DNA of 64,000 bases from Rhodococcus spelaei (GTDB lineage Bacteria; Actinomycetota; Actinomycetes; Mycobacteriales; Mycobacteriaceae): positions 310,001-374,000 of the forward strand of contig NZ_VIGH01000003.1 of the NCBI RefSeq assembly GCF_006704125.1, read 5' to 3'. Positions 1-64,000 of this stretch are shown here, one piece after another (within the stretch, counting starts at the first letter, position 1; the number at the start of each line of letters is the position of its first letter). The notes under the pieces were generated by a model. The model searched no databases. It was not told the DNA's origin and was given only the letters and a program-made list of their open reading frames with translations. The translations under genes and the position numbers were made by a program.

Positions 1-424
1 AGACGGTGTCGGTCAGATAGGCGGTCGCCTTCATCTCGACGCGCGGCGTCGGGGTCAGCCCGGCGCCGAGTTGAGCGACGCCCAGCGCGGTCCACGCCGG
101 GTACGGCTCGCGGATGAACCGTTCCTTGACCGCGCTGAACGATTCGAGGTCGCCCTCGAGGTCGGTGTGGAACGTGACCAACTCGACCACGTGCGTCAAG
201 TCGGCGCCGGCGGCCGCCAGCACCCGCTGGAGGTTCTCGAATGCGAGAGTGAATTGCGTAGTGGGATTGTCAGCGATGGTGCCGTCGAGTTGCTGTCCGA
301 GTACGCCGGAGCAGATGACGAGGTTGCCTGCGCGCACGGCCGGGGCGATGTGCCACTGCTGATAGACGTGGGTCAGTTCTTCGGGGATGACGGGGCCGCT
401 CGAACATTGCATCAGGTGAGCCAT
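1..424 (-). CDS. RidA family protein (partial, runs off window)
   Basis: Reading the minus strand from ATG at 424 gives about 141 residues with no stop before the window edge, so the 3' end is missing. It carries the YjgF/YER057c/RidA pattern: an LVICSGVLGQ strand early, a run Q-F-T-L-A-F-E-N-L in the middle, and YPAWTALGVAQLGAG followed by VEMKATA near the end. RidA proteins hydrolyse reactive enamine/imine intermediates to keto acids and ammonia in the cytoplasm, or have divergent roles. The gene lies 25 bases after a flavin amine oxidase whose imine product RidA could hydrolyse, so the two are probably co-transcribed. No clear ribosome binding site is visible; a second ATG lies 12 bases further in. 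Substrate unknown. Confidence 0.85.
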   Translation of the reverse strand, partial: MAHLMQCSSGPVIPEELTHVYQQWHIAPAVRAGNLVICSGVLGQQLDGTIADNPTTQFTLAFENLQRVLAAAGADLTHVVELVTFHTDLEGDLESFSAVKERFIREPYPAWTALGVAQLGAGLTPTPRVEMKATAYLTDTV

Positions 425-449
425 TTCTACTGGATGGACTGATTGTGGG

Positions 450-1700
450 TCAGATACCGGCGACCGCGACCAGCGGAGGCGACGACTCGGCTTCCGCCCA
501 GCGGGCCTGGAAGGCTGCGTGGGGTATACCGTCGGTCCAGACTCCATCGAGCGCGAGTCCTGCAGTGAGCCTGCCGATCTCGTCGGCAGACATTGCGCCG
601 CGCTCGCCCTCGACCGCCACGATCGTCCGGTCGTCCACCTTGTCGATGTAGGGCAGCCCCGTCGGGGTCTCGCACACCATGCAGGGCCGGGTGTGCGCTG
701 GGCCCAAGGTCTTTCCGGGCAGCAGTTCGGTGAGCAGATCGAGCGTTTCGGCGATGTCCTCCTGCCTGCCGCCGGTGCGGACCCACCGTGCGATCGCGTC
801 GGCAGAGTCGAGGGGGTTGTCGAGCAGGCTCTTGCCGGAGCATTTGATGTACCAGCGACCGTCCGGATACTGCAAGGGCGACATGACGATTCCGCCGAAG
901 ACCACCTCTCCGCCGGAAGCCTTCAGGTACATCATGGCCGGGATGTCGAACTCGGCCGGATCCGACACCTCGACCAGGACGACCGTTGCACCGTAGGTAC
1001 GCATGTCCAGAGGCCTCGGCAGCAGACCGCTCACGTTGGTCGCGGCCCCCGTCGCGATCACCACTTGTTCACAGCGCCACGATTCGCCAGAACGAGCGGT
1101 GACGATCGCCCCCTGGCCGGACCGGTCGATCGTGTCGACCATGTCGCGGACCACCACGACGCCCTGCTCGACGGCGGCGGCCAGTTCGGCGCGCACCAGC
1201 CCGCGCGGATTGACGATGAAGGCATCATCGCGCTGAATGATGCCGACATGACCTGGCGCGAAACGCAATTCGGGATACTCGCGCTCCAACTGGTCGTTCT
1301 CCAGGTGCTCGACTTCGACGTTGAGATCGGCGGCGTTGGAGGCGAGCAGGGCTCGGTTGAACCACGCGGTCACACCGCTGCGTTCGGAGTCGTCCGGCAT
1401 GATCGTCAGCGAATGGCGGGGCGTGGCGAACCGCTCACCGGTGCGTTCCTGCAGCTCAGGGAATCGGCGGATCGACCGCATCGCCAGCATCGACGTCATC
1501 AACGGGACCTCGAGGACGTGTGCCAGACGCCCCTGGTCGTAGTAGCCGGCCCACACGCCGTCGTGGTCGGCGAAGCCGGCCGGCTCGTCTGGTCCGACGA
1601 CCAGCACGGATGCGCCCCGCTCGCTCAGATGTCGGGCGGTGGCCGCGCCGATGGGTCCCGCACCGGCGACGACGACGTCGAAGTGATTTCTATCCTGCAT
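450..1700 (-). CDS. FAD-dependent amine oxidase (DAO / sarcosine oxidase-like)
   Basis: A 416-residue flavoprotein of the DAO family. Residues 8-30 form a Rossmann FAD site (VVVAGAGPIGAATARHL). A substrate domain follows, and near residue 338 the motif RPCMVCETPTG lies where monomeric sarcosine oxidases bind FAD covalently through cysteine; Cys340 is the aligned candidate. The family oxidises secondary or primary amines or amino acids to imines with O2, giving H2O2. The start ATG has GAGGAG about six bases upstream. It is followed by a RidA gene and is divergent from a TetR gene, suggesting substrate-induced expression. The exact substrate cannot be told from sequence; a dehydrogenase rather than an oxidase is also possible. 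Confidence 0.85.
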   Translation of the reverse strand: MQDRNHFDVVVAGAGPIGAATARHLSERGASVLVVGPDEPAGFADHDGVWAGYYDQGRLAHVLEVPLMTSMLAMRSIRRFPELQERTGERFATPRHSLTIMPDDSERSGVTAWFNRALLASNAADLNVEVEHLENDQLEREYPELRFAPGHVGIIQRDDAFIVNPRGLVRAELAAAVEQGVVVVRDMVDTIDRSGQGAIVTARSGESWRCEQVVIATGAATNVSGLLPRPLDMRTYGATVVLVEVSDPAEFDIPAMMYLKASGGEVVFGGIVMSPLQYPDGRWYIKCSGKSLLDNPLDSADAIARWVRTGGRQEDIAETLDLLTELLPGKTLGPAHTRPCMVCETPTGLPYIDKVDDRTIVAVEGERGAMSADEIGRLTAGLALDGVWTDGIPHAAFQARWAEAESSPPLVAVAGI

Positions 1701-1888
1701 GAATGCTCCTCAATGGCCGGCTCGGGACAGGTGTGCCGCCGGAAAGACTCGATCGAGATTCCACAGCCGCCGCTGGGCTCTGACAGGCTGGAGGCGGTGC
1801 CTTCGGCGGTGTGTGATGTAGATCATCCACAGCTCGAGACGCTAAGTCAACAGTCTGTGTCGTTAATGTTTGGCAAAGGGGAACAGCG
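1701..1888. promoter_or_regulatory. Divergent promoter region, amine oxidase / TetR
   Basis: This 188-base gap separates two divergent genes. On the minus strand TTGACT at about 1849-1844 is a plausible -35 element for the oxidase. On the plus strand AAAGGGGA at 1876-1883 serves the TetR gene. I see only a weak imperfect palindrome around 1843-1865 and do not claim it as the operator. Confidence 0.4.
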
Positions 1889-2506
1889 TTGGGTGACAGG
1901 CCAGAGGCGAGTGACAAACCTGAGCGGATTCGCACAGGTGGTCGGAGTGAGAAGGTGCGCATTGCCGTTGGCGAGGCGTGCCTGGCCTTCCTTGCGGAAG
2001 GCCGACTCGACTTCACCACCGTCGAGGTCGCGGCCCGTGCCGGCGTCAGTCGCAAGACGATCTACCGATGGTGGCCGACGCACACCGACCTGCTCGTGGA
2101 GGCGGTGTCGATGCACGTGCGACAAGTCGCCACGCCGGATACCGGCGCCTGGGAGTCGGACGTCCGCGCCTTCGCCGAGCAGATCGCCGAGTTCGCCGCC
2201 GGTCCTGTCGAAGTGGCATCGACGGCGCTCATGGCGACTCACCGCTACCCCGAATTCAACAAGCTCGTGCTCGAGCAGTACCGCCCCGTTCTCGAGGCGT
2301 GGCAGCAGATGGCGCAGCGGGCGATCGAGCGTGGTGAGGTCAACTCGGATCACACCCCGGAGGCGATGGTCAACGCGCTCGCAGCGCCCCTGTTCCTGGC
2401 GCCGATGACTCTGGGCCGCAAGGTATCTCCCGATGAGATCGAACGGATCGTCGGGATCGTTCTCGCGGCGACCCGGCCGGCACCGGGGTCCGGGAGCCGT
2501 CCTTGA
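1889..2506 (+). CDS. TetR/AcrR family regulator
   Basis: A 205-residue TetR repressor. The N-terminal HTH is clear (residues about 20-65: VAARAGVSRKTIYRWWPTHTDLL), with the usual variable all-helical ligand domain behind it. TTG at 1889 was chosen because AAAGGGGA sits six to seven bases upstream and the start keeps the typical short basic arm before helix 1. It is divergent from the flavin amine oxidase/RidA pair and probably represses it, releasing on binding of the amine substrate or a product. That target is inferred from position only. Confidence 0.9.
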   Translation: MGDRPEASDKPERIRTGGRSEKVRIAVGEACLAFLAEGRLDFTTVEVAARAGVSRKTIYRWWPTHTDLLVEAVSMHVRQVATPDTGAWESDVRAFAEQIAEFAAGPVEVASTALMATHRYPEFNKLVLEQYRPVLEAWQQMAQRAIERGEVNSDHTPEAMVNALAAPLFLAPMTLGRKVSPDEIERIVGIVLAATRPAPGSGSRP

Positions 2507-2552
2507 CCGGACTGTCGGCGGTGCGGGATTCGGCCGGTACTCGCTCGGAGCG

Positions 2553-2735
2553 ATGTGGCGGGACGCGCGGATGATCGGTGTTTCGCGTGACGCCGGGGGA
2601 CGGCTGGCACTGGTCACCGACCGCACCGGACTGGGGGAGGCCGGCCACCTGCCGGCCTTCCTCATCCCCGGCGAGCTTCGGGTGTTCGCCGCGAACTGGG
2701 AGGCCGACGCGATCGGGTGGATCGCAAGCGACTGA
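2553..2735 (+). CDS. Small hypothetical protein (60 aa)
   Basis: An ATG frame of 60 residues between a TetR gene and the end of a convergent exporter gene. Third codon positions are almost all G or C, as in the neighbouring real genes, and the product looks like globular protein (RLALVTDRTGLGE, then LPAFLIPGELRVF). The start is weak: GGAG lies only two bases before the ATG. It could be a genuine small protein or the surviving 3' part of a larger gene. I do not recognise the family. Confidence 0.35.
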   Translation: MWRDARMIGVSRDAGGRLALVTDRTGLGEAGHLPAFLIPGELRVFAANWEADAIGWIASD

Positions 2736-2740
2736 CTTTG

Positions 2741-4321
2741 TCAGCTCCCGGACCTGCCCGGCAGGATCAGTGCGACCAGTGCCGCCCCGACCAGCAGTGT
2801 GAGCCCGCCGACCAGACTGGCTTGGGTGATGGCGTCGGCGAACGCGACCGACGCCGCGTCGTGCAGAGGTTCGGCGTACCGGGCGGACAGCGGGTTGGCG
2901 GCCAGCTCCTGCGCGACGATCGTTGCGCCGCCGACGGATTCGCGGGAGACCTCCATCGCCAGGTCGGCCTGGGCGGCCAGGTCCCCGCTCAGCTTCGGCA
3001 GTGGCGCAGCGTCGAGGTAGGGGGCGACCGATTGCTTGTAGGCGGAGGCCAGGATCGACCCGAGGATCGCGATGCCCAGCGAACCCCCGAGCTCGATCGC
3101 GGTGTCGTTGAGCCCACCGGCCGCGCCGAGGTCGCTGTCGGGGAAGCGCCCCATGATCGCGTCGGTCGCGGGCGGCTCGCCGATGCCGATGCCCAGCCCC
3201 AGCAGGATCAGCGGCACCGCGAAGTCGAGGTAGCCCGATCCGCCGTCCGCCCTCGTGAGCAGCAGCACGCCCGCTGCGGCGAGTGCCATCCCCGCGACGA
3301 CGGTGCCGCGCAGCCCGATTCGCGGCGCGAGCCGCCCGCTGACAAGAGCGCCGACGGACACCGCGACGGCGAGGGGGAGTAGGCGTACCCCGGTCTCGAG
3401 CGCGCCGTATCCGAGCACGAACTGGAATTGCTGGGCGATGAAGTAGATCGCGCCGAACGCGGCGAGGAACACCAGCAGCACCGCGAGCGTCGCGCCGCCG
3501 ACGGTCCGGTCGCCGAGCTTGCGCACGTCGAGCAGCGGTTGTGGGTGCCGCAGTTCCCAGCCGACGAACGCGGCGAGCCCGACCACCGCGGCGGCGCCGG
3601 CCACTGTCGGTCCGGCCGACCAGCCGAAGTGGAATCCGTTGATGATCGCGTAGACGCCGGCGCCGATCGCGCCGACCGACAGCAGGCCGCCGATCCAGTC
3701 GATGCGGCCGAGGCCGACCGCCCGGGACGGCGGGACCAGGATCAGTGCGGCCACCGCGGCAATCGCGGCGATGGGCACGTTGATCAGGAAAGTGGCACTC
3801 CAGGAATGGCTTTCGAGGATCCAGCCGGCGAGCAGCGGTCCGAGTGCGATGGCCAGTCCGGAGGTCGCGGCCCAGGCCGCGATGGCGCGGGTGCGTTCGG
3901 ACTTCGGGAACGTCGCGACGAGCAGCGAGAGCGTCGCGGGCATGATGATCGCCGCGCCGACACCCATCACGACGCGGGCGACGATCACCGCGGGCGTGGT
4001 GTCGGCGAGGCTGCCGAACACCGCGCCGCCGCCGAACACGAGCAGTCCGGTCAGCAGCGCGCCACGCCGGCTGTACTTGTCGCCGATGACACCGCACAGC
4101 AGCATCAGCGCGGCGTAGGGGACCGTGTACCCGTCGATCACCCACTGCAATTGCGCACTGGTGAGGTTGAGGTCACGCGTCATGTCCGGCGCCGCGACGA
4201 TCAGCGCGGTGTTGGCCATGACCACGATCAGCAGGCTCAGGCACAGCACCGCGAGCGCCGCCCACCGCCATCGGTACGGCCGCTGCTGATCGGTGACCGG
4301 CTGGGTAGCCAGGATGGTCAT
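2741..4321 (-). CDS. MFS drug exporter, EmrB/QacA (DHA2) family, 14 TM
   Basis: A 526-residue membrane protein with the hydrophobicity pattern of the 14-helix DHA2 drug:proton antiporters. TM1 is near residues 18-40. The motif A-like loop GDKYSRRGAL follows TM2, and an antiporter-type motif C (GLAIALGPLLAGWIL) lies near residues 145-160. The start ATG at 4321 has GGAG seven bases upstream. It is divergent from a TetR gene with two perfect palindromes between them, the classic arrangement of a drug-inducible efflux pump. It would export hydrophobic or cationic compounds across the cytoplasmic membrane. The substrate is not deducible. Confidence 0.92.
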   Translation of the reverse strand: MTILATQPVTDQQRPYRWRWAALAVLCLSLLIVVMANTALIVAAPDMTRDLNLTSAQLQWVIDGYTVPYAALMLLCGVIGDKYSRRGALLTGLLVFGGGAVFGSLADTTPAVIVARVVMGVGAAIIMPATLSLLVATFPKSERTRAIAAWAATSGLAIALGPLLAGWILESHSWSATFLINVPIAAIAAVAALILVPPSRAVGLGRIDWIGGLLSVGAIGAGVYAIINGFHFGWSAGPTVAGAAAVVGLAAFVGWELRHPQPLLDVRKLGDRTVGGATLAVLLVFLAAFGAIYFIAQQFQFVLGYGALETGVRLLPLAVAVSVGALVSGRLAPRIGLRGTVVAGMALAAAGVLLLTRADGGSGYLDFAVPLILLGLGIGIGEPPATDAIMGRFPDSDLGAAGGLNDTAIELGGSLGIAILGSILASAYKQSVAPYLDAAPLPKLSGDLAAQADLAMEVSRESVGGATIVAQELAANPLSARYAEPLHDAASVAFADAITQASLVGGLTLLVGAALVALILPGRSGS

Positions 4322-4355
4322 GGGGTGCTCCGTTCGAGGACCGGACCGCGCGTCA

Positions 4356-4401
4356 TTGCACAGTGATGTGCAAGTTATTTGCTTGCACACCGCTGTGCAA
4401 G
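4356..4401. promoter_or_regulatory. Twin TetR operator palindromes
   Basis: Two perfect inverted repeats share one sequence: TTGCACA-GTGA-TGTGCAA at 4356-4373 and CTTGCACA-CCGC-TGTGCAAG at 4382-4401. Their centres are 27 bp apart. They lie between the divergent MFS exporter and TetR genes and match TetR operator architecture, so they are probably bound by the adjacent repressor and control both genes. Confidence 0.8.
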
Positions 4402-4444
4402 TTTCTTTGGCGTAGATCACACTCCGGCGTGGAACACTGCAGGG

Positions 4445-5086
4445 GTGACCGAAACGGTGAGGCCCCGGCGAAGCCAGGCGCGCGCCAACCGCGAGCGCAT
4501 CATCGAGGCCGCGATCGGCGCTTTCGCTGCGAACCCGGACGCGAGCATGGACGACGTCGCTCGGGCGGCGGGTGTGGTGCGCCGAACCGTCTACGCGCAC
4601 TTCCCGAATCGAGACGCCCTGGTCGAGGGCATCGCCGACGAGGCTTCCGTGGCGCTGGTCGCGATTCTCGGCGCCCGGCGACCGCAACCCGAGCGCCCGG
4701 ACCTCGCCGCGGCGGTGCTCGCGCTCCAGACGTGGCCGATCGGCGACCGGTTCCGGATGCTGCTGACATTCGCGCGCAAGGAACTCGGTGAGGAACGCAT
4801 CCACGACCTGCTCGAACCAGCACGCACGCCGAGCGTGGCGATCGTCGAGCGCGGTCAGGCCGACGGAACGTTCTCGTCCTACCTGCCCGCTCACGTACTG
4901 GTCACGATGACCGAGGCGGTCACCATGACGTTGCTCGAGGCGGCGAACACCGGCACGATCACCGATTCGGGGGAGTCGTTCGCGGTGGCCTCGCTGGTCC
5001 TGCTCGGCGTCGCGCCCGACCGCGCCGCCGAGGTGGTCGACGAGGCGTGGGTATGGCTGCGTAGCGCCGAGAATTACCCGGCGTGA
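4445..5086 (+). CDS. TetR family regulator of the divergent exporter
   Basis: A 213-residue TetR protein: basic N-terminus, HTH around residues 35-55 (DDVARAAGVVRRTVYAHFPN), and a helical ligand domain. GTG 4445 is preferred because longer frames would run the coding region back through the operator palindromes. An AACACT hexamer lies six bases before it, compatible with a leaderless start. Divergent from the DHA2 exporter; probably autoregulated and derepressed by an exported drug. The N-terminal start is uncertain by a few residues. Confidence 0.88.
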   Translation: MTETVRPRRSQARANRERIIEAAIGAFAANPDASMDDVARAAGVVRRTVYAHFPNRDALVEGIADEASVALVAILGARRPQPERPDLAAAVLALQTWPIGDRFRMLLTFARKELGEERIHDLLEPARTPSVAIVERGQADGTFSSYLPAHVLVTMTEAVTMTLLEAANTGTITDSGESFAVASLVLLGVAPDRAAEVVDEAWVWLRSAENYPA

Positions 5087-5103
5087 CCTACCGACACCTC
5101 GGG

Positions 5104-5136
5104 CGGGTGGTCGCCGGCCTTGCCGGCGACCACCCG
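5104..5136. terminator. Bidirectional hairpin between convergent genes
   Basis: A perfect 15-bp stem (arms 5104-5118 and 5122-5136, CTT loop) lies between the convergent TetR and aldo/keto reductase genes. There is no T-run, so it may act as a GC-rich hairpin terminator in both directions. Confidence 0.6.
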
Positions 5137-5146
5137 TGTTGATGCC

Positions 5147-6171
<1,025 letters not shown>

Positions 6172-6211
6172 GTTAGTCGTTTCATGTTGTTATTCGCGGT
6201 ATGCTGTGGCG

Positions 6212-6838
6212 ATGATGGCGTCGTCTTCACCAGGTGGGCTCCGAGCGCTGACCCGGGAGGCCGTGCGCGCTCGCATCGCCGATGCGGCGCTGGTCCTGTT
6301 CGACGAGAACGGCTTCGACGAGACCACGGTCGACGACATCGCCGCCGCCGTCGGCATCTCCGGACGCAGCTTTTTCCGCTATTTCCCCAGCAAGGAAGAC
6401 GCCGTGATCGGGGACCTCGTCATTGCCGGCGCTCAGCTCCGCGACAACGTGGCCGAACGGCTGCCCGAAGAGACACCCTGGCGGGCGTTGCACCTGGGCA
6501 TGCGCGAGGGTGCCGAACAGGCCGACGCCGATCCGACCCGGTGGCTCAGGGTCATGCGCGTCATCAACAGCGCGGCATCGCTCCGGGCACGGAATCTCGA
6601 GAAACACCTCGCGTGGTCGGCGCTCCTCGTCCCCGTCATCGCCGAGCACACAGAGCCGGACAGCAGGCTCGGTGATCTTCCCGCCCGGGCGCTTGTCGCC
6701 AGCGCGTTCGCATGCCTCGACGTGGCGCTCACCAGCTGGACCGAAGCGAATGCCACCGTCCCGTTCGGCGACGTCCTCGACGCAGCTTTCGACACCATGT
6801 GCGGCGCCGCAGCACCCGCCTCGCCGCACGGGTCCTGA
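6212..6838 (+). CDS. TetR family regulator
   Basis: A 208-residue regulator with a clean TetR N-terminus: residues about 13-60 include ALVLFDENGFDETTVDDIAA and GISGRSFFRYFPSKED. Two adjacent ATG codons (6212, 6215) open the frame and there is no strong ribosome site. The C-terminal half resembles the TetR_C domain of mycobacterial electrophile-responsive repressors. It is divergent from the aldo/keto reductase with a palindrome between them and probably represses it and itself. Confidence 0.88.
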   Translation: MMASSSPGGLRALTREAVRARIADAALVLFDENGFDETTVDDIAAAVGISGRSFFRYFPSKEDAVIGDLVIAGAQLRDNVAERLPEETPWRALHLGMREGAEQADADPTRWLRVMRVINSAASLRARNLEKHLAWSALLVPVIAEHTEPDSRLGDLPARALVASAFACLDVALTSWTEANATVPFGDVLDAAFDTMCGAAAPASPHGS

Positions 6839-6959
6839 CCGGGGAGAACTCGGTGGGCGGCCGCACGGGTGCGCGATAGACTGCGTACATCATCGTCGAA
6901 TCAGGGAAGTAGGCCATAGCAACCACGTGAGTGCAGACAGCGATATGGGTGGGACCGCA

Positions 6960-8012
6960 GTGACGGCAGACAGGCAGGAGCGCCCGGCGCGACGCTCGGT
7001 GCGGTCGAGTATGGAGATCTCGCCCGACGCGGTTCTGCCCCTGCTCGGTTCGACCGACGAGAACCTCAAGGCCCTCGAACGCGCTCTCGACGCCGACATC
7101 CACGTGCGCGGCACCACCGTCACCCTCACCGGCCAGGCGTCCGACGTGGCGCTCGCCGAGCGGGCGATCGGTGAACTCGTCGCCATCGTCGGTCGCGGCC
7201 AGTCACTGAGCCCTGACGCGGTCCGGCGCAGTGTCGCCATGCTGACCGACGGCGCGGGTGAGTCGCCGGCCGAGGTACTCAGCCTCGACATCCTGTCCAG
7301 GCGCGGCAAGACGATTCGTCCCAAGACGGTGAACCAGAAACGGTACGTGGACGCGATCGACGCGAACACCATCGTCTTCGGCATCGGGCCCGCGGGCACC
7401 GGCAAGACCTACCTGGCGATGGCCAAGGCGGTGCAGGCGCTGCAGTCGAAGAACGTCAGCCGGATCATCCTCACCCGACCGGCTGTCGAGGCGGGCGAGC
7501 GGCTCGGCTTCCTGCCCGGCACGCTGCACGAGAAGATCGACCCCTATCTGCGCCCGTTGCACGACGCGCTGCACGACATGATGGATCCCGAGGCGATCCC
7601 GAAGCTGATGGCGGCCGGGGTGATCGAGGTCGCACCGCTGGCATACATGCGGGGCCGCACCCTCAACGACGCGTTCATCATCCTCGACGAGGCGCAGAAC
7701 ACCACCGCCGAGCAGATGAAGATGTTCCTGACCCGGCTCGGCTTCGGCTCGAAGATCGTGGTCACCGGCGACGTCACCCAGGTGGACCTGCCGGGCGGCG
7801 CCCGGTCCGGGCTGCGCGCGGCCGCCGAGATCCTCACCGACATCGACGACATCCATTTCTCGGAGCTCACCAGCGCCGACGTGGTCCGGCACCGGCTGGT
7901 CTCCGACATCGTCGACGCCTACGAGCGTTTCGATGCCGACCGCCTCGGCGAGGTCAAGCTGGGCAATCGGGCGCAGCGTCGGTCGTCGTCGGCTCGCGCG
8001 GCCCGGCACTGA
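6960..8012 (+). CDS. phoH: PhoH family ATPase
   Basis: About 350 residues, the length of M. tuberculosis Rv2368c, whose sequence it follows closely. A KH-like N-terminal region (residues 20-90) precedes the PhoH P-loop domain, with Walker A GPAGTGKT at about 143-150 and Walker B ILDEAQN at about 240-247. The family couples ATP hydrolysis to RNA processing, and phoH is typically linked to ybeY. GTG 6960 has GGTGGGA upstream; GTG 6927 and ATG 6945 in the same frame are alternatives. A TAGACT hexamer at 6877-6882 may be the promoter. First gene of phoH-ybeY-corC-era, which are close-packed or overlapping. Confidence 0.93.
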
Positions 8013-8059
8013 CCACCCCACCGCGGCGCGGTACCGGCAATACAGGAGAAACTGCATTC

Positions 8060-8602
8060 ATGAGCATTGAGGTATCCAACGAGTCCGGGATGGACGTCTC
8101 CGAGGCGGAGCTGATCAGCGTCGCCCGGTTCGCGATCTCCCGGATGGACGTGCATCCGGCCGCCGAGTTGTCGATGGTGCTCGTCGACCTCGACACCATG
8201 GCGGACCTGCACATGCGCTGGATGGACCTGCCCGGCCCGACCGACGTGATGTCGTTCCCGATGGACGAACTCGAGCCCGGCGGACGCCCGGACGCGCCGG
8301 AACCCGGACCGGCCATGCTCGGCGACATCGTGCTGTGCCCGGCGTTCGCCGCCGACCAGGCCGCGAAGGCCGGCCACTCCACGGCGCACGAACTGGCGCT
8401 GCTCACCGTGCACGGTGTGCTGCACCTGCTGGGCTACGACCACGCCGAACCGGACGAGGAGAAGGAGATGTTCGCGCTGCAGAACAGCCTCCTCGCCGAG
8501 TGGTACGAGGACCTGGCCCGGGCCGAGCGGGAGGCCGAACTCGCCGCCCGCGACCGGCGGCTGTTGGGCAAGACCGGGTTCGTCGACGGCCCCGAGCAGT
8601 GA
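8060..8602 (+). CDS. ybeY: Endoribonuclease YbeY, 16S rRNA maturation
   Basis: A 180-residue metalloprotein with the defining zinc motif [11 protein letters not shown], giving His118, His122 and His128, and the conserved [11 protein letters not shown] loop at 60-70. YbeY takes part in 3' maturation of 16S rRNA and ribosome quality control in the cytoplasm, and is usually coupled genetically to phoH and era as here. ATG 8060 has AGGAGA upstream. The stop overlaps the next gene's start (GTGA), so translation is probably coupled. Confidence 0.96.
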
Positions 8603-9936
8603 CCGGTGACATAGTCCTGATCCTGCTCGCCGCCGTCCTCGTTGCACTCGGCGGCCTGTTCGCCGCCGTCGACTCCGCCCTGAACACCGTGTCCCCGGCC
8701 CGGGTCGAGGACATGGCGAAGGATGCCCGGCCCGGCTCGGCGCGACTGCTGGCCGTCGTCTCCGACCGCCCGCGCTACGTGAACCTGATGGTGCTGCTGC
8801 GAATCGCGGCGGAGATCTGCGCCACGGTATTGCTGGCGGCAGCGCTGCTGGACCTCCTGGCCCGCGGCTGGGCGCTGGTGATCACCGCCGTGGTCATGGT
8901 GCTGATCAACTACGTCGCCATCGGCGTCGGCCCACGCACGGTCGGTCGCCAGCACGCGTACTCGATCGCGCTGGTCGCTGCCCTGCCGCTGCAGGCGATC
9001 GGCGTGCTGCTGTCCCCGGTGAGCCGGCTGCTGATCCTGGTCGGCAACTCGCTGACCCCCGGCAAGGGTTTCCGCAACGGCCCGTTCGCCTCGGAGATCG
9101 AGCTGCGCGAGCTGGTCGACCTGGCGCAGGAGCGCGGGGTCGTGGCCGACGAGGAACGCCGGATGATCCAGTCGGTGTTCGAGCTCGGTGACACTCCCGC
9201 TCGCGAGGTGATGGTGCCGCGCACCGAGATGGTGTGGATCGAGGCGGGAAAGTCTGCGGGACAAGCGACCTCGCTCGCGGTCCGCAGCGGTCACTCCCGG
9301 ATTCCGGTGATCGGGGAGAACGTCGACGACGTGCTCGGCGTCGTCTACCTCAAGGACCTGGTGCAGAAGACCTACCACGACGTCGACGGCGGCCGCGGCG
9401 TCACCGTCGGCGAGGTGATGCGGCCGGCGGTGTTCGTGCCGGACTCCAAACCGCTCGACAGCCTGCTCGCGGAGATGCAGCGCGACCGGAACCACATGGC
9501 GCTGCTGGTCGACGAGTACGGCGGCATCGCCGGACTGGTGACCATCGAGGACGTCATCGAGGAGATCGTCGGGGAGATCGCCGACGAGTACGACACCGAC
9601 GAGACGCCGCCGGTCGAGGACCTCGAAGACGGCCGGTACCGGGTCTCGGCCCGGCTGCCGATCGAGGATCTGGGCGAGTTGTTCGACCTCGAGATCGACA
9701 GCGACGAGGTCGAGACCGTCGGCGGGCTACTGGGATACGAGCTCGGCCGAGTCCCGCTGCCCGGCTCGGAGGTCTCCGTCGCGGGTCTGGTGCTGCGCGC
9801 CGAGGGCGGCAGCGACGTCCGCGGCCGGGTCCGGATCAGTACAGTTCTAGCCTGGCGGGCACCGCAACTCACACCCGAGCCGCACCCCGCCGACACTTCG
9901 ACAACCACCGACTCAGGAGCCGAACGTGAGCACTGA
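8599..9936 (+). CDS. CNNM/CorC family membrane protein with CBS pair
   Basis: About 445 residues. The first 150 are a CNNM (DUF21) domain with three or four hydrophobic segments. A CBS-domain pair follows at about 195-330 ([11 protein letters not shown], then ILVDEYGG-type motifs), and a CorC/HlyC domain sits at about 345-425 ([12 protein letters not shown]). The family handles Mg2+/Co2+ transport or its control, with the CBS pair sensing adenine nucleotides. The GTG start overlaps the ybeY stop. The 3' end overlaps era by 11 bases. Matches M. tuberculosis Rv2366c by position. Hemolysin annotations of this family are historical. Confidence 0.92.
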
Positions 9937-10846
9937 CACCCAATTCCGTTCCGGCTTCGTCTGTTTCGTCGGCCGGCCGAACACCGGCAAGTCGACCCTG
10001 ACGAACGCGCTGGTCGGCACGAAGATCGCGATCACGTCCTCGCGGCCGCAGACCACCCGGCACACCATTCGTGGCATCGTCCACCGCGACCACGCGCAGC
10101 TGATCCTGGTGGACACCCCGGGACTGCACCGGCCTCGGACCCTGCTCGGTCAGCGCCTCAACGACCTTGTGCGCGACACCTATTCGGAGGTCGACGTGAT
10201 CGGCCTGTGCATCCCCGCCGACGAGAAGATCGGTCCGGGCGACCGCTGGATCCTCGACCAGGTCCGGCAGATGGCTCCCAAGACCACACTGATCGGCATC
10301 GTCACCAAGATCGACAAGGTCAGCAAGGAGAAGGTCGCCGAGCAGCTGCTGGCGCTGTCGAAGGTGCTCGGGCCCGAGACCGAGGTGATCCCGGTCTCGG
10401 CGGCATCGGGGGAGCAGGTCGAGCTGCTGGTCGACGTGCTGGCCAAGGCGATGCCGGAGGGGCCCGCGTTCTACCCGGACGGCGAGCTCACCGACGAGCC
10501 CGAGGAAACCCTGATGGCGGAGCTGATCCGCGAGGCGGCGCTCGAAGGCCTCGGCGACGAGCTGCCGCACTCGCTGGCAGTCGTCATCGAGGAGGTCATC
10601 GAGCGCGAGGGCCGTACCGAGAAGCAGGGTGAGCTGCTCGACGTGCACGCGCTGCTCTACGTGGAGCGGCCCAGCCAGAAGGGCATCGTCATCGGCAAGG
10701 GCGGTGCCCGACTGCGGGAGGTCGGGACCAAGGCACGCACCCAGATCGAGAAGTTGCTCGGCACCAAGGTGTTCCTGGAGCTGCACGTGAAGGTCGCCAA
10801 GGACTGGCAACGCGACCCGAAGCAGCTGGGCCGCCTGGGCTTCTGA
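9926..10846 (+). CDS. era: GTPase Era
   Basis: A 306-residue Era GTPase: G1 GRPNTGKS at 16-23, G2 region with TTRHTIRG, G3 DTPG, G4 TKID, G5 SAAS, and a C-terminal KH domain with [11 protein letters not shown]. Era binds the 3' end of 16S rRNA and helps 30S assembly; the upstream ybeY acts on the same rRNA end. The GTG start lies inside the last codons of the CorC gene. The gene ends 11 bases before a convergent glycosyltransferase gene. Confidence 0.97.
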
Positions 10847-10857
10847 CAGCTCGGCTG

Positions 10858-11592
10858 CTAGCGCTTGCGGCCGAACCGAAGCTTCCACGGCACCAGCGCC
10901 GACTCGAGCTGCACGCCCAGGCTCATCTTCGACACCCCGTCGGTGCGCTCCTCGAAGCGGATCGGGACCTCGGCGATGGTGAGGCCGTGCTGGACGGTCC
11001 GGTAGTTCATCTCGACCTGGAACGAGTAGCCGTTGGACTGAACCGACGTCACGTCGATGGTCCGCAGGGTCGACGCACGCCAGGCCTTGAAGCCGGCCGT
11101 CGCGTCCTTGACGCCCAGACGCAGGATCGCGTTGACGTAGAAGTTCGCCCACGCCGAGAGGGCCTTGCGGTGCCACGGCCAGTCCTCGGCGACCGCGCCG
11201 CCGTCGACGTAGCGGGAGCCGAGCACGACCGCAGCGTCGGTGGTGGCCAGCGCCGCGAGCATGTCCGGGACCACCTGGTACGGATGCGAGAGATCGGCGT
11301 CCATCTGGATCACCACGTCCGCACCCTCGTCCAGTGCGCGGGTCATCCCGGCGACGTAGGCGCGGCCGAGTCCGTTCTTCTCGGTCCGGTGCAGCACGCT
11401 CACCGGGAGCGGGCCGTCGGCCGCGAGGGCGTCGGCGACATCGCCGGTGCCGTCGGGGGAGTTGTCGTCCACCACGAGGACGTGCAGTCCCGGAATCTCC
11501 AGCGTGGCGAGCAGGCCGACGATCTTCGTCAGGTTCTCGCGTTCGTTGAATGTCGGAACGACGATGGTGGTCTTCTGGGCGACGCTGTCCAT
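10858..11592 (-). CDS. Polyprenol monophosphomannose synthase-type glycosyltransferase
   Basis: A 244-residue GT2 family enzyme with the DPM1 pattern: IVVPTFNERENL at the N-terminus, DDNSPDGT (nucleotide site), the DxD-type motif MDADLSHP, and GSRYVDGG. It has no C-terminal membrane domain and matches the catalytic domain of mycobacterial Ppm1 in length. It would move mannose from GDP-mannose to polyprenyl phosphate, the donor for lipomannan, lipoarabinomannan and glycoprotein synthesis. ATG 11592 is preferred because AAAGGTG lies just upstream; a frame opens 11 codons earlier. Mannose rather than glucose specificity is inferred from similarity. Confidence 0.85.
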   Translation of the reverse strand: MDSVAQKTTIVVPTFNERENLTKIVGLLATLEIPGLHVLVVDDNSPDGTGDVADALAADGPLPVSVLHRTEKNGLGRAYVAGMTRALDEGADVVIQMDADLSHPYQVVPDMLAALATTDAAVVLGSRYVDGGAVAEDWPWHRKALSAWANFYVNAILRLGVKDATAGFKAWRASTLRTIDVTSVQSNGYSFQVEMNYRTVQHGLTIAEVPIRFEERTDGVSKMSLGVQLESALVPWKLRFGRKR

Positions 11593-11638
11593 GGCACCTT
11601 TACGCAATCTGTTGTCCGCGAGCAATCGGCCGATTTTA

Positions 11639-12286
11639 CTACCTGGGCAGCAGCATCAGAATCGCCGCGGAGATGTCCTGGCTGTCCGCGCCGGTCGCGA
11701 GCCGACGTAACTGCAGGCCGGCGATGGTTGCGACCAGCGTCGGGGCGATCGTCGTGGCGTTCGGCACACCGAGTCCCTCGAGGATGGTCACGGTCAGCGT
11801 GTCGTAGGCGGCGAAGCACTCGTCGGCGGCCGCCCGCAGCGCCGGGTCGCGGCCGGCCTGGATGTACAGCTCGAACGGCGCGACCCGCTCGGCGGCCCAC
11901 CCGAGGTCCCGGACGACCTGCTCGGTCAGCGACGCCGCGTCCTGCACGGACAGCCCCTTGTCCCGGTACTTCTCGGCGAGCTCGGTCAGTCGGGCCGTCT
12001 CCTCGGTGACGAAGCCGAGCATCGCGTCGCGCAGCATGTCGGTCTGGCTGGCGAAGTGGTAGGTGATCGACCCCAGCGAGACCTGCGCCTGCGCCGCGAT
12101 CCGCCGGTTGGTTACGGCGGCGATGCCGTCGGTGCCGATGACATGCAGCACCGCGTTCAGGATCCGCTCGCGCACCGGTGCCCCCGGGTCGCTCCGCGGG
12201 CTCCGCTCCCGCGCCTTAGGGTCGCTCCGCGGGCTCCCCTCCCGCGCCTGCTCGGCCACTTCACCACCACTGCTCGGGACATTCAC
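11639..12286 (-). CDS. TetR family regulator with a repeated N-terminal arm
   Basis: A TetR protein whose HTH (TNRRIAAQAQVSLGSITYHFASQ) begins around residue 55. Before it lies an arm with two copies of an 11-residue unit (ARE-G/R-SPRSDP) encoded by a 33-bp tandem repeat. GTG 12286 gives 215 residues and overlaps the 3' end of the amidase gene by 26 bases. GTG 12259, one base after the amidase stop, is an equally good start. It is downstream of the amidase on the same strand and may be co-transcribed with it. Target unknown. Confidence 0.85.
   Translation of the reverse strand: MNVPSSGGEVAEQAREGSPRSDPKARERSPRSDPGAPVRERILNAVLHVIGTDGIAAVTNRRIAAQAQVSLGSITYHFASQTDMLRDAMLGFVTEETARLTELAEKYRDKGLSVQDAASLTEQVVRDLGWAAERVAPFELYIQAGRDPALRAAADECFAAYDTLTVTILEGLGVPNATTIAPTLVATIAGLQLRRLATGADSQDISAAILMLLPR
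12185..12250. repeat. 33-bp tandem direct repeat (2 copies)
   Basis: Two adjacent 33-bp units, 12185-12217 and 12218-12250, are identical at 30 positions. Each begins GGGTCGCTCCGCGGGCTCC. As 33 is a multiple of three, the repeat keeps frame and adds an 11-residue unit to the N-terminal arm of the TetR protein. Confidence 0.85.
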
Positions 12287-13676
12287 GGTCCCACCGTAGT
12301 TCGCGTTCGAGCTGGGCGGCGAGGGAGACCAGCATCGGCTCGGTGTTGTCGTGACCCATCAGCTGCACGCCGCGGGGCAGTCCGTCGGAGGTGAAGCCGG
12401 CGGGCACGTTGACGCTGGGCCAGCCGAGGACGTTCCACGGCCAGGCGTACGGGCAGGCTGCGGTGACCACCTTGTCCGTCTCGACGTTGCCGATCCCGTC
12501 GATGGCGTCGACCAGTGGCGGCGGGGTGGCGGTGGTGGGCGCGAGGATCACGTCGAAGTCGTCGAAGATGGCCCCGATTCGCCGGCGCATGCGCGGTTCG
12601 GCGGCGCGCGCCGCACGCAGGGGCAGGCCGCCGAGCAGGCGGCCGGTGCGCGCATTGGCGAGGGTGCGCGGATCGAGCAGGTCGGGGTCGGGGACGCGTC
12701 CGCGCCACTGCTCGAGGCCGGCCATCGAGCGCGGCAGGAAGTTCAGGCCGAACAGGATGCCGTAGGCGGGATCGGCGACGACCACCTCGTGGCCGAGTCT
12801 GCGCAGCGTGTGGGCGGTGGCACCGATCGCGTCCCTGATCTCCGGGTGCAGCGTCCGTGGCGTCGCGGTGTAGGGGATCTTCAGTGACAGGGCGATACGC
12901 AGCCGTCCGGGTTCGCGGTCCACGGTGTCGCGCACCGTCACCGGCGGAGGCTGGTGCAGGTCGCCCTCGTGGTTGCCGGAGACCAGGTCCAGCAGCAGCG
13001 CCGCGTCGGCGACGGTGCGGGCGAGCGGGCCGTTGACGGTGATGCCGTAGAACGCCTCGGCGTCCGGCCAGGTGGAGATGCGTCCGCGCTGCGGCTTGAT
13101 GCCGACGAGGTTGGTCCAGGACGCGGGGATGCGCACCGACCCGGCGCCGTCGGAACCGAGTGCGGCCGGCACCAGGCCGGCCGCGACCGCCGCCGCGCTG
13201 CCGCCGGACGAGCCGCCGGGAGTCCGGTCGTGGGCCCACGGATTGCGGGTGTGCCCGAACTCGCCGCCGGTCAGCGGCCACTGGCCCAGCTCCGGGCTGT
13301 TGGTTTTGCCGACGATCACTGCGCCCGCAGCGCGCAGTCGGCGCACCACCTCGGAGTCGGCGGACTTGGCGGGGAACTCCCCGGGACAGCCGAATGCGGT
13401 CGGCTCGCCGGTGACGTCGACGTCGTCCTTGACCGCGATGGGGACACCGAGCAGGGGCAGGCGTTCGCCGGCGGCGAGGCGACGGTCCGCGTCGGCGGCC
13501 TCGGCGAGGGCGGCCGTGCGGCGGACGACCTTGAAGGCGTTGAGTGTCGGCTGGCTGGCCTCGATCGCGGCGAGACTGCGCCGGACCAGTTCGACCGAGG
13601 TCGCGGTGCCGTCGGCTAGGGCCTTCGCGGTGTCCTCGAGGCCCAGTTGGCGGGTGTCTTCGATGCGCGTGGTCAC
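12261..13676 (-). CDS. Amidase (amidase signature family)
   Basis: A 471-residue amidase-signature hydrolase. The Ser-cisSer-Lys triad is visible as Lys83 (IAVKDDVDV), Ser156 (TPGGSSGGS) and Ser180 (GAGSVRIPAS), with the 24-residue Ser-Ser spacing usual for the family. It occupies the position of M. tuberculosis amiA2 (Rv2363). Such enzymes hydrolyse carboxylic or aryl amides; the substrate cannot be deduced. GTG 13676 was chosen because GGAG lies eight bases upstream; the open frame continues far upstream but without coding support. Upstream, 13697-13720, contains TTCGTTCGAACGAA, a good palindrome and possible TetR operator. Confidence 0.9.
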   Translation of the reverse strand: MTTRIEDTRQLGLEDTAKALADGTATSVELVRRSLAAIEASQPTLNAFKVVRRTAALAEAADADRRLAAGERLPLLGVPIAVKDDVDVTGEPTAFGCPGEFPAKSADSEVVRRLRAAGAVIVGKTNSPELGQWPLTGGEFGHTRNPWAHDRTPGGSSGGSAAAVAAGLVPAALGSDGAGSVRIPASWTNLVGIKPQRGRISTWPDAEAFYGITVNGPLARTVADAALLLDLVSGNHEGDLHQPPPVTVRDTVDREPGRLRIALSLKIPYTATPRTLHPEIRDAIGATAHTLRRLGHEVVVADPAYGILFGLNFLPRSMAGLEQWRGRVPDPDLLDPRTLANARTGRLLGGLPLRAARAAEPRMRRRIGAIFDDFDVILAPTTATPPPLVDAIDGIGNVETDKVVTAACPYAWPWNVLGWPSVNVPAGFTSDGLPRGVQLMGHDNTEPMLVSLAAQLERELRWDRECPEQWW

Positions 13677-13705
13677 GGTCCGCTCCGTCTCCCTGTCACT
13701 TGTTC

Positions 13706-13719
13706 GTTCGAACGAACAG
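13706..13719. promoter_or_regulatory. TTCGTTCGAACGAA palindrome upstream of amidase
   Basis: A perfect 14-bp palindrome lies 30 bases upstream of the amidase start. It could be the operator of the TetR protein encoded just after the amidase. This is inferred from symmetry and position. Confidence 0.45.
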
Positions 13720-13823
13720 TAGCGCCCGGGAGGGTGGAACGACGCCGGAATTGGAGATCTGTCGGCGTAATGTTTGACGCGGCCCCCTTCTTGGCAGGTC
13801 GGGGGAGCGGCAAGGGAAGGCCC

Positions 13824-15224
13824 ATGTCCGTCCGCACACTCGAAGCTGACTATCTCGTCATCGGCGCAGGCGCGACCGGCATGGCGTTCACAGACACGCT
13901 CGTCACCGAGACCGGCGCCCGGGTCGTCATCGTCGACAGGCGAAGTGCGCCCGGCGGTCACTGGAACGATGCGTACTCCTTCGTCCGCCTGCATCAGCCG
14001 TCGCGCTACTACGGCGTCAACTCGATGCCGCTCGGCAGGGAGGCTGTCGAGACGAGCGGCCCCGAGGCCGGAATGTACGAGCGCGCGACCGGCGCCGAGA
14101 TCCGCGCATACTACGAGCGCGTGATGTACGGGAGCCTGATCCCCACGGGTCGGGTCCGGTACTTTCCGCAATGCGACTACCTGGGCGACCGGCGCATCGT
14201 GTCCCGCGTCTCCGGCGCGACGTTCGACGTCACGGTCCGCACGAACGTCGTCGACGCCCGGTACCTCTCGCCCTCGATTCCCGTCGACACGCCTCCGCCA
14301 TTCGAGATCGGAGAGGGCGCCGTCGCGATCCCCGTGAACCAGCTGGCACACATCACCGCGAAGCCCGAGCGATTCGTGATCGTCGGTGCGGGCAAGACGG
14401 CCATGGATGCCTGTGTCTGGTTACTCGAAAGGGGTGTCGATCCGGGAGAGATCCAATGGATCAAGCCCAGGGAAGCGTGGCTGCTCGGGCGCAGCTACGC
14501 CCAGCCGGGCGAACTCGTCGGAAGGATGTTCCACGGGTTTGCGCTGCAGATGGAGGCCGCCGCCCACGCGTTGTCCGTCGACGAGCTGTTCGACCGCCTC
14601 GATGCGGCCGAGCAGCTCAGGCGTGTCGACGAGGGCGTGCGGCCCACGATGTACAAGTCCGCCACCATCGGCGACTGGGAGCTCGGTCTGTTGCGTCGCA
14701 TCGAGAACGTCGTCCGGTTCGGGCACGTTCGCCGGATCGAGCGCGACCGGATCGTCCTCGACGAGGGCGCGATTCCCACCAGTCCCGACCACCTGCACGT
14801 TCACTGTGCGGCCGACGGTCTGCCGCGTCCGCCCGCCCGGCCGATCTTCGGCGCTGACCGCATCACCCTGCAGCCCGTCCGGACCGGCCTCGTCCCGTTC
14901 AACGCGGCGCTCGTCGGGTTCGTCGAGGCCCACCGGGACGACGACGCGGAGAAGAATCGACTGTGTCCGCCGAACCCGTACCCGCACGTCGCCCTCGACT
15001 GGGCGCGGGCGACGCTGATCCAGATGCGGGCCGATCGCGCGTTGTCGAAGGAACCGGACATCGCGGAATGGCTCGAACGGTCGCGGCTGAATCCGATGAG
15101 CGGCCTTCGCGATCGGTTCGGGGACCCGACGGTGCAGCAGGCGTTGCAGCGATTCGGCGAGAACGTGCGTCCCGCTCGCGCCCGTCTCGCCGAGCTGGTG
15201 GGTGGTCGCACGAACCCGGGGTGA
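13824..15224 (+). CDS. FAD/NAD(P)-binding monooxygenase-like protein
   Basis: A 466-residue protein with two dinucleotide folds. VIGAGATGMAF near residue 13 is the FAD site, and VIVGAGKTAMDACVWLLE near residue 190 is an NAD(P) site, the arrangement of flavin-containing and Baeyer-Villiger monooxygenases. PGGHWNDAYSFVRLHQPS after the first fold is typical of such proteins. ATG 13824 has AGGGAAGG just upstream; ATG 13770 would add 18 residues. It is divergent from the amidase but shares no obvious operon. Substrate and reaction are not evident; a catalytically inactive relative cannot be excluded. Confidence 0.75.
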   Translation: MSVRTLEADYLVIGAGATGMAFTDTLVTETGARVVIVDRRSAPGGHWNDAYSFVRLHQPSRYYGVNSMPLGREAVETSGPEAGMYERATGAEIRAYYERVMYGSLIPTGRVRYFPQCDYLGDRRIVSRVSGATFDVTVRTNVVDARYLSPSIPVDTPPPFEIGEGAVAIPVNQLAHITAKPERFVIVGAGKTAMDACVWLLERGVDPGEIQWIKPREAWLLGRSYAQPGELVGRMFHGFALQMEAAAHALSVDELFDRLDAAEQLRRVDEGVRPTMYKSATIGDWELGLLRRIENVVRFGHVRRIERDRIVLDEGAIPTSPDHLHVHCAADGLPRPPARPIFGADRITLQPVRTGLVPFNAALVGFVEAHRDDDAEKNRLCPPNPYPHVALDWARATLIQMRADRALSKEPDIAEWLERSRLNPMSGLRDRFGDPTVQQALQRFGENVRPARARLAELVGGRTNPG

Positions 15225-15227
15225 GCG

Positions 15228-15279
15228 CACACTCTGCGCGCACTGTGCGTGATTCCCGCCGATTCGGCGACAGAGTGTG
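15228..15279. terminator. Inverted repeat after flavoprotein gene
   Basis: CACACTCTG (15228-15236) and CAGAGTGTG (15271-15279) are perfect 9-bp arms four bases after a stop codon, around a GC-rich inner region. Probably a hairpin terminator, lacking a T-run. Confidence 0.5.
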
Positions 15280-15322
15280 AGAGCAGTCCGGGTTTGTCCC
15301 CGCACCGTGGGACACTTTCCGG

Positions 15323-16132
15323 GTGAGGTTGTACCGGGATCATGCGGTGGTGTTGCGCCAGCACAAGCTGGGCGAGGCCGACCGCATCGTCACCCTGCTG
15401 ACCCGCCAGCACGGGCTGGTGCGGGCGGTGGCCAAGGGTGTGCGCCGGACCAAGTCGAAGTTCGGGGCACGGCTCGAACCGTTCGCGCACATCGACGTCC
15501 AGCTCTACCCCGGCCGCAACCTCGACATCGTCACCCAGGTCCAGACCATCGACGCCTTCGCCGGGGACATCGTCGACGACTACGGCCGCTACACCACCGC
15601 CTGCGCGGTCCTCGAGACCGCTGAGCGACTGTCGGGGGAGGAGCGGGCGCCGGCGCCGCGGCTGCACCGGCTGACGGTCGGCGCGCTGCGTGCGCTGGGA
15701 GAGCAGGTCCGGCCCGCCGAACTGGTCCTCGACGCCTACCTGCTGCGCGCCATGGGTTTCGCCGGCTGGGCCCCGGCGCTCGACGAGTGCGCCCGCTGCG
15801 CGGCCCCCGGCCCGCACCGGGCCTTCCACGTCGCAGCGGGCGGCGCGGTGTGCGTGCACTGCCGCCCGCCCGGGGCGGCCACCCCGTCGCCGGGGGTGCT
15901 GGATCTGATGGGCGCCCTCGAACGCGGCGACTGGGCGTACACCGAGACGGCGTCCGCGGCGGTGCGTGCCCAGGCCAGCGGTCTGGTGGCCGCCCATCTG
16001 CAGTGGCATCTCGAGCGCCAGTTGCGGACCCTGCCGCTGATCGAGCGGTCCCGACCGCATGCGCGTCCGGAGGAGCTCGTCAGGCAGGATGGGGACCGTG
16101 ATTCGACGACGCGAACCGCAAGCTCGGCCTGA
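15323..16132 (+). CDS. recO: DNA repair protein RecO
   Basis: A 269-residue RecO: N-terminal OB fold ([21 protein letters not shown]), helical C-terminal domain, and a four-cysteine zinc site made of CARC near 155 and CVHC near 177. RecO helps load RecA onto SSB-coated single-stranded DNA in RecFOR-type recombination repair. GTG 15323 matches the family N-terminus. Its 3' end overlaps uppS by about 44 bases, the same pairing as Rv2362c-Rv2361c. Confidence 0.95.
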
Positions 16133-16895
16133 CCGTGCGATCCGGCCACCGAGCCCGCACCCGTCGGGAGCGCGACCCCCGATCCTGCAGCCCGAACTGA
16201 TCCCGCGGCACGTCGCGTTGGTGATGGACGGCAACGGTCGCTGGGCGCAGGACCGCGGACTGCCGCGCACGGCAGGCCACGAACGCGGCGAAGCGGTGCT
16301 GATGGACACCCTCGAGGGCTGCATCGAGATCGGCGTGAAATGGCTCTCGGCATATGCGTTCTCCACCGAGAACTGGAAGCGCAGCCCGGAGGAGGTGAAG
16401 TTCCTGATGGGCTTCAACCGGGACGTGATTCGCCGGCGCCGCGACGAGATGCACGAGATGGGTGTGCGGGTGCGTTGGGCAGGACGCCGACCGCGACTGT
16501 GGGCCAGCGTCATCAAGGAACTCGAGGTCGCCGAGGAGCTGACCAAGGACAACACCACCATGACGCTGACCATGTGCGTCAACTACGGCGGTCGCGCCGA
16601 GATCGCCGACGCGGCACGGGAAATCGCACGCCGGGTGGCGGCGGGCGAACTCAATCCCGAGAAGGTCACCGAGGCGACGGTCGCGAAGTACCTCGACGAG
16701 CCGGACATGCCCGACGTGGACCTGTTCCTGCGTCCGTCCGGTGAACAGCGGACCTCCAACTTCCTGATCTGGCAGTCGGCGTACGCGGAAATGGTGTTCC
16801 AGGAGAAGCTGTTTCCCGACTTCGACCGCCGCGACCTGTGGGCCGCGTGCGTGGAGTACGCCTCGCGCGACCGCCGCTTCGGCGGAGTCAAATGA
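16089..16895 (+). CDS. uppS: Isoprenyl transferase (Z-polyprenyl diphosphate synthase)
   Basis: About 268 residues of the cis-prenyltransferase family. [14 protein letters not shown] holds the catalytic Asp and pyrophosphate site, FSTENWKRS and [13 protein letters not shown] are the other conserved blocks, and [14 protein letters not shown] lies at the end. It makes the long-chain polyprenyl diphosphate (decaprenyl diphosphate in mycobacteria) used as carrier lipid for peptidoglycan and arabinogalactan. The low-complexity Pro/Arg-rich first 40 residues are typical of mycobacterial relatives. ATG 16089 and GTG 16098 are both possible starts. It overlaps recO. Confidence 0.95.
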
Positions 16896-16923
16896 ACGGG
16901 CACAGTGGTGGGGTGAAGCAGCA

Positions 16924-17325
16924 GTGAGTGCGGGTACGGCCCAGGTGCTGCAGGACCGTGCCCGCGACGCCCTGGCGCATTTCGTCGAGGTGCGCGAATC
17001 CGACGACGGCTCATTGGGTTTCGAGTACGCCGGGGCGCTGTGCTCACTTCGTGCGGTGAACCTGGCACCGGGTCTGGACGTGCTGTCTGTGACGGCCGTG
17101 CTGGCCTGGGACCGTCCGGTCAAGCCGGCGCTGCACAAGAAGGTGGCAGAGAAGAACTCGATGATGCAGTTCGGGTCGATCACGGTGATCACCCGCGGCA
17201 AGCTGGCTGACGTCATCCTGCGCTACACCTTCCCCGCCGCCGGACTCGGTGACGAGGCGCTGACCACGATGCTGCTGCTGGTGCTCTCCGGAGCGGACCA
17301 GGGGCGTCAGGGGCTGTTGCCGTAG
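16924..17325 (+). CDS. YbjN / T3SS-chaperone-like small protein
   Basis: A 133-residue protein with the alpha/beta sandwich pattern of the YbjN or type III chaperone-like family seen widely in actinobacteria: an N-terminal helix, then strands FEYAGALCSLRAV, LDVLSVTAVLAW and SITVITRG. No signal peptide or membrane segment. It lies 28 bases after uppS on the same strand and probably shares its transcript. Function unknown; these proteins are thought to bind partners rather than catalyse reactions. Confidence 0.6.
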   Translation: MSAGTAQVLQDRARDALAHFVEVRESDDGSLGFEYAGALCSLRAVNLAPGLDVLSVTAVLAWDRPVKPALHKKVAEKNSMMQFGSITVITRGKLADVILRYTFPAAGLGDEALTTMLLLVLSGADQGRQGLLP

Positions 17326-17394
17326 CGAATGACACTGTCGGTCGCTCCGTGGCGGGCGTAGCGTTGGTTCGAGTTCCCACAGCCGAATCTGGGG

Positions 17395-18807
17395 GTGCCG
17401 AGGATGGGACTCGACCAGGAAACCCAACCGGTGCCAGCGCGCAGTGACGCGGCCGGCGTGGTCGCCGGGTTGCGCGAGGTGTTCGCGACCGGCCGGACCA
17501 GACCCGCGGCGTGGCGGATCGCGCAACTCGAGGGCGTCATTCGGCTGCTCGACGAGCGGGAAAGTGACATCGCCGCCGCGCTCGCGGACGATCTCGGGCG
17601 CACCGCGTTCGACTCGTGGCTGCTGGACATCACCGCGCCCCGCGCCGAGGCCGCCTACGCGCGCGCCCGGGTGCGCTGGTGGATGCGCCGCAGCCTGCGC
17701 CCGCTGTCGGCGAACATGCTGCCCGCCCTCGGCTGGGTGCAGTACGAACCGCTCGGCGTGGTGCTGATCGTCGGACCGTGGAACGCGCCGGTGACCCTCG
17801 TGCTCAACCCCCTGGTCGCGGCGGTGGCGGCCGGAAACTGCGCGGTGATCAAGCCGTCCGAGCTGACTCCCGCGACGTCGCGGCTGCTGGCGCGGTTGAT
17901 CCCCGAGTACCTCGACCCCGAGGCGGTGGTCGTGGTCGAGGGCGACGGGGCGGTCACCCAGGACCTGCTCGCGCAGGGGGTCGACCACTGCTTCTTCACC
18001 GGCGGCACCGAGATCGGCCGGAAGGTGATGGCCGCCGCCGCACCGCATCTCACCCCGGTGACGCTGGAACTGGGCGGGAAGTCTCCGGTGATCGTCGCCG
18101 CCGACGCGGACCTGGACGTGACTGCCCGCCGGGTCGTGTGGGCGAAGCTGCTCAACTCCGGGCAGGTGTGCATCGCGCCGGACTACCTGCTGGTCGACAG
18201 GTCCGTCCGAGACGACCTGGTCGCCCGCCTCGTGTCCACGGTCGAGGAGTTCCGTGCCCAGGCTCCCGAGCGCGGCCTGCGGGTCGTCGACGAACGCCAT
18301 TTCGACCGATTGGCGAGGTGTCTCGCCTCGACCCGTGCGACCGTCGCGGTCGGCGGCGGCACGGACCGGGCGAGCCTGACGGTCGAACCCACCGTGCTCG
18401 TGGACCCCGAGCTCGACGAACCGCTGATGACCGAGGAGATCTTCGGGCCGATCCTGCCGGTACTCGCCGTCGACTCCCTCGACGAGGCGATCGCGTTCGT
18501 CACCGCCCGGCCGAAACCACTCGCCGCGTACCTGTTCAGCCGCTCGGGCGACTCTCGGCGTCGGGTGCTCGCCGGAGTCAGTGCCGGTGGGATCGTGGTC
18601 AACCACCTGATCTACCACTACACGGCCCCGCAGTTGCCGTTCGGCGGGGTCGGACCGAGCGGGATGGGCCGGTACAACGGGAAGTGGGGTTTCGAGGCCC
18701 TCAGTCACCGAAAAGCGGTGCTGGTCAAGCCGTTCAAGCCGGACCCGCGGTTCGCTTACCCGCCGTACACCGACCGGGCCAAGGCGATCATGCGCCGACT
18801 CTTCTAA
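17395..18807 (+). CDS. Aldehyde dehydrogenase (class 3-like)
   Basis: A 470-residue NAD(P)-dependent aldehyde dehydrogenase. Residues about 120-150 hold VLIVGPWNAPVTLVLNPL, the general base Glu lies in LELGGKSPVIV, and the nucleophile Cys in NSGQVCIAPDYLLV. The ending (LPFGGVGPSGMGRYNGKWGFEALSHRKAVL) is typical of fatty or aromatic aldehyde class 3 enzymes and CALDHs. GTG 17395 and ATG 17404 are possible starts, neither with a well-spaced ribosome site. Its stop overlaps the end of the convergent Clp-N gene. Aldehyde substrate unknown. Confidence 0.92.
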   Translation: MPRMGLDQETQPVPARSDAAGVVAGLREVFATGRTRPAAWRIAQLEGVIRLLDERESDIAAALADDLGRTAFDSWLLDITAPRAEAAYARARVRWWMRRSLRPLSANMLPALGWVQYEPLGVVLIVGPWNAPVTLVLNPLVAAVAAGNCAVIKPSELTPATSRLLARLIPEYLDPEAVVVVEGDGAVTQDLLAQGVDHCFFTGGTEIGRKVMAAAAPHLTPVTLELGGKSPVIVAADADLDVTARRVVWAKLLNSGQVCIAPDYLLVDRSVRDDLVARLVSTVEEFRAQAPERGLRVVDERHFDRLARCLASTRATVAVGGGTDRASLTVEPTVLVDPELDEPLMTEEIFGPILPVLAVDSLDEAIAFVTARPKPLAAYLFSRSGDSRRRVLAGVSAGGIVVNHLIYHYTAPQLPFGGVGPSGMGRYNGKWGFEALSHRKAVLVKPFKPDPRFAYPPYTDRAKAIMRRLF

Positions 18808-19538
18808 TCGTGCTTCGGTGTCAGAGCTGTGAGCGTCTCGGCGAGGTCCGCCTCCAGGCGGTCGCGGTCGACGCCGAGTCCGCTCAGCGGGCCGGTGCCG
18901 TCCTCGATCTCGAGCAGGGCGAGCAGGATGTGCTCGGTGCCGATGTAGTTGTGGCCCAGCCGAAGTGCCTGTCGGAAGGTGAGTTCGAGGACCTTGCGGG
19001 CTGCGGCGTCGTAGGGGATCAGTTCGGGTACATCGGTGGCCGGGGCGGGCAGCGTCGCGGTGACGGCGTTCCGAATGGCGTCGGGGTCGACGCCTTGCGC
19101 GGCGAGCAGCATCAGCGCCAGGGACTCCGGTTCGGCGAGCAGTCCGAGGGTCAGGTGCGCGGGCGTGACCGCGGGACTGCCGGCGGCCTGGGCCTCGTTG
19201 TGCGCGGCGGCGACAACGTTGCGCGCCCGCGGGGTGAACTGGTTGAAGCCCTGGTTCGGGTTGAGGTCTGCGGCCTGGCCGGGGTCTTTCGGGGTGAACC
19301 GCTTCTGGGCGGCCTGCTTGCTGACGCCCATGCTGCGGCCGATGTCGGTCCAGGACGCACCGGTGCGGCGGGCCTGGTCGACGAAATGGCCGATGAGGTG
19401 GTCGGCGACGTCGCCGAGGTGGTCGGCGGCGAGCACGGCGTCGGACAGTTGGTCGAGCGGATCGGCATGGACCTTCCTGATCGCGTCGATCAGGTCGTCG
19501 AGGCGGACGGAAGGTGTGAACTGCAGCGGTTCGGTCAT
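18804..19538 (-). CDS. HTH + Clp N-terminal domain regulator
   Basis: A 244-residue protein with a helix-turn-helix in its first third (SWTDIGRSMGVSKQAAQKRF, about 62-81). Two Clp N-terminal (Clp_N) repeats follow, starting near FTPRARNVVAAAHNEA (about 100) and AARKVLELTFRQALRLGHNYIGTEHILLALL (about 190). There is no AAA+ ATPase domain, so it is not a Clp unfoldase. The combination suggests a DNA-binding regulator that uses a Clp_N domain to sense peptides or damaged proteins. Two palindromes of one sequence lie immediately upstream of its ATG, consistent with autoregulation. Possibly leaderless. Function inferred. Confidence 0.8.
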   Translation of the reverse strand: MTEPLQFTPSVRLDDLIDAIRKVHADPLDQLSDAVLAADHLGDVADHLIGHFVDQARRTGASWTDIGRSMGVSKQAAQKRFTPKDPGQAADLNPNQGFNQFTPRARNVVAAAHNEAQAAGSPAVTPAHLTLGLLAEPESLALMLLAAQGVDPDAIRNAVTATLPAPATDVPELIPYDAAARKVLELTFRQALRLGHNYIGTEHILLALLEIEDGTGPLSGLGVDRDRLEADLAETLTALTPKHD

Positions 19539-19540
19539 GC

Positions 19541-19585
19541 GTCAACTCTAGGTTGACGACGCTGAGCCGTCAACCGTTGGTTGAC
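19541..19585. promoter_or_regulatory. Twin GTCAAC-N5-GTTGAC operators
   Basis: Two perfect palindromes, GTCAAC-TCTAG-GTTGAC at 19541-19557 and GTCAAC-CGTTG-GTTGAC at 19569-19585, are centred 28 bp apart. The first begins two bases upstream of the Clp-N gene's ATG and the second overlaps the stop codon of zur. Probably bound by the HTH/Clp-N protein. Confidence 0.75.
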
Positions 19586-20022
19586 GATGCCGCTCGGGCG
19601 GTCGCGCAGTTGCGGCAGGTGCCGAAGATCTCGACCGTGTGGCTGACGTCGGTGAACCCGTTGTCCTCGGCGATGGTGTGCGACCACTGTTCGACCGTCG
19701 GCCCCTCGACCTCCACGGTGTAACCGCAGCGGCGGCACACCAGGTGATGGTGGTGGCCCGACGAACAGCGCCGGTACACCGATTCCCCGGAGTCGGTGCG
19801 CAGCATGTCCACCGTGCCGGCCTCGGCGAGTGTCTGCAGGGTTCGGTAGACGGTGGTCAGCCCGATGCCCTCGCCGCGCTTGCGCAGCTCGTCGTGCAGG
19901 TCCTGTGCCGAACGGAACTCGTCGATCTCGTCGAGCAGTGCCGAGATCGCGCTGCGCTGCTTGGTGGCGCGCACGCCGACGGCGACGGGGCTGCGCTGGC
20001 CGGTCTTCTCGGTCACGGTCAC
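19570..20022 (-). CDS. zur: Fur family zinc uptake regulator
   Basis: A 150-residue Fur-family repressor. It has a winged helix (GLTTVYRTLQTLAEAG at 54-69), a histidine-rich hinge (CSSGHHHHLVCRRCG at 86-100), and structural zinc cysteines Cys96/Cys99 and Cys136/Cys139. It corresponds to M. tuberculosis FurB/Zur (Rv2359), which represses zinc uptake genes when zinc is sufficient. The GTG start overlaps the stop of the SmtB gene (GTGA), so the two are one operon, as in mycobacteria. A GTG six bases further in is an alternative start. Confidence 0.9.
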   Translation of the reverse strand: MTVTEKTGQRSPVAVGVRATKQRSAISALLDEIDEFRSAQDLHDELRKRGEGIGLTTVYRTLQTLAEAGTVDMLRTDSGESVYRRCSSGHHHHLVCRRCGYTVEVEGPTVEQWSHTIAEDNGFTDVSHTVEIFGTCRNCATARAASSTNG

Positions 20023-20387
20023 TTACCTTCCTCGGCGTGGGCGACGGCGTCGACCACGATGTGTGCCAGGTGGTCGTCGACGAGACGATAGAACACCTCG
20101 CGACCGTTGCGGTCGCCGCGCACCACCCCCGCCGACTTGAGCACGCGCAGGTGCTGACTGATCAACGGCTGGGTGACGCCGAGCGCCTCGACCAGTTCGT
20201 GCACGCAGCGCTGCTCCTCGCGCAACTGCAACACGATGGCGATCCGCACCGGCGCCGCCAGGGCGCGCAGGATGTCGCCCGCCGCGGTCATCGTGTCCTT
20301 GCTCGGCAGCGCTGCGGGCGGAGCGGAGCCGGACGGTTCGTGCGTCGTGGAGTCGGCGTGCAGGTCGTCGGCGTCGGTGATGCTCAC
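20019..20387 (-). CDS. ArsR/SmtB zinc-sensing repressor
   Basis: A 122-residue ArsR-family repressor with winged helix LGVTQPLISQHLRVLKSAG at 69-87. The C-terminal helix holds Asp104, His106, His117 and Glu120, the same spacing as the SmtB alpha-5 zinc site, so zinc is the expected inducer. In mycobacteria this gene (Rv2358) is cotranscribed with zur and represses the operon in low zinc. GTG 20387 has AGGAG eight bases upstream. It is divergent from glyS with an SmtB-type palindrome between. Confidence 0.92.
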   Translation of the reverse strand: MSITDADDLHADSTTHEPSGSAPPAALPSKDTMTAAGDILRALAAPVRIAIVLQLREEQRCVHELVEALGVTQPLISQHLRVLKSAGVVRGDRNGREVFYRLVDDHLAHIVVDAVAHAEEGK

Positions 20388-20456
20388 TCGGGCTGCTCCT
20401 CGTGTTCGGTCCCCAACGTGTCGGCCCCGCCAACCTTATTGCAAATCAATTCCATT

Positions 20457-20482
20457 TTGATATGCATGAGTATGCATGTCAA
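20457..20482. promoter_or_regulatory. SmtB-type 12-2-12 operator
   Basis: A 26-bp imperfect palindrome pairs in 10 of 13 positions: left arm TTGATATGCAT, right arm ATGCATGTCAA. It is the most AT-rich part of the smtB-glyS gap. Its size and ATGCAT cores match sites of SmtB/NmtR-type repressors, so the adjacent SmtB protein probably binds it. Confidence 0.65.
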
Positions 20483-20576
20483 CACCGGTTGGGTCACGCT
20501 CGCGGCGACCGATAGTCTGGTACGAGAAAACCGCACGTGACCGCAGCATCTATTACCCAGATGGAGAGCTTCCCCA

Positions 20577-21968
20577 GTGGCACCCAAGTCCAAGGTCGAT
20601 ACCGTTGCCAACCTCGCCAAGCGCCGAGGACTCGTCTTCCCTTGCGGTGAGATCTACGGCGGAACCAAGTCCGCCTGGGACTACGGCCCGCTCGGCGTCG
20701 AACTCAAGGAGAACATCAAGAAGCAGTGGTGGCGCAGCATGGTCACCAGCCGCGACGACGTCGTGGGCCTCGACTCCTCGGTGATCCTGCCCCGCCAGGT
20801 GTGGGTGGCGTCCGGTCACGTCGGCGTGTTCAACGACCCGCTCGTCGAGTGCCTGAACTGCCACAAGCGGCACCGCCAGGACCACCTGCAGGAGGCCTAC
20901 GCGGAGAAGAAGGGCATCGACAACCCCGACGACGTCGCGATGGATGCGCTCGCCTGCCCGGACTGCGGCACTGTCGGGCAGTGGACCGAGCCGCGCGACT
21001 TCAACATGATGCTCAAGACCTACCTCGGTCCGGTCGAGTCCGAGGACGGCCTGCACTACCTGCGGCCGGAGACCGCCCAGGGCATCTTCGTCAACTTCGC
21101 GAACGTGCTCACCACCTCGCGCAAGAAGCCGCCGTTCGGCATCGGCCAGATCGGCAAGAGCTTCCGCAACGAGATCACTCCCGGCAACTTCATCTTCCGC
21201 ACCCGCGAGTTCGAGCAGATGGAGATGGAGTTCTTCGTCAAGCCGGGTGAGGACGAGGAGTGGCACCAGTACTGGATCGACACCCGCCTGGCCTGGTACA
21301 CCGACCTCGGTATCGACCCGGAGAACCTCCGACTGCTCGAACACCCCGAGGACAAGCTCTCGCACTACTCGAAGCGCACCGTCGACATCGAGTACCGCTT
21401 CGGGTTCCAGGGCAGCGAGTGGGGCGAGCTGGAGGGCGTCGCCAACCGCACCGACTACGACCTTCGGGTGCACGAGGAGTCGTCGGGTCAGGACCTCAAG
21501 TACTACGACCAGGCGTCTGGCGAGCGGTACACCCCGTACGTCATCGAGCCCGCGGCCGGCCTGACCCGCTCGCTGATGGCCTTCCTGGTCGACGCCTACT
21601 CCGAGGACGAGGCGCCCAACGCCAAGGGCGGCGTCGACAAGCGCACCGTGCTGCGGCTGGACCGTCGTCTCGCGCCGGTCAAGGCCGCGGTGCTGCCGCT
21701 CTCGCGTAACGCGGACCTGACCCCGAAGGCCAAGGACCTCGCCGCGACGTTGCGCAAGAACTGGAACATCGAGTTCGACGACGCCGGCGCGATCGGTCGC
21801 CGCTACCGCCGTCAGGACGAGATCGGTACCCCGTTCTGCATCACGGTGGACTTCGACACCCTCGAGGACCAGGCCGTCACGGTGCGCGAGCGCGACTCCA
21901 TGGAGCAGGAGCGGGTCTCGCTGGACAAGGTCGAGGGCTACCTGGCCCAGCGCCTCCTCGGCGCGTAG
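20577..21968 (+). CDS. glyS: Glycine-tRNA ligase
   Basis: A 463-residue class II synthetase of the homodimeric (alpha2) type. It has CLNCHKRH and CPDCG zinc-type pairs at 93-130, motif 2 [21 protein letters not shown] near 195-215, motif 3 near [17 protein letters not shown], and an anticodon-binding domain from about 365. It charges tRNA-Gly with glycine. GTG 20577 has GGAGA nine bases upstream. Divergent from smtB-zur, so zinc regulators and this zinc enzyme share a promoter region. A strong hairpin follows the stop. Confidence 0.97.
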
Positions 21969-22026
21969 GCAGCTTCGCTGCCTGTGAGTCCTTTTGGTCC
22001 CGGACGGGGCCAAAAGGACTCACAGG
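21966..22026. terminator. Double hairpin terminator between glyS and fetB-like gene
   Basis: Starting in the glyS stop, a 6-bp hairpin with TTC loop (21968-21982) is followed by a large one whose perfect 17-bp arms are 21981-21997 and 22010-22026, with further inner pairing. It lies between convergent genes and probably terminates both. Same layout as the elements at 30436 and 62797. Confidence 0.75.
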
Positions 22027-22030
22027 TGCG

Positions 22031-22771
22031 TTAGCGCCTGACGTGGGCCCTGGCCACCAGTTCCATCGTCACCGCGACCGCACACGTCTGCGCCAGCAAC
22101 AGCCCGACCAGCACCAGGATCTGCACCGCGCCGGCCTGTACGGCCGACCCGCTGGCCAGCAGGACGCCGACGAATGCGCCCGGCAGGGTCACCAGCCCGA
22201 CCGTCCGCGTCTGGTCCAGGCCGGGAAGCAGCGCATCAGCGGCTGCGGTCCGGATCACCTCCATCCGCGAGTCGCGCACACTCAGACCCAGGCTCAGCGC
22301 CGCCTCGACCTCCCCGTACCGCTGGGTGATGGCGTCGAGGGCTCGTTTGGCGGCGAGTGAGGTGGCCGTCATCGCGCCGCCGAGCACGATGCCGCCGATC
22401 GGGATGATCGCGACCCCCTGCAGCGGGACGACGCCGCTGACCAGCAGCAGCGGCAGTACCGCCCCGACCCCGACCGCCAGCGCCACGGCCAGCCACGTGC
22501 CCGACCACCCCGCATCGGCGCGGCGGGCCGACGTCACCGCCGCCGCGACGAACATCAGCAGCAGCACCAGCGCCGCCGACCACAGGTGCCTCAGCGCAGC
22601 GGTCAGCACCAGCGACACGGCCGCGAGCTGGAGGGCGCCCCGGATCGCCGCGCGCGGGACGGTCAGCGGGCGGTCGAGCGCGGCAACCCGGTAGACCACC
22701 GCGGCGAGTGCGGCCATCACCGCGCAGACGACCGCCAGGGCGAGCCCGGGGTGCGCCAGCGCGGTGCTCAC
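22031..22771 (-). CDS. FetB-type ABC transporter permease (UPF0014)
   Basis: A 246-residue membrane protein with about seven hydrophobic segments and the UPF0014/FetB signature: an ALSLGLSVRDS-like cytoplasmic motif and LLPGLDQTRTVGLVTLPGAFVG near 170-195. FetAB exports iron and protects against oxidative stress in E. coli. No FetA-like ATPase is adjacent here, so its partner must be elsewhere or it works otherwise. The GTG start directly follows the stop of the TPM gene, so the two are translationally linked. Confidence 0.8.
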   Translation of the reverse strand: MSTALAHPGLALAVVCAVMAALAAVVYRVAALDRPLTVPRAAIRGALQLAAVSLVLTAALRHLWSAALVLLLMFVAAAVTSARRADAGWSGTWLAVALAVGVGAVLPLLLVSGVVPLQGVAIIPIGGIVLGGAMTATSLAAKRALDAITQRYGEVEAALSLGLSVRDSRMEVIRTAAADALLPGLDQTRTVGLVTLPGAFVGVLLASGSAVQAGAVQILVLVGLLLAQTCAVAVTMELVARAHVRR

Positions 22772-24802
22772 CTAGAACCGGCCGCTGCGGCCGATCCGAC
22801 CGGAGCTGCTCGGCCCGCCGAACGAGCCGGGACCGCGACTGCCGCCGCCACTGCCGCCACCACGGTTGCCCCAGCCGCCGCTCATCCCGCCGCGAATCAT
22901 CGAGTCGATCAGGATTCCGCCGAGGATCGCGCCGGTGTTCGAGCCGGAACTCGGTGGGCGCCGGCTCGCCTCCCACTGCTGCACGTCGGACTGCGCCAGG
23001 CGCAGGGCCCGGGACGCGAGGTCGCCGGCCGCCTGCGCGTGCTGCAACGCCTTCGACGGGTCGGTCTGGGCCAGCTGCCGGGCGGCCTCGAGATGGCGCT
23101 GCGCCTCGGAGATTCGGGTGCGGGCCTCGGCACCGACGGCCCCGCGCCGGGTGCCGATGAAGTCGGCCGCCGCGGTGACCTGTGCGTTCGCGGCGGTGAT
23201 GTCCTGGGTCAGTTTCTGTGCGGCGCGTTCGGACCGCTGCTTGGACTCGTTGGCGGCGGCCAGCACCCGGTCCAGCTCGGCGTCGGCGCCGGCGAGCTCG
23301 GTCAGCGAGCCCAGCGGGTCGGTGTCCTTGCCGGCGTCGGCCTTCGTGAGCGCCGCCTGAGCAGCCGTCCGGGCCGCGACCAGTTCCGGACCGCCGTGCG
23401 CGGCCAGGGCTTCCGCCGCGGCGATGTCCTTGCGTGCGTCCTCGAGTGCGTCGGGCAGTGTCGCGATGGCGGCCCGGATGTTCTCCGCGGCGTGGTCGAC
23501 GCCGTCGAGAAGTTCGCGGACCTGGTCGACGGCGGACTCGGCGGCCCGGATGGCGACGACGGCGGGGCCCTGCTTGCCTGCGGGCAGCGTGATCGCGGCC
23601 CGCCCGGCGGTGACATTCTGATCCGCGAAGGCCAGCTGCCGGCCGGCCAGGGTGACGTTGTTCGCCACCGAAGCCAGTGCGGGGCCGGGGAATTCGCCGT
23701 GCAGCGCGGTGAGTGTCGCCTCCGACTCGGGTATCCGTACCGTCAGTTCGACGATGTGCTGGGTGAGGGCGTCGAGTCGCGCGGGTGCGTCGATGAGCAG
23801 ATCGCGCATACCGTCGAACTCGGTGACGCGCGCATTGAGTTCCTTGTCCGCGCGGCTGCAGGTGGAGATCAGCTCGATCAGCATGTCCCGCTGCTGATCC
23901 GGGGTCTCGGGGATGTCGTCGTCGAGGCGCTGGCGGATCGTGAACGCGGCCGCGAGGGTGGACTTGGCGGTGTCGAACGCGGTGATGAAGGGCGCGGTGG
24001 CCGCGTCGCCGAACTCGCCTCGCGCGAGGTTCAACTCCTCCTCGCTGGTGCGAATCGCGTTGTCGGTCTCCACGAGTACCGCCTTGGCACGCGCGTCCAG
24101 GGTCTCGACCGGTAGCGCGGCGATCGCCGCGGGATCGGTCCAGTCGAGGTCCTTCGCGGCGTCGATTCCCTTGCGGACCCGCTCGCTACGGCGCCTGCGG
24201 GTGTAGAGCACGACCCCGCTCGCGCCGACGATCACCACGCCGCTGCCGATCAGCAGGTACTTCGCGGTGCCGCCGCCACCCGAACCGCTCATCGCGTCGC
24301 CGAGACCGCCCGCCATCGAGATCGCCGCGCCGGACCAGTCGTCCTCGCGCAGCGCGGGAACCACGGCGTCGCGCTCGATGGCGGCGATGTCCGACGCGCT
24401 CACCCCGGACAGGTTGCCCGGCACGTTCAGCGCGTACGCGCGGTCCCCGGTGGCCACGGCAAGGAGCGCGGACTCGTCACCGAGTCCGCTCGACTTGACG
24501 GTCTTGCTCGCCCACTGGTCGGCGTTCATGCCGCCGAAGTTGTCGACGTAGACCACCCACAGTTGCACGCGGTGCTCGTCGAACAGGCTGTCCAGCGCGG
24601 TCTGCACGTCGGTGCGCTGGTTCGCGTCCAGCACCCCCGCGGAATCGGTGATCTGTGAGGGCAGTCGGAGCGGGGCATCGGCCGCCGCGGTGCCGGGCAG
24701 GCAGAGCAGGGCCAGCAGCGCCGCCACGGCCGTCACGGCTCCGGCGATCGAGACGTTGCGGGGACCGGGTCGACCGGAAACGCGCGGATGTGCGAGTGAC
24801 AT
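22772..24802 (-). CDS. Secreted/membrane TPM-domain protein with coiled coils and Gly-rich tail
   Basis: 676 residues. An N-terminal signal segment (about 19-42, ending GTAAADAP) is followed by a TPM (TLP18.3/Psb32/MOLO-1) domain at about 45-165, with a linker GSGGGG. A transmembrane helix sits at 182-202 with a basic stop-transfer TRRRRSERVRK. About 400 residues of Ala/Glu/Asp-rich helix, probably coiled coil, come next, then a Gly/Ser/Arg-rich C-terminus. The topology puts the TPM domain outside and the helical part in the cytoplasm. It corresponds by position to M. tuberculosis Rv2345. Role unknown; TPM domains are linked to membrane protein maintenance. Confidence 0.8.
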   Translation of the reverse strand: MSLAHPRVSGRPGPRNVSIAGAVTAVAALLALLCLPGTAAADAPLRLPSQITDSAGVLDANQRTDVQTALDSLFDEHRVQLWVVYVDNFGGMNADQWASKTVKSSGLGDESALLAVATGDRAYALNVPGNLSGVSASDIAAIERDAVVPALREDDWSGAAISMAGGLGDAMSGSGGGGTAKYLLIGSGVVIVGASGVVLYTRRRRSERVRKGIDAAKDLDWTDPAAIAALPVETLDARAKAVLVETDNAIRTSEEELNLARGEFGDAATAPFITAFDTAKSTLAAAFTIRQRLDDDIPETPDQQRDMLIELISTCSRADKELNARVTEFDGMRDLLIDAPARLDALTQHIVELTVRIPESEATLTALHGEFPGPALASVANNVTLAGRQLAFADQNVTAGRAAITLPAGKQGPAVVAIRAAESAVDQVRELLDGVDHAAENIRAAIATLPDALEDARKDIAAAEALAAHGGPELVAARTAAQAALTKADAGKDTDPLGSLTELAGADAELDRVLAAANESKQRSERAAQKLTQDITAANAQVTAAADFIGTRRGAVGAEARTRISEAQRHLEAARQLAQTDPSKALQHAQAAGDLASRALRLAQSDVQQWEASRRPPSSGSNTGAILGGILIDSMIRGGMSGGWGNRGGGSGGGSRGPGSFGGPSSSGRIGRSGRF

Positions 24803-24863
24803 GGCATGAATCTATCGGTACCGACCGCGATTGCGCCGTCACCGGCGGCCTCCGGTCGGCCCG

Positions 24864-24875
24864 TGACACCTGTCA
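24864..24875. promoter_or_regulatory. TGACA-CC-TGTCA palindrome before ABC exporter operon
   Basis: A perfect 12-bp palindrome lies 59 bases upstream of the ATPase gene, with partial repeats of its arms just downstream (GGTCAGGTCGTGAC). It is a candidate site for the NarL-type response regulator encoded at the end of this operon. Confidence 0.4.
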
Positions 24876-24934
24876 TGGTCAGGTCGTGACGGACGGCCGA
24901 GGCTCGGCGGGCCGCCACCGAGCAGGGTGGAGTC

Positions 24935-25855
24935 ATGACCACAGCAGCGATCGACCTCCGAGATCTCCGAAAGCGGTTCGCGGTGGCCGGGGCGCCACCC
25001 GTCCACGCCGTCGACGGCTTGAACCTGACCGTCGCGCCCGGCGAGATCGTGGCGTTCCTCGGACCCAACGGTGCGGGCAAGACCACCACCATCGACATGT
25101 TGCTCGGGCTGGCCCGTCCGGACTCCGGCAGCGTCTCGGTGTTCGGGGGCAGCCCGGAGGACGCCATCGCCACCGGCCGGGTCTCGGCGGTGATGCAGAG
25201 CGGCGGCCTCCTCAAGGATCTCACCGTCGAGGAGACCGTCCAGTTGGTGGGCTCGCTGTTCGCCACCACGGCGCCGGTCTCGGAGGTGCTGGCCCGGGCC
25301 GGCATCGCCGACATCGCGGGCCGGATGGTCGGCAAGTGCTCGGGCGGGCAACAGCAGCGGCTGCGGTTCGCGCTGGCGTTGCTGCCGAACCCGGACCTGA
25401 TCGTGCTCGACGAACCGACCACCGGGATGGACGTCGAGGGCCGGCGCGACTTCTGGAACGCGATGCGGGAGGACTCGAGCCGGGGTCGGACCGTGCTGTT
25501 CGCCACCCACTACCTCGACGAGGCGGACGCCTACGCGGACCGCATCGTGCTGGTCAGCCACGGCCGCGTCGTCGCCGACGGCAGCGCCGCCGAGATCAAG
25601 AACCTCGCGTCGGGGCGGGTGATCAGCGCGAATCTGCCCGGGGCGGACCAGCATCGGCTGCTCGCCATCGACGGCGTCGACTCCGTCGAAGTGCGCGGTG
25701 AGCGGGTCGTGGTGCACGCCAAGGACTCCGACGCGGTCGCTCGTTACCTGCTCGGCCACACCGATGCCCGCGACCTCGAGATCGTCTCGCGCGGACTCGA
25801 GGACGCCTTCCTCGCCCTGACCACCGACCGTCCCTTCGCCACTCAGGAGGCCTGA
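24935..25855 (+). CDS. ABC transporter ATP-binding protein (DrrA-like)
   Basis: A 306-residue ABC ATPase: Walker A GPNGAGKTT near 44-52, signature CSGGQQQ near 137, Walker B LIVLDEPTTGMD, H-loop THYLDEAD. It has the C-terminal extension of DrrA-type exporters. It pairs with the ABC-2 permease starting two bases after its stop and would power export of a lipid, antibiotic or peptide. It is followed by a histidine kinase and response regulator, the set-up seen with DesKR- or LiaRS-like envelope-stress exporters. Substrate unknown. Confidence 0.93.
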   Translation: MTTAAIDLRDLRKRFAVAGAPPVHAVDGLNLTVAPGEIVAFLGPNGAGKTTTIDMLLGLARPDSGSVSVFGGSPEDAIATGRVSAVMQSGGLLKDLTVEETVQLVGSLFATTAPVSEVLARAGIADIAGRMVGKCSGGQQQRLRFALALLPNPDLIVLDEPTTGMDVEGRRDFWNAMREDSSRGRTVLFATHYLDEADAYADRIVLVSHGRVVADGSAAEIKNLASGRVISANLPGADQHRLLAIDGVDSVEVRGERVVVHAKDSDAVARYLLGHTDARDLEIVSRGLEDAFLALTTDRPFATQEA

Positions 25856-25857
25856 TC

Positions 25858-26643
25858 ATGTCCGTCACCACCGCCGACCCGTCGGCCCGCCGGCTGCCCG
25901 CCGCGGGCGGCTTCAGCCTCGGCTTTCTCGCACTCGAGCTGCGCCGCATGCTGCGCAACAAGCGGACCCTGATCTTCACCCTGGTGATGCCGCCGGTGTT
26001 CTTCGTGATCTTCGGCATCCAGTCCGACTTCCGCACGCAGACCTACGGTTCCGGCAATGTCACTGCGTACGTGATGATCTCGATGGCCGTGTACGGTGCG
26101 ATGCTCGCGACCACCAGCGGCGGGGCGATGGTCTCCATCGAGCGGGCGCTCGGTTGGAGCCGGCAGTTGCGGCTGACCCCACTGCGCCCGATCGCCTACG
26201 TCGCCACCAAGATCGCCGTCGCGATGACGCTCGGGCTGGCGTCGGTCGCGGTGGTCTTCGTGGTCGGGGGAGTGGTCGGCGCGCACCTGCCGGCCGCCGC
26301 GTGGGTCGGGTGCTTCCTGCTCGCCTGGCTCGGGTCGCTCGTGTTCGCCGCCTTCGGACTGTTCATGGGCTACCTGTTGCCGTCCGAGAACGTCATGCAG
26401 ATCATCGGCCCCGGCCTCGCGGTACTCGCGTTCGCCGGTGGTCTGTTCGTCCCGCCGTCCGGCTGGTTCGAGACGGTCTCGAAGTTCTTCCCGACCTACG
26501 GTGTTGCCGCCCTTGCCCGTTCGCCGCTCGGCGAGATCGGCGGCGGGACGCTCGCGGTGGCACTGGTGAACCTGGTGCTGTGGGCGACGGTGTTCGTGGT
26601 CGGCGCGGCGGTGCTGTTCCGCCGGGACACCGCGCGGGTGTAG
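25858..26643 (+). CDS. ABC-2 type permease
   Basis: A 261-residue membrane subunit with about six hydrophobic segments. The first (LIFTLVMPPVFFVIFGIQ) follows the cytoplasmic N-terminus, and the family motif FVPPSGWFETVSKFFPTYGV precedes the last helices. It is the membrane half of the exporter whose ATPase lies directly upstream. It starts two bases after that gene, so they are one operon. Confidence 0.9.
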   Translation: MSVTTADPSARRLPAAGGFSLGFLALELRRMLRNKRTLIFTLVMPPVFFVIFGIQSDFRTQTYGSGNVTAYVMISMAVYGAMLATTSGGAMVSIERALGWSRQLRLTPLRPIAYVATKIAVAMTLGLASVAVVFVVGGVVGAHLPAAAWVGCFLLAWLGSLVFAAFGLFMGYLLPSENVMQIIGPGLAVLAFAGGLFVPPSGWFETVSKFFPTYGVAALARSPLGEIGGGTLAVALVNLVLWATVFVVGAAVLFRRDTARV

Positions 26644-26650
26644 GTCGCGC

Positions 26651-26656
26651 TAGCGT
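26651..26656 (+). promoter_or_regulatory. Possible internal -10 (TAGCGT) for kinase gene
   Basis: TAGCGT sits seven bases before the GTG of the kinase gene, the spacing of a leaderless start. It would allow expression of the two-component genes apart from the ABC genes. Confidence 0.4.
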
Positions 26657-26663
26657 GGGGCCG

Positions 26664-27809
26664 GTGAACGAGACGAGTGTGGGAGAGCCCCGGGCGCCCG
26701 GTCGGTGGGGCTTCCTCTTCGCGGCGATCTGGCTGGTCTACCTCGCGTATCCGGTGTCCTCGGCGCTGCGGCTGACGGACACCGCGGCGAAGGTGTTCGC
26801 GCTGGTGCTGATCGGGCTGTTCGGTGTCGCGTACGTCGGGTGTTTCGTGGCGTTCCGCACGATCGACGGGATCCGCCAGCAGTGGCCGCGCCCCGAGCCG
26901 AGGATCGTGTACGCCGGATTGGCGGGCCTGACCGTGATCATGGCCGCGGCGACGATCCCGCTGGGTTCGGACGCGTTCGCACTCGCCATCTACATCGCGG
27001 CGCTGGCGGCGATCACCCTGCCAACTGTGCAGGTGTGGACGATCATCGCCGTGCTGGCGGCCACGGTGTTCGCCATGCCGCGACTGGTCGAGTCGGAGCA
27101 GCCGCAGGACTTCCTCGCCTTCCAGCTCGTCGTCGCGGCGTTCGCGGCCTGGGGGATCGGCCAGGTCATCTTCCGGAACATGCAGTTGGCCGCCGCCCGC
27201 GAGCAGCTCGCGACCATGGCGGTGGCGGAGGAGAGGCTGCGCGTCGGCCGCGACGTGCACGACATCCTGGGACACTCACTCACCGTGATCACCGTCAAGA
27301 CCGAACTCGCCCGCCGGCTGCTCGACGTCGACATCGACCGTGCGCGAGCCGAACTCGACGACATCGAGGCGCTCGCCCGCGAAGGCCTCGCCGGGGTCCG
27401 GGACACCGTCGGCAGGCTGCGGGAGGTCAGCCTCGACGGGGAACTGGCCAATGCGCGGTCGGCGCTGACCGCCGCCGGCATCGAGGCGGTGCTCCCCGAC
27501 GGCGTCTCGGCGGTCCCGCCGGCGCGGCGCGAGGTGTTCGGATGGACGCTGCGCGAGGCGGTGACCAACGTGGTGCGGCACAGCGGGGCGACCCGCTGCG
27601 AGGTCCGTCTCACGGCGGCGACGATCGAGATCTGCGACGACGGCATCGGACCGTCCGTGGACGGCGCCGAGCGCGGCAACGGGATCGCGGGCCTGCGGGA
27701 GAGGATCGGCGGAGCCGGTGGCGCACTGCGACTGTCGCGCCCGGAGACGGGCGGCTTCTGCCTGTCGGCCGTCTTTCCCGAGGTCGCACCCGAGCGGGGC
27801 CGGCGATGA
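26664..27809 (+). CDS. Membrane sensor histidine kinase (HisKA_3)
   Basis: A 381-residue DesK/NarX-family kinase. Five or six hydrophobic segments fill residues 15-172 with almost no extracellular loop, so it probably senses the membrane itself. The phospho-acceptor His199 lies in VGRDVHDILGHSLTVITV, and the HATPase domain has REAVTNVVRHSGA (N box) and CDDGIGPS/GNGIAGLRERI (G boxes). GTG 26664 was chosen for its position after the permease gene and the preceding TAGCGT. Its stop overlaps the regulator start (ATGA). Confidence 0.92.
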   Translation: MNETSVGEPRAPGRWGFLFAAIWLVYLAYPVSSALRLTDTAAKVFALVLIGLFGVAYVGCFVAFRTIDGIRQQWPRPEPRIVYAGLAGLTVIMAAATIPLGSDAFALAIYIAALAAITLPTVQVWTIIAVLAATVFAMPRLVESEQPQDFLAFQLVVAAFAAWGIGQVIFRNMQLAAAREQLATMAVAEERLRVGRDVHDILGHSLTVITVKTELARRLLDVDIDRARAELDDIEALAREGLAGVRDTVGRLREVSLDGELANARSALTAAGIEAVLPDGVSAVPPARREVFGWTLREAVTNVVRHSGATRCEVRLTAATIEICDDGIGPSVDGAERGNGIAGLRERIGGAGGALRLSRPETGGFCLSAVFPEVAPERGRR

Positions 27810-28420
27810 CCGAGCCGATCACCCTGCTGATCGCCGACGACCAGGCGTTGGTCCGCGGCGCCCTGGCCGCCCTGCTCGACCTCGAGTCCGACCTCAGTGT
27901 GGTCGCGGAGGTCGGACGCGGCGACGAGGTGCTGGCCGCGGTGCGGACGCATCGACCGCAGGTCGCGCTGTTGGACGTGGAGATGCCGGGCATGGACGGC
28001 ATCGCGGTGGCCGAGCAGTTGCGGCGCGAGTGTCCGGATGTGCGGATCCTCATGGTCACCACCTTCGGGCGGCCCGGGTACCTGCGCCGCGCGATCGACG
28101 CGGGCGCGAGTGGATTCGTGGTCAAGGACACCCCCGCCCGGGAACTGGCGGACGCGGTGCGCAGGGTCCACCTGGGTCTGCGGGTGGTCGACCCGACGCT
28201 CGCGACCGAGACGTTGGCGACGGGCTCCTCGCCGCTGACCGCGCGCGAACGCGACGTGTTGCGGGCGGCGTCCGGGGGTGCGAGCACCGGCGTGATCGCG
28301 AAGACCCTGCACCTGTCCGAGGGCACCGTGCGCAACCACCTGTCCTCGGCGATCGGGAAGACCGGTACCAGCACCCGCGGCGAGGCCGTCCGCGCCGCCG
28401 AACGGCTCGGCTGGCTGTAG
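27806..28420 (+). CDS. NarL/FixJ family response regulator
   Basis: A 204-residue regulator: receiver domain with Asp11/Asp12, phospho-acceptor Asp57 (ALLDVEMPGMDG) and the conserved Lys in VVKDTPA, then a LuxR-type HTH (LTARERDVLRAASGGASTGVIAKTLHLSEGTVRNHLSSAIGK). ATG 27806 overlaps the kinase stop by four bases. Cognate partner of the upstream kinase; the likely target is the exporter operon that carries it. Confidence 0.95.
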   Translation: MTEPITLLIADDQALVRGALAALLDLESDLSVVAEVGRGDEVLAAVRTHRPQVALLDVEMPGMDGIAVAEQLRRECPDVRILMVTTFGRPGYLRRAIDAGASGFVVKDTPARELADAVRRVHLGLRVVDPTLATETLATGSSPLTARERDVLRAASGGASTGVIAKTLHLSEGTVRNHLSSAIGKTGTSTRGEAVRAAERLGWL

Positions 28421-28493
28421 TGCCTGGCAGAGAACACCGGCTCCGCGCGTGCCGTTGGTCGGTGCAGTGCGGGCCGGCTGGCAGACTTGCGGA

Positions 28494-29171
28494 GTGAGTT
28501 ACTCAGCAGCAGGCGAACGCGACACCGATCGTCTCGGGTTCGGGGGCACCCTGGCCCGGTGGACGCGTCGCGTCGTGGTCGGGGTGATCCTGATCGCCGT
28601 GCTGCTGGTCGGCGGTACCGCGTTCCGGGTGTGGCAGGTGGCCAGGATCAACGACCTCACCCACGCCGACGCGATCGTGGTGCTCGGCGCCGCGCAGTAC
28701 TCGGGGACACCCTCGTCGGTGTTCGAAGCCCGACTGGAGCAGGCGGCGAAGCTGTTCGAGGAGGGTGTCGCGCCCACGGTCGTCACGGTCGGCGGCAAAC
28801 AGGTCGGCGACGAGTACACCGAGGCGGCGTCCGGCCGCAACTACCTGATCGGTCGCGGCGTGCCGGGGAACCGGATCATCGCGGTCGAGGAGGGTTCCGA
28901 CACCCTCCGCAGCATCGAGGGCGTCAGCCGGGTGATGGGGGAGCACTCGATGAACTCCGCCGTGCTCGTCAGCGACCCGTGGCACTCCCTTCGGACCCGC
29001 ACCATGGCCCGCGACGCCGGGCTCGAGGCCTGGACCGCGCCGACCCGGCAGGGGCCGGCGGTCTTCACCCGCGAGTCGCAGATCCACGGAATTGCCAGGG
29101 AGACAGGTGCTTTGGTGTGGTATCAGCTGACCCACTTCTCTGCGGACTTCCCGTACACGGCGGGGCAGTGA
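28494..29171 (+). CDS. YdcF/SanA-like membrane protein (DUF218)
   Basis: A 225-residue protein with one N-terminal transmembrane helix (about 24-43) and an extracytoplasmic DUF218 domain: [43 protein letters not shown] and [12 protein letters not shown]. The family is linked to envelope and carrier-lipid homeostasis in Gram-negative bacteria; the role here is unproven. GTG 28494 follows CAGACT by six bases, so the transcript may be leaderless. Its stop overlaps the dGTPase start (GTGA). Confidence 0.85.
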
Positions 29172-30439
29172 CCTCCGTGTCCTACACCGAACACGCCCTC
29201 GAGCGCCGCGTCGTCGAGCCACCCAAGACCGGCGGACTGCCCGGCACCACCGCCGCGCGCAGCGACTTCTCCCGCGACCGTGCCCGCGTGCTGCACAGCG
29301 CCGCACTGCGCCGGCTCGCCGACAAGACCCAGGTGGTCGGCCCGCGCGACGGCGACACCCCCCGCACCCGTCTCACCCACTCGATCGAGGTCGCGCAGAT
29401 CGGTCGCGGCATCGCCGACGGCCTCGGCTGCGACCCCGACCTGGTGGACCTGGCCGGCCTCGCGCACGACATCGGGCACCCGCCCTACGGACACAACGGG
29501 GAGAAGGCGCTCGACGAGGTGGCCGCGGAGTGCGGCGGGTTCGAGGGCAACGCGCAGAACCTGCGGATCCTCACCAGCCTCGAACCGAAGGTCCTCGGCG
29601 GCGACGGCCGCAGCGTCGGACTCAACCTCACCCGCGCCGCGCTCGACGCGTCGATCAAGTACCCGTGGACGCGGCCGTCACCCGGCGCCAAGTTCGGCGC
29701 CTACGACGACGACGCCGAGATCCTGGCCTGGGTGCGTGCGGGCGCGCCCGGGACCCGACGGTGCCTCGAGTCCCAGGTGATGGACTGGGCGGACGACGTG
29801 GCGTACTCGGTGCACGACGTCGAGGACGGGGTGATCGCCGGCCGCATCGACCTGCGCGCTCTGGCCGACCCCGCCGAGCGGCGTGCACTCGCCGAGATGG
29901 GGGCCGCCGAGTTCCGGGGCCTGGTCGTCGACGACCTCGTCGAAGCCGCGCGCCGGCTGTCCGTGCTGCCCGTCGTGGTGGCCGCGGGCGGCAACTTCGA
30001 CGGCACCCTGGCCAGTTCGGTGGCGCTGAAGAACCTGACCAGCGAGCTGGTCGGGCGGTTCGCCACCGCCGCGGTCACCGCGACCCGGGAGGTCGCGGGC
30101 GGGGCGCCGCTGTCCCGGTACGCCGCCGACCTGGAGATCCCACCGGTCGTGGGGGCCGAGGTCGCGTTGCTCAAGACCGTTGCATTGCGATACGTGATGT
30201 CCGACGCCGGGCACAAGACGAAGCAGGACCGCCAGCGCGACCGCATTCACCGGGTCGCGCAGTGGCTGATGCAGACCGCGCCGAGCTGCCTCGATCCGAT
30301 CCTGCTGCCGGCCTGGGAACGCGCACACGACGACGCGGCCCGCACCCGGGTGATCGTGGACCAGATCGCCTCCTACACCGAGAGCCGGCTCGAGCGCGTC
30401 GACAAGCAGAGCCTCGGCGCCCAGGCCTCCTGGGGGTAG
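29168..30439 (+). CDS. dgt: Deoxyguanosine triphosphate triphosphohydrolase
   Basis: A 423-residue HD-domain dGTPase. His71 ([13 protein letters not shown]) and His100-Asp101 ([14 protein letters not shown]) are metal ligands, with a further Asp in [18 protein letters not shown]. It hydrolyses dGTP to deoxyguanosine and triphosphate and helps balance dNTP pools. It corresponds to M. tuberculosis Rv2344c; dnaG lies nearby as in that genome. GTG 29168 overlaps the previous stop; GTG 29177 is a possible alternative. Confidence 0.94.
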
Positions 30440-30510
30440 GCGCTGCGCGCCCGTGCGCGCCGTTTACCCCAACTGGGGTGCACAGCGCTCACAGTGCCGA
30501 AGGCGCCTAC
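30436..30510. terminator. Palindromic element joining two convergent stop codons
   Basis: GTAGGCGC (30436-30443) and GCGCCTAC (30503-30510) are perfect outer arms containing the TAG stops of dgt (plus) and the dipeptidase (minus). Inside, 30453-30492 forms a second imperfect hairpin around TACCCC-AAC-TGGGGT. The inner part is closely related to 62814-62853. Probably a bidirectional terminator. Confidence 0.7.
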
Positions 30511-31691
30511 GGCAGCACCTGCGCCATCACCCGCAGGGTGTTGCCGCCCATGATCGCCCGGATGTCGTCGTCGCTGTGGCCGCGGTCGCGCAGCTCCTGC
30601 GTGATCACCGCGATCTCGCTGGTGTCCCAGGCGACCGTGGTCGAGCCGTCGTAGTCGCTGCCGAGCGCCGCGGTCTGCAGGCCGCCGACGGCGATGACGT
30701 GCTCGATCGCGTCGACCACGGCGGCCGGGGTCAACTCGCACACCGCGGCGTCCCAGTAGCCGATGCCGACCACCCCGCCGGTCGCCGCCACCCCGCGGAT
30801 CTCGTCGTCGGTCAGGTTGCGGTTGACGTCGCAGGTCGCCTGCACGCCGCCGTGGCTGGCGACGACGGGACGGGTCGCGCGGGCGAGCATCTCCGCGATC
30901 GCCGGGTGGCTCGCGTGCGCGATGTCGACGATCACCCCGCGCCGCTCCATCTCCGCGAACACCTGCCGGCCGAGATCGGTCAGCCCGCCCTTGACCTCCC
31001 CGTGCATCGAGCCGCCGACCTCGTTGTCGAAGAAGTGGGTGAAGCCCGCCATCCGCATGCCTGCGTCGTAGAGCCGGTCGAAGTTCTCGATCCGGCCCTC
31101 GAGGTTCTGCAGGCCCTCGACCGAGAACAGCGCCCCCGTCACGTTCTTGCCGGCCGCCCGATCGGCGAGCAGTGTCTCCAGGTCGGCGCGCGTGCGCACG
31201 AGCTGGAGCTGGCCGTTCGAGTCGGCGGCGGCGGTCGCGAGCTTGTCGGCGTGGTAGAGCGACCGCTCCAGCAGCGAGCCCCAGGTGCGCGGCGGCTGCA
31301 ACTGGGCGAAGGTCAGGAGCGTGATGTTGTCGGACTCCGCGGAGTTCGAGTCGTAGTTCTGACCCTTCGGCGACTTCGACACCGACGAGAACACCTGCAG
31401 GGCCACATTGCCCTCCTGCAGGCGGGGCAGGTCCATGTGGCCGCGGGAGGACCGCTCGAGGAGGTCGCGATCCCACATCAGGGTGTCCGAGTGCATGTCG
31501 GCGATCTGCAGGCTGTCGTGGAGCCGCTGCGTCTCGGGTGTGACCTCGGGCAGGTCACCGGCCTCGACCTTGTTCATGCTGCGCTCGACGGCACCGGGGG
31601 CGATCGTGAAGAAGCCGACCGCGGCTGCGGCGACCACGACGGGCAGACCGATCAGAATGCGACGCAGCCATCTGCGCTTCGGTGACGACAT
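30507..31691 (-). CDS. Membrane-anchored dipeptidase (renal dipeptidase family M19)
   Basis: 394 residues. An N-terminal signal/anchor (about 11-33) precedes an M19 dipeptidase TIM barrel. Metal ligands are His67 and Asp69 (DMHSDTL), Glu in FSVEGL, and His residues in DIAHASH and VASHGG, with GSDYDG near the end. The family cleaves dipeptides, often with D-residues, using two zinc ions, and would act outside the cytoplasmic membrane. The start ATG at 31691 fits the signal sequence. Convergent with dgt and divergent from dnaG. Confidence 0.9.
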   Translation of the reverse strand: MSSPKRRWLRRILIGLPVVVAAAAVGFFTIAPGAVERSMNKVEAGDLPEVTPETQRLHDSLQIADMHSDTLMWDRDLLERSSRGHMDLPRLQEGNVALQVFSSVSKSPKGQNYDSNSAESDNITLLTFAQLQPPRTWGSLLERSLYHADKLATAAADSNGQLQLVRTRADLETLLADRAAGKNVTGALFSVEGLQNLEGRIENFDRLYDAGMRMAGFTHFFDNEVGGSMHGEVKGGLTDLGRQVFAEMERRGVIVDIAHASHPAIAEMLARATRPVVASHGGVQATCDVNRNLTDDEIRGVAATGGVVGIGYWDAAVCELTPAAVVDAIEHVIAVGGLQTAALGSDYDGSTTVAWDTSEIAVITQELRDRGHSDDDIRAIMGGNTLRVMAQVLP

Positions 31692-31747
31692 GGCGCGAAT
31701 CCTAGGTGGTCGTCCGCCGAGCGGCGGGGACGCCGCCGTGCAGGCCC

Positions 31748-31753
31748 TAGACT
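31748..31753 (+). promoter_or_regulatory. dnaG -10 element, leaderless start
   Basis: TAGACT lies six bases before the dnaG GTG, so transcription probably starts at or next to the start codon. Confidence 0.6.
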
Positions 31754-31759
31754 GTCCCC

Positions 31760-33667
31760 GTGGCCGGCCGAATTCCTGAACGAGACGTAGCGGCCATTCG
31801 CGAGCGAACCCACATCGAGGACATCGTCGGCGAGTACGTCGCGCTCAAGCGCAGCGGCGGCGACTCCATGAAGGGCCTGTGCCCCTTCCACGACGAGAAG
31901 TCTCCGTCCTTCCACGCCCGGCCCAACCACGGCACCTACCACTGCTTCGGCTGCGGCGAGGGCGGCGACGTCTACTCGTTCCTGCAGAAAATCGAGCACA
32001 TCTCGTTCGTCGAGGCCGTCGAGCAGCTCGCGGACCGGATCAACTACACCATCTCCTACGAGGGCGGCGGGCCGTCTGTTCAGCGCGACCGCGGCACCCG
32101 GGCCCGGCTGGTCGCGGCCAACGCGGCCGCCCAGGAGTTCTACGCCGCCCGGCTGCGCGAGCCCGACGCCCAGACCGCCCGCGACTACCTGACCGAGCGC
32201 AACTTCGACGGCCAGGTCGCCGTCACCTTCGGCTGCGGCTACGCCCCCGACGGCTGGGACACCCTCACCAAGCACCTGCTGACGAAGGGCTTCGAGGCCA
32301 AGGAGATCATCGACGCCGGTCTCGCCACCCCGGGCAAGCGCGGCACTCCGATCGACCGGTTCCGGCGTCGGCTGGTGTGGCCGATCCGCAACCTCAGCGG
32401 CGACGTCATCGGTTTCGGCGCCCGCAAGCTCTTCGACGACGACACCATGCCCGGCAAGTACATCAACACACCGGAAACCATGCTGTACAAGAAGTCTCAG
32501 GTGCTGTTCGGGCTCGACCTGGCCAAGCGGGACATCGCCAAGGGACACCAGGCGGTGATCGTCGAGGGCTACACCGACGTGATGGCCATGCACCTGGCCG
32601 GGGTCAAGACCGCCGTCGCCGCCTGCGGTACCGCCTTCGGCGAGGACCATCTCGCGATGCTGCGCCGACTCCTGATGGACGACAGCTATTTTCGCGGTGA
32701 GGTGATCTACACCTTCGACGGTGACGCGGCCGGCCAGGCGGCGGCGATGAAGGCGTTCGAGGGCGACCAGAAGATGGCCGGGCAGACCTACGTGGCGGTG
32801 GCCCCGGACGGCATGGACCCGTGCGAGTTGCGCCAGGCGTCCGGCGACGCGGCCGTCCGCGATCTGGTGGCCCGGCGAATCCCGATGTTCCGGTTCGTGA
32901 TCCGGTCGCTGCTCGCCGAGCACGATCTCGACACCGGCGAGGGTCGGGTCGAGGCATTGCGGCGGACGGTGCCGGTCGTCGCCCAGATCAAGGACGCCGC
33001 GCTGCGCGAGGACTACGCCCGCCAGCTCGCCGGGTGGATCGGGTGGGACGACATCCCGACCGTGATCAAGCGGGTCCGGGAGGAGAGCCGGCGCCAATCG
33101 TCGCGGCGCGGGCAGCCGCAGCGGCCGGGACGATTCCGGGAGGACTCTCAGCCGGTCGCGGAAGCGCCCGCGGGCCCGGCGCGCCCCAACCCCCGCGATC
33201 CCGCGCTGTGGCCGCAGCGGGACGCGCTCAAGGCCGCGCTGCAGTACCCGGAGGTCGCGGGTTCGGTGTTCGACTCGCTGCCGACGGAGACGTTCACCCA
33301 CCCCGCCTACGCGTTGGTTCGTCAGGCGATGTCCGACGCGGGCGGCACCGCGGCCGGACTCGGTGGTGCCGAGTGGATGGACGCGGTAGGCAAGCTCGCG
33401 GACCCGCTGCAGTCGCTGGTGACCGAGCTCGCGGTCGAACCGATCCGGGCGTCCGACGTGCCCCGGTACATCCCGCAGGTGCTCGCGCGGCTGCAGGAGG
33501 TGTGGGTCGGGCAGCAGGTGGCCGACCTCAAGTCCAAGCTGCAGCGGATGTCGCAGGCCGATCAGCCGGACGACTACATGGCGCTGTTCGGTGACCTGGT
33601 CGCGCTCGAGCAGTACCGCCGGAGCCTGCTCGAGCAGGCCGTCGGCGACAGCGCCGACGACTACTGA
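31760..33667 (+). CDS. dnaG: DNA primase
   Basis: A 635-residue DnaG. The N-terminal CHC2 zinc finger has Cys41, His44, Cys62 and Cys65 (CPFHDEKSPSF and YHCFGCGEGGD). A Toprim RNA polymerase core carries VEGYTDVMAMH and FDGDAAGQ, followed by a C-terminal helicase-binding domain from about 495. A basic linker RRQSSRRGQPQRPGR joins core and C-terminus. It makes RNA primers for replication. The GTG start is preceded by TAGACT, pointing to a leaderless mRNA. Unlike in enterobacteria it is not in an rpsU-dnaG-rpoD operon. Confidence 0.97.
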   Translation: MAGRIPERDVAAIRERTHIEDIVGEYVALKRSGGDSMKGLCPFHDEKSPSFHARPNHGTYHCFGCGEGGDVYSFLQKIEHISFVEAVEQLADRINYTISYEGGGPSVQRDRGTRARLVAANAAAQEFYAARLREPDAQTARDYLTERNFDGQVAVTFGCGYAPDGWDTLTKHLLTKGFEAKEIIDAGLATPGKRGTPIDRFRRRLVWPIRNLSGDVIGFGARKLFDDDTMPGKYINTPETMLYKKSQVLFGLDLAKRDIAKGHQAVIVEGYTDVMAMHLAGVKTAVAACGTAFGEDHLAMLRRLLMDDSYFRGEVIYTFDGDAAGQAAAMKAFEGDQKMAGQTYVAVAPDGMDPCELRQASGDAAVRDLVARRIPMFRFVIRSLLAEHDLDTGEGRVEALRRTVPVVAQIKDAALREDYARQLAGWIGWDDIPTVIKRVREESRRQSSRRGQPQRPGRFREDSQPVAEAPAGPARPNPRDPALWPQRDALKAALQYPEVAGSVFDSLPTETFTHPAYALVRQAMSDAGGTAAGLGGAEWMDAVGKLADPLQSLVTELAVEPIRASDVPRYIPQVLARLQEVWVGQQVADLKSKLQRMSQADQPDDYMALFGDLVALEQYRRSLLEQAVGDSADDY

Positions 33668-33683
33668 GCTGGGGAGTGCTGAG

Positions 33684-33923
33684 CTACTTCCGGTCGCGGG
33701 GGACGTAGATAGTGGTGTCCTTGTCGATGGCCTCGAGCGGTTCGAGCCTCGGCTGGGTGTTGAGGCTGTCCGAGAGTCTCTGGCGGCCGACCTCGATGAC
33801 CTTCTTCGTCGCGGGGCTCCCGACGATCGCCTTGGTCGTCCGGCTGATCTGTTCGTAGCGGGCGCGGCCGGCCTTCGTGCCCAGCACGTACCCCGCCGCG
33901 ACCCCGATCAACAAGCGCATCAT
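33684..33923 (-). CDS. Small membrane-associated protein (YtxH-like)
   Basis: A 79-residue protein starting MMRLLIGVAAGYVLGTKAGRARYEQI: a short hydrophobic helix with glycines followed by a basic amphipathic helix, as in YtxH-type stress proteins. It matches M. tuberculosis Rv2342 in size and place, convergent with dnaG. AGGAGGG sits nine bases before the first ATG. Function unknown. Confidence 0.75.
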   Translation of the reverse strand: MMRLLIGVAAGYVLGTKAGRARYEQISRTTKAIVGSPATKKVIEVGRQRLSDSLNTQPRLEPLEAIDKDTTIYVPRDRK

Positions 33924-34059
33924 GAACTGCTTTCCCTCCTGTCGAACGGCCTGACACAGTGTGCCTGATGGGCCTGCGGGCAGGCGATTTGGTACCAGGG
34001 TGGGTCTATGGGTTAAAGTCTGTTCCGCAGCCAGGCGAGAGCGACGGCTGCTGAGGTAA

Positions 34060-34132
34060 TCCCCTGTAGCTCAATTGGCAGAGCTTCCGACTGTTAATCG
34101 GACGGTTGCTGGTTCGAGTCCAGCCGGGGGAG
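34060..34132 (+). tRNA. tRNA-Asn (GTT)
   Basis: 73 bases fold as a tRNA: acceptor TCCCCTG pairs with CGGGGGA, the anticodon loop CTGTTAATC gives anticodon GTT, and the T-loop is GGTTCGAGTCC. CCA is not encoded. A strong terminator follows. Confidence 0.97.
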
Positions 34133-34138
34133 CTTCAG

Positions 34139-34179
34139 AAGGCCCCCGACCAAGTGCAAGCCTGGTCGGGGGCCTTTTT
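34139..34179 (+). terminator. Intrinsic terminator of tRNA-Asn
   Basis: A perfect 12-bp stem (GGCCCCCGACCA / TGGTCGGGGGCC, extended by AA/TT) with a ten-base loop is followed by TTTTT. Confidence 0.95.
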
Positions 34180-34443
34180 CGTGTCTCCGGCCGCCCGATT
34201 CCGCGTCATGTGAGCATCGTCGTCGAGAGCGGCGCGGGACGGGCCCTTCGGCGATGTCGGCGGCGACAGTTCAGATCCCGCGGCGCTGCCATGACGCACA
34301 GTCCTCGACCGCTACCCGGCCGCCCTCGTGGTTATCGTGGGAGCCGGAGATCGTCCGAGACCCTCGCCGCACGGGGTCGGCACCGGTGCCGGTAGCATTT
34401 GGCCGTCCGAATGTGCGCGTCAGAGCGCGTGTGAGGGACGAAT
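34180..34443. other. Gap between two tRNA genes
   Basis: No convincing gene. TAGCAT at 34393-34398, about 45 bases before the second tRNA, may be its -10 element. Nothing else stands out. Confidence 0.4.
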
Positions 34444-34517
34444 GGGGCGGTAGCTCAGTCGGTTAGAGCCGTGGACTCATAATCCATTGGTCGCGGGTTC
34501 GAGCCCCGCCCGCCCCA
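34444..34517 (+). tRNA. tRNA with CAT anticodon (Met, or Ile2)
   Basis: 74 bases: acceptor GGGGCGG pairs with CCGCCCC, discriminator A, anticodon stem TGGAC/ATCCA around CTCATAA, T-loop GGTTCGAGCCC. CCA is not encoded. The anticodon is CAT. The initiator mismatch is absent, so it is elongator Met, or an Ile2 tRNA read with lysidine; I cannot separate these by eye. Confidence 0.9.
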
Positions 34518-34553
34518 CTCGGCCGTGCGATCCTCTGCTGCGGCATCAACGCA

Positions 34554-34595
34554 GAACGGGCGGTCACCGCGACTGCTCGCGGCGACCGCCCGTTC
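34554..34595. terminator. Hairpin between tRNA and convergent gene
   Basis: A stem GAACGGGCGGTC / GACCGCCCGTTC with an inner CGCGA/TCGCG stem. It lies between the CAT-tRNA and the end of the secreted protein gene and probably terminates both. No T-run. Confidence 0.7.
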
Positions 34596-34607
34596 GGCGT
34601 CAGGCGC

Positions 34608-35681
34608 TCACTTCCCGTGTGCGGCCTTGTATTCCAGTGCGTACGCGATCTTGCCGGGCTTGGCGTCCGAGTACGGTACCGACAGCTTGGCGAACTCGCC
34701 CTTGCCTTCGGCCTTGCCGTCGTTCCACTGCGCCAGGGCGCCGAGCTGGCCGGCGGTGAAGCCGCTGTCGACGACCGTGCCGGTGGGGAGGGCGGTCTGC
34801 GCCTTGGTCACTCGCTTGACGGTGTCGAGGTAGCTGGTCAGATCGCGCGGGTTCCAGCCGCTGATGTCGGCCGCGTCCTTGTCGCGCAACCACGCGCCCC
34901 AGTAGAACTCCTGGAACGGGATGGTGCCGGCGGTGAAGCCGATGTCCCGCGCGAAGTACATGAGGCTGCGGTACTTGTCGTCGGCGAAGTTGGCGAGGCC
35001 GACACCGGCGGGGAGGGTGTCGACTGCGACCTCCTTGCCGTTCACGTCGCGGTTCCAGACCCACCCGTTCTTGTGCATCTCGGCCCAGAAATCGTTGACG
35101 GACAGAGCGCTCAGGTTGCCGAGCACGCGAAGGCGCACGTGCACGTCGGGGCCCTCGGTCTCGTAGAAGGAGGTCAGCGTGTGGTGGCCGTCGGTCAGGT
35201 AGAGCTTGCCCGCGGGACCGACCACGACCGTCTTCATCGGCGCGATGGAATCGGCGGTCTCCTGGCCGACGGGCAGTTCGCAGGTGAACGAACCGGGGTC
35301 GGCGATCTTGGCGGCCGGCGTCACCGAGACGGCCTTGACCTGTCCGTTCGCCTCGCACCAGTCGTCGAACTTCTTGTTGATCGTGTCCTTGCCGAGGGTG
35401 TACCGGCCGAGCTTGTAGTACACCTCGTCGTAGCCGAGCGAGGGCTGCGTGGCGCGCACGTCGCCGATCCGGACGTCGAGCAGATCGCCGGTCTGGGCGC
35501 AGCGGTACTGGTAGTCGAGCGCGGACCCGCTCGACAGCAGTTCGGCGAGGCTGCCGGCGGACGGACCGCAGACCCGCGTCGTGGGCGCGGCGGCGGCGGT
35601 GCTCGCCGTGCCGAGGGCGCTGGCACCGACGAGGGCGAACGCGGCGAGCGTCGTGAACGCGGTGCGCGTGGTGAGGGGCAT
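34608..35681 (-). CDS. Secreted ParB/Srx-fold protein (ParBc_2-like)
   Basis: A 357-residue protein with a clear Sec signal peptide (about 1-32, cleavage near STAAAAP). The mature part resembles the ParB-like nuclease family ParBc_2. A strand and helix VRATQPSLGYDEVYYKLGRY is followed after some 90 residues by VVVGPAGKLYLTDGHHTLTSFYE, where DGHH is the conserved core. Four cysteines could form disulfides outside the cell. Intracellular ParB/sulfiredoxin folds bind nucleotides; why one is exported is not known. The gene stands alone with a hairpin after it. Family assignment is by motif; activity is not established. Confidence 0.65.
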   Translation of the reverse strand: MPLTTRTAFTTLAAFALVGASALGTASTAAAAPTTRVCGPSAGSLAELLSSGSALDYQYRCAQTGDLLDVRIGDVRATQPSLGYDEVYYKLGRYTLGKDTINKKFDDWCEANGQVKAVSVTPAAKIADPGSFTCELPVGQETADSIAPMKTVVVGPAGKLYLTDGHHTLTSFYETEGPDVHVRLRVLGNLSALSVNDFWAEMHKNGWVWNRDVNGKEVAVDTLPAGVGLANFADDKYRSLMYFARDIGFTAGTIPFQEFYWGAWLRDKDAADISGWNPRDLTSYLDTVKRVTKAQTALPTGTVVDSGFTAGQLGALAQWNDGKAEGKGEFAKLSVPYSDAKPGKIAYALEYKAAHGK

Positions 35682-36071
35682 GGGTGGGTGATCTCCTGAT
35701 CGACGGGGCGGTGTGCAGTCACCCTGATCTGCCCCGGTGACCGAGCGACCGCTTGGTGATGGACGACCCCTGGCCGGTGGGTGAACGGCAGGGACCGTCG
35801 ACCGATCCCGTCCATCATCTGGACGACGGGGGCGACTGACGGACGAACGTCCAGTTCGCGACGCGTTCGGTGCCCCGTCGGCTGTGTCGACACGCCGACC
35901 TGACTGTCCGGTAACCGCTTTTCACCTGGCATTTCGGAACTCCGTTAGACCTTGCTACGAAATTCCCTTAGAACGTGTTCCAATTCCGCCGGATTCGGGC
36001 TATCGTGTGCCCTTGTGATCACCGTCACCTCGATCACGAGAAGCTGACGCGGAACGAAAGGCCGGAACGAA
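35682..36071. promoter_or_regulatory. Divergent promoter region, secreted protein / alcohol dehydrogenase
   Basis: 390 bases without a gene. The half nearest the dehydrogenase is AT-richer and holds the TNNAACNNGTTNNA site at 35969-35982. I see no other convincing motif; the dehydrogenase has GGAACGAA rather than a strong ribosome site before its ATG. Confidence 0.5.
35969..35982. promoter_or_regulatory. KstR-type box (TNNAACNNGTTNNA)
   Basis: TAGAACGTGTTCCA matches the 14-bp KstR consensus at every fixed position, about 90 bases before the dehydrogenase start. Other TetR proteins with the AAC-N2-GTT core could also use it. Confidence 0.5.
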
Positions 36072-37199
36072 ATGAAGACAAAGGGCGCGCTCCTGTGGGG
36101 TCTCAACGAGCCGTGGTCGGTCGAGGAGATCGAGCTGGGTGATCCGCGAGATGGCGAGGTCCAGATCCGCATGGAGGCGGCTGGCATGTGCCACTCCGAC
36201 TACCACCTCGTCACCGGTGCCACTCCGATGCCGTCCTTCCCGGTGCTCGGCGGGCACGAGGGCGCCGGCGTGGTCACCAAGGTCGGCCCGAACGTGAAGA
36301 GGCTGAAGGAGGGCGACCACGTCGTCCTCTCCTTCATCCCCGCCTGCGGCGCCTGTGACCCGTGTACCCAGGGGCACCAGAACCTCTGCGACCTGGGCGG
36401 GGGCCTGCTCACAGGACAGTCCATCTCCGACGGCTCGTACCGCATCCAGGCCCGCGGCCAGAATGTCATCCCGATGGCCCTGCTCGGCACGTTCTCGCCG
36501 TACATGACCGTGCACGAGTACTCCGCGGTCAAGATCGACGAGCACATCCCGTTCGAGATCGCCGCGCTCGTCGGCTGCGGCACGACGACGGGTTGGGGCT
36601 CGGCGACCAACGTCGCGCAGGTCCGCCCCGGCGACACCGTCGCGATCGCCGGCGTCGGCGGCGTCGGCATGGCCGCGCTGCAGGGCGCGGTGGTCTCGGG
36701 TGCGCGCAACATCATCGCCATCGACCCGGTCGCGTTCAAGCGCGAGCAGGCCCTCAAGTTCGGTGCCACGCACGCCTACGCGAGCCTCGAGGAGGCCATC
36801 GTCCCGGTCATGGAGCTGACCTGGGGCAAGATGTGTGACAAGGTCATCCTGACGATGGGTGAGATGGACGGCGCGCTCGTCGATCCGGCGCTGACCCTGA
36901 CCGCCAAGGCCGGCACCTGCGTCGTGACCTCGATGGGCAAGATGTCCGACATGGATGTGAAGATGAACCTCTTCCTCTTCGCGATGCTGCAGAAGACACT
37001 CAAGGGCAACGTCTTCGGTGGCGCCAACCCGCGGCACGAGATCCCGATGCTGCTCGACCTGTACAAGTCGGGTCAGCTCAACCTGCAGGACATGATCTCC
37101 AACACCTACAGCCTCGAGCAGGTCAACGAGGGCTACCAGGACATGCTGGACGGCAAGAACCTGCGCGGCGTCATCAAGTACACCGACGCGGACCGCTAG
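36072..37199 (+). CDS. NDMA-dependent alcohol dehydrogenase (mycofactocin-type)
   Basis: A 375-residue zinc alcohol dehydrogenase of the class III-like group. Catalytic zinc ligands are Cys40 and His62/Glu63 (GMCHSDYH, GGHEGAG). The structural zinc loop is Cys92, Cys95, Cys98 and Cys106 (CGACDPCTQGHQNLC). The Rossmann site is GVGGVGMAALQGAV. Overall sequence matches the nicotinoprotein family assayed with N,N-dimethyl-4-nitrosoaniline, which holds NAD(H) tightly and depends on mycofactocin for re-oxidation. Oxidises alcohols to aldehydes. Single-gene transcript. A possible lipid-responsive box lies upstream. Confidence 0.88.
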   Translation: MKTKGALLWGLNEPWSVEEIELGDPRDGEVQIRMEAAGMCHSDYHLVTGATPMPSFPVLGGHEGAGVVTKVGPNVKRLKEGDHVVLSFIPACGACDPCTQGHQNLCDLGGGLLTGQSISDGSYRIQARGQNVIPMALLGTFSPYMTVHEYSAVKIDEHIPFEIAALVGCGTTTGWGSATNVAQVRPGDTVAIAGVGGVGMAALQGAVVSGARNIIAIDPVAFKREQALKFGATHAYASLEEAIVPVMELTWGKMCDKVILTMGEMDGALVDPALTLTAKAGTCVVTSMGKMSDMDVKMNLFLFAMLQKTLKGNVFGGANPRHEIPMLLDLYKSGQLNLQDMISNTYSLEQVNEGYQDMLDGKNLRGVIKYTDADR

Positions 37200-37213
37200 A
37201 CCGCGAACGCACC

Positions 37214-37251
37214 ACGGTGCCGGGCGACTCGATCGAGTCGCCCGGCACCGT
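37214..37251. terminator. 38-bp perfect palindrome after alcohol dehydrogenase
   Basis: Nineteen bases and their exact complement meet without a spacer around CTCGA|TCGAG. It starts 15 bases after the dehydrogenase stop. It could act as a hairpin terminator or extrude as a cruciform; no T-run follows. Confidence 0.75.
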
Positions 37252-37270
37252 CGTCTGTGCGGCCGGCTCG

Positions 37271-37276
37271 TAGGCT
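37271..37276 (+). promoter_or_regulatory. -10 element (TAGGCT), leaderless start
   Basis: TAGGCT ends six bases before the GTG of the hydrolase gene. Confidence 0.5.
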
Positions 37277-37282
37277 GACGCG

Positions 37283-38092
37283 GTGCACAGCCTCAACGCG
37301 ATCCAAGACTGGCCCGTCGACCATGCCGCCGCGACGGTGGTCGGTCCGGACGGGCCGATCGGCGTCGCGGGGGAGCCGGACCGGGTGTTCGCGCTGGCGT
37401 CGGTGACCAAGCCGTTGGTGGCCTACGCGGTGCTGGTCGCGGTCGAGGAAGGTGCACTGGAGCTGGACATGCCGGCCGGACCACCCGGCGCCACCGTGCG
37501 ACACCTGCTCGCGCACGCGTCCGGGCTCGCGTTCGGCGAGCATCGGGTCCAGGCTGCGCCGGGGGAGAAGCGGATCTACTCGAGCGCGGGATTCGAGGTG
37601 CTCGCCGACCTGGTCGAGACCGAGACCGCCATCGCGTTCCCCGAGTACCTGCGCGACGCGGTCTTCGCCCCGCTCGGCATGGGGAGTTCGGAGCTGACGG
37701 GCCCGGCCGGGCACGGCGCCCGCTCGTCGACCGCCGACCTGGCGCGCTTCGCCGCCGAACTGCTGCGGCCGACCCTGGTGTCCGAGCACACCGTTCGCGA
37801 TGCCGTCACGGTGCAGTACCCCGGGTTGTCCGGCCTGCTGCCCGGCTACGGCACCCAACGCCCCAACGACTGGGGGCTCGGGTTCGAGATCAAGGGCGAC
37901 AAGTCGCCGCACTGGACCGGTCGGGCGAACTCGTCGGCCACCTACGGCCACTTCGGGCAGTCGGGCACGTTCCTCTGGGTCGACCCGGCCCGGGAATTGT
38001 CGTGTGTGGCGTTGGCGGACCGGGACTTCGGCGACTGGGCGAAGGATGCCTGGCCTGCGCTGAGCGACGCGGTACTGGCCGAAATCGCCTGA
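37283..38092 (+). CDS. Serine hydrolase, beta-lactamase fold (class C-like)
   Basis: A 269-residue protein with the SxxK motif SVTKPLVAYAVL at about 40, a YxS-type YSSAGFEVLADL near 95, and HFGQSGTFLWVD near 230 in the place of the KTG box. It is shorter than typical class C enzymes and has no signal peptide, so it is more likely a cytoplasmic esterase or peptidase than a true beta-lactamase. GTG 37283 follows TAGGCT by six bases. Stand-alone gene. Confidence 0.82.
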   Translation: MHSLNAIQDWPVDHAAATVVGPDGPIGVAGEPDRVFALASVTKPLVAYAVLVAVEEGALELDMPAGPPGATVRHLLAHASGLAFGEHRVQAAPGEKRIYSSAGFEVLADLVETETAIAFPEYLRDAVFAPLGMGSSELTGPAGHGARSSTADLARFAAELLRPTLVSEHTVRDAVTVQYPGLSGLLPGYGTQRPNDWGLGFEIKGDKSPHWTGRANSSATYGHFGQSGTFLWVDPARELSCVALADRDFGDWAKDAWPALSDAVLAEIA

Positions 38093-38229
38093 ATACGGGC
38101 AAACAACACCCGTCTCATCAGTTCCAGTGGCGCACAGGGTGCACACGGGGCACACTGGTACCGCGCAAGACATGGCTGCGACATGAGGCCGTTGGGGAAG
38201 ACGTCCCTCGTCGAAGCCGGAGGTGCCTT

Positions 38230-38751
38230 GTGCGCGCATTGAATCAGTTCGCCGATGCGACGAACGGTGTACTCCACGTGCACTCGTCGCCAGCAGCGCT
38301 GTGCCCGCACGTCGAATGGGCCCTCGTCGCGACCCTCGACTCCCGCCCGAACCTCAAGTGGACCTCACAGCCGGCCTCGCCAGGTCAGTTGCGCGCCACC
38401 AGCAACTGGGTCGGCCCGGTGGGGACGGCGGCCCGGTTGGTGAACGCGCTGCGCGCCTGGCCGATGCTGCGCTTCGAGGTGACCGAGGACCCGAGCGAGG
38501 GTGTTGACGGCGAAAGATACAGTCACGTACCGGGTCTCGGCCTCTGGCGCGGGTCCACGAGCGCCAACGGCGACGTCATCCTCGGCGAGATGCGGCTGCG
38601 CGCCCTGATCGAGGAACACGGTCCCGGCGACGCACTCGCGTCCGAACTGGACAACGCGCTCGGATCAGCCTGGGACCAGGCACTCGAGCCGTACCGTAGC
38701 GGCGGCGAGGGCGGCGCCGAGGTGACCTGGCTGCACCGCAACGTCGGATAG
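38230..38751 (+). CDS. DUF3145 family protein
   Basis: A 173-residue actinobacterial protein with conserved blocks LHVHSSPAALCPHVEWAL, LKWTSQPA, LRFEVTEDPSEGVDGERYS and GLWRGSTSANGDVILGEMRLR. GTG 38230 has a perfect GGAGGTG six bases upstream. No membrane segment or known catalytic motif. It is convergent with the HxlR gene, nine bases away. The family is conserved in mycolate-producing actinobacteria but its role is unknown. Confidence 0.8.
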   Translation: MRALNQFADATNGVLHVHSSPAALCPHVEWALVATLDSRPNLKWTSQPASPGQLRATSNWVGPVGTAARLVNALRAWPMLRFEVTEDPSEGVDGERYSHVPGLGLWRGSTSANGDVILGEMRLRALIEEHGPGDALASELDNALGSAWDQALEPYRSGGEGGAEVTWLHRNVG

Positions 38752-38759
38752 CCGGTCGG

Positions 38760-39131
38760 TCAGGCGCTCGTGCGCGACTCGTGCGCGGCCCGGGCGCCGA
38801 GGACCTCGCCGAGGTGTTCGCGACTCCATGCACAGGCCGCAGCCATCGGCTCGAGCAGTGAACGCCCCAGCACGGTGAGTTCGTACTCGACCCGCGGGGG
38901 GATCTCCGGATACGCGGTGCGGGTGAGGAGGCCGTCGCGCGCCATGGCGCGCAGCGACTCGGTGAGCACCTTCGGGCTGACCATGTGCAGGGGCACCTGC
39001 AGTTCCGAGAAGCGCCGCGGACCCTCGTGCAGGCACGCAATGATCCGGGCCGTCCACTTGTCGCCGATCCGGATCGGCGTGGGGCCGGGCGTGCAGTCCG
39101 CGAACATGTCCCGATCGAGTCGATTGCTCAC
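38760..39131 (-). CDS. HxlR family transcriptional regulator
   Basis: A 123-residue winged-helix protein. IGDKWTARIIACLHEGPRRFSELQVPLHMVSPKVLTESLRAMARDGLL is the HxlR core, with ELTVLGRSLLEP after the wing. A Cys near the N-terminus (FADCTPGP) is at the position that senses oxidants or electrophiles in several HxlR proteins. GTG 39131 was chosen to match that N-terminus. Divergent from a NAD(P)H-binding reductase, the usual target arrangement. Confidence 0.9.
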   Translation of the reverse strand: MSNRLDRDMFADCTPGPTPIRIGDKWTARIIACLHEGPRRFSELQVPLHMVSPKVLTESLRAMARDGLLTRTAYPEIPPRVEYELTVLGRSLLEPMAAACAWSREHLGEVLGARAAHESRTSA

Positions 39132-39140
39132 CTGGCCAGC

Positions 39141-39160
39141 GTAACTATCGTTGCGGTAAC
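39141..39160. promoter_or_regulatory. Direct GTAAC repeats in HxlR/reductase promoter
   Basis: GTAAC at 39141-39145 and 39156-39160, in the gap between the divergent genes, is a candidate HxlR site and may cover the -10 regions. Confidence 0.4.
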
Positions 39161-39229
39161 CGGCACCCCACTCGCTACGTTCGGCGGCATCGGTCGGCAC
39201 TCGCCGGCCCCGTCGAACGGAGTCCACTC

Positions 39230-39862
39230 GTGAGCAGAATCATCGTGTTCGGTGCCGGCGGTCGCGCCGGCCGCCGCGTCGTGGCCGAGGCACGCTCGCG
39301 CGGCCACCAGGTGACCGCGGTGGTCCGTGATCCACACCCGAACCCAGACCCGGCCGGCGCGGACGTGCGGTCCGGCGACGTCACCAGCGCGGACAGTGTG
39401 GCCGCGCTCGCCGCCGGCCACGATGTCGCGATCAGCGTCGCGGCCCGGCTGGACATCGGGTCGGCGGAGTTCTACACCGCGGCGGCGCACGCGCTCGTCG
39501 ACGGACTCGGCCGGGCCGGGGTGCGGCGACTGCTGGCCCTCGGTATCGGCACGATGCTCGAGACGGCCCCGGGGGTGCGGGTGCTGGACGCGCCCGAGTT
39601 CCCGGCGGAGGCACGGGAGTTCTCCCTCGGTCACGTCGCCGAACTCGAACTGCTGCGCGGCGCAGGTGAGGGCCTCGACTGGGTGATGTTCGCGCCGCCG
39701 CCGATCGTCCTCGACGAGACCGCGGAGCGCACCGGCCGCTACCGGATCGGCGGGACGAGTGTGCTCGCCGCGGATGCGTTCTCCTATGCCGACCTCGCGG
39801 TGGCGCTGGTCGACGAGGCCGAGAGGCCCCGGCACAGCAGGGAGCTGGTAGCGGTCGGCTGA
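39230..39862 (+). CDS. NAD(P)H-binding atypical SDR
   Basis: A 210-residue protein with the N-terminal motif IIVFGAGGRAGRRVVAEA and the short atypical-SDR fold of NAD(P)-binding NmrA/YhfK-like proteins, including DVRSGDVTSADSV. There is no YxxxK catalytic pair, so it may be a redox sensor or a quinone/flavin reductase. GTG 39230 follows the divergent HxlR promoter. Likely induced by the same signal HxlR senses. Confidence 0.8.
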   Translation: MSRIIVFGAGGRAGRRVVAEARSRGHQVTAVVRDPHPNPDPAGADVRSGDVTSADSVAALAAGHDVAISVAARLDIGSAEFYTAAAHALVDGLGRAGVRRLLALGIGTMLETAPGVRVLDAPEFPAEAREFSLGHVAELELLRGAGEGLDWVMFAPPPIVLDETAERTGRYRIGGTSVLAADAFSYADLAVALVDEAERPRHSRELVAVG

Positions 39863-40106
39863 TCTGCCGGGAACACGTCGGGGCCGGCGGGAATTAATCG
39901 AGCAGCAGCGTCGTTGAAGCCGGTGGCCGCAAGTTTTGAGTGTTTGTGTCTTCTGCACGCTCGCAAGGAACAACGTTGCGGGCGCTGTGCAGCCCTTCAG
40001 GAATCTGGGTCATAACCCTTCGGTGTCTGGAGACGCCGCGTCGCGTCTGAAAAACCGGCCCGGGCGCACACGGTGTGTGCCCGACCAGCCCATGTAAGGA
40101 GTTTTC
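39863..40106 (+). promoter_or_regulatory. Long 5' region of the cold-shock gene
   Basis: 244 bases without a gene precede cspA. An AT-rich start (39885-39960) and the pyrimidine-rich stretches fit a promoter and long untranslated leader, as in many cold-shock genes. No defined thermosensor can be assigned by eye. Confidence 0.4.
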
Positions 40107-40307
40107 ATGGCTCAGGGAACAGTCAAGTGGTTCAACGCAGAGAAGGGCTTCGGCTTCATCGCTCAGGCAGATGGACCGGACCTTTTCGTGCACTTCTCCG
40201 AGATTCAGGGTTCCGGCTTCAAGAGCCTGGAGGAGAACCAGCAGGTGGAGTTCGAGATCGGTCAGGGCGCCAAGGGCCCCCAGGCCACCGCGGTTCGCCC
40301 GGTCTGA
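40107..40307 (+). CDS. cspA: Cold shock protein (CspA family)
   Basis: A 66-residue single-domain CSD protein with RNP-1 KGFGFI and RNP-2 LFVHF, beginning [14 protein letters not shown]. It binds single-stranded RNA/DNA and acts as an RNA chaperone. AAGGAG sits seven bases before the ATG. Followed by a strong terminator. Paralogues are likely elsewhere, so cold dependence is not certain. Confidence 0.96.
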
Positions 40308-40335
40308 TCGTCGGGCGAAACCTCGCCGACAAGAG

Positions 40336-40365
40336 AAAGGCCCCGACCTCACGGTCGGGGCCTTT
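40336..40365. terminator. Bidirectional terminator, cspA / accD6
   Basis: A perfect 13-bp stem AAAGGCCCCGACC / GGTCGGGGCCTTT with a TCAC loop. T-runs on both strands suit termination of both convergent genes. Confidence 0.92.
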
Positions 40366-40383
40366 CGTCGTGTGACGCCCAGG

Positions 40384-41817
40384 TCAGAGCGGGATGTTCT
40401 TGTGCGCCCCGCGGCGGGCGGGGGCCGCGGCCAGGGCGGCGGTGACTGTGCTGCGGGTCTTGGCCGGATCGATCAGTTCGTCGACCACCCCGATCGACAT
40501 CGCCCGGCCGACGCCGCCCGCGATCGCCTCGTGCTCGGCGGCGAGGCGGTCGTGCAGTGCCTCGCGATCCTCGTCCGATGCGGCGGCGAGGGCCCGCTTG
40601 TGCAGGATGCCGACGGCGGCCTTGGCACCCATCACGGCGACCTCCGCCTCCGGCCAGGCGTACACGGCGGTGGCGCCGAGAGCGCGGGAGTTCATCGCGA
40701 TGTACGCGCCGCCGTAGATCTTGCGGGTCACGACCGTGACGCGGGGGACTGTCGCCTCGGCGAACGCGTGCAGCAGTTTGGCGCCGCGGCGCACCACGCC
40801 CTCCCACTCCTGGCTGACGCCGGGCAGGTAGCCGGGGACGTCGACGATCACGACGAGGGGGATCCCGAAGGCGTTGCACAGCCGCACGAACCGGGCGGCC
40901 TTCTCGGCGCTCTCGGAGTTGAGGCAGCCGCCCAGGCGCAGCGGGTTGTTCGCGATGATGCCGACGGTGCGGCCGCCCATCCGGCCGAGGCCGGTGACGA
41001 TGCTGCGGGCGTAGTTGCCCTGCAGTTCCTCGAAGCTGGACTCGCCGTCGACGTTGTCGAGCAGTTCGTGCACGATCGGCCGGACGTCGTATGCGCGCTT
41101 GGCCGACTCGGGCATCATGGCCCGCAGGTCGGTGTCGCCGTGCTCGGCGGCGGCCTGGTCGAACGTGCCCTGGTCGGAGAACATCGACACCAGCCGGCGG
41201 GCCCGGTGCAGGGCGTCGAGCTCGTCGTGCGCGGCGATGTGTGCGACACCGGACTTCTTGGTGTGGGTGTCCGGGCCGCCGAGCGAGGCCATGTCGACCT
41301 GCTCACCGGTGACCGAGCGCACCACGTCGGGTCCGGTGACGAAGACGCGGCCCTCGGGCGCCATGATCACCACGTCGGTGAGCGCGGGACCGTAGGCGGC
41401 GCCGCCGGCGGCGAAGCCGAGGACGACGGAAAGCTGGGGGATCAGGCCGGAGGCGCGGACCATGGCCTCGAACACGAGGCCGACGGCGTGCAGGGCTTCG
41501 ACGCCCTCCGCCAGGCGGGCCCCGCCCGAGTGCCAGATGCCGACGATCGGGGCCTTCTCCTCGATGGCGGTGTCGATGGCCGCAACGATGTGCTTGCAGC
41601 CCTCCACCCCCATCGCGCCGCCCATGACGGTGGCGTCGGAGCAGTAGGCGATGGTGCGGACGCCGTCGATCTCGCCGGACGCGGCGAGCACGCCGGACTT
41701 GTCGCGGGGATGCAGCGTGACGGTGGTCCCGGCGTCGAACAGGCTCTCGAGCCTCGTCAGAGGATCGCGCGGATCGAGCTGGGAATCGGATCTGGTGATC
41801 GGAGCCAAGATGGTCAT
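40384..41817 (-). CDS. accD6: Acyl-CoA carboxylase beta subunit (AccD6-like)
   Basis: A 477-residue carboxyltransferase: N-terminal crotonase-like lobe with SGGARLAEGVEAL, central VTGPDVVRSVTGEQVD, and C-terminal lobe with NNPLRLGGCLNSESAEKAARFVRLCNAF and VGILHKR. With an alpha subunit (AccA3 in mycobacteria) it carboxylates acetyl-CoA to malonyl-CoA for FAS-II elongation. AGGAGG lies eight bases before ATG 41817. Last gene of the fabD-acpM-kasA-accD6 cluster, 104 bases after kasA with a large hairpin between. Confidence 0.92.
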   Translation of the reverse strand: MTILAPITRSDSQLDPRDPLTRLESLFDAGTTVTLHPRDKSGVLAASGEIDGVRTIAYCSDATVMGGAMGVEGCKHIVAAIDTAIEEKAPIVGIWHSGGARLAEGVEALHAVGLVFEAMVRASGLIPQLSVVLGFAAGGAAYGPALTDVVIMAPEGRVFVTGPDVVRSVTGEQVDMASLGGPDTHTKKSGVAHIAAHDELDALHRARRLVSMFSDQGTFDQAAAEHGDTDLRAMMPESAKRAYDVRPIVHELLDNVDGESSFEELQGNYARSIVTGLGRMGGRTVGIIANNPLRLGGCLNSESAEKAARFVRLCNAFGIPLVVIVDVPGYLPGVSQEWEGVVRRGAKLLHAFAEATVPRVTVVTRKIYGGAYIAMNSRALGATAVYAWPEAEVAVMGAKAAVGILHKRALAAASDEDREALHDRLAAEHEAIAGGVGRAMSIGVVDELIDPAKTRSTVTAALAAAPARRGAHKNIPL

Positions 41818-41861
41818 CGCCGGTCCTCCTAAAGTGCTGAGCCGCCGGTGGCGGTGGTCGG

Positions 41862-41912
41862 GGTGGGGCCGGTCCCGGATGACACCGGGTCCGGACCCCA
41901 CCGTCGAACTGT
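41862..41912 (-). promoter_or_regulatory. Hairpin between kasA and accD6
   Basis: Imperfect GC-rich arms (GGGGTGGGGCCGGTCCCGG and CCGGGTCCGGACCCCACC) flank ATGACA in the gap. It may partly terminate or stabilise the upstream mRNA, lowering accD6 relative to kasA. Confidence 0.45.
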
Positions 41913-41921
41913 GCCGACCTG

Positions 41922-43172
41922 TCAGGCGCGGCCGAAGGCGAGCGCGACGTTGTGCCCACCGAATCCGAACGAGTTGTTGATGGCGAAATCGAAATCGCCG
42001 TTGCGGGCTTCGCCCTTGACAACGTCGAGGTCGATCTCTGGATCCTGATTCTCGAGATTGAGCGTGGGAGGAATGACCCCGTCACGCACACTCAGGACCG
42101 TGAGCACCGCTTCGAGCGCACCGACGGCGCCGATCGAGTGCCCGAGCGCGGATTTCGGTGCGTACACCGCAGCATGCGTACCGACCGCGGAGTTGATCGC
42201 CGACGCCTCGGCAGTGTCACCGATCGGCGTTGCGGTCGCGTGCGCGTTCACATGCTTGATGTCGGCCTTGGTCAGGCCGGCCGTCTGGATGGCCCGGGTC
42301 ATCGCCCGTGCCGCGCCGGTGCCCTCGGGGTGCGGCGCCACGATGTGGTAGCCGTCCGAGGTGATGCCCGCACCCAGCAGTCGTGCATGGATGGTGGCAC
42401 CGCGCGCCTTCGCGTGCTCCTCGGTCTCGAGGACCATCATGGCCCCGGCCTCGCCGAATACGAAGCCGTCGCGATCCTTGTCGAACGGACGCGACGCAGC
42501 CTTCGGGTCGTCGTTACGCGAGCTCAGGGCACGCATCATCGTGAAGCTCGCCATCGCGACCGGGTCGATGATGCCCTCGACACCGCCGGTGACGATGATG
42601 TCGGCGTCGCCCATGACCAGCATCCGGTAAGCGTGCGCGATCGCTTCCGAACCGGACGAACATGCCGAGACGGGCGTGATGACGCCGGCCCGGGCGCCGA
42701 GCTCGAGCCCGACCACCGCGGACGGACCGTTCGGCATCACCATCTGGACGGCGAACGGCGACACCTTGCGGTAGCCACCGTCCTTCATCTTGTCGACGGC
42801 GTCGAGGAGGGCCTCGCCGCCGCCGAGCCCGGTGCCGAGGACGACGCCGAGACGGTCCTTGTCGACCTCGGGGCTGCCCGCGTTCTCCCACACCTGGCGG
42901 CCGAGCACGAGAGCGAGACGCTCCACGTAGCTCATCCGTCGGATCTCTACACGGGAGAGGGAATCGTCGGGGCTCACCTTGAGGTGGCCACCGATTCGGA
43001 CGGGGAGGTTGTACTCCTCGATGAACGGATCTTCGAGGATCCCGATTCCGGATTCGCCGGCGAGCAGGCCCTTCCACGTGGCATCCACGTCACCAGCGAT
43101 CGACGTCGTGGCCGCGAGGCTGGTGACGACGATGTTGGGGAAGTTCCTGGTGGAAGTCACGGGCGAGCTCAC
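41922..43172 (-). CDS. kasA: Beta-ketoacyl-ACP synthase (KasA)
   Basis: A 416-residue KAS I/II enzyme closely following M. tuberculosis KasA. Nucleophile Cys171 lies in [13 protein letters not shown]. The two catalytic histidines are in [13 protein letters not shown] and SALGHSIGA, with KS gatekeeper region [10 protein letters not shown] at the end. It extends acyl-AcpM with malonyl-AcpM in FAS-II, supplying meromycolic or long-chain acids. In the first His motif Ala replaces the usual Gly after His. GTG 43172 overlaps the acpM stop. Only one KAS gene lies here, where mycobacteria have kasA-kasB. Confidence 0.94.
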
Positions 43173-43477
43173 TCCTCGTTCTTGGAGGCGTCGAGCTTGG
43201 CCTTGACGGCGTCGGCGACGTCGCCGCCCTCGGCCTCGAGCTTCTGGATGTAGCCGACGGCATCGCCGACGGTGCGCAGGCTTGCGAGGTCCTCGTCCGG
43301 GATCTTCACGCCGTACTTGTCCTCGGTCTGGACGGCGATCTCGACCATGGACAGGGAGTCGATGTCGAGGTCGTCGACGAACGACTTCTCGATGGTCACC
43401 TCGGACGGCTCAATGCCGGTGACCTCCTCGATGATCTCCGCGAGTCCGGCGATGAGTTCTTCCTGGGTGGCGGCCAC
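43169..43477 (-). CDS. acpM: Acyl carrier protein (AcpM)
   Basis: A 102-residue acyl carrier protein. The phosphopantetheine site is Ser41 in [13 protein letters not shown]. Beyond the usual 80 residues it has a C-terminal extension ([23 protein letters not shown]), as in mycobacterial AcpM. Carries growing acyl chains for FAS-II. GTG 43477 has AAGGGAG seven bases upstream. Gap of 118 bases to fabD, then translational overlap with kasA. Confidence 0.95.
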
Positions 43478-43595
43478 TGGGTGGCTCCCTTCTTGTTTGT
43501 GTTTTCTGGGGTCCTGCCGTGCCAGGTTCGGGAGAACCGGACACATGTGCAAGTTTTCGCGTCCCTATGTGGAACGGTGTGGGTTTCTACCCGGT

Positions 43596-44504
43596 TCAGG
43601 TGAACTCCGCGAGACCGGCGAGGTCGTCGGGGGTCTTGAGGGCCAGTGTGGGGGTGCCCTTGATTTCCCGCTTGGCGATACCGACGAGGGTGCCGGCCGG
43701 CGGGAGTTCGACGACCGCGGAGACCTCGGCGCTGCGCAGGTATGCGCTGCACAGGTCCCAGCGCACCGGCTTGGTCACCTGTGCGGCCAGCTTGGCCAGC
43801 GCGTCGGCGCCGGAGGTGACCGGCTGACCGTCGGAGTTGGACAGCAGGGTGCGAGTCGGTTCCGAGGGGGAGATCCGCGATGCCGCTTCGGTGACCGCGT
43901 CCTGGGCGGGGGCCATGAACCTGGTGTGGAAGGCACCTGCCACGGGCAGTGCCCGCACGCGTGCCTTCTCCGGCGCATTCGCGGCCAGCTCGTCGAGCGC
44001 GCTCAGCAGGCCGGCTGCGACGATCTGACCGGCCGCATTGCGGTTCGCGGGTGCGAGACCGAGCTCGTCGAGGCGGGCGAGGACGGCCTCCTCGTCGCCG
44101 CCGAGCACCGCGGACATGCCGGTCGGCTCGAGCGCGCAGGCCTTGGCCATCTCCGAGCCGCGCAGCGCCGCGAGCGCGACTGCGTCGTCGGCGGAGATGA
44201 CACCGGCGATGGCGGCGGCGGCCAGCTCGCCGACCGAGTGGCCGGCGGCGACCAGGTCTGCGGGCACCTCGCCGCGTCGGTCGAGCTCCTCGAAGGCCAG
44301 CAGCGCGGCCGCGACGACCAGTGGCTGGGTGACCGCCGTGTCGGTGATCTCCTCCGCGGTCGCGGTGGTGCCGAGACGGGCGAGGTCGAGGCCGGACGCC
44401 TTCGACCAGATGGCGAGACGATCGGCCGTGCCCGGCAGCTCCAGCCAGGGGCTGAGCATGCCGGGAGTCTGGGACCCCTGACCCGGGGCAAGCAACGCAA
44501 TCAC
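43596..44504 (-). CDS. fabD: Malonyl-CoA:ACP transacylase
   Basis: A 302-residue FabD: N-terminal IALLAPGQGSQTPGML, nucleophile Ser90 in AAGHSVGELAA, catalytic His in VAGAFHTRFMAPA. It moves malonyl from CoA to AcpM. GTG 44504 aligns with the mycobacterial start; no ribosome binding site precedes it. First gene of the operon, behind a strong palindrome at 44570-44592 and the gene of the likely regulator. Confidence 0.95.
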   Translation of the reverse strand: MIALLAPGQGSQTPGMLSPWLELPGTADRLAIWSKASGLDLARLGTTATAEEITDTAVTQPLVVAAALLAFEELDRRGEVPADLVAAGHSVGELAAAAIAGVISADDAVALAALRGSEMAKACALEPTGMSAVLGGDEEAVLARLDELGLAPANRNAAGQIVAAGLLSALDELAANAPEKARVRALPVAGAFHTRFMAPAQDAVTEAASRISPSEPTRTLLSNSDGQPVTSGADALAKLAAQVTKPVRWDLCSAYLRSAEVSAVVELPPAGTLVGIAKREIKGTPTLALKTPDDLAGLAEFT

Positions 44505-44569
44505 AGGGTTAAGGGAACACCGTTCAGGCGTCTCCGTGGGGTGTTGTTGGCAATGAACCTTGGACAAGT

Positions 44570-44592
44570 GTTTTGTGGGGATCCCACAAAAC
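44570..44592. promoter_or_regulatory. Operator-like palindrome upstream of fabD
   Basis: Perfect 10-bp arms (GTTTTGTGGG and CCCACAAAAC) around GAT lie midway between mabR and fabD. A good candidate site for the MabR/FasR-type regulator encoded upstream. Confidence 0.7.
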
Positions 44593-44632
44593 GGCACGTC
44601 GCCGTTCGCCATCGCGCCTGGACGGTCGTCCG

Positions 44633-45982
44633 TTACAACCCGATCCCATGGATTGTTGCGGATGTGACTGAAGTGGTGGAACTGGACGATTCGTGACGAG
44701 TTTGAGCCAGTCTTCCCACTGTTGCTGCGACTCGGAGTACGTACGCATCGCGAGGGTTTGTCGGATCCCTCCCAGTGACCTCGGCGATCTTCTTCAGGCG
44801 GTACCGCACAGTATTTGGATGGACGAACAGTTGGCGGGCGCAGGTTTCGACCGCCGCACCGCAGTCGAGATAGGCGTCGAGGGTGTCGGTGAGGGCCGAA
44901 CCCGAGGTGGCCAACGGCTGGACGAGCAGGTCGTTGAGAGCGTCCAGTGCGGCGCGGTCGCCGAGCAGTGCGCGTTCGGGGAGCAGTTCGGCCGCGTGTA
45001 CGGGCCGCGGCGCCCCGCGCCAGCCGGCCACGGCCTCCATTCCGGCCAGTGCCTCGACCGCGCTGAAGTGTGCCGCGCCGAGCGTCGGGGTGGTCGGGCC
45101 GATCACAACCGGACCGGACGAGAAGTTGGTCAGCAGGTCGCCCAGGAACGGGCGGTTGGCCTGGGACGGTTGCATCTCGCCGCTGACCACCATGACCAAC
45201 CGTGAACCCTGGACCACGGCGAGCGCGGCCCGGCCGTGCTTCTGCGCCGTGGTGTGCACCGTCGACACCACCGAGACGCCCTGGTCGGGCGGCGGGGTAC
45301 CGACCAGCACCGTGGCGGGCGCCGTCGCGTCCCAGTTCAGCGTCGCCGCACGCGAGAGCATGTCCGGACCGCTGTCACCGCGCACCACGGCGTCCACCAC
45401 GAGTGCTTCGAGTCGGGTGTCCCAGGCGCCGCGCGATTCGGCGGCGCTCGCGTACACCGAGGCGGCGGTGAAGCCGAGTTCGCGCCCGTAGCGCAGGACC
45501 GCCTCGGTCAGGGCGACGAGTTGTTGGTCGTTGCGGGCCAACGCGGGCAGCCACTGCTCGAAGAACTCCATCGCGACACGCACCATGTCGACCGTCTGTC
45601 GCAGGGTCAGCCGCCGGGCCAGGTCCTGTGGGATGACCTGGAAAGCGTCGAGGCTGAACCGGATGTCGCTCTGCGGGTTCTGCAGCCACTCGAGGAAGTT
45701 GACCACGGCGGTCTGCACGAGCAACTGGACGCTGGCGCGCTGGTCGGCGTCGAGGTCACCGAAGAACGGCAACTGGTCCTGCATCGAGGTCACGGCCTCG
45801 GTGGACAGTCGGCCGGAGAACTGTTTGACGCGACGCAGCAGCGCGTCGGGCAGTGGATCCCGGGTCTGGCGCGTGCGTGCGAAGGCCGGGACGGGGGCGG
45901 GGTGGTGGGCTTCGTCGATCGGCGCCACTGCCTTCGCGTCGCCGCCCGGCGGTGTTGCCGCGGCGGACTCCTGCTCTCCCAT
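44633..45982 (-). CDS. mabR: PucR-type regulator of fatty acid synthesis (MabR/FasR-like)
   Basis: A 449-residue regulator. The helical N-terminal half includes LPFFGDLDADQRASVQLLVQ and the DUF-type stretch ARRLTLRQTVDMVRVAMEFFEQWLP. A GGDEF-like middle follows, then a C-terminal PucR HTH TCARQLFVHPNTVRYRLKKIAEVTGRDP near 390-420. By position and similarity it is M. tuberculosis Rv2242 (MabR), which controls the fabD operon in response to long-chain acyl-CoA. TAGGTT lies eight bases before ATG 45982, so the mRNA may be leaderless. Followed by fabD on the same strand. Confidence 0.88.
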   Translation of the reverse strand: MGEQESAAATPPGGDAKAVAPIDEAHHPAPVPAFARTRQTRDPLPDALLRRVKQFSGRLSTEAVTSMQDQLPFFGDLDADQRASVQLLVQTAVVNFLEWLQNPQSDIRFSLDAFQVIPQDLARRLTLRQTVDMVRVAMEFFEQWLPALARNDQQLVALTEAVLRYGRELGFTAASVYASAAESRGAWDTRLEALVVDAVVRGDSGPDMLSRAATLNWDATAPATVLVGTPPPDQGVSVVSTVHTTAQKHGRAALAVVQGSRLVMVVSGEMQPSQANRPFLGDLLTNFSSGPVVIGPTTPTLGAAHFSAVEALAGMEAVAGWRGAPRPVHAAELLPERALLGDRAALDALNDLLVQPLATSGSALTDTLDAYLDCGAAVETCARQLFVHPNTVRYRLKKIAEVTGRDPTNPRDAYVLRVAATVGRLAQTRHESSSSTTSVTSATIHGIGL

Positions 45983-46032
45983 AACACCGAAACCTACGCC
46001 CAGCGGGGGTGGACCCGAATTCCGGCGCACCG

Positions 46033-46075
46033 AAAAGGGGCGTCCCGGCACAGTGAACGGTGCCGGGACGCCCCT
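46033..46075 (-). terminator. Intrinsic terminator of aceE
   Basis: On the minus strand a perfect 16-bp stem (46036-46051 with 46060-46075), eight-base loop, is followed by TTTT at 46036-46033. It lies 17 bases beyond the aceE stop. Confidence 0.93.
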
Positions 46076-46091
46076 GCCGAAATGCCGACTA

Positions 46092-48911
46092 CTACGCGCT
46101 GCCGGGATCCTTCAGTGACTTCGGTGCCGCGAGCACGTCGTCGATCCGGTACTGGCGCGCCGCCGCCGCCGGCGTGTTGTGCTCGACCTTGCCGGCCCGG
46201 GCCAGCCCGGACAGCACCGCCACCGCGATGGACTCGGCATCGACGTTGAAGTAGCGCCGCGCTGCGGTCCGGGTGTCGGAGAACCCGAACCCGTCGGTGC
46301 CGAGGGTGGTGTAGTCGCCCGGCACCCACTGCCGGATCTGGTCCGGCACCGCGCGCATCCAGTCCGAGGCCGCCACGAACGGACCCTCGGCACCGGACAG
46401 GGCCGCGGTCGCGAACGGGGTCGGGGGAGTGAGGTCGGGGCTGCGCAGGGCGGCCTTCTCACACTCGATGCCGTCGCGACGCAGTTCGCCCCACGAGGTC
46501 ACCGACCACACGTCGGCGGACACACCCCAGTCGTCGGCCAGCAACTGCTGGGCGCGCAGGCCCTCCGGCATCGCGACGCCGGAGACCAGGATCTGGGCCC
46601 GCGGCCCGGTGCCCTGGGACTTGCTGTACAGGTAGATGCCCTTGAGCAGGCCCTCGACGTCGAGGTTCTCCGGCTCGGCCGGCTGCTGGTACGGCTCGTT
46701 GTAGATGGTCAGGTAGTAGAAGATGTTCTCGCCGCCGAAGCCGTCCACGCCGGGCGTCCCGCCGTACATCCGGCGGAGGCCGTCCTTGACGATCTGCGCG
46801 ATCTCGTAGGAGTACGCCGGGTCGTAGGTGACCGCCGCCGGGTTCGTCGACGCCAGCAGCAACGAGTGCCCGTCGGCGTGCTGCAGGCCCTCGCCGGTCA
46901 GGGTGGTCCGGCCCGCGGTGGCGCCGAGCACGAAGCCCCGGGCCATCTGGTCGGCCGCCGCCCACAGGCCGTCACCGGTCCGCTGGAAGCCGAACATCGA
47001 GTAGAAGATGTACAGCGGGATCATCGGTTCGCCGTGGGTGGCGTACGAGGTGCCGACCGCGGTGAACGAGGCCGTCGATCCCGCCTCGTTGATGCCCTCG
47101 TGCAGGATCTGCCCGATCGAGGACTCCTTGTAGGCGAGCATCAGGTCCGCGTCCACCGAGGTGTACAGCTGGCCGTTGCGGTTGTAGATCTTCAGCGACG
47201 GGAACCACGAGTCCATGCCGAAGGTGCGGGCCTCGTCCGGGATGATCGGCACGATCCGCTTGCCGATCTCCGGGTCGCGCAGCAGCTCCTTGAGGATGCG
47301 CACCAGCGCCATCGTGGTCGCGACCTCCTGCTTGCCCGACCCCTTGCGCACCGCGTCGTAGGTCTTGTCCTCGGGCAGTTTCAGTGGCGCCACATCGGTG
47401 CGGCGCGACGGCAGGAACCCGCCGAGCTGCTTGCGCCGGTCGAGCATGTACTGGATCTCCGGAGCGTCCGGCCCGGGGTGGTAGTACGGGGGCAGGTACG
47501 GGTCCTTCTCCAGCTCGGCGTCGGAGATCGGGATGCGCTGCAGGTCGCGGAAGCGCTTGAGGTCGTCGAGGGTCAGCTTCTTCATCTGGTGCGTGGCGTT
47601 GCGCGCCTCGAAGTGCTTGCCCAGGGTGTAGCCCTTGATGGTCTTGGCGAGGATGACCGTCGGCTGGCCCTTGTGCGCCATCGCCGCGGCGTACGCGGCG
47701 TAGACCTTGCGGTAGTCGTGGCCGCCGCGCTTGAGGTTCCAGATCTCCTGGTCGGACAGGTCCTTGACCAGTTCCTTGGTGCGCGGATCGCGGCCGAAGA
47801 AGTGGTCGCGCACGAACGCGCCGTCGTTGGCCTTGTAGGTCTGGTAGTCGCCGTCGGGGGTGACGTTCATCAGGTTCACCAGGGCGCCGTCGCGATCCTT
47901 CTGCAGCAGCGCGTCCCACTCACGGCCCCACACGACCTTGATGACGTTCCAGCCGGCGCCGCGGAAGAACGACTCGAGCTCCTGGATGATCTTGCCGTTG
48001 CCGCGGACCGGGCCGTCGAGGCGCTGCAGGTTGCAGTTGACCACGAAGGTGAGGTTGTCCAGACCCTCGGTCGCGGCCACGTGTGCGAGGCCCCGTGACT
48101 CGGGCTCGTCCATCTCGCCGTCGCCGAGGAACGCCCACACGTGCTGGTCCGAGGTGTCCTTGATGCCGCGGTCGTGCAGGTAGTGGTTGAACCGCGCCTG
48201 GTAGATGGCATTCATCGGGCCCAGGCCCATCGAGACGGTCGGGAACTCCCAGAAGTCGGGCAGCAGTCGCGGGTGCGGGTACGAGGGCAGTCCACCGCCG
48301 GCGTCCGCGTGACTGTGCTCCTGACGGAAGCCGTCCATCTGCTCGGGCGGGATGCGGCCCTCGAGGAACGCGCGGGCATAGATGCCGGGGGAGGCGTGGC
48401 CCTGGATGAAGATCTGGTCGCCGCCGCCCGGATGGTCCTTGCCGCGGAAGAAGTGGTTGAAGCCCACCTCGTAGAGCGCGGCCGAGGACGCGTAGGTGGA
48501 GATGTGGCCGCCGACGCCGACGCCGGGGCGCTGCGCGCGGTGCACCATGATGGCCGCGTTCCAGCGGATCCAGGCGCGGAATCGGCGCTCGACCTCCTCG
48601 TCGCCGGGGAACCACGGCTCGGATTCGGTGGGGATGGTGTTGACGTAGTCGGTGGAGGTGAGCGCGGGGATCGCGACGTTCCGCTCGCCGGCGCGCTCGA
48701 GCAGTCGCAGCATCAGGTAGCGGGCGCGGGACGGACCCGACTGCCGCAGAAGTTCGTCGAAGCTCTCGATCCATTCGCCGGTCTCGTCCGGATCGATGTC
48801 GGGAAGGTAGGAGGCGACGCCCTCACGGATCACGCGTACCCGGCCGTCGGCGCCGGGGGCGGGATGCGGCGTGGGGTGCGATACCGGGTCCTGGGTGTGC
48901 TCGGACAACAT
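46092..48911 (-). CDS. aceE: Pyruvate dehydrogenase E1 (homodimeric)
   Basis: A 939-residue E1 of the AceE type. Thiamine diphosphate motif [13 protein letters not shown] to [14 protein letters not shown] lies around 248-290. Other blocks include [21 protein letters not shown] near the N-terminus and [24 protein letters not shown] in the C-terminal half. It decarboxylates pyruvate and passes the acetyl group to E2 lipoate. In actinobacteria it joins AceF and Lpd in the PDH/ODH complex. ATG 48911 has GAGGAG four bases upstream; the frame continues 27 codons further without support. No E2 or Lpd gene in the window. Confidence 0.97.
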
Positions 48912-49190
48912 TTGCTCCTCATCGCGGTGAACGCTCGGTGCGGCGTCCAATCCTGCCGAGTCGCCAGTGTGACGGCGGCTCGGTTTCAACATGACGGTGA
49001 TCTACGTCAATCCTGCCAAACCGCTCCGGCGGCGGTGCAGTCGAGGCTGATTCGCCTGGATCCGAATATTTTGTGCCCTTTTCGGCGCGGTCCGCTTGCG
49101 CGAGAGCCGTCGAGCATGTTCGCTTTCACTACTGATCCGCACCGACCGGTGCTGGCTTTGAAGCTCGTTCAACAAGAGGAGGACACCACC
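48912..49190. promoter_or_regulatory. Divergent promoter region, aceE / DUF3052 gene
   Basis: 279 bases without a gene. The decamer CAATCCTGCC is repeated at 48948-48957 and 49008-49017, 60 bp apart, in the same direction. It may be a regulator site for aceE; nothing else is clear. Confidence 0.4.
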
Positions 49191-49613
49191 GTGGTCGCCG
49201 CGGCCGACGCCCAGAACTACGCCCAGAAACTCGGCATTACCAATGACATGGTTGTTCAGGAACTGGGTTGGGACGAGGACACCGACGATGCCCTGCGGGC
49301 ATCGGTGGAGGAGACCATCGGCACGGAACTCCTCGACGAGGACTCCGACGAGGTGATCGACGTGGTCCTGCTGTGGTGGCGGGACGGCGACGGAGACCTG
49401 GTCGACGCCCTCATGGATGCCATCAGCCCGCTCGCCGACGAGGGCTTCGTGTGGGTGCTCAGCCCCAAGACCGGTCAGCCGGGACACGTCGAGCCCAGCG
49501 AGATCGCCGAGTCCGCCCCGACCGCCGGCCTGACGCAGACCTCGGCCGCGAACCTCGGAGCGTGGTCGGGCAGTCGGCTCGTGCAGCCCAAGGCCCGCCC
49601 GGCCAAGCGCTGA
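49191..49613 (+). CDS. DUF3052 family protein
   Basis: A 140-residue acidic protein matching M. tuberculosis Rv2239c: NYAQKLGITNDMVVQELGWDEDTDDALRASVEE, DVVLLWWRDGDGDLVDALMDA, then VWVLSPKTGQPGHVEPSEIAESAPTAGLTQTS. No membrane segment. GTG 49191 has AGGAGG nine bases upstream. Lies 25 bases before ahpE, so the two are an operon in this lineage. Function unknown. Confidence 0.85.
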   Translation: MVAAADAQNYAQKLGITNDMVVQELGWDEDTDDALRASVEETIGTELLDEDSDEVIDVVLLWWRDGDGDLVDALMDAISPLADEGFVWVLSPKTGQPGHVEPSEIAESAPTAGLTQTSAANLGAWSGSRLVQPKARPAKR

Positions 49614-49638
49614 CCACCACCCCGACCTAGGAGTCGTC

Positions 49639-50103
49639 TTGCCGCTCGATGTGGGCGCACCCGCGCCCGAGTTCACGCTCAAGGACCAGAACAACCAGGA
49701 AGTCTCGCTCGCGGACTACCGGGGCAAGAAGAACGTGCTGCTGGTGTTCTACCCGCTCGCGTTCACCGGAACCTGCCAGGGCGAACTGTGCCGGGTCCGG
49801 GACGGGCTGCCGAAGTTCGAGAACGACGACGCCGCCGTGCTCGCGATCTCGGTCGGCCCGCCGCCCACCCACAAGATCTGGGCCGCCGAGCAGGGCTACA
49901 CGTTCCCGCTGCTGTCGGACTTCTGGCCGCACGGTGCGGTCGCGCAGGCCTACGACGTGTTCAACGACAAGGCCGGGTTCGCCAACCGCGGTACCTTCGT
50001 CGTCGACAAGGAGGGCATCATCCGGTTCGCCGAGATGAACCAGCCCGGCGAGGCCCGTGACCAGGCAGCTTGGGAGAACGCGCTCGCCGCGCTAGATTCC
50101 TGA
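49639..50103 (+). CDS. ahpE: Peroxiredoxin AhpE
   Basis: A 154-residue peroxiredoxin close to M. tuberculosis AhpE throughout (AVLAISVGPPPTHKIWAAEQGY, FPLLSDFWPHGAVAQAYDVFN). Peroxidatic Cys46 lies in AFTGTCQGELCRVRD. A second cysteine, Cys51, makes a CxxxxC pair with the spacing of PrxQ/BCP enzymes; M. tuberculosis AhpE has Asp there and is a one-Cys enzyme. It reduces H2O2 and fatty acid hydroperoxides. TTG 49639 has AGGAG seven bases upstream. A terminator hairpin follows. Confidence 0.95.
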   Translation: MPLDVGAPAPEFTLKDQNNQEVSLADYRGKKNVLLVFYPLAFTGTCQGELCRVRDGLPKFENDDAAVLAISVGPPPTHKIWAAEQGYTFPLLSDFWPHGAVAQAYDVFNDKAGFANRGTFVVDKEGIIRFAEMNQPGEARDQAAWENALAALDS

Positions 50104-50108
50104 GTGCG

Positions 50109-50134
50109 ATTCGGCGGGCAGTGGCCCGCCGAAT
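50109..50134 (+). terminator. Terminator after ahpE
   Basis: A perfect 11-bp stem ATTCGGCGGGC / GCCCGCCGAAT with AGTG loop, followed by TT, starting six bases after the stop and ending just before tRNA-Val. Confidence 0.85.
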
Positions 50135-50137
50135 TTC

Positions 50138-50212
50138 GGGCGTGTAGCTCAGTGGTAGAGCTCTGGTTTTACACACCAGCGGTCGGGGGTTCGAAACCCT
50201 CCGCGCCCACCA
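50138..50212 (+). tRNA. tRNA-Val (TAC), CCA encoded
   Basis: Acceptor GGGCGTG pairs with CGCGCCC with one G-T pair. The anticodon loop TTTTACA gives TAC. T-loop GGTTCGAAACC. The CCA end at 50210-50212 is encoded. Confidence 0.97.
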
Positions 50213-50250
50213 CGGCGGCAGGTGAGACGGCAATCTCGCTGTCGGACAGG

Positions 50251-50283
50251 GGAAGCCCCCACCTCGAGGAGGTGGGGGCTTCC
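50251..50283 (+). terminator. Terminator after tRNA-Val
   Basis: Perfect 15-bp arms GGAAGCCCCCACCTC / GAGGTGGGGGCTTCC with a GAG loop. A weak T content follows. Confidence 0.85.
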
Positions 50284-50421
50284 TGCTCATGTTCAGGTCA
50301 TGAAGTGGGCGATTCACGTTGTCGGACAGAAGAAATCGTGTCGGGCCGGAGCGTGAGGGCTCAACTGCGATGTCGGCGGGTGAGAACAGCGGCGGACAAA
50401 TCTGTTTCGTGGGGGCGTTGC

Positions 50422-50727
50422 CTACTTCTTCTTCGCCTTCTTACGCCGTCTGGCGGGCTTGCGTTTGACGACATTCTCATTCGGCGCGGCGGCGTCCTCG
50501 TGGAGGGTGCGGGCCGCGGCCCGGCGCAGGCTGTCCATCAGTTCGGGTGACCGGAGCAGGAAGGTCGATTCCTGCAGGGCGAGGAACCGGTCGCGGGAGA
50601 TCAGAACGGCATTGCCGTGCTTGCCCGCGATCTCGACCGCGACGGTGTCGTGGTTGACGGCGCCGATCAATTTGTTCAATTGTTTGCGCGCTGATTTCAC
50701 GCTCGTTGCCGCCACGGCCGACTCCAT
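50422..50727 (-). CDS. Orphan Phd/YefM-like antitoxin with Lys-rich tail
   Basis: 101 residues. The first 65 match the Phd/YefM antitoxin fold: VKSARKQLNKLIGAVN, then VAVEIAGKHGNAVLISRDRFLALQESTFLLRSPELMDSLRRA, as in YefM. It ends in a very basic tail (KRKPARRRKKAKKK) instead of the acidic toxin-neutralising segment. No RelE/YoeB or Doc-like toxin frame lies on either side. It may be a free-standing DNA-binding regulator or an orphan antitoxin. ATG 50727 has no clear ribosome site; a GTG four codons later is possible. Confidence 0.75.
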   Translation of the reverse strand: MESAVAATSVKSARKQLNKLIGAVNHDTVAVEIAGKHGNAVLISRDRFLALQESTFLLRSPELMDSLRRAAARTLHEDAAAPNENVVKRKPARRRKKAKKK

Positions 50728-50856
50728 TCGCTGAGTAACTGCGTTGCGAATCTTGCCATCCGGCGGTCGGATTCGAGGCGGCGGCCGTGTGCGAGGTCAC
50801 AATCAGAGTTCACTCAGGCTTCACCCGCCCCCGGATGACGCCTCCTACCGTGGAGC

Positions 50857-50879
50857 CACGGCCCTGCGAGGGCCGTGGC
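50857..50879. repeat. Perfect inverted repeat upstream of small protein gene
   Basis: CCACGGCCC-TGCGA-GGGCCGTGG lies about 50 bases before the small membrane protein start, in the likely promoter or 5' leader. Confidence 0.6.
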
Positions 50880-50926
50880 AGAGATCGATTGCCTCCGAAC
50901 GTGCATGACGCCCGTGGGGAGACCAG

Positions 50927-51088
50927 ATGGAATTCCTTGCCGCTCTTGCTCTGATCGCCGCCGCTCCGGTCGGCGTGCTCGGCGCGTACCTCACGGTGTG
51001 CGCGCTCTTTCTCACCGAGCTGCGCCGCCGCGACCGCCTCGACCACCACAAACCCGCCCCGGGCCCTGCCAAGCGCCCGAGGTGCTGA
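50927..51088 (+). CDS. Small single-pass membrane protein (53 aa)
   Basis: A 53-codon frame starting MEFLAALALIAAAPVGVLGA. Residues 2-30 form one transmembrane helix, followed by a basic cytoplasmic-type tail ELRRRDRLDHHK and a Pro-rich end. GGGGAGA lies five bases before the ATG. Codon third positions are GC-rich as in real genes. It is convergent with the alpha/beta hydrolase, five bases away. No known family recognised. Confidence 0.65.
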   Translation: MEFLAALALIAAAPVGVLGAYLTVCALFLTELRRRDRLDHHKPAPGPAKRPRC

Positions 51089-51093
51089 CCGCG

Positions 51094-51915
51094 CTACGAC
51101 TCGGGTGTGGACGGCGCCAGGTCGTGCCGACCCAGGAAGTCCAGTGCCGCGTCGGCAACCTCACGCCAGCCCGAATCGGCCACCAGCGAGTGGCCCCGGT
51201 CGGGGAACACCTGGTACTCGGTGACCCCGAGGTTGCGGCGCTGGATGTGGTACGCCGAGCGCACCAACGGTTCGGGTACCAGGCGGTCCTGCCCTCCGGC
51301 GACCATCAGCAACGGTCCGCGGGCGCTGCGGGTGTCCACCTTCGCCGGGCTGCCGGGCGCCAGGTTCGCGAGCCCGGCCTGGAACAGTGGCCGGCCCGGC
51401 GCCGGGATCGAGAAGTCCTCGTAGATCCGGTCGGACTCGTCGCGGGGGACCCCGTTGGCGAAGGTCGTGTGGAACGTCTCGGGGGTGTGGGACCAGGTCT
51501 TGGTCCGCAGTCCCGGTCGGCTCAGGACGGGCAGCACCGACCGGATCTGGGTCGGGGACATCCTCAGCACCCCCTTGAACTGGGCGGGAGCGAGGGCCAC
51601 CGCGCCGCGGGCGAGTCCGCGACCGAGCAGTCGCTGCGCGATCAGTCCACCGAACGAGTGCCCGACCACGATCGGGGCGTCGGGCAGTCGCGAGATGATC
51701 GCCGCGTAGTGCTCGGTGGCCTCGCCGATGCCCTTCTTGTTCAGCGCGTCGGGGTCCTGGCGGGTCGCCGCGACCGTGGTCGCGTCGCCGGGCCAGCCCG
51801 GGGCGATCGCGTCGTAGCCCGCTGCGGTGAACAGATCGACCCACTCGCCCCAACTGATCGGGTGCATCCACAGTCCGTGGACGAAGACGACGGGGACCGC
51901 TCGGGACTGCGACAC
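51094..51915 (-). CDS. Alpha/beta hydrolase
   Basis: A 273-residue alpha/beta hydrolase: oxyanion region VVFVHGLWMHPISW, nucleophile elbow VVGHSFGGLIAQ (Ser about 86), acid Asp in GGQDRLVP, and His in FPDRGHSLV. No signal peptide. GTG 51915 was chosen for the GAGGAG seven bases upstream; ATG 51960 would add 15 residues. Esterase, lipase or haloperoxidase-like; substrate unknown. Confidence 0.88.
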   Translation of the reverse strand: MSQSRAVPVVFVHGLWMHPISWGEWVDLFTAAGYDAIAPGWPGDATTVAATRQDPDALNKKGIGEATEHYAAIISRLPDAPIVVGHSFGGLIAQRLLGRGLARGAVALAPAQFKGVLRMSPTQIRSVLPVLSRPGLRTKTWSHTPETFHTTFANGVPRDESDRIYEDFSIPAPGRPLFQAGLANLAPGSPAKVDTRSARGPLLMVAGGQDRLVPEPLVRSAYHIQRRNLGVTEYQVFPDRGHSLVADSGWREVADAALDFLGRHDLAPSTPES

Positions 51916-52012
51916 GGATGGCTCCTCGAGAGTGCGCGGGACGGCGCCGGCCAGCGGCATCCGACCCGAAGTCTAGGGCTGGTGGACCCGCCGAATCGAG
52001 GACGTCGGCGGA

Positions 52013-52018
52013 TAGGGT
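52013..52018 (+). promoter_or_regulatory. -10 element (TAGGGT), leaderless start
   Basis: TAGGGT ends six bases before the GTG of the acyltransferase gene. Confidence 0.5.
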
Positions 52019-52024
52019 CGTCGT

Positions 52025-52546
52025 GTGCGCCTGATCACGATCATCCAGTCCTCCGCCCTCGTCCCGGTGTGGCTGCGCATCCTGCTGCTGCTCGCCGGGG
52101 GAGCCAAGGTGTGGGGTGCCGGGATCTACTCGGGCTGCCACTTCGGGGGCAAGGACATTCGGATGGGCCTCGGGACCTTCGTCAACCGGGGCGTGCTGTT
52201 CGACTGCACCGCGCCGATCACCCTCGGCCGGCAGGTCGCGGTCGGCCACCGCGCGCAGTTCATCACCAGCACGCACGAGATCGGCCCCGCCGACGGTCGC
52301 GGCGGCCGCGTCTACCACCGCCCGATCGTGGTCGGCGACGGCTGCTGGATCGGCGCCGGCGCGACCGTCCTGCCCGGCGTCACGATCGGGTCGGGGTGCA
52401 TCGTCGGTGCGGGCGCGGTGGTGACCAAGGACTGCGAACCGAACGGCGTCTACGCGGGCAATCCCGCCCGACGGATTCGCGACCTGCCGCTCGACGCGCC
52501 GCGTGCGATCAGCGGGGAATCCGCGGCAGCGACTCCGGGCAACTGA
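52025..52546 (+). CDS. Left-handed beta-helix acyltransferase (CysE/LacA/WbbJ type)
   Basis: A 173-residue hexapeptide-repeat protein. After a hydrophobic first 25 residues, repeats run from about 40 to 150 (IRMGLGTFVNRGVLFDCT, VVGDGCWIGAGATVLPGVTIGSGCIVGAGAVV). The likely catalytic His lies in FITSTHEIGP. NAGNPARRIR closes the domain. It would transfer acetyl or similar from CoA to a sugar or glycan. The last 38 bases overlap the convergent DUF732 gene. Acceptor unknown. Confidence 0.85.
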   Translation: MRLITIIQSSALVPVWLRILLLLAGGAKVWGAGIYSGCHFGGKDIRMGLGTFVNRGVLFDCTAPITLGRQVAVGHRAQFITSTHEIGPADGRGGRVYHRPIVVGDGCWIGAGATVLPGVTIGSGCIVGAGAVVTKDCEPNGVYAGNPARRIRDLPLDAPRAISGESAAATPGN

Positions 52547-52859
52547 TCCCGGCCGCGTACAGGACGAACGTCTCGGCGTCGCTCTCCCGGTAGCCGAGGC
52601 TCCGCAGCGCGCTCAGCGCGATGTCGTACCGGTTTCGGCGCGGCAGCGCGAGCTTCTCGCACACCAGCGCGGTGTGCTCGACGATCCGCTGGTCCGACTT
52701 CCCGCCGAGGGTCGGCACCTCCGACCGCACGTCGGCCAACAGGTCCAGCTGGGACTCGCTGAGCCCGCGGTCGGGTTCGGCGGAATGGGTGCCCGCCATC
52801 GCGGCGACCACGATGCCGACACCCACGAGTGCGGCGAGAAGTTTCGTCACGACTGTCAT
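52509..52859 (-). CDS. DUF732-like secreted small protein
   Basis: A 116-residue protein with an N-terminal signal or anchor helix (about 5-24, LLAALVGVGIVVAAMAG). The rest follows DUF732: an EHTALVCEKLALP block with one Cys and SLGYRESDAETFVLYAAGISCPE with the second, likely forming a disulfide outside the membrane. DUF732 proteins are common secreted proteins of Mycobacteriales with no assigned function. ATG 52859 places the signal at the start. Overlaps the convergent acyltransferase by 38 bases. Confidence 0.7.
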   Translation of the reverse strand: MTVVTKLLAALVGVGIVVAAMAGTHSAEPDRGLSESQLDLLADVRSEVPTLGGKSDQRIVEHTALVCEKLALPRRNRYDIALSALRSLGYRESDAETFVLYAAGISCPESLPRIPR

Positions 52860-53027
52860 GGATAGCAGTCGGGACGCCCGTTGCGTAGACCTGAAATCGC
52901 GCGGATTCGATGTCTTCCCAGGACGATCCGAAGAATTCATCGGCAGGTCACCGCCGCGCCGATCGGGCGGAACCCGGTGTTCGGTGACCCCTCGACCTGG
53001 GACGACGGGACCGGTCAGGCCGGTTGC

Positions 53028-53092
53028 TACTAAGTGTTGCCAAGTACCGGTACTCAGTGTTACTTTCTACCGGTACCTGGCAACACTGAGTA
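53028..53092. promoter_or_regulatory. Long nested inverted repeat, PadR operator
   Basis: Arms of 25 bases, 23 pairing, centred at 53060 (core arms 53034-53052 and 53068-53086, 18 of 19 matched). Each arm itself contains TACCGGTA. It ends 15 bases before the padR ATG and must cover the promoter. Almost certainly the PadR binding site. Confidence 0.8.
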
Positions 53093-53107
53093 CTGGGAGG
53101 AGGTTCG

Positions 53108-53437
53108 ATGAGCAAGCAAGCTACCGAGATGCTCAAGGGAGTCCTCGAGGGCATCGTGCTCGCGATTCTGTCGGAGCGACCCGCCTACGGATACGAGATC
53201 ACGGCAAGGCTGCGCGATCAGGGCTTCGCGGACATCGCAGAAGGCACCGTCTACGCCCTGCTCGTCAGGGTCGAGCAGCGTGACCTCGTCGACGTGGAGA
53301 AGGTCCCGTCCGAGAAGGGGCCGCCGCGCAAGGTCTACACCCTCAACACGCGGGGGCGGGACCAACTGGGCGAATTCTGGAGGAACTGGAGCTTCCTCGC
53401 CGAACGAATCGAACATCTACACGAAGGAGAGAAGTGA
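53108..53437 (+). CDS. PadR family repressor
   Basis: A 109-residue PadR protein: MLKGVLEGIVLAILSERPAYGYEITARLRD, then EGTVYALLVRVEQRDLVDVEK and KGPPRKVYTLNTRGRDQL, a winged helix plus dimer helix (subfamily 2, LmrR-like). GGGAGGAGG lies six bases before the ATG. The stop overlaps the DUF1048 start. It probably represses this operon and is released by a ligand exported by the ABC transporter. Confidence 0.95.
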   Translation: MSKQATEMLKGVLEGIVLAILSERPAYGYEITARLRDQGFADIAEGTVYALLVRVEQRDLVDVEKVPSEKGPPRKVYTLNTRGRDQLGEFWRNWSFLAERIEHLHEGEK

Positions 53438-53808
53438 CCATGGCAGCCAAGTGGATCGAGACCCTCACCGGATCGCTCGAGCAGAAGAAGCAGTACAAGC
53501 AGTGCAAGGCCCGCCTCGAGACCCTGCCCGAACCGTATGCGACCGCCGCCAACGCGTTCCAGCGGTACCTCACTTACTACGGCGGCGTCACCGACGGCGA
53601 CACCCTCCTCACGATGTTCAGCGACTCCGTCGATCTGTGGGAGCGCGCCGCAGCCGACGGCACCCCGGTGCGGGCGATCATCGGCGACGACCCGGTCGAG
53701 TTCGCCGAGACGTTCGCGCAGGCCTACTCCGGCAAGCAGTGGATCGACAAGGAGCGCGCCCGCCTCATCGAGGCGATCGCGGACGTCGAGCGGAGGGAGC
53801 AGCGATGA
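53434..53808 (+). CDS. DUF1048 protein
   Basis: A 124-residue protein: KKQYKQCKARLETLPEPYATAANAFQRYLTYYGG, then FSDSVDLWERAAADGTPVRAIIGDDPVEFAETFAQAY and a closing WIDKERARLIEAI, which is the DUF1048 pattern. The family nearly always sits next to PadR and ABC exporter genes, as here. GTG 53434 overlaps the padR stop; ATG 53440 is an alternative better spaced from AAGGAGA. Role in the module unknown. Confidence 0.85.
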   Translation: MTMAAKWIETLTGSLEQKKQYKQCKARLETLPEPYATAANAFQRYLTYYGGVTDGDTLLTMFSDSVDLWERAAADGTPVRAIIGDDPVEFAETFAQAYSGKQWIDKERARLIEAIADVERREQR

Positions 53809-54614
53809 CCGCCCAACCGGCCATCCGGGTGCAGGGCGTCGAGAAGTCGTACGAGCAGCTCCACGTGCTGCGCGGCGTCGACTTCGAGGTCGAGCGGGGC
53901 AGCATCTTCGCCCTGCTCGGCTCGAACGGGGCCGGCAAGACCACGCTGGTGAAGATCCTGGCGACGTTGCTGCGGGCGGACGCCGGCACGGCGACGGTCC
54001 ACGGATTCGACGTCGCCACTGCGGCGGCGAACGTGCGCGAATCCATCAGTCTCACCGGGCAGTTCGCCGCGGTCGACGAGATCCTCAGCGGCAAGGAGAA
54101 TCTCGTGCTGGTCGCCCGGCTCCGGCACCTGGCGAATCCCGGGGCGATCGCGGACGAGCTGCTCGCGCGATTCTTGCTGACCGACGCCGGCGACCGGAAG
54201 GTCGGGACGTACTCGGGCGGCATGCGTCGGCGCCTCGACATCGCGATGAGCCTGATCGGGAACCCGCCGGTCGTCTTCCTCGACGAACCGACGACGGGAC
54301 TCGACCCCCAGGCCCGCAACGAGGTGTGGCAGGCCGTGCGGGACCTCGCTCGGGGTGGCACCACGGTGCTGCTCACGACGCAGTACCTGGAGGAGGCCGA
54401 GCAGCTCGCCGACAGGATCGCGATCCTGCACGAGGGCCGGATCATCGTCGACGGCACCCTCGCCGAACTCAAGCAGCTGCTCCCGCCCGCGAAGGTGGAG
54501 TACGTCGAGAAGCAGCCGACCCTCGAGGAGGTCTTCCTCAGCATCGTCGGTGCCGACGCACCGGCGGGTGCCGACACCGCGGGCGCCGTCGGCGCCGACC
54601 GAAAGGAACGATGA
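53805..54614 (+). CDS. ABC exporter ATP-binding protein
   Basis: A 269-residue DrrA/CcmA-type ATPase: Walker A GSNGAGKTT near 40, signature YSGGMRRR near 140, Walker B VVFLDEPTTGLD, H-loop TTQYLEEAEQ. A short acidic Ala/Asp-rich tail closes it. ATG 53805 has GGAGGG nine bases upstream and overlaps the DUF1048 stop. Pairs with the permease gene starting at its last codons. Confidence 0.94.
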   Translation: MTAQPAIRVQGVEKSYEQLHVLRGVDFEVERGSIFALLGSNGAGKTTLVKILATLLRADAGTATVHGFDVATAAANVRESISLTGQFAAVDEILSGKENLVLVARLRHLANPGAIADELLARFLLTDAGDRKVGTYSGGMRRRLDIAMSLIGNPPVVFLDEPTTGLDPQARNEVWQAVRDLARGGTTVLLTTQYLEEAEQLADRIAILHEGRIIVDGTLAELKQLLPPAKVEYVEKQPTLEEVFLSIVGADAPAGADTAGAVGADRKER

Positions 54615-55375
54615 TGACCACGCATGTCCTCGGCGACACCGCCGCCCTCACCGGCCGATCCCTGCGTCACATCACCCGCAGTCCGGACACCATCATCACG
54701 ACCGCGGTCACACCGATCGCGATCATGCTGCTGTTCGTGTTCGTGTTCGGCGGCGCCATCGACACCGGCGCCGAGTCGTACGTGAGCTACCTGCTGCCCG
54801 GCATCCTGCTCATCACCATCGCCTCGGGTGTCGCGTACACCTCCGTGCGGCTCTTCAACGACCTGCAGGGCGGGATCGTCGAACGGTTCCAGTCGATGCC
54901 CATCGCCCGGGCGTCGGTGCTGTGGTCGCACGTGCTGACCTCGTTGGTCGCCAACGTGACCGCAGTGCTGATCGTCGTCGCCGTCGCCCTCCTCATGGGG
55001 TTCCGGTCGGGGGCGAACGCGTTCGAATGGCTTGCGGTCGCCGGCATCCTGATCCTGTTCACGCTGGCGCTGACCTGGCTCGCCGTGATCGCCGGCCTCT
55101 CGGCGAACTCGGTGGACGGCGCGGGTGCGTTCGCCTACCCGCTGATCTTCCTGCCGTTCGTCAGCTCCGCGTTCGTGCCCACGGAGTCGATGCCGGGGCC
55201 GGTGCGGGCCTTCGCCGACAACCAGCCCGTGACCTCGATCGTCAACGCGATCCGTAACCTGCTCGCGGGCCAGGCTGTGGGCTCCGACATCTGGGTCGCC
55301 CTCGGCTGGTGCGCTGGCATCCTCGTCCTCTCGTACGGTGCCGCGATCGCGATCTACCGGCGCAAGTTCGCCTGA
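54611..55375 (+). CDS. ABC-2 permease (DrrB-like)
   Basis: A 254-residue membrane protein with six hydrophobic segments and the DrrB-type motif VRLFNDLQGGIVERFQSMPIARASVLWSHV between TM2 and TM3. Daunorubicin-type export systems use this pair. ATG 54611 overlaps the ATPase stop. Last gene of padR-DUF1048-ABC; a hairpin follows at 55382. Likely drug or lipid exporter. Confidence 0.92.
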   Translation: MMTTHVLGDTAALTGRSLRHITRSPDTIITTAVTPIAIMLLFVFVFGGAIDTGAESYVSYLLPGILLITIASGVAYTSVRLFNDLQGGIVERFQSMPIARASVLWSHVLTSLVANVTAVLIVVAVALLMGFRSGANAFEWLAVAGILILFTLALTWLAVIAGLSANSVDGAGAFAYPLIFLPFVSSAFVPTESMPGPVRAFADNQPVTSIVNAIRNLLAGQAVGSDIWVALGWCAGILVLSYGAAIAIYRRKFA

Positions 55376-55381
55376 TCCACC

Positions 55382-55414
55382 GATCGTGTCGGCGAAGTGA
55401 GCACCTACACGATC
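55382..55414 (+). terminator. Hairpin after ABC operon
   Basis: GATCGTGT (55382-55389) and ACACGATC (55407-55414) are perfect arms with partial inner pairing, six bases after the stop. Confidence 0.55.
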
Positions 55415-55445
55415 CGCGCCAGGCAGTGCAGCAGCGCGGACTGTC

Positions 55446-55497
55446 CCGTCGAAGGTGCGTGGGTCATACCCGGGTATGACCCACGCACCTTCGACGG
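55446..55497. repeat. 52-bp perfect palindrome
   Basis: Twenty-six bases and their exact complement meet with no spacer around ATACCC|GGGTAT. It lies between the ABC operon and cobD, 27 bases before the cobD start. It could terminate transcription, hold a regulator, or form a cruciform. Confidence 0.9.
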
Positions 55498-55523
55498 CGC
55501 CGTCGATTGGTAGACATACCGAC

Positions 55524-56510
55524 GTGAACTTGCGTGGGACGGCACGAGCGACCGGAATCCTGATCGGCTTCGCCGCGGACCGGGCCTTCGCCGATCCCGC
55601 GCGACTGCACCCGGTGGCCGGTTTCGGTCGCGCCGCCGCGGCGCTCGAGCGCCGCAGCTACCGCGACGGCCGCGTGGCCGGACTCGCGCACACCGGACTG
55701 CTCGTCGCCGCGGTCACCGGCGGAGCGGTCCTCGCCGGTCGCGCTGCGGGCCGCCTCGGCTGGGTGGGGGAGAGTGCGGTGGTCGCGGCGGCGACGTGGA
55801 CCGCGCTCGGCGGGACCTCGCTGAGCCGGGTCGGCGCCGACATGGCCGGCCGGCTCGAGCGCGACGACCTCGATGGCGCCCGGTCGCTGGTGCCGTCCCT
55901 GTGCGGTCGGGACCCGAACTCCCTCGACGGTACCGGAATAGCCAGGGCCACAGTCGAATCCGTCGCGGAGAACACGTCGGATGCGACGGTCGGGCCGCTC
56001 TGGTGGGCGGCCGTCGCCGGGGCGCCCGGGGTGCTCGGCTACCGCGCGATCAACACCCTCGACGCGATGATCGGCTACCGCTCACCGCGGTACCTGCGCT
56101 TCGGCTGGGCCGCGGCGCGGATCGACGACCTGGTGAACCTGGCACCGGCCCGGGCCACCGGACTGCTCGCGGTGGCCGTCGCGCCTGTGGTCGGCGGGTC
56201 GCCCCGCGCGGCGCTGCGGGCCTGGCGACGCGACGCCGCGGGCCATCCGAGCCCGAACGCGGGCGTCGCCGAGGCGTCGATGGCCGGCGCGCTCGGAGTC
56301 ACCCTCGGAGGGCGCACCGAGTACCCTCACGGCGTCGAAGAGCGGCCGAGTCTCGGTGAGGGACCCGCCCCCGCGGTCGCGGACCTGCGCCGGGTGGTGC
56401 GCCTCTCGTCCGCGGTGCAGGTCGGCGCCGCGCTGGGGTCAGCGGCGCTTGCCGTAGCGGTCGGCGAGCTTGGCTTCCGTCGCCGTCAACGTCGTGGGCT
56501 CGGGCGCTGA
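55524..56510 (+). CDS. cobD: Adenosylcobinamide-phosphate synthase CobD/CbiB
   Basis: A 328-residue membrane protein of the CobD/CbiB family: GFAADRAFADPARLHPVAGFGRAAAALERR at the N-terminus, then NSLDGTGIARATVESVAENTSDATVGPLWWAAVAGAPGVLGYRAINTLDAMIGYRSPRY, the most conserved block. It attaches aminopropanol phosphate to cobyrinic acid. GTG 55524 follows TAGACA by seven bases (leaderless). Its last 72 bases overlap the 3' end of the convergent SURF1 gene. Confidence 0.93.
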   Translation: MNLRGTARATGILIGFAADRAFADPARLHPVAGFGRAAAALERRSYRDGRVAGLAHTGLLVAAVTGGAVLAGRAAGRLGWVGESAVVAAATWTALGGTSLSRVGADMAGRLERDDLDGARSLVPSLCGRDPNSLDGTGIARATVESVAENTSDATVGPLWWAAVAGAPGVLGYRAINTLDAMIGYRSPRYLRFGWAAARIDDLVNLAPARATGLLAVAVAPVVGGSPRAALRAWRRDAAGHPSPNAGVAEASMAGALGVTLGGRTEYPHGVEERPSLGEGPAPAVADLRRVVRLSSAVQVGAALGSAALAVAVGELGFRRRQRRGLGR

Positions 56511-57374
56511 CCGTCGCAGCCCGCGCCGCGGCAGCACGATGTCGTCCTCGGCCTCGGCCTCGGCCTTGGTCGTGGCAACCGGCTCGGTGGCTGTCGGCTC
56601 GGCGGCAACCGGGGGGGTGGCCTCGGTGTCCGCTCGGTCGCGGCGGCGCTCCCGGAGCTCGGCGCGTACGAAGTACGCCAGCCCGAGCGGGGCCATGATC
56701 CCGAACGCCAGCCACTGCAGCCCGTACGACAGGTAGGGGCCGGCGTCGAGTTGCGGCAGCGGGATGGTGCCCAGCGAGCCGGGCTGGTCGCCGGCGAGCT
56801 GCAGGTAGAGGTCGACCGGCGTGACCCCGGCCGCGGTGCCGATCTGCGCGGGGTTGATGAAGTAGACCTGCGAGTACCCGTTCTCCCGGATCGGGTCCTT
56901 GCCCGGGATGGTGCCCTCGGACAGTCGCGGGCGGGCGGCGATCGTGACCTCACCGGTCGGTGCCGCGGCGAACTGCGGCGGCCTGCCGCCCTCGACCGGC
57001 CGCACGTACCCCCGGTTGACGAGCACGACCCGGCCGTCCGACAGTTGCAGCGGGGTGATCACCTCGAAGGCCGGCGAGTCCTCGATGGTGCGCAACCGGA
57101 TCAGCACGTCCTTGTCGGGCAGGTAGGTGCCCGTCGCTCTGACCTGGCGCCACTCGTCGTGGGTGGCGAGCGGGCCCGACGCCGGCAGGATCGACTCGAC
57201 CGGCACCGGATCCGCGGACACCGAGTCCGAGATCAGCTGGTTGCGCTCGGAGGTACTGGTGTTCTTGCCGAGCTGCCACGGGGCGAGCACGGAGAAGCAC
57301 AGGTAGGCGAAGCCGGCGACGATGACGGCCAGGATCAACCAGCCCGGACGCAGCAGAAACTTCAGCCTTCGCAC
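56439..57374 (-). CDS. SURF1 family cytochrome oxidase assembly protein
   Basis: A 311-residue protein. TM1 lies at about 11-32 with WQLGKNTSTSERN after it. The extracytoplasmic domain includes RATGTYLPDKDVLIRLR and VLVNRGYVRPVEGG, and TM2 at about 213-235 includes YGLQWLAFGIMAPLGLAYF. A variable Ala/Glu-rich cytoplasmic tail ends in a conserved LTATEAKLADRYGKRR. SURF1 helps insert haem a into cytochrome aa3 oxidase. TACCGT sits six bases before GTG 57374 (leaderless). Overlaps cobD convergently by 72 bases. Matches Rv2235. Confidence 0.92.
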   Translation of the reverse strand: MRRLKFLLRPGWLILAVIVAGFAYLCFSVLAPWQLGKNTSTSERNQLISDSVSADPVPVESILPASGPLATHDEWRQVRATGTYLPDKDVLIRLRTIEDSPAFEVITPLQLSDGRVVLVNRGYVRPVEGGRPPQFAAAPTGEVTIAARPRLSEGTIPGKDPIRENGYSQVYFINPAQIGTAAGVTPVDLYLQLAGDQPGSLGTIPLPQLDAGPYLSYGLQWLAFGIMAPLGLAYFVRAELRERRRDRADTEATPPVAAEPTATEPVATTKAEAEAEDDIVLPRRGLRRSAPEPTTLTATEAKLADRYGKRR

Positions 57375-57409
57375 GCGTCCACGGTACTTGTCGAACGGAC
57401 CGGCCCGAG

Positions 57410-57901
57410 CTACCGGTGGTCGCGCACCCACGCCAGCAGCCCGGACACCGCCGCCTCGATCTGCTCGCGGACCAACTCGAAGTCGTCGGTGTCGCCGTAG
57501 TACGGGTCGGGCACCGAGTCGCCGTCCGCATCCGGGTCGAAGCTGCGCAGCAGACGTCGCCGTTCGGTCGGCACCCCGAGGTGGGCCAGGGCGCGGTCGT
57601 GCCCGGTGTCCAGCGCGACCACCAGGTCGGCGCCCAGGTGGTCGTCGTCGAGCTGAGCGGCCCGGTGCCCGGTCGGGTAGCCGTGCGCGCGCAGCACCTC
57701 GTTGGTGCGCTCGTCCGCCTCGTGCCCGACGTGCCAGTCGCCGGTGCCCGCGCTGCTGACCCGGACCTGCGCGTCCAGGCCCGCCTCGCGCAGGCTGCCG
57801 AGCAGGATCTTCTCCGCCATCGGGGAGCGGCAGATGTTGCCGGTGCACACGAAGGTGATGTGCAGCACGCGGTCAGTGCGCATCGAGGACTCAGTGCTCA
57901 T
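57410..57901 (-). CDS. ptpA: Low molecular weight protein tyrosine phosphatase PtpA
   Basis: A 163-residue LMW-PTP. The P-loop VCTGNICRS holds catalytic Cys19 and Arg25; the general acid Asp is in DPYYGDTDDFELV. WHVGHEADERTNEVLRAHGYPTGHRA follows the family. It dephosphorylates tyrosine residues; the M. tuberculosis relative is secreted into macrophages. ATG 57901 overlaps the HAD gene's stop; ATG 57883 is an alternative. Operon HAD-ptpA corresponds to ptkA-ptpA. Confidence 0.94.
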   Translation of the reverse strand: MSTESSMRTDRVLHITFVCTGNICRSPMAEKILLGSLREAGLDAQVRVSSAGTGDWHVGHEADERTNEVLRAHGYPTGHRAAQLDDDHLGADLVVALDTGHDRALAHLGVPTERRRLLRSFDPDADGDSVPDPYYGDTDDFELVREQIEAAVSGLLAWVRDHR

Positions 57902-58586
57902 CGCGGACCCGTCGCTCGTCGAGGACCCGTCCGAGTTCGTCGACGCTGTCGACGCTCCAGTGGGCGTCGGCGGCCTCACGATCGGTGCCGTACCCCCAGC
58001 CGACGAACACAGTCGGGATACCCCAGTGCGCGGCGCCGTGAACGTCGTGTTCGCGGTCACCGACCATCACCACACCCGCGGTGCCGCCGTCGGCGGCGGT
58101 GGTGGGCTCGACGCCGAGCCCGCGCAGCGCGTGCTCGATGACGTCGGCCTTGGCCCGCCGGCCGGTGCCTTCGTCGCTGGCGCCGGCGATCACCTCGAAG
58201 TGCCGAGCCAACGAGAAGTGCTCGAGGATGCGGTTGGCGAAGCGCTCCGACTTGGAGGTCGCGATCGCCAGACGCGTCCCGCTCTCGGCGAGCGAGGTCA
58301 ACAGCTCCTCGATCCCGTCGAAGACCGCGTTCTCCGCCCAGCCGATGTGGTCGTAGCGGTCGAAGTAGGCGGTCAGGGCGGCCTGCGCGGCCGCCTCGTC
58401 GAGGCCGAGCGAGCGCAGGGTGTCGATCATCGGCGGCCCGACCACCCGATCGAGCAGGTCGCCCTCCGGCGCGGCGACGCCGACGGTGGCGAGGGCGTGC
58501 CGGAAGCCGGCGAGGATGCCGGGTGCGGAGTCGGTGAGCGTTCCGTCGAGGTCGAACAGCGTCACCGTGGTGTCGGTCGGGGTCAC
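57891..58586 (-). CDS. HAD superfamily hydrolase (PtkA-like position)
   Basis: A 231-residue HAD protein: motif I DLDGTLTDS (Asp12, Asp14), motif II IATSKSERF, motif III/IV VVMVGDREHDVHGA. It resembles Gph-type phosphoglycolate phosphatases. In M. tuberculosis the gene in this place (Rv2232, PtkA) is a HAD-fold protein reported to act as tyrosine kinase on PtpA. Here both catalytic Asp residues are intact, so phosphatase activity is fully possible. GTG 58586 has GGAAGG upstream. Confidence 0.88.
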   Translation of the reverse strand: MTPTDTTVTLFDLDGTLTDSAPGILAGFRHALATVGVAAPEGDLLDRVVGPPMIDTLRSLGLDEAAAQAALTAYFDRYDHIGWAENAVFDGIEELLTSLAESGTRLAIATSKSERFANRILEHFSLARHFEVIAGASDEGTGRRAKADVIEHALRGLGVEPTTAADGGTAGVVMVGDREHDVHGAAHWGIPTVFVGWGYGTDREAADAHWSVDSVDELGRVLDERRVRDEH

Positions 58587-58645
58587 CCTTCCATCCTGCC
58601 CGTTGGCGCACGGTCACCCCATGCACGCCCAGGACACCGCCGCCA

Positions 58646-58651
58646 TAAACT
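58646..58651 (+). promoter_or_regulatory. -10 element (TAAACT), leaderless start
   Basis: TAAACT ends six bases before the GTG of the cobC-type gene. Confidence 0.6.
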
Positions 58652-58657
58652 GCCCCC

Positions 58658-59683
58658 GTGGACGAGCGGACCGATTTGCGACATCACGGCGACGTCGACG
58701 CCGAGCCCGGACTGCTCGACTTCGCGGTGAACGTGCGCGGGGACGGCCCGCCGGACTGGCTCGCCGAGCGTCTGCTCGCGGGCATCGCGACGTTGGGCCG
58801 CTACCCGTCGGTCGCGGCGGAGGAGGCCGCGCGGGACCAGGTCGCGGCGCGGCACGGCCGCCGCCGCGAGGAGGTGCTGCTGCTCTCCGGCGCCGCCGAG
58901 GGGTTCGCGATGCTGCCGCGGCTCGGCTCGTCCGCGGCGGTGCTGCTGCACCCCTCGTTCACCGAACCGGAGTGGGCACTGCGCGAGGCGGGTGTCCCGG
59001 TGGAGCGGGTGGTCCTGGACGCGCCGTATCGCCTCGACCCGGCGTCGGTGCCCGGGTCCGCCGACCTGGTGGTCCTGGGCAACCCGACCAACCCGACCTC
59101 CGTGCAGCACCGGGCCGCCGACGTGCTGGCACTGCGCAGGCCCGGACGGATCCTGGTGGTGGACGAGGCGTTCGCCGACGCCGTGCCGGGCGAACCCGAG
59201 TCGCTGGCCGGGATGTCGTTGCCGGACGTGCTGGTGCTGCGCAGCCTCACGAAGACCTTCGCCCTGGCCGGCCTGCGGTGTGGGTACGTCCTCGGGCCGC
59301 CGGAGTTGCTGGCGCAGTTGCAGGTCGGTCGGCCGCACTGGCCGCTGGGCAGCCTGCAGGTGGAGGCGATCCGGGCCTGCTGCGAACCGGCCGCCGTCGA
59401 GTGGGCCCAGCGCGAGGCGCGGACCATCGAGATCGAGCGTGCCGAGATGGTCGAGATGCTGACCGCCGCAGGCATTTCGGTGTCCGGTCCGGCGTGCGGA
59501 CCATTCCTGCTGTTGCGGGTGCCGGACGGTGACCTGGTCCGAAAGAAACTGCGGGAGAGGGGGATCGCGGTCCGGCGCGGGGACACCTTCCCCGGACTCG
59601 GCCCCGACCACGTGAGAGTGGCAGTGCGGGCGGCAGAGCCCGTGAGCATGCTGGTGGCGGCGTTGACGGAGGTGTTGACATGA
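58658..59683 (+). CDS. cobC: PLP aminotransferase CobC-like (threonine-phosphate decarboxylase type)
   Basis: A 341-residue fold-type I PLP enzyme: ATLGRYPS near 45, [12 protein letters not shown] at 74-85, [17 protein letters not shown], and the PLP lysine in [15 protein letters not shown] near 190. It matches M. tuberculosis Rv2231c (CobC), related to the threonine-phosphate decarboxylase that makes the aminopropanol arm of cobalamin; cobD nearby supports this. A histidinol-phosphate aminotransferase-type activity is an alternative. The stop overlaps the Nif3 start. TAAACT lies six bases before GTG (leaderless). Confidence 0.88.
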
Positions 59684-60810
59684 GTGTTGTCCTGTCCGAG
59701 GTGATCTCCGTGCTGGAGGAGGCGTACCCGCCGTCGCTCGCGGAGAGCTGGGACTCGGTGGGCCTGGTCTGCGGTGATCCGGCCGACGCCGCCACCCGGG
59801 TGATGTTCGCCGTCGACGCCACCGCGCCCGTGGTGGACGAGGCCCTCGCCTGGGGCGCGCAGCTGCTGGTCGTGCACCACCCGCTGTTGCTGCGCGGAGT
59901 GGACACCGTCGGCGCGCACACCCCGAAGGGGGCGCTGCTGCACCGGCTGATCCGTTCCGGTTGCGCGCTGTACAGCGCGCACACCAACGCCGACGCCGCG
60001 GACCCGGGTGTTTCCGACGCGCTCGCGCACGCCCTCGGCCTCACCGTCACCGGACCGTTGGACCCGGCGCCGTCCGCACCGTTGGACAAGTGGGTGGTCA
60101 TGGTCCCCCTCGCCGACACCGGTGTGGTGCGCGACGCGCTGTTCGCGGCCGGTGCCGGGGAGGTCGGCGACTACCGCGACTGCAGTTGGACCGTCGCGGG
60201 CACCGGTCAGTTCTTGCCGGGGGACGCGGCCAACCCGACCCTCGGCGAGCCGGGCCGACTCGAGGAGGTCGCCGAGAACCGCGTCGAGGTGGTCGCCCGG
60301 CGGTCGCTGCGCCGGCGGGTGCTCGCCGCGCTGCGGGCGGCCCACCCGTACGAGGAGCCGGCCTTCGACGTGTTCGAGCTCGCCGACACCGGGTCGGCGC
60401 GCGGGATCGGGCGGATCGGCGAGCTCGACCAGCCGGAGTCGTTGCGCGAGTTCACCACTCGGGTGCGCCGCGCCCTGCCCGAGACGGTGTGGGGGGTGCG
60501 CGCGGCAGGCGATCCGGACACCCCGGTGCGCACGGTGGCGGTGTGCGGCGGCTCCGGCGACTCGCTGCTCGGCGCGGCGCGGGCGGCGGGCGTCGACGCG
60601 TACGTCACCGCGGACCTGCGTCACCACCCGGCCGACGAGCACCTGCGCGGGGGCGGCCCGGTGCTGGTGGACGTCGCGCACTGGGCCAGCGAGTTCCCCT
60701 GGTGCGCGCAGGCCAGGGGAGTGCTCGAGGCGCGGTTCGCGACCGTCCCCGGCTGGGCCACCGCGATCTCGGCGGTCCGGACCGACCCGTGGACGGTCGG
60801 CTGCGGCTAG
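59680..60810 (+). CDS. Nif3-like dinuclear metal protein (NGG1p family)
   Basis: A 376-residue Nif3/DUF34 protein. The N-terminal half has [13 protein letters not shown] (metal-binding HH) and [23 protein letters not shown]. The inserted YbgI/PII-like domain lies at about 120-245. The C-terminal motif [13 protein letters not shown] and [10 protein letters not shown] complete the metal site. Shown to be a GTP cyclohydrolase-like or metallochaperone-type protein in some species; role unresolved. ATG 59680 overlaps the cobC stop. Matches Rv2230c. Confidence 0.9.
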
Positions 60811-60949
60811 CGTCCACGCCAGGGCGACGGGAACCAGCATTCGGTCTGACTGGCTGATGGTTCCCATCACCCGTTCTGGAGATGGCGTCGCGGGCGGTAC
60901 GGTATGCACACCCCCCTCCCACCCGCTAGACAGCAGGAGCGAAGCACGC

Positions 60950-61687
60950 GTGAACGTCGAACCCCGGATTCAGGCCAAGCTGCTCGACCTCGCCGCGGTC
61001 GACACCGAGCTGACGAGGATCGCGCACCGCCGCCGCACGCTGCCTGAGCAGGAGGAGCTCGCGCGCCTCGAGTCCGATCAGGTGGGCCGCAAGGATGCCG
61101 CCGTCGCCGTGCAGATCGTCCTCGACGACCTCGACCGCGACATCAAGAAGCTCGAGGGCGAGGTCGACGCCGTCCGCAAGCGCGAGGAGCGCGACCGGAA
61201 GATGCTCGAGTCCGGGACGGTGGCCGCCAAGGCCCTCACCGAACTCGAGCACGAGCTCGGCAGCCTCGCCCGCAGGCAGGGTGTGCTCGAGGACGAACTG
61301 CTCGAGGTGATGGAGCGTCGCGAGGCCACCCAGGCCGACTACGACCACGCGGGCGGGCAGCTCAGCCAGATCGACGATGCGCTGATCGACGCGACCCGTC
61401 GCCGCGACGACGCGGTGGCCGACATCGACGCCGCGCAGCAGCGGTGCGAGACCGACCGGGCCGCGCTGGTCGGGGAGTTCCCCGCCGACCTGCTCGCCGT
61501 CTACGACCGCCAGCGGTCGGGCGGCGGGGTCGGCGCGGCACTGCTGCAGGCCCGCCGGTGCGGAGCCTGCCGGATCGAGATCGACCGCGGCGAGATCGCC
61601 CGGATCGCCGCGACCGCCGCGGACACGGTCGTCCGCTGCCCCGAGTGCAGCGCAATCATGGTGCGTACCAAGGAGTCCGGTCTGTGA
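60950..61687 (+). CDS. Coiled-coil zinc ribbon protein (Rv2229c-like)
   Basis: A 245-residue protein. Residues 1-180 form a long antiparallel coiled coil of charged heptads, and the C-terminus holds a C4 zinc ribbon: CGACRIEI and CPECSAIM. This is the CT398/DUF164 type, thought to bind RNA or to be involved in flagellar/secretion systems elsewhere. GTG 60950 has AGGAG about eleven bases upstream. A 139-base gap with an imperfect hairpin (GGGAACCA / TGGTTCCC) precedes it. Stop overlaps the RNase H start. Confidence 0.88.
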   Translation: MNVEPRIQAKLLDLAAVDTELTRIAHRRRTLPEQEELARLESDQVGRKDAAVAVQIVLDDLDRDIKKLEGEVDAVRKREERDRKMLESGTVAAKALTELEHELGSLARRQGVLEDELLEVMERREATQADYDHAGGQLSQIDDALIDATRRRDDAVADIDAAQQRCETDRAALVGEFPADLLAVYDRQRSGGGVGAALLQARRCGACRIEIDRGEIARIAATAADTVVRCPECSAIMVRTKESGL

Positions 61688-62796
61688 GTTCCGCCGCGAG
61701 CGTGATCGTCGAGGCGGACGGCGGCTCGCGCGGTAACCCCGGCCCGGCCGGCTACGGCGCGGTCGTGTTCGACGCCACCGACCGGGCGGTGCTGGCCGAG
61801 CGCAACGAGGACATCGGGATCGCGACCAACAACGTCGCCGAGTACCGCGGACTGATCGCCGGACTGACCGCCGCCGCCGAACTCGGCGCGCGCGCGGTGT
61901 CGGTCCGGATGGACTCCAAGCTCGTCGTCGAGCAGATGTCGGGACGCTGGAAGGTCAAGCATCCGGACATGATTCCGCTCGCCCGCCGCGCCGGGGAGTT
62001 GGCCGCGGGGTTCGACTCGGTGACCTACACCTGGATTCCGCGCGCGGAGAACTCGCACGCGGACCGGCTGGCGAACGAGGCGATGGACGGGCTCGCGCCC
62101 GCCGACCTGGCTCGGACCGCGCCCGCGACCGCCGCAGCTCCGGCTCCGGCGCAGCCGTCGGCGCCGGGTTGGACTGGCGCACTGGGCAAGCCGACCCGAC
62201 TGCTGCTGCTCCGGCACGGCCAGACCCCGCTCTCGGTGGAGCGTCGGTATTCGGGCCGCGGCAACCCGCAGCTGACCGAGCTCGGGCTCGCGCAGGCCGG
62301 CTCCGCCGCGACCCGGCTCGCCGAGCGCGGTGGCATCGCGGCCGTCGTGTCGTCGCCGCTGGGCCGGGCCCGCCAGACCGCGGCGGCGGCGGCGTCGGCG
62401 CTGGGCCTGCCGGTCACGGTGCACGATGGGCTGACCGAGACCGACTTCGGACAGTGGGAGGGTTTGACCTTCGCCGAGGCGTCCGAGCACGACCCGGACC
62501 TGCACCGTCGCTGGCTCACCGACACCTCGCTGCGCCCGCCGGGGGGCGAGAGCTTCGACGAGGTCCGCGGCCGCGTGGAGGGTGTGCGTGCCGACCTGAC
62601 CCGCGACTACCCGGGGCAGAACGTGCTGGTCGTCTCGCACGTCACGCCGATCAAGACGCTGCTGCAGTTGGCGCTCGACGTCGGGCCGTCGTTGCTGTAC
62701 CGCCTTCACCTCGATCTCGCATCGCTCTCGATCGCCGAGTTCTACCCCGATGGTGGAGCCTCGGTACGCCTGGTCAACGACACCTCGCACCTGTAG
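61684..62796 (+). CDS. Bifunctional RNase HI / histidine phosphatase (CobC-like)
   Basis: A 370-residue two-domain protein. Residues 5-140 are RNase HI with acidic residues in VEADGGSRGNPGPAGYG, NNVAEYRGLI, RMDSKLVVEQ and NSHADRLANEA. A Pro/Ala linker lies at 145-170. From 172 there is a histidine phosphatase with LLLLRHGQTPLSVERRYSG and ETDFGQWEGL. The same fusion is M. tuberculosis Rv2228c, where the phosphatase part dephosphorylates alpha-ribazole-5'-phosphate in B12 synthesis. GTG 61684 overlaps the previous stop. Followed by the repeated terminator element. Confidence 0.95.
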   Translation: MSSAASVIVEADGGSRGNPGPAGYGAVVFDATDRAVLAERNEDIGIATNNVAEYRGLIAGLTAAAELGARAVSVRMDSKLVVEQMSGRWKVKHPDMIPLARRAGELAAGFDSVTYTWIPRAENSHADRLANEAMDGLAPADLARTAPATAAAPAPAQPSAPGWTGALGKPTRLLLLRHGQTPLSVERRYSGRGNPQLTELGLAQAGSAATRLAERGGIAAVVSSPLGRARQTAAAAASALGLPVTVHDGLTETDFGQWEGLTFAEASEHDPDLHRRWLTDTSLRPPGGESFDEVRGRVEGVRADLTRDYPGQNVLVVSHVTPIKTLLQLALDVGPSLLYRLHLDLASLSIAEFYPDGGASVRLVNDTSHL

Positions 62797-62853
62797 GGGC
62801 GGCTTCGCCGCCCGTGCGCGCGGTTTACCCCGGTTGGGGTACAAATCGCGCAC
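62797..62853. terminator. Double hairpin element after RNase H gene
   Basis: A 7-bp stem GGGCGGC/GCCGCCC with TTC loop starts at the stop codon. It is followed by 62814-62853, whose outer arms GTGCGCG/CGCGCAC pair and whose centre is TTTACCCC/TTGGGGT. The second part is about 70 percent identical to 30453-30492. Probable terminator. Confidence 0.7.
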
Positions 62854-62881
62854 AGTCGCGGAGCGCCATTTTTAGCAGGAG

Positions 62882-62887
62882 TAACAT
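62882..62887 (+). promoter_or_regulatory. -10 element (TAACAT) of leader peptide
   Basis: TAACAT ends seven bases before the GTG of the leader peptide, giving a leaderless uORF. Confidence 0.6.
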
Positions 62888-62894
62888 CTCTCGG

Positions 62895-62966
62895 GTGAAC
62901 TCGCTGCTGACCAGTCGACGCTATGTCGACAACTGTCTGCAGTCGAGCGCTGTCTGTATGCGCTGA
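62895..62966 (+). CDS. Cysteine-containing leader peptide (uORF, 23 aa)
   Basis: A 23-codon frame VNSLLTSRRYVDNCLQSSAVCMR. It matches the short actinobacterial leader peptides found before sulfur genes, whose core is LTxRxxVDLxxxSSAxC: basic start, RRYVD, then SSAVC. Cysteines are at positions 14 and 21. A TAACAT element puts the transcript start on or next to the GTG. It lies 107 bases before a cystine transporter, so ribosome progress at the Cys codons could control that gene in response to charged tRNA-Cys. Confidence 0.8.
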   Translation: MNSLLTSRRYVDNCLQSSAVCMR

Positions 62967-63017
62967 CCCCCGGCCACCCGTCGCCGGACGTCCCCCGTCA
63001 GCCATCCTCGCGCACCC

Positions 63018-63036
63018 CACGCTCACCTCGAGCGTG
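63018..63036 (+). promoter_or_regulatory. Hairpin between leader peptide and transporter
   Basis: CACGCTC-ACCTC-GAGCGTG, a perfect 7-bp stem, lies about 50 bases after the leader stop. It could be the attenuator or an anti-sequestor hairpin; the AAAGG ribosome site of the transporter is at 63059-63063. Confidence 0.45.
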
Positions 63037-63073
63037 CCTGCTGCTGCGCCCCCGAAGTGAAAGGCCCGCATCC

Positions 63074-64000
63074 ATGTCGGCCCCCACCGCCGCTCGTCGG
63101 CGCCTGCCCGCCTGGGCAACCTCGTTCGGCACCCAGATCGTCATCGGCCTCGTCGCCGGAGTCCTGATCGGACTGCTCGCCCGCTCCATGCCCAAGGCCG
63201 ACGACGGCAACCCGAACTGGCTCGCGAGCACACTCACCACAGTCGGATCGAGCTACGTCGCACTGCTCACCGTCGCGGTGATCCCGCTCGTGTTCACCGC
63301 GATCGTCAGCTCCATCGCGAACCTGCGTCAGGTCGCCAACGCCGCCCGCCTCGCCGTCCAGACCCTGCTGTGGTTCGCGATCACGGCCTTCGTCGCCGTC
63401 GTCATCGGGATCGCGGTCGGCCTGGTGATGCATCCCGGTTCGAACACCACCGTCGACGCCGGCGCGGCGGCCGCGCCGAAGAGCTCGGGCTCCTGGTGGG
63501 CGTTCCTCACCGGACTGGTGCCGCAGAACTTCCTCGCACTCGGAGCCAAGACCACGGTGACCGCCGGCGACGTCGTCGGGGACAAGGTGACCGCGCTGAC
63601 CGGCACCACCTCGCTCAGCTTCAACGTGCTGCAGTTGCTGGTCATCGCCATCGCGATCGGTATCGCCGCGCTCAAGGTCGGGGAGAAGGCGGAGCCGTTC
63701 CTCAAGCTCAACGCGTCGCTGCTCGCGATCGTGCAGAAGGTGCTGTGGTGGATCATCCGGATCGCTCCGATCGGTACCGCGGCGCTGATCGGCAAGGCCG
63801 TCGCCACCTACGGCTGGGACGCGATCGGCCAGCTCGGCTGGTTCACCGCCGCGATCTACATCGGCCTGGCCCTGGTCTTCCTCGTCGTCTACCCGATTCT
63901 GATTCGCGCGCACGGCCTTTCGGTGCGCAGGTTCTTCTCCGGGGTGTGGCCCGCGACCCAGCTCGGTTTCGTGTCGCGCTCTTCGATCGGCACCCTGCCG
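63074..64000 (+). CDS. tcyP: L-cystine transporter TcyP-like, DAACS family (partial)
   Basis: 309 codons reach the window end without a stop. Hydrophobic segments follow the DAACS cation:dicarboxylate symporter fold. Blocks YVALLTVAVIPLVFTAIVSSI, AIAIGIAALKVGEKAEPFL and FFSGVWPATQLGFVSRSSIGTLP resemble E. coli TcyP/YdjN (there TSRSS), rather than the STSSSxATLP of dicarboxylate carriers. It would take up cystine with Na+ or H+. The cysteine leader peptide upstream supports a sulfur role. ATG 63074 has AAAGG about ten bases upstream. Confidence 0.85.
   Translation, partial: MSAPTAARRRLPAWATSFGTQIVIGLVAGVLIGLLARSMPKADDGNPNWLASTLTTVGSSYVALLTVAVIPLVFTAIVSSIANLRQVANAARLAVQTLLWFAITAFVAVVIGIAVGLVMHPGSNTTVDAGAAAAPKSSGSWWAFLTGLVPQNFLALGAKTTVTAGDVVGDKVTALTGTTSLSFNVLQLLVIAIAIGIAALKVGEKAEPFLKLNASLLAIVQKVLWWIIRIAPIGTAALIGKAVATYGWDAIGQLGWFTAAIYIGLALVFLVVYPILIRAHGLSVRRFFSGVWPATQLGFVSRSSIGTLP

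Follow-up and report, generated by a model that had tools for sequence, protein, structure and literature searches.

A 23-codon frame located 5' of an SDF-family symporter gene is most likely a cysteine-responsive attenuator, and we put the probability that it is a leaderless leader-peptide attenuator coupling this gene to cysteine supply at roughly three in four. The frame lies close to the end of the window, the whole stretch of 64,000 nucleotides that was analysed, and to judge from its peptide it appears to be a known kind of regulator, belonging to the actinobacterial leader class. The unexpected feature is a codon-locked motif cysteine (TGT), which is common to single-Cys and poly-Cys leaders. 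The features of the region are as follows.

62882-62887, + strand: -10 box TAACAT, 7 nt 5' of the GTG
62895-62966, + strand: leader peptide frame VNSLLTSRRYVDNCLQSSAVCMR*, 23 codons, GTG start, leaderless type; kept in 75 of 106 family orthologues
62934-62936, + strand: Cys codon 14, TGT, clade-specific; Cys here in 21 of 75 leaders, spelled TGT in 21 of 21
62955-62957, + strand: Cys codon 21, TGT, the invariant motif Cys and proposed stall site
62962-63002, + strand: predicted helix holding the leader stop codon; 62962-62967 pairs with 62997-63002 in the minimum-energy fold
63018-63024/63030-63036, + strand: perfect hairpin in the spacer, 7 bp, 5-nt loop, z -4.8, T-run absent on the 3' side
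63059-63064, + strand: GAAAGG, Shine-Dalgarno-like, belonging to the transporter gene; the relatives compared have this hexamer or a variant at the equivalent place
63074-64000 (cut by the window end), + strand: SDF-family symporter, PF00375, 341.8 bits against 27.9; full gene 481 aa (L125:1075-2520)

The leader frame, its promoter and its distribution

The sequence-only reading had described a GTG frame of 23 codons with cysteines at positions 14 and 21, and this frame was read at 62895-62966 with TGT at both cysteines. A 20-codon stretch precedes the TGT of Cys21, which is followed by two sense codons and the stop. The same reading had named TAACAT as the -10 element; the box is present 7 nt 5' of the GTG and is conserved, but position 62882 belongs to the box and is not the start of the frame. 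The position of TAACAT would put the transcription start at or beside the GTG, and the arrangement TAACAT-N7-GTG occurred once in the 64-kb window against 0.03 expected from shuffles. A generic sigma-70 scan detected no promoter at the leader, so it is the conserved -10 box that places the start site. Among the 75 leaders, a TANNNT ending 6-8 nt 5' of the start codon was found in 73 (55 at exactly 7; the exceptions are L096 and L120), against 3.7 of 75 in shuffled upstream DNA, and the start codons of these 73 were GTG in 71 and ATG in 2. This pattern strongly suggests that the transcripts of the 75 leaders are leaderless.

The leader frame also forms the 3' end of a longer open frame (62169-62966; TTG start, 265 codons) that runs over part of the upstream gene in a different frame and is attributed to high G+C. 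The upstream gene (61444-62796, same strand) resembles a fusion of RNase H and histidine-phosphatase domains, as recognised by eye. Directly 5' of the leader promoter lies a palindromic interspersed repeat (62789-62868, REP-like) with 47 other matches in the genome and another within the window at 30448-30495; the relative L014 has a 79% match directly 5' of its leader.

The transporter was present in all six same-genus genomes, and of 301 family genomes 216 gave an SDF match at E <=0.001. As family orthologues we took the 106 matches with E <=7e-70, and their upstream DNA was read. The leader was found in 75 and was absent in 31. It precedes every orthologue of genera g1, g6, g10, g23 and g25 (66/66), and elsewhere in the family it was found in g30 (6/14), g3 (2/23) and g22 (1/1, weak), with 0/1 in both g4 and g17. 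The upstream DNA of four paralogue loci (L121-L124) contained no leader. The phylum search gave matches at E <=1e-40 in 29 of 396 genomes; 8 of 12 orthologues outside the family (E <1e-100) carried the leader, and none of the 16 that were read among the 19 more distant SDF matches listed in that search. Sought 5' of the transporter in relatives, as the sequence-only reading had foreseen, the leader proved to be conserved there: it was present in 25 of the best 80 named-set matches listed, including Rhodococcus/Prescottella (17/17), Jiangella (2/2), Cellulosimicrobium (2/2) and, in divergent form, Blastococcus (2/2), one Nakamurella and one unclassified Actinomycetales. No leader was seen in the other 55 of these 80, which are mostly Micrococcaceae and include one Tsukamurella. 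The pairing of leader and transporter therefore appears to be old, yet lineage-dependent.

Two further loci were read. In Nonomuraea gerenzanensis (L171), a transporter-linked leader ...WLVERLHIDLCRLHGSLCR* lies 5' of an SDF gene that is 58% identical. The same SDF subfamily occurs on Ensifer plasmids at ~65% identity, and the single copy that was read (L170, Ensifer adhaerens plasmid) showed no leader; the subfamily has perhaps moved between phyla.

The recurrence of the peptide 5' of 75 of 106 family orthologues marks the frame as more than a chance product. It is short, it is open far upstream and its score falls under a curated cut-off, all of which would be expected of a chance open frame without function, but conservation at the amino-acid level in many genera and at the same place makes such an origin extremely improbable.

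Conservation of the peptide and its sulfur-gene context

The consensus of the 75 leaders is L-L-T-[S/C]-R-R-Y-V-D-x-x-L-Q-A-S-A-x-C. Its first R is spelled CGA, CGG, CGC, CGT or AGG, and its A is spelled GCG, GCC, GCT or GCA; selection appears to act on the leader peptide, most codons drifting synonymously while the peptide is fixed. A looser core, R[R/L][H/Y]VDLxRxxSAxC, is class-wide, with a profile match at E <=0.001 in 178 of 246 class genomes. Against the NCBIfam model NF042934 (cis_reg_atten, 'putative leader peptide'), the window peptide aligned over the full length, positions 1-19 of 19, and scored 15.4 bits with a cut-off of 27; it differs in having N-C instead of L-x after VD and in ending with MR. 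Because it scores below the cut-off and carries the core R[R/L][H/Y]VD...S-A-x-C that is common to leaders passing it, we consider the window leader a probable diverged relative of NF042934 rather than a certified member. Transporter-linked leaders from two other lineages scored 28.0 (trimmed peptide) and 33.1 bits against this model, and one from genus g6 scored 23.3.

Four further leaders in the same genome lie 5' of SsuD-like, nitrite/sulfite-reductase-like, flavin reductase and short monooxygenase-like genes. All four genes score under the curated cut-offs of their best models, the SsuD-like alkanesulfonate monooxygenase reaching 460.4 bits with a cut-off of 510. Two of these leaders passed NF042934 (40.7 and 37.0 bits) and one was narrowly short (25.0), and the leader of the reductase-like gene, which contains a CSCCC run, scored 26.7 bits and passed NF042936 (52.2 versus 45), a family of Cys-rich leaders whose name comes from M. 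smegmatis. Poly-Cys and single-Cys actinobacterial leaders thus have a common core motif, which is found in the poly-Cys leader at this genome's cys locus. Class-wide, the genes 3' of the leaders included a cysteine synthase and a 2-oxoacid oxidoreductase (both passing), a MoaD-type small protein, an SsuE-like FMN reductase and a solute-binding protein, together with SDF symporters and sulfite reductases recognised by eye, and the same core motif was found 5' of SsuD-like, sulfite-reductase-like and CysM genes. Assignment to the leaderless-type Cys leaders of actinobacterial sulfur genes, made earlier from the window alone, thus agrees with the common core motif and the sulfur-gene context in relatives.

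Cys-rich leaderless leaders of mycobacteria were reportedly described by Canestrari in 2020. The mycobacterial Cys-rich leaders (NF042936 Ms4527A and NF042933 Ms5788A), as presented in the accessible part of Shell 2015 (PMC4633059), resemble the window leader in the motif RRHVD, a Cys near the stop and sulfur genes on the 3' side, and in the leaderless type that the window leader probably has. In our counts, the motif Cys was fixed as TGT in both kinds. The window leader differs from the mycobacterial poly-Cys leaders in having two separated Cys codons and no Cys run, an SDF symporter as the target, and no predicted Shine-Dalgarno switch.

The codon of the motif cysteine

The motif Cys was TGT in 213 of 213 non-duplicate leaders having Cys there. 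This set consists of 75 transporter leaders, 108 class-wide leaders, 27 poly-Cys leaders and 5 new ones from the phylum orthologues, minus 2 duplicates, and TGT was found in 75/75, 108/108 and 27/27 of the first three, the last being those of the 30 poly-Cys leaders read that reach the position. In the named-set leaders, which partly overlap the 213, the count was 25/25. The class-wide set is made up of best-scoring matches and includes near-duplicates; 113 loci were read, of which 3 had no motif (L189, L196 and L201) and 2 had no Cys at the position. In two loci with the core motif, the fixed position is a stop (L263) or Arg (L274).

Other Cys codons of the class-wide leaders were TGC in 55 and TGT in 8 (n=63), and those of the downstream frames, which were crudely picked and some of them wrong, were TGC in 183 and TGT in 31 (n=214). 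In the poly-Cys leaders, the neighbouring Cys codons were mixed: TGC 14/TGT 16 at position 9, TGC 2/TGT 19 at position 11, TGC 8/TGT 16 at position 12 and TGC 12/TGT 2 at position 16. Two-codon residues served as controls in the same 110 leaders and gave CAC 88/CAT 18 for His and GAC 67/GAT 43 for Asp. Fisher's test, a statistic that ignores relatedness, gave p 1e-36 when the motif Cys was set against the remaining Cys codons of its leaders, and p 1e-5 within the poly-Cys set alone. The leader searches and regexes ran on translated peptide, which left the choice of Cys codon free. Search bias was considered as the source of the TGT result and was rejected, given the peptide-level searching and the drift of other two-codon residues.

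The open-licence literature, outside which most subscription journals lie, yielded no mention of a fixed TGT at the motif Cys. The Cys attenuator of Rhodobacterales is described in the accessible part of its report as UGC-dominated (PMC8632094), so the TGT lock is not general to Cys attenuators. That system, the cysS attenuator uORFC-8-2, is like the window leader in placing Cys codons in a short upstream frame and differs in its tandem Cys, the UGC preference and an intrinsic terminator, as far as the same text describes it (PMC8632094).

Both cysteine codons of the window leader had been proposed as sensors. The proposal fits Cys21, whose position is Cys in 75 of 75 transporter leaders, but fits Cys14 less well, Cys being found there in 21 of 75 only. 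On these counts Cys21 would be the better candidate sensor, and the codon of Cys14 is a possible second sensor codon in the clade of the window. Bacterial tRNA-Cys has the anticodon GCA, and UGU is thus decoded by wobble.

A sharper form of the attenuator explanation, with which its odds overlap, is nascent-peptide arrest, in which R[R/L][H/Y]VDLxRxxSAx in the exit tunnel would pause the ribosome at the invariant Cys codon and cysteine or Cys-tRNA would be sensed by peptide and codon jointly, not by codon hunger alone. In TnaC-type arrest peptides, a conserved nascent peptide directly precedes a critical codon close to the stop, and TnaC senses tryptophan. In sequence, the window leader is alike in having a conserved peptide before a near-stop codon. 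The 13 residues before the Cys are kept at the amino-acid level class-wide, which hungry codons alone would not need, and the Cys codon always ends in T, whereas its neighbours drift. With these 13 conserved residues in the exit tunnel at UGU(21), a contribution of the peptide to pausing is plausible. However, the peptide conservation could reflect common descent of short leaders, and divergent leaders such as those of Blastococcus keep the TGT and little else, so that we hold arrest as a tentative reading with odds of well under one half. Equally speculative at present is the wider proposal of one ancient family of codon-locked arrest leaders, in which the pause would need wobble-read UGU, not UGC, at one fixed position, and through which a whole sulfur network, the SDF symporter subfamily included, would be wired to Cys-tRNA or cysteine.

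Spacer, mode of control and the transporter

The leader stop and the transporter ATG are separated by 107 nt (62967-63073). A spacer of this length with a perfect hairpin had been noted before, and both are present; the hairpin, however, is not conserved as one structure, as group alignments gave no common fold. An inner hairpin (62970-62974/62983-62987) inside the stop-codon helix had z -0.9 alone and was not significant. Hairpins at or after the leader stop recur in many relatives without a single conserved structure; the z-scores of the stop-proximal stretch vary by sequence group, with group means from -2.4 to +0.7, and the mean z from stop to start was -1.07 versus -0.14 in the upstream control. 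A search of Rfam returned a single weak, irrelevant match. In three g6 genomes (L058, L073 and L075), the end of the leader frame and the stop-codon hairpin are tandemly repeated two or three times 5' of the transporter.

No terminator-like site was detected in 62780-63120, and the leader region differs from a classical transcription attenuator in having no intrinsic terminator between leader and gene. The spacers are rich in C and poor in G (C 41%, G 24% versus C 37%, G 30% in the upstream control), a composition that would suit Rho. Rho was suggested for cys operons by Seliverstov 2005 (PMC1262725). According to the accessible part of that paper, the candidate cys-operon leaders place Cys codons close to the stop and have a C-rich spacer but no conserved terminator, as here, and differ in carrying Cys runs and in preceding cys operons or cbs, not a symporter (PMC1262725). 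Most leaders in the present sets have a single motif Cys and no run.

Translational attenuation has been reported for mycobacterial poly-Cys leaders; applied here, a stalled ribosome would free a sequestered Shine-Dalgarno sequence of the next gene. A short predicted hairpin covers the Shine-Dalgarno sequence and ATG of the transporter gene (z -1.5), and the core motif is common to the poly-Cys leader of the genome's cys locus, which would both fit this scheme. Such a switch was modelled by comparing access with the ribosome at the Cys codon and at the stop in 72 leaders of 7 sequence groups, and the model gave it no clear support: of the 72, 8 showed higher access with the ribosome at the Cys codon and another 8 lower access, the rest being within 0.05, with no predicted change in any of the groups. 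The spacer length, moreover, varies from 72 to 296 nt across the leaders. Translational attenuation of this kind is thus unlikely, at about the level of a minor alternative. Still less probable is a translated leaderless mini-gene that aids expression, or a constitutive element, whose Cys codons sense nothing; the variable spacing to the gene and the lack of a conserved switch structure agree with it, but the TGT is fixed globally and related leaders are strictly associated with sulfur genes.

In the preferred reading, that of a cysteine-responsive attenuator, transcription would begin at the GTG and the ribosome would read 20 codons, the last 13 of them conserved in kind (RRYVD..LQ.SAV), before reaching the UGU Cys codon, which leaves two sense codons to the stop. 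A shortage of Cys-tRNA would hold the ribosome at UGU(21) and, in the clade of the window, perhaps at the UGU of codon 14 too. The waiting ribosome would alter the fate of the C-rich, hairpin-bearing spacer and lead to more transporter, the last step being Rho-dependent termination or translational control. We infer the stalling, the direction of its effect and the sulfur amino acid that the transporter would carry. Ribosome occupancy was reported on a mycobacterial Cys-rich small ORF before cysA2 in the accessible text of PMC4633059.

The gene on the 3' side had been called TcyP-like; its product is an SDF symporter (PF00375) that does not group with TcyP of E. coli. Among E. coli proteins TcyP matches it best (31.4%, 160 bits), just ahead of GltP (155 bits), and has the GCA, SRSS and EPxxDMGRT motifs in common with it; for the orthologues L146, L147 and L171, however, GltP outscores TcyP. 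The tree placed E. coli TcyP and three actinobacterial genes (L161-L163) in one clade (100/100) and the window transporter with six others in a separate clade (99/99), with a long-branch warning on its relation to the TcyP clade. No leader was seen at L161-L163. Annotated public homologues are named 'dicarboxylate/amino acid:cation symporter', and in the PDB it matches aspartate and glutamate transporters best. Given the position outside the TcyP clade and the names of the homologues, it is mainly the leader that would point to cystine, and the leader may be the best hint that the transporter imports a sulfur amino acid.

In summary, single-Cys and poly-Cys actinobacterial leaders are joined by one core motif and one codon-locked Cys, and the leader would tie a widespread transporter subfamily to the cysteine regulon and so predict its substrate class. 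The TGT lock predicts an effect of one synonymous base, TGT to TGC, which would make it a rare instance of a synonymous third position conserved for regulatory reasons throughout a bacterial class. If codon-locked arrest is true, the sulfur network would respond to Cys-tRNA or cysteine and the SDF subfamily would import a sulfur amino acid.
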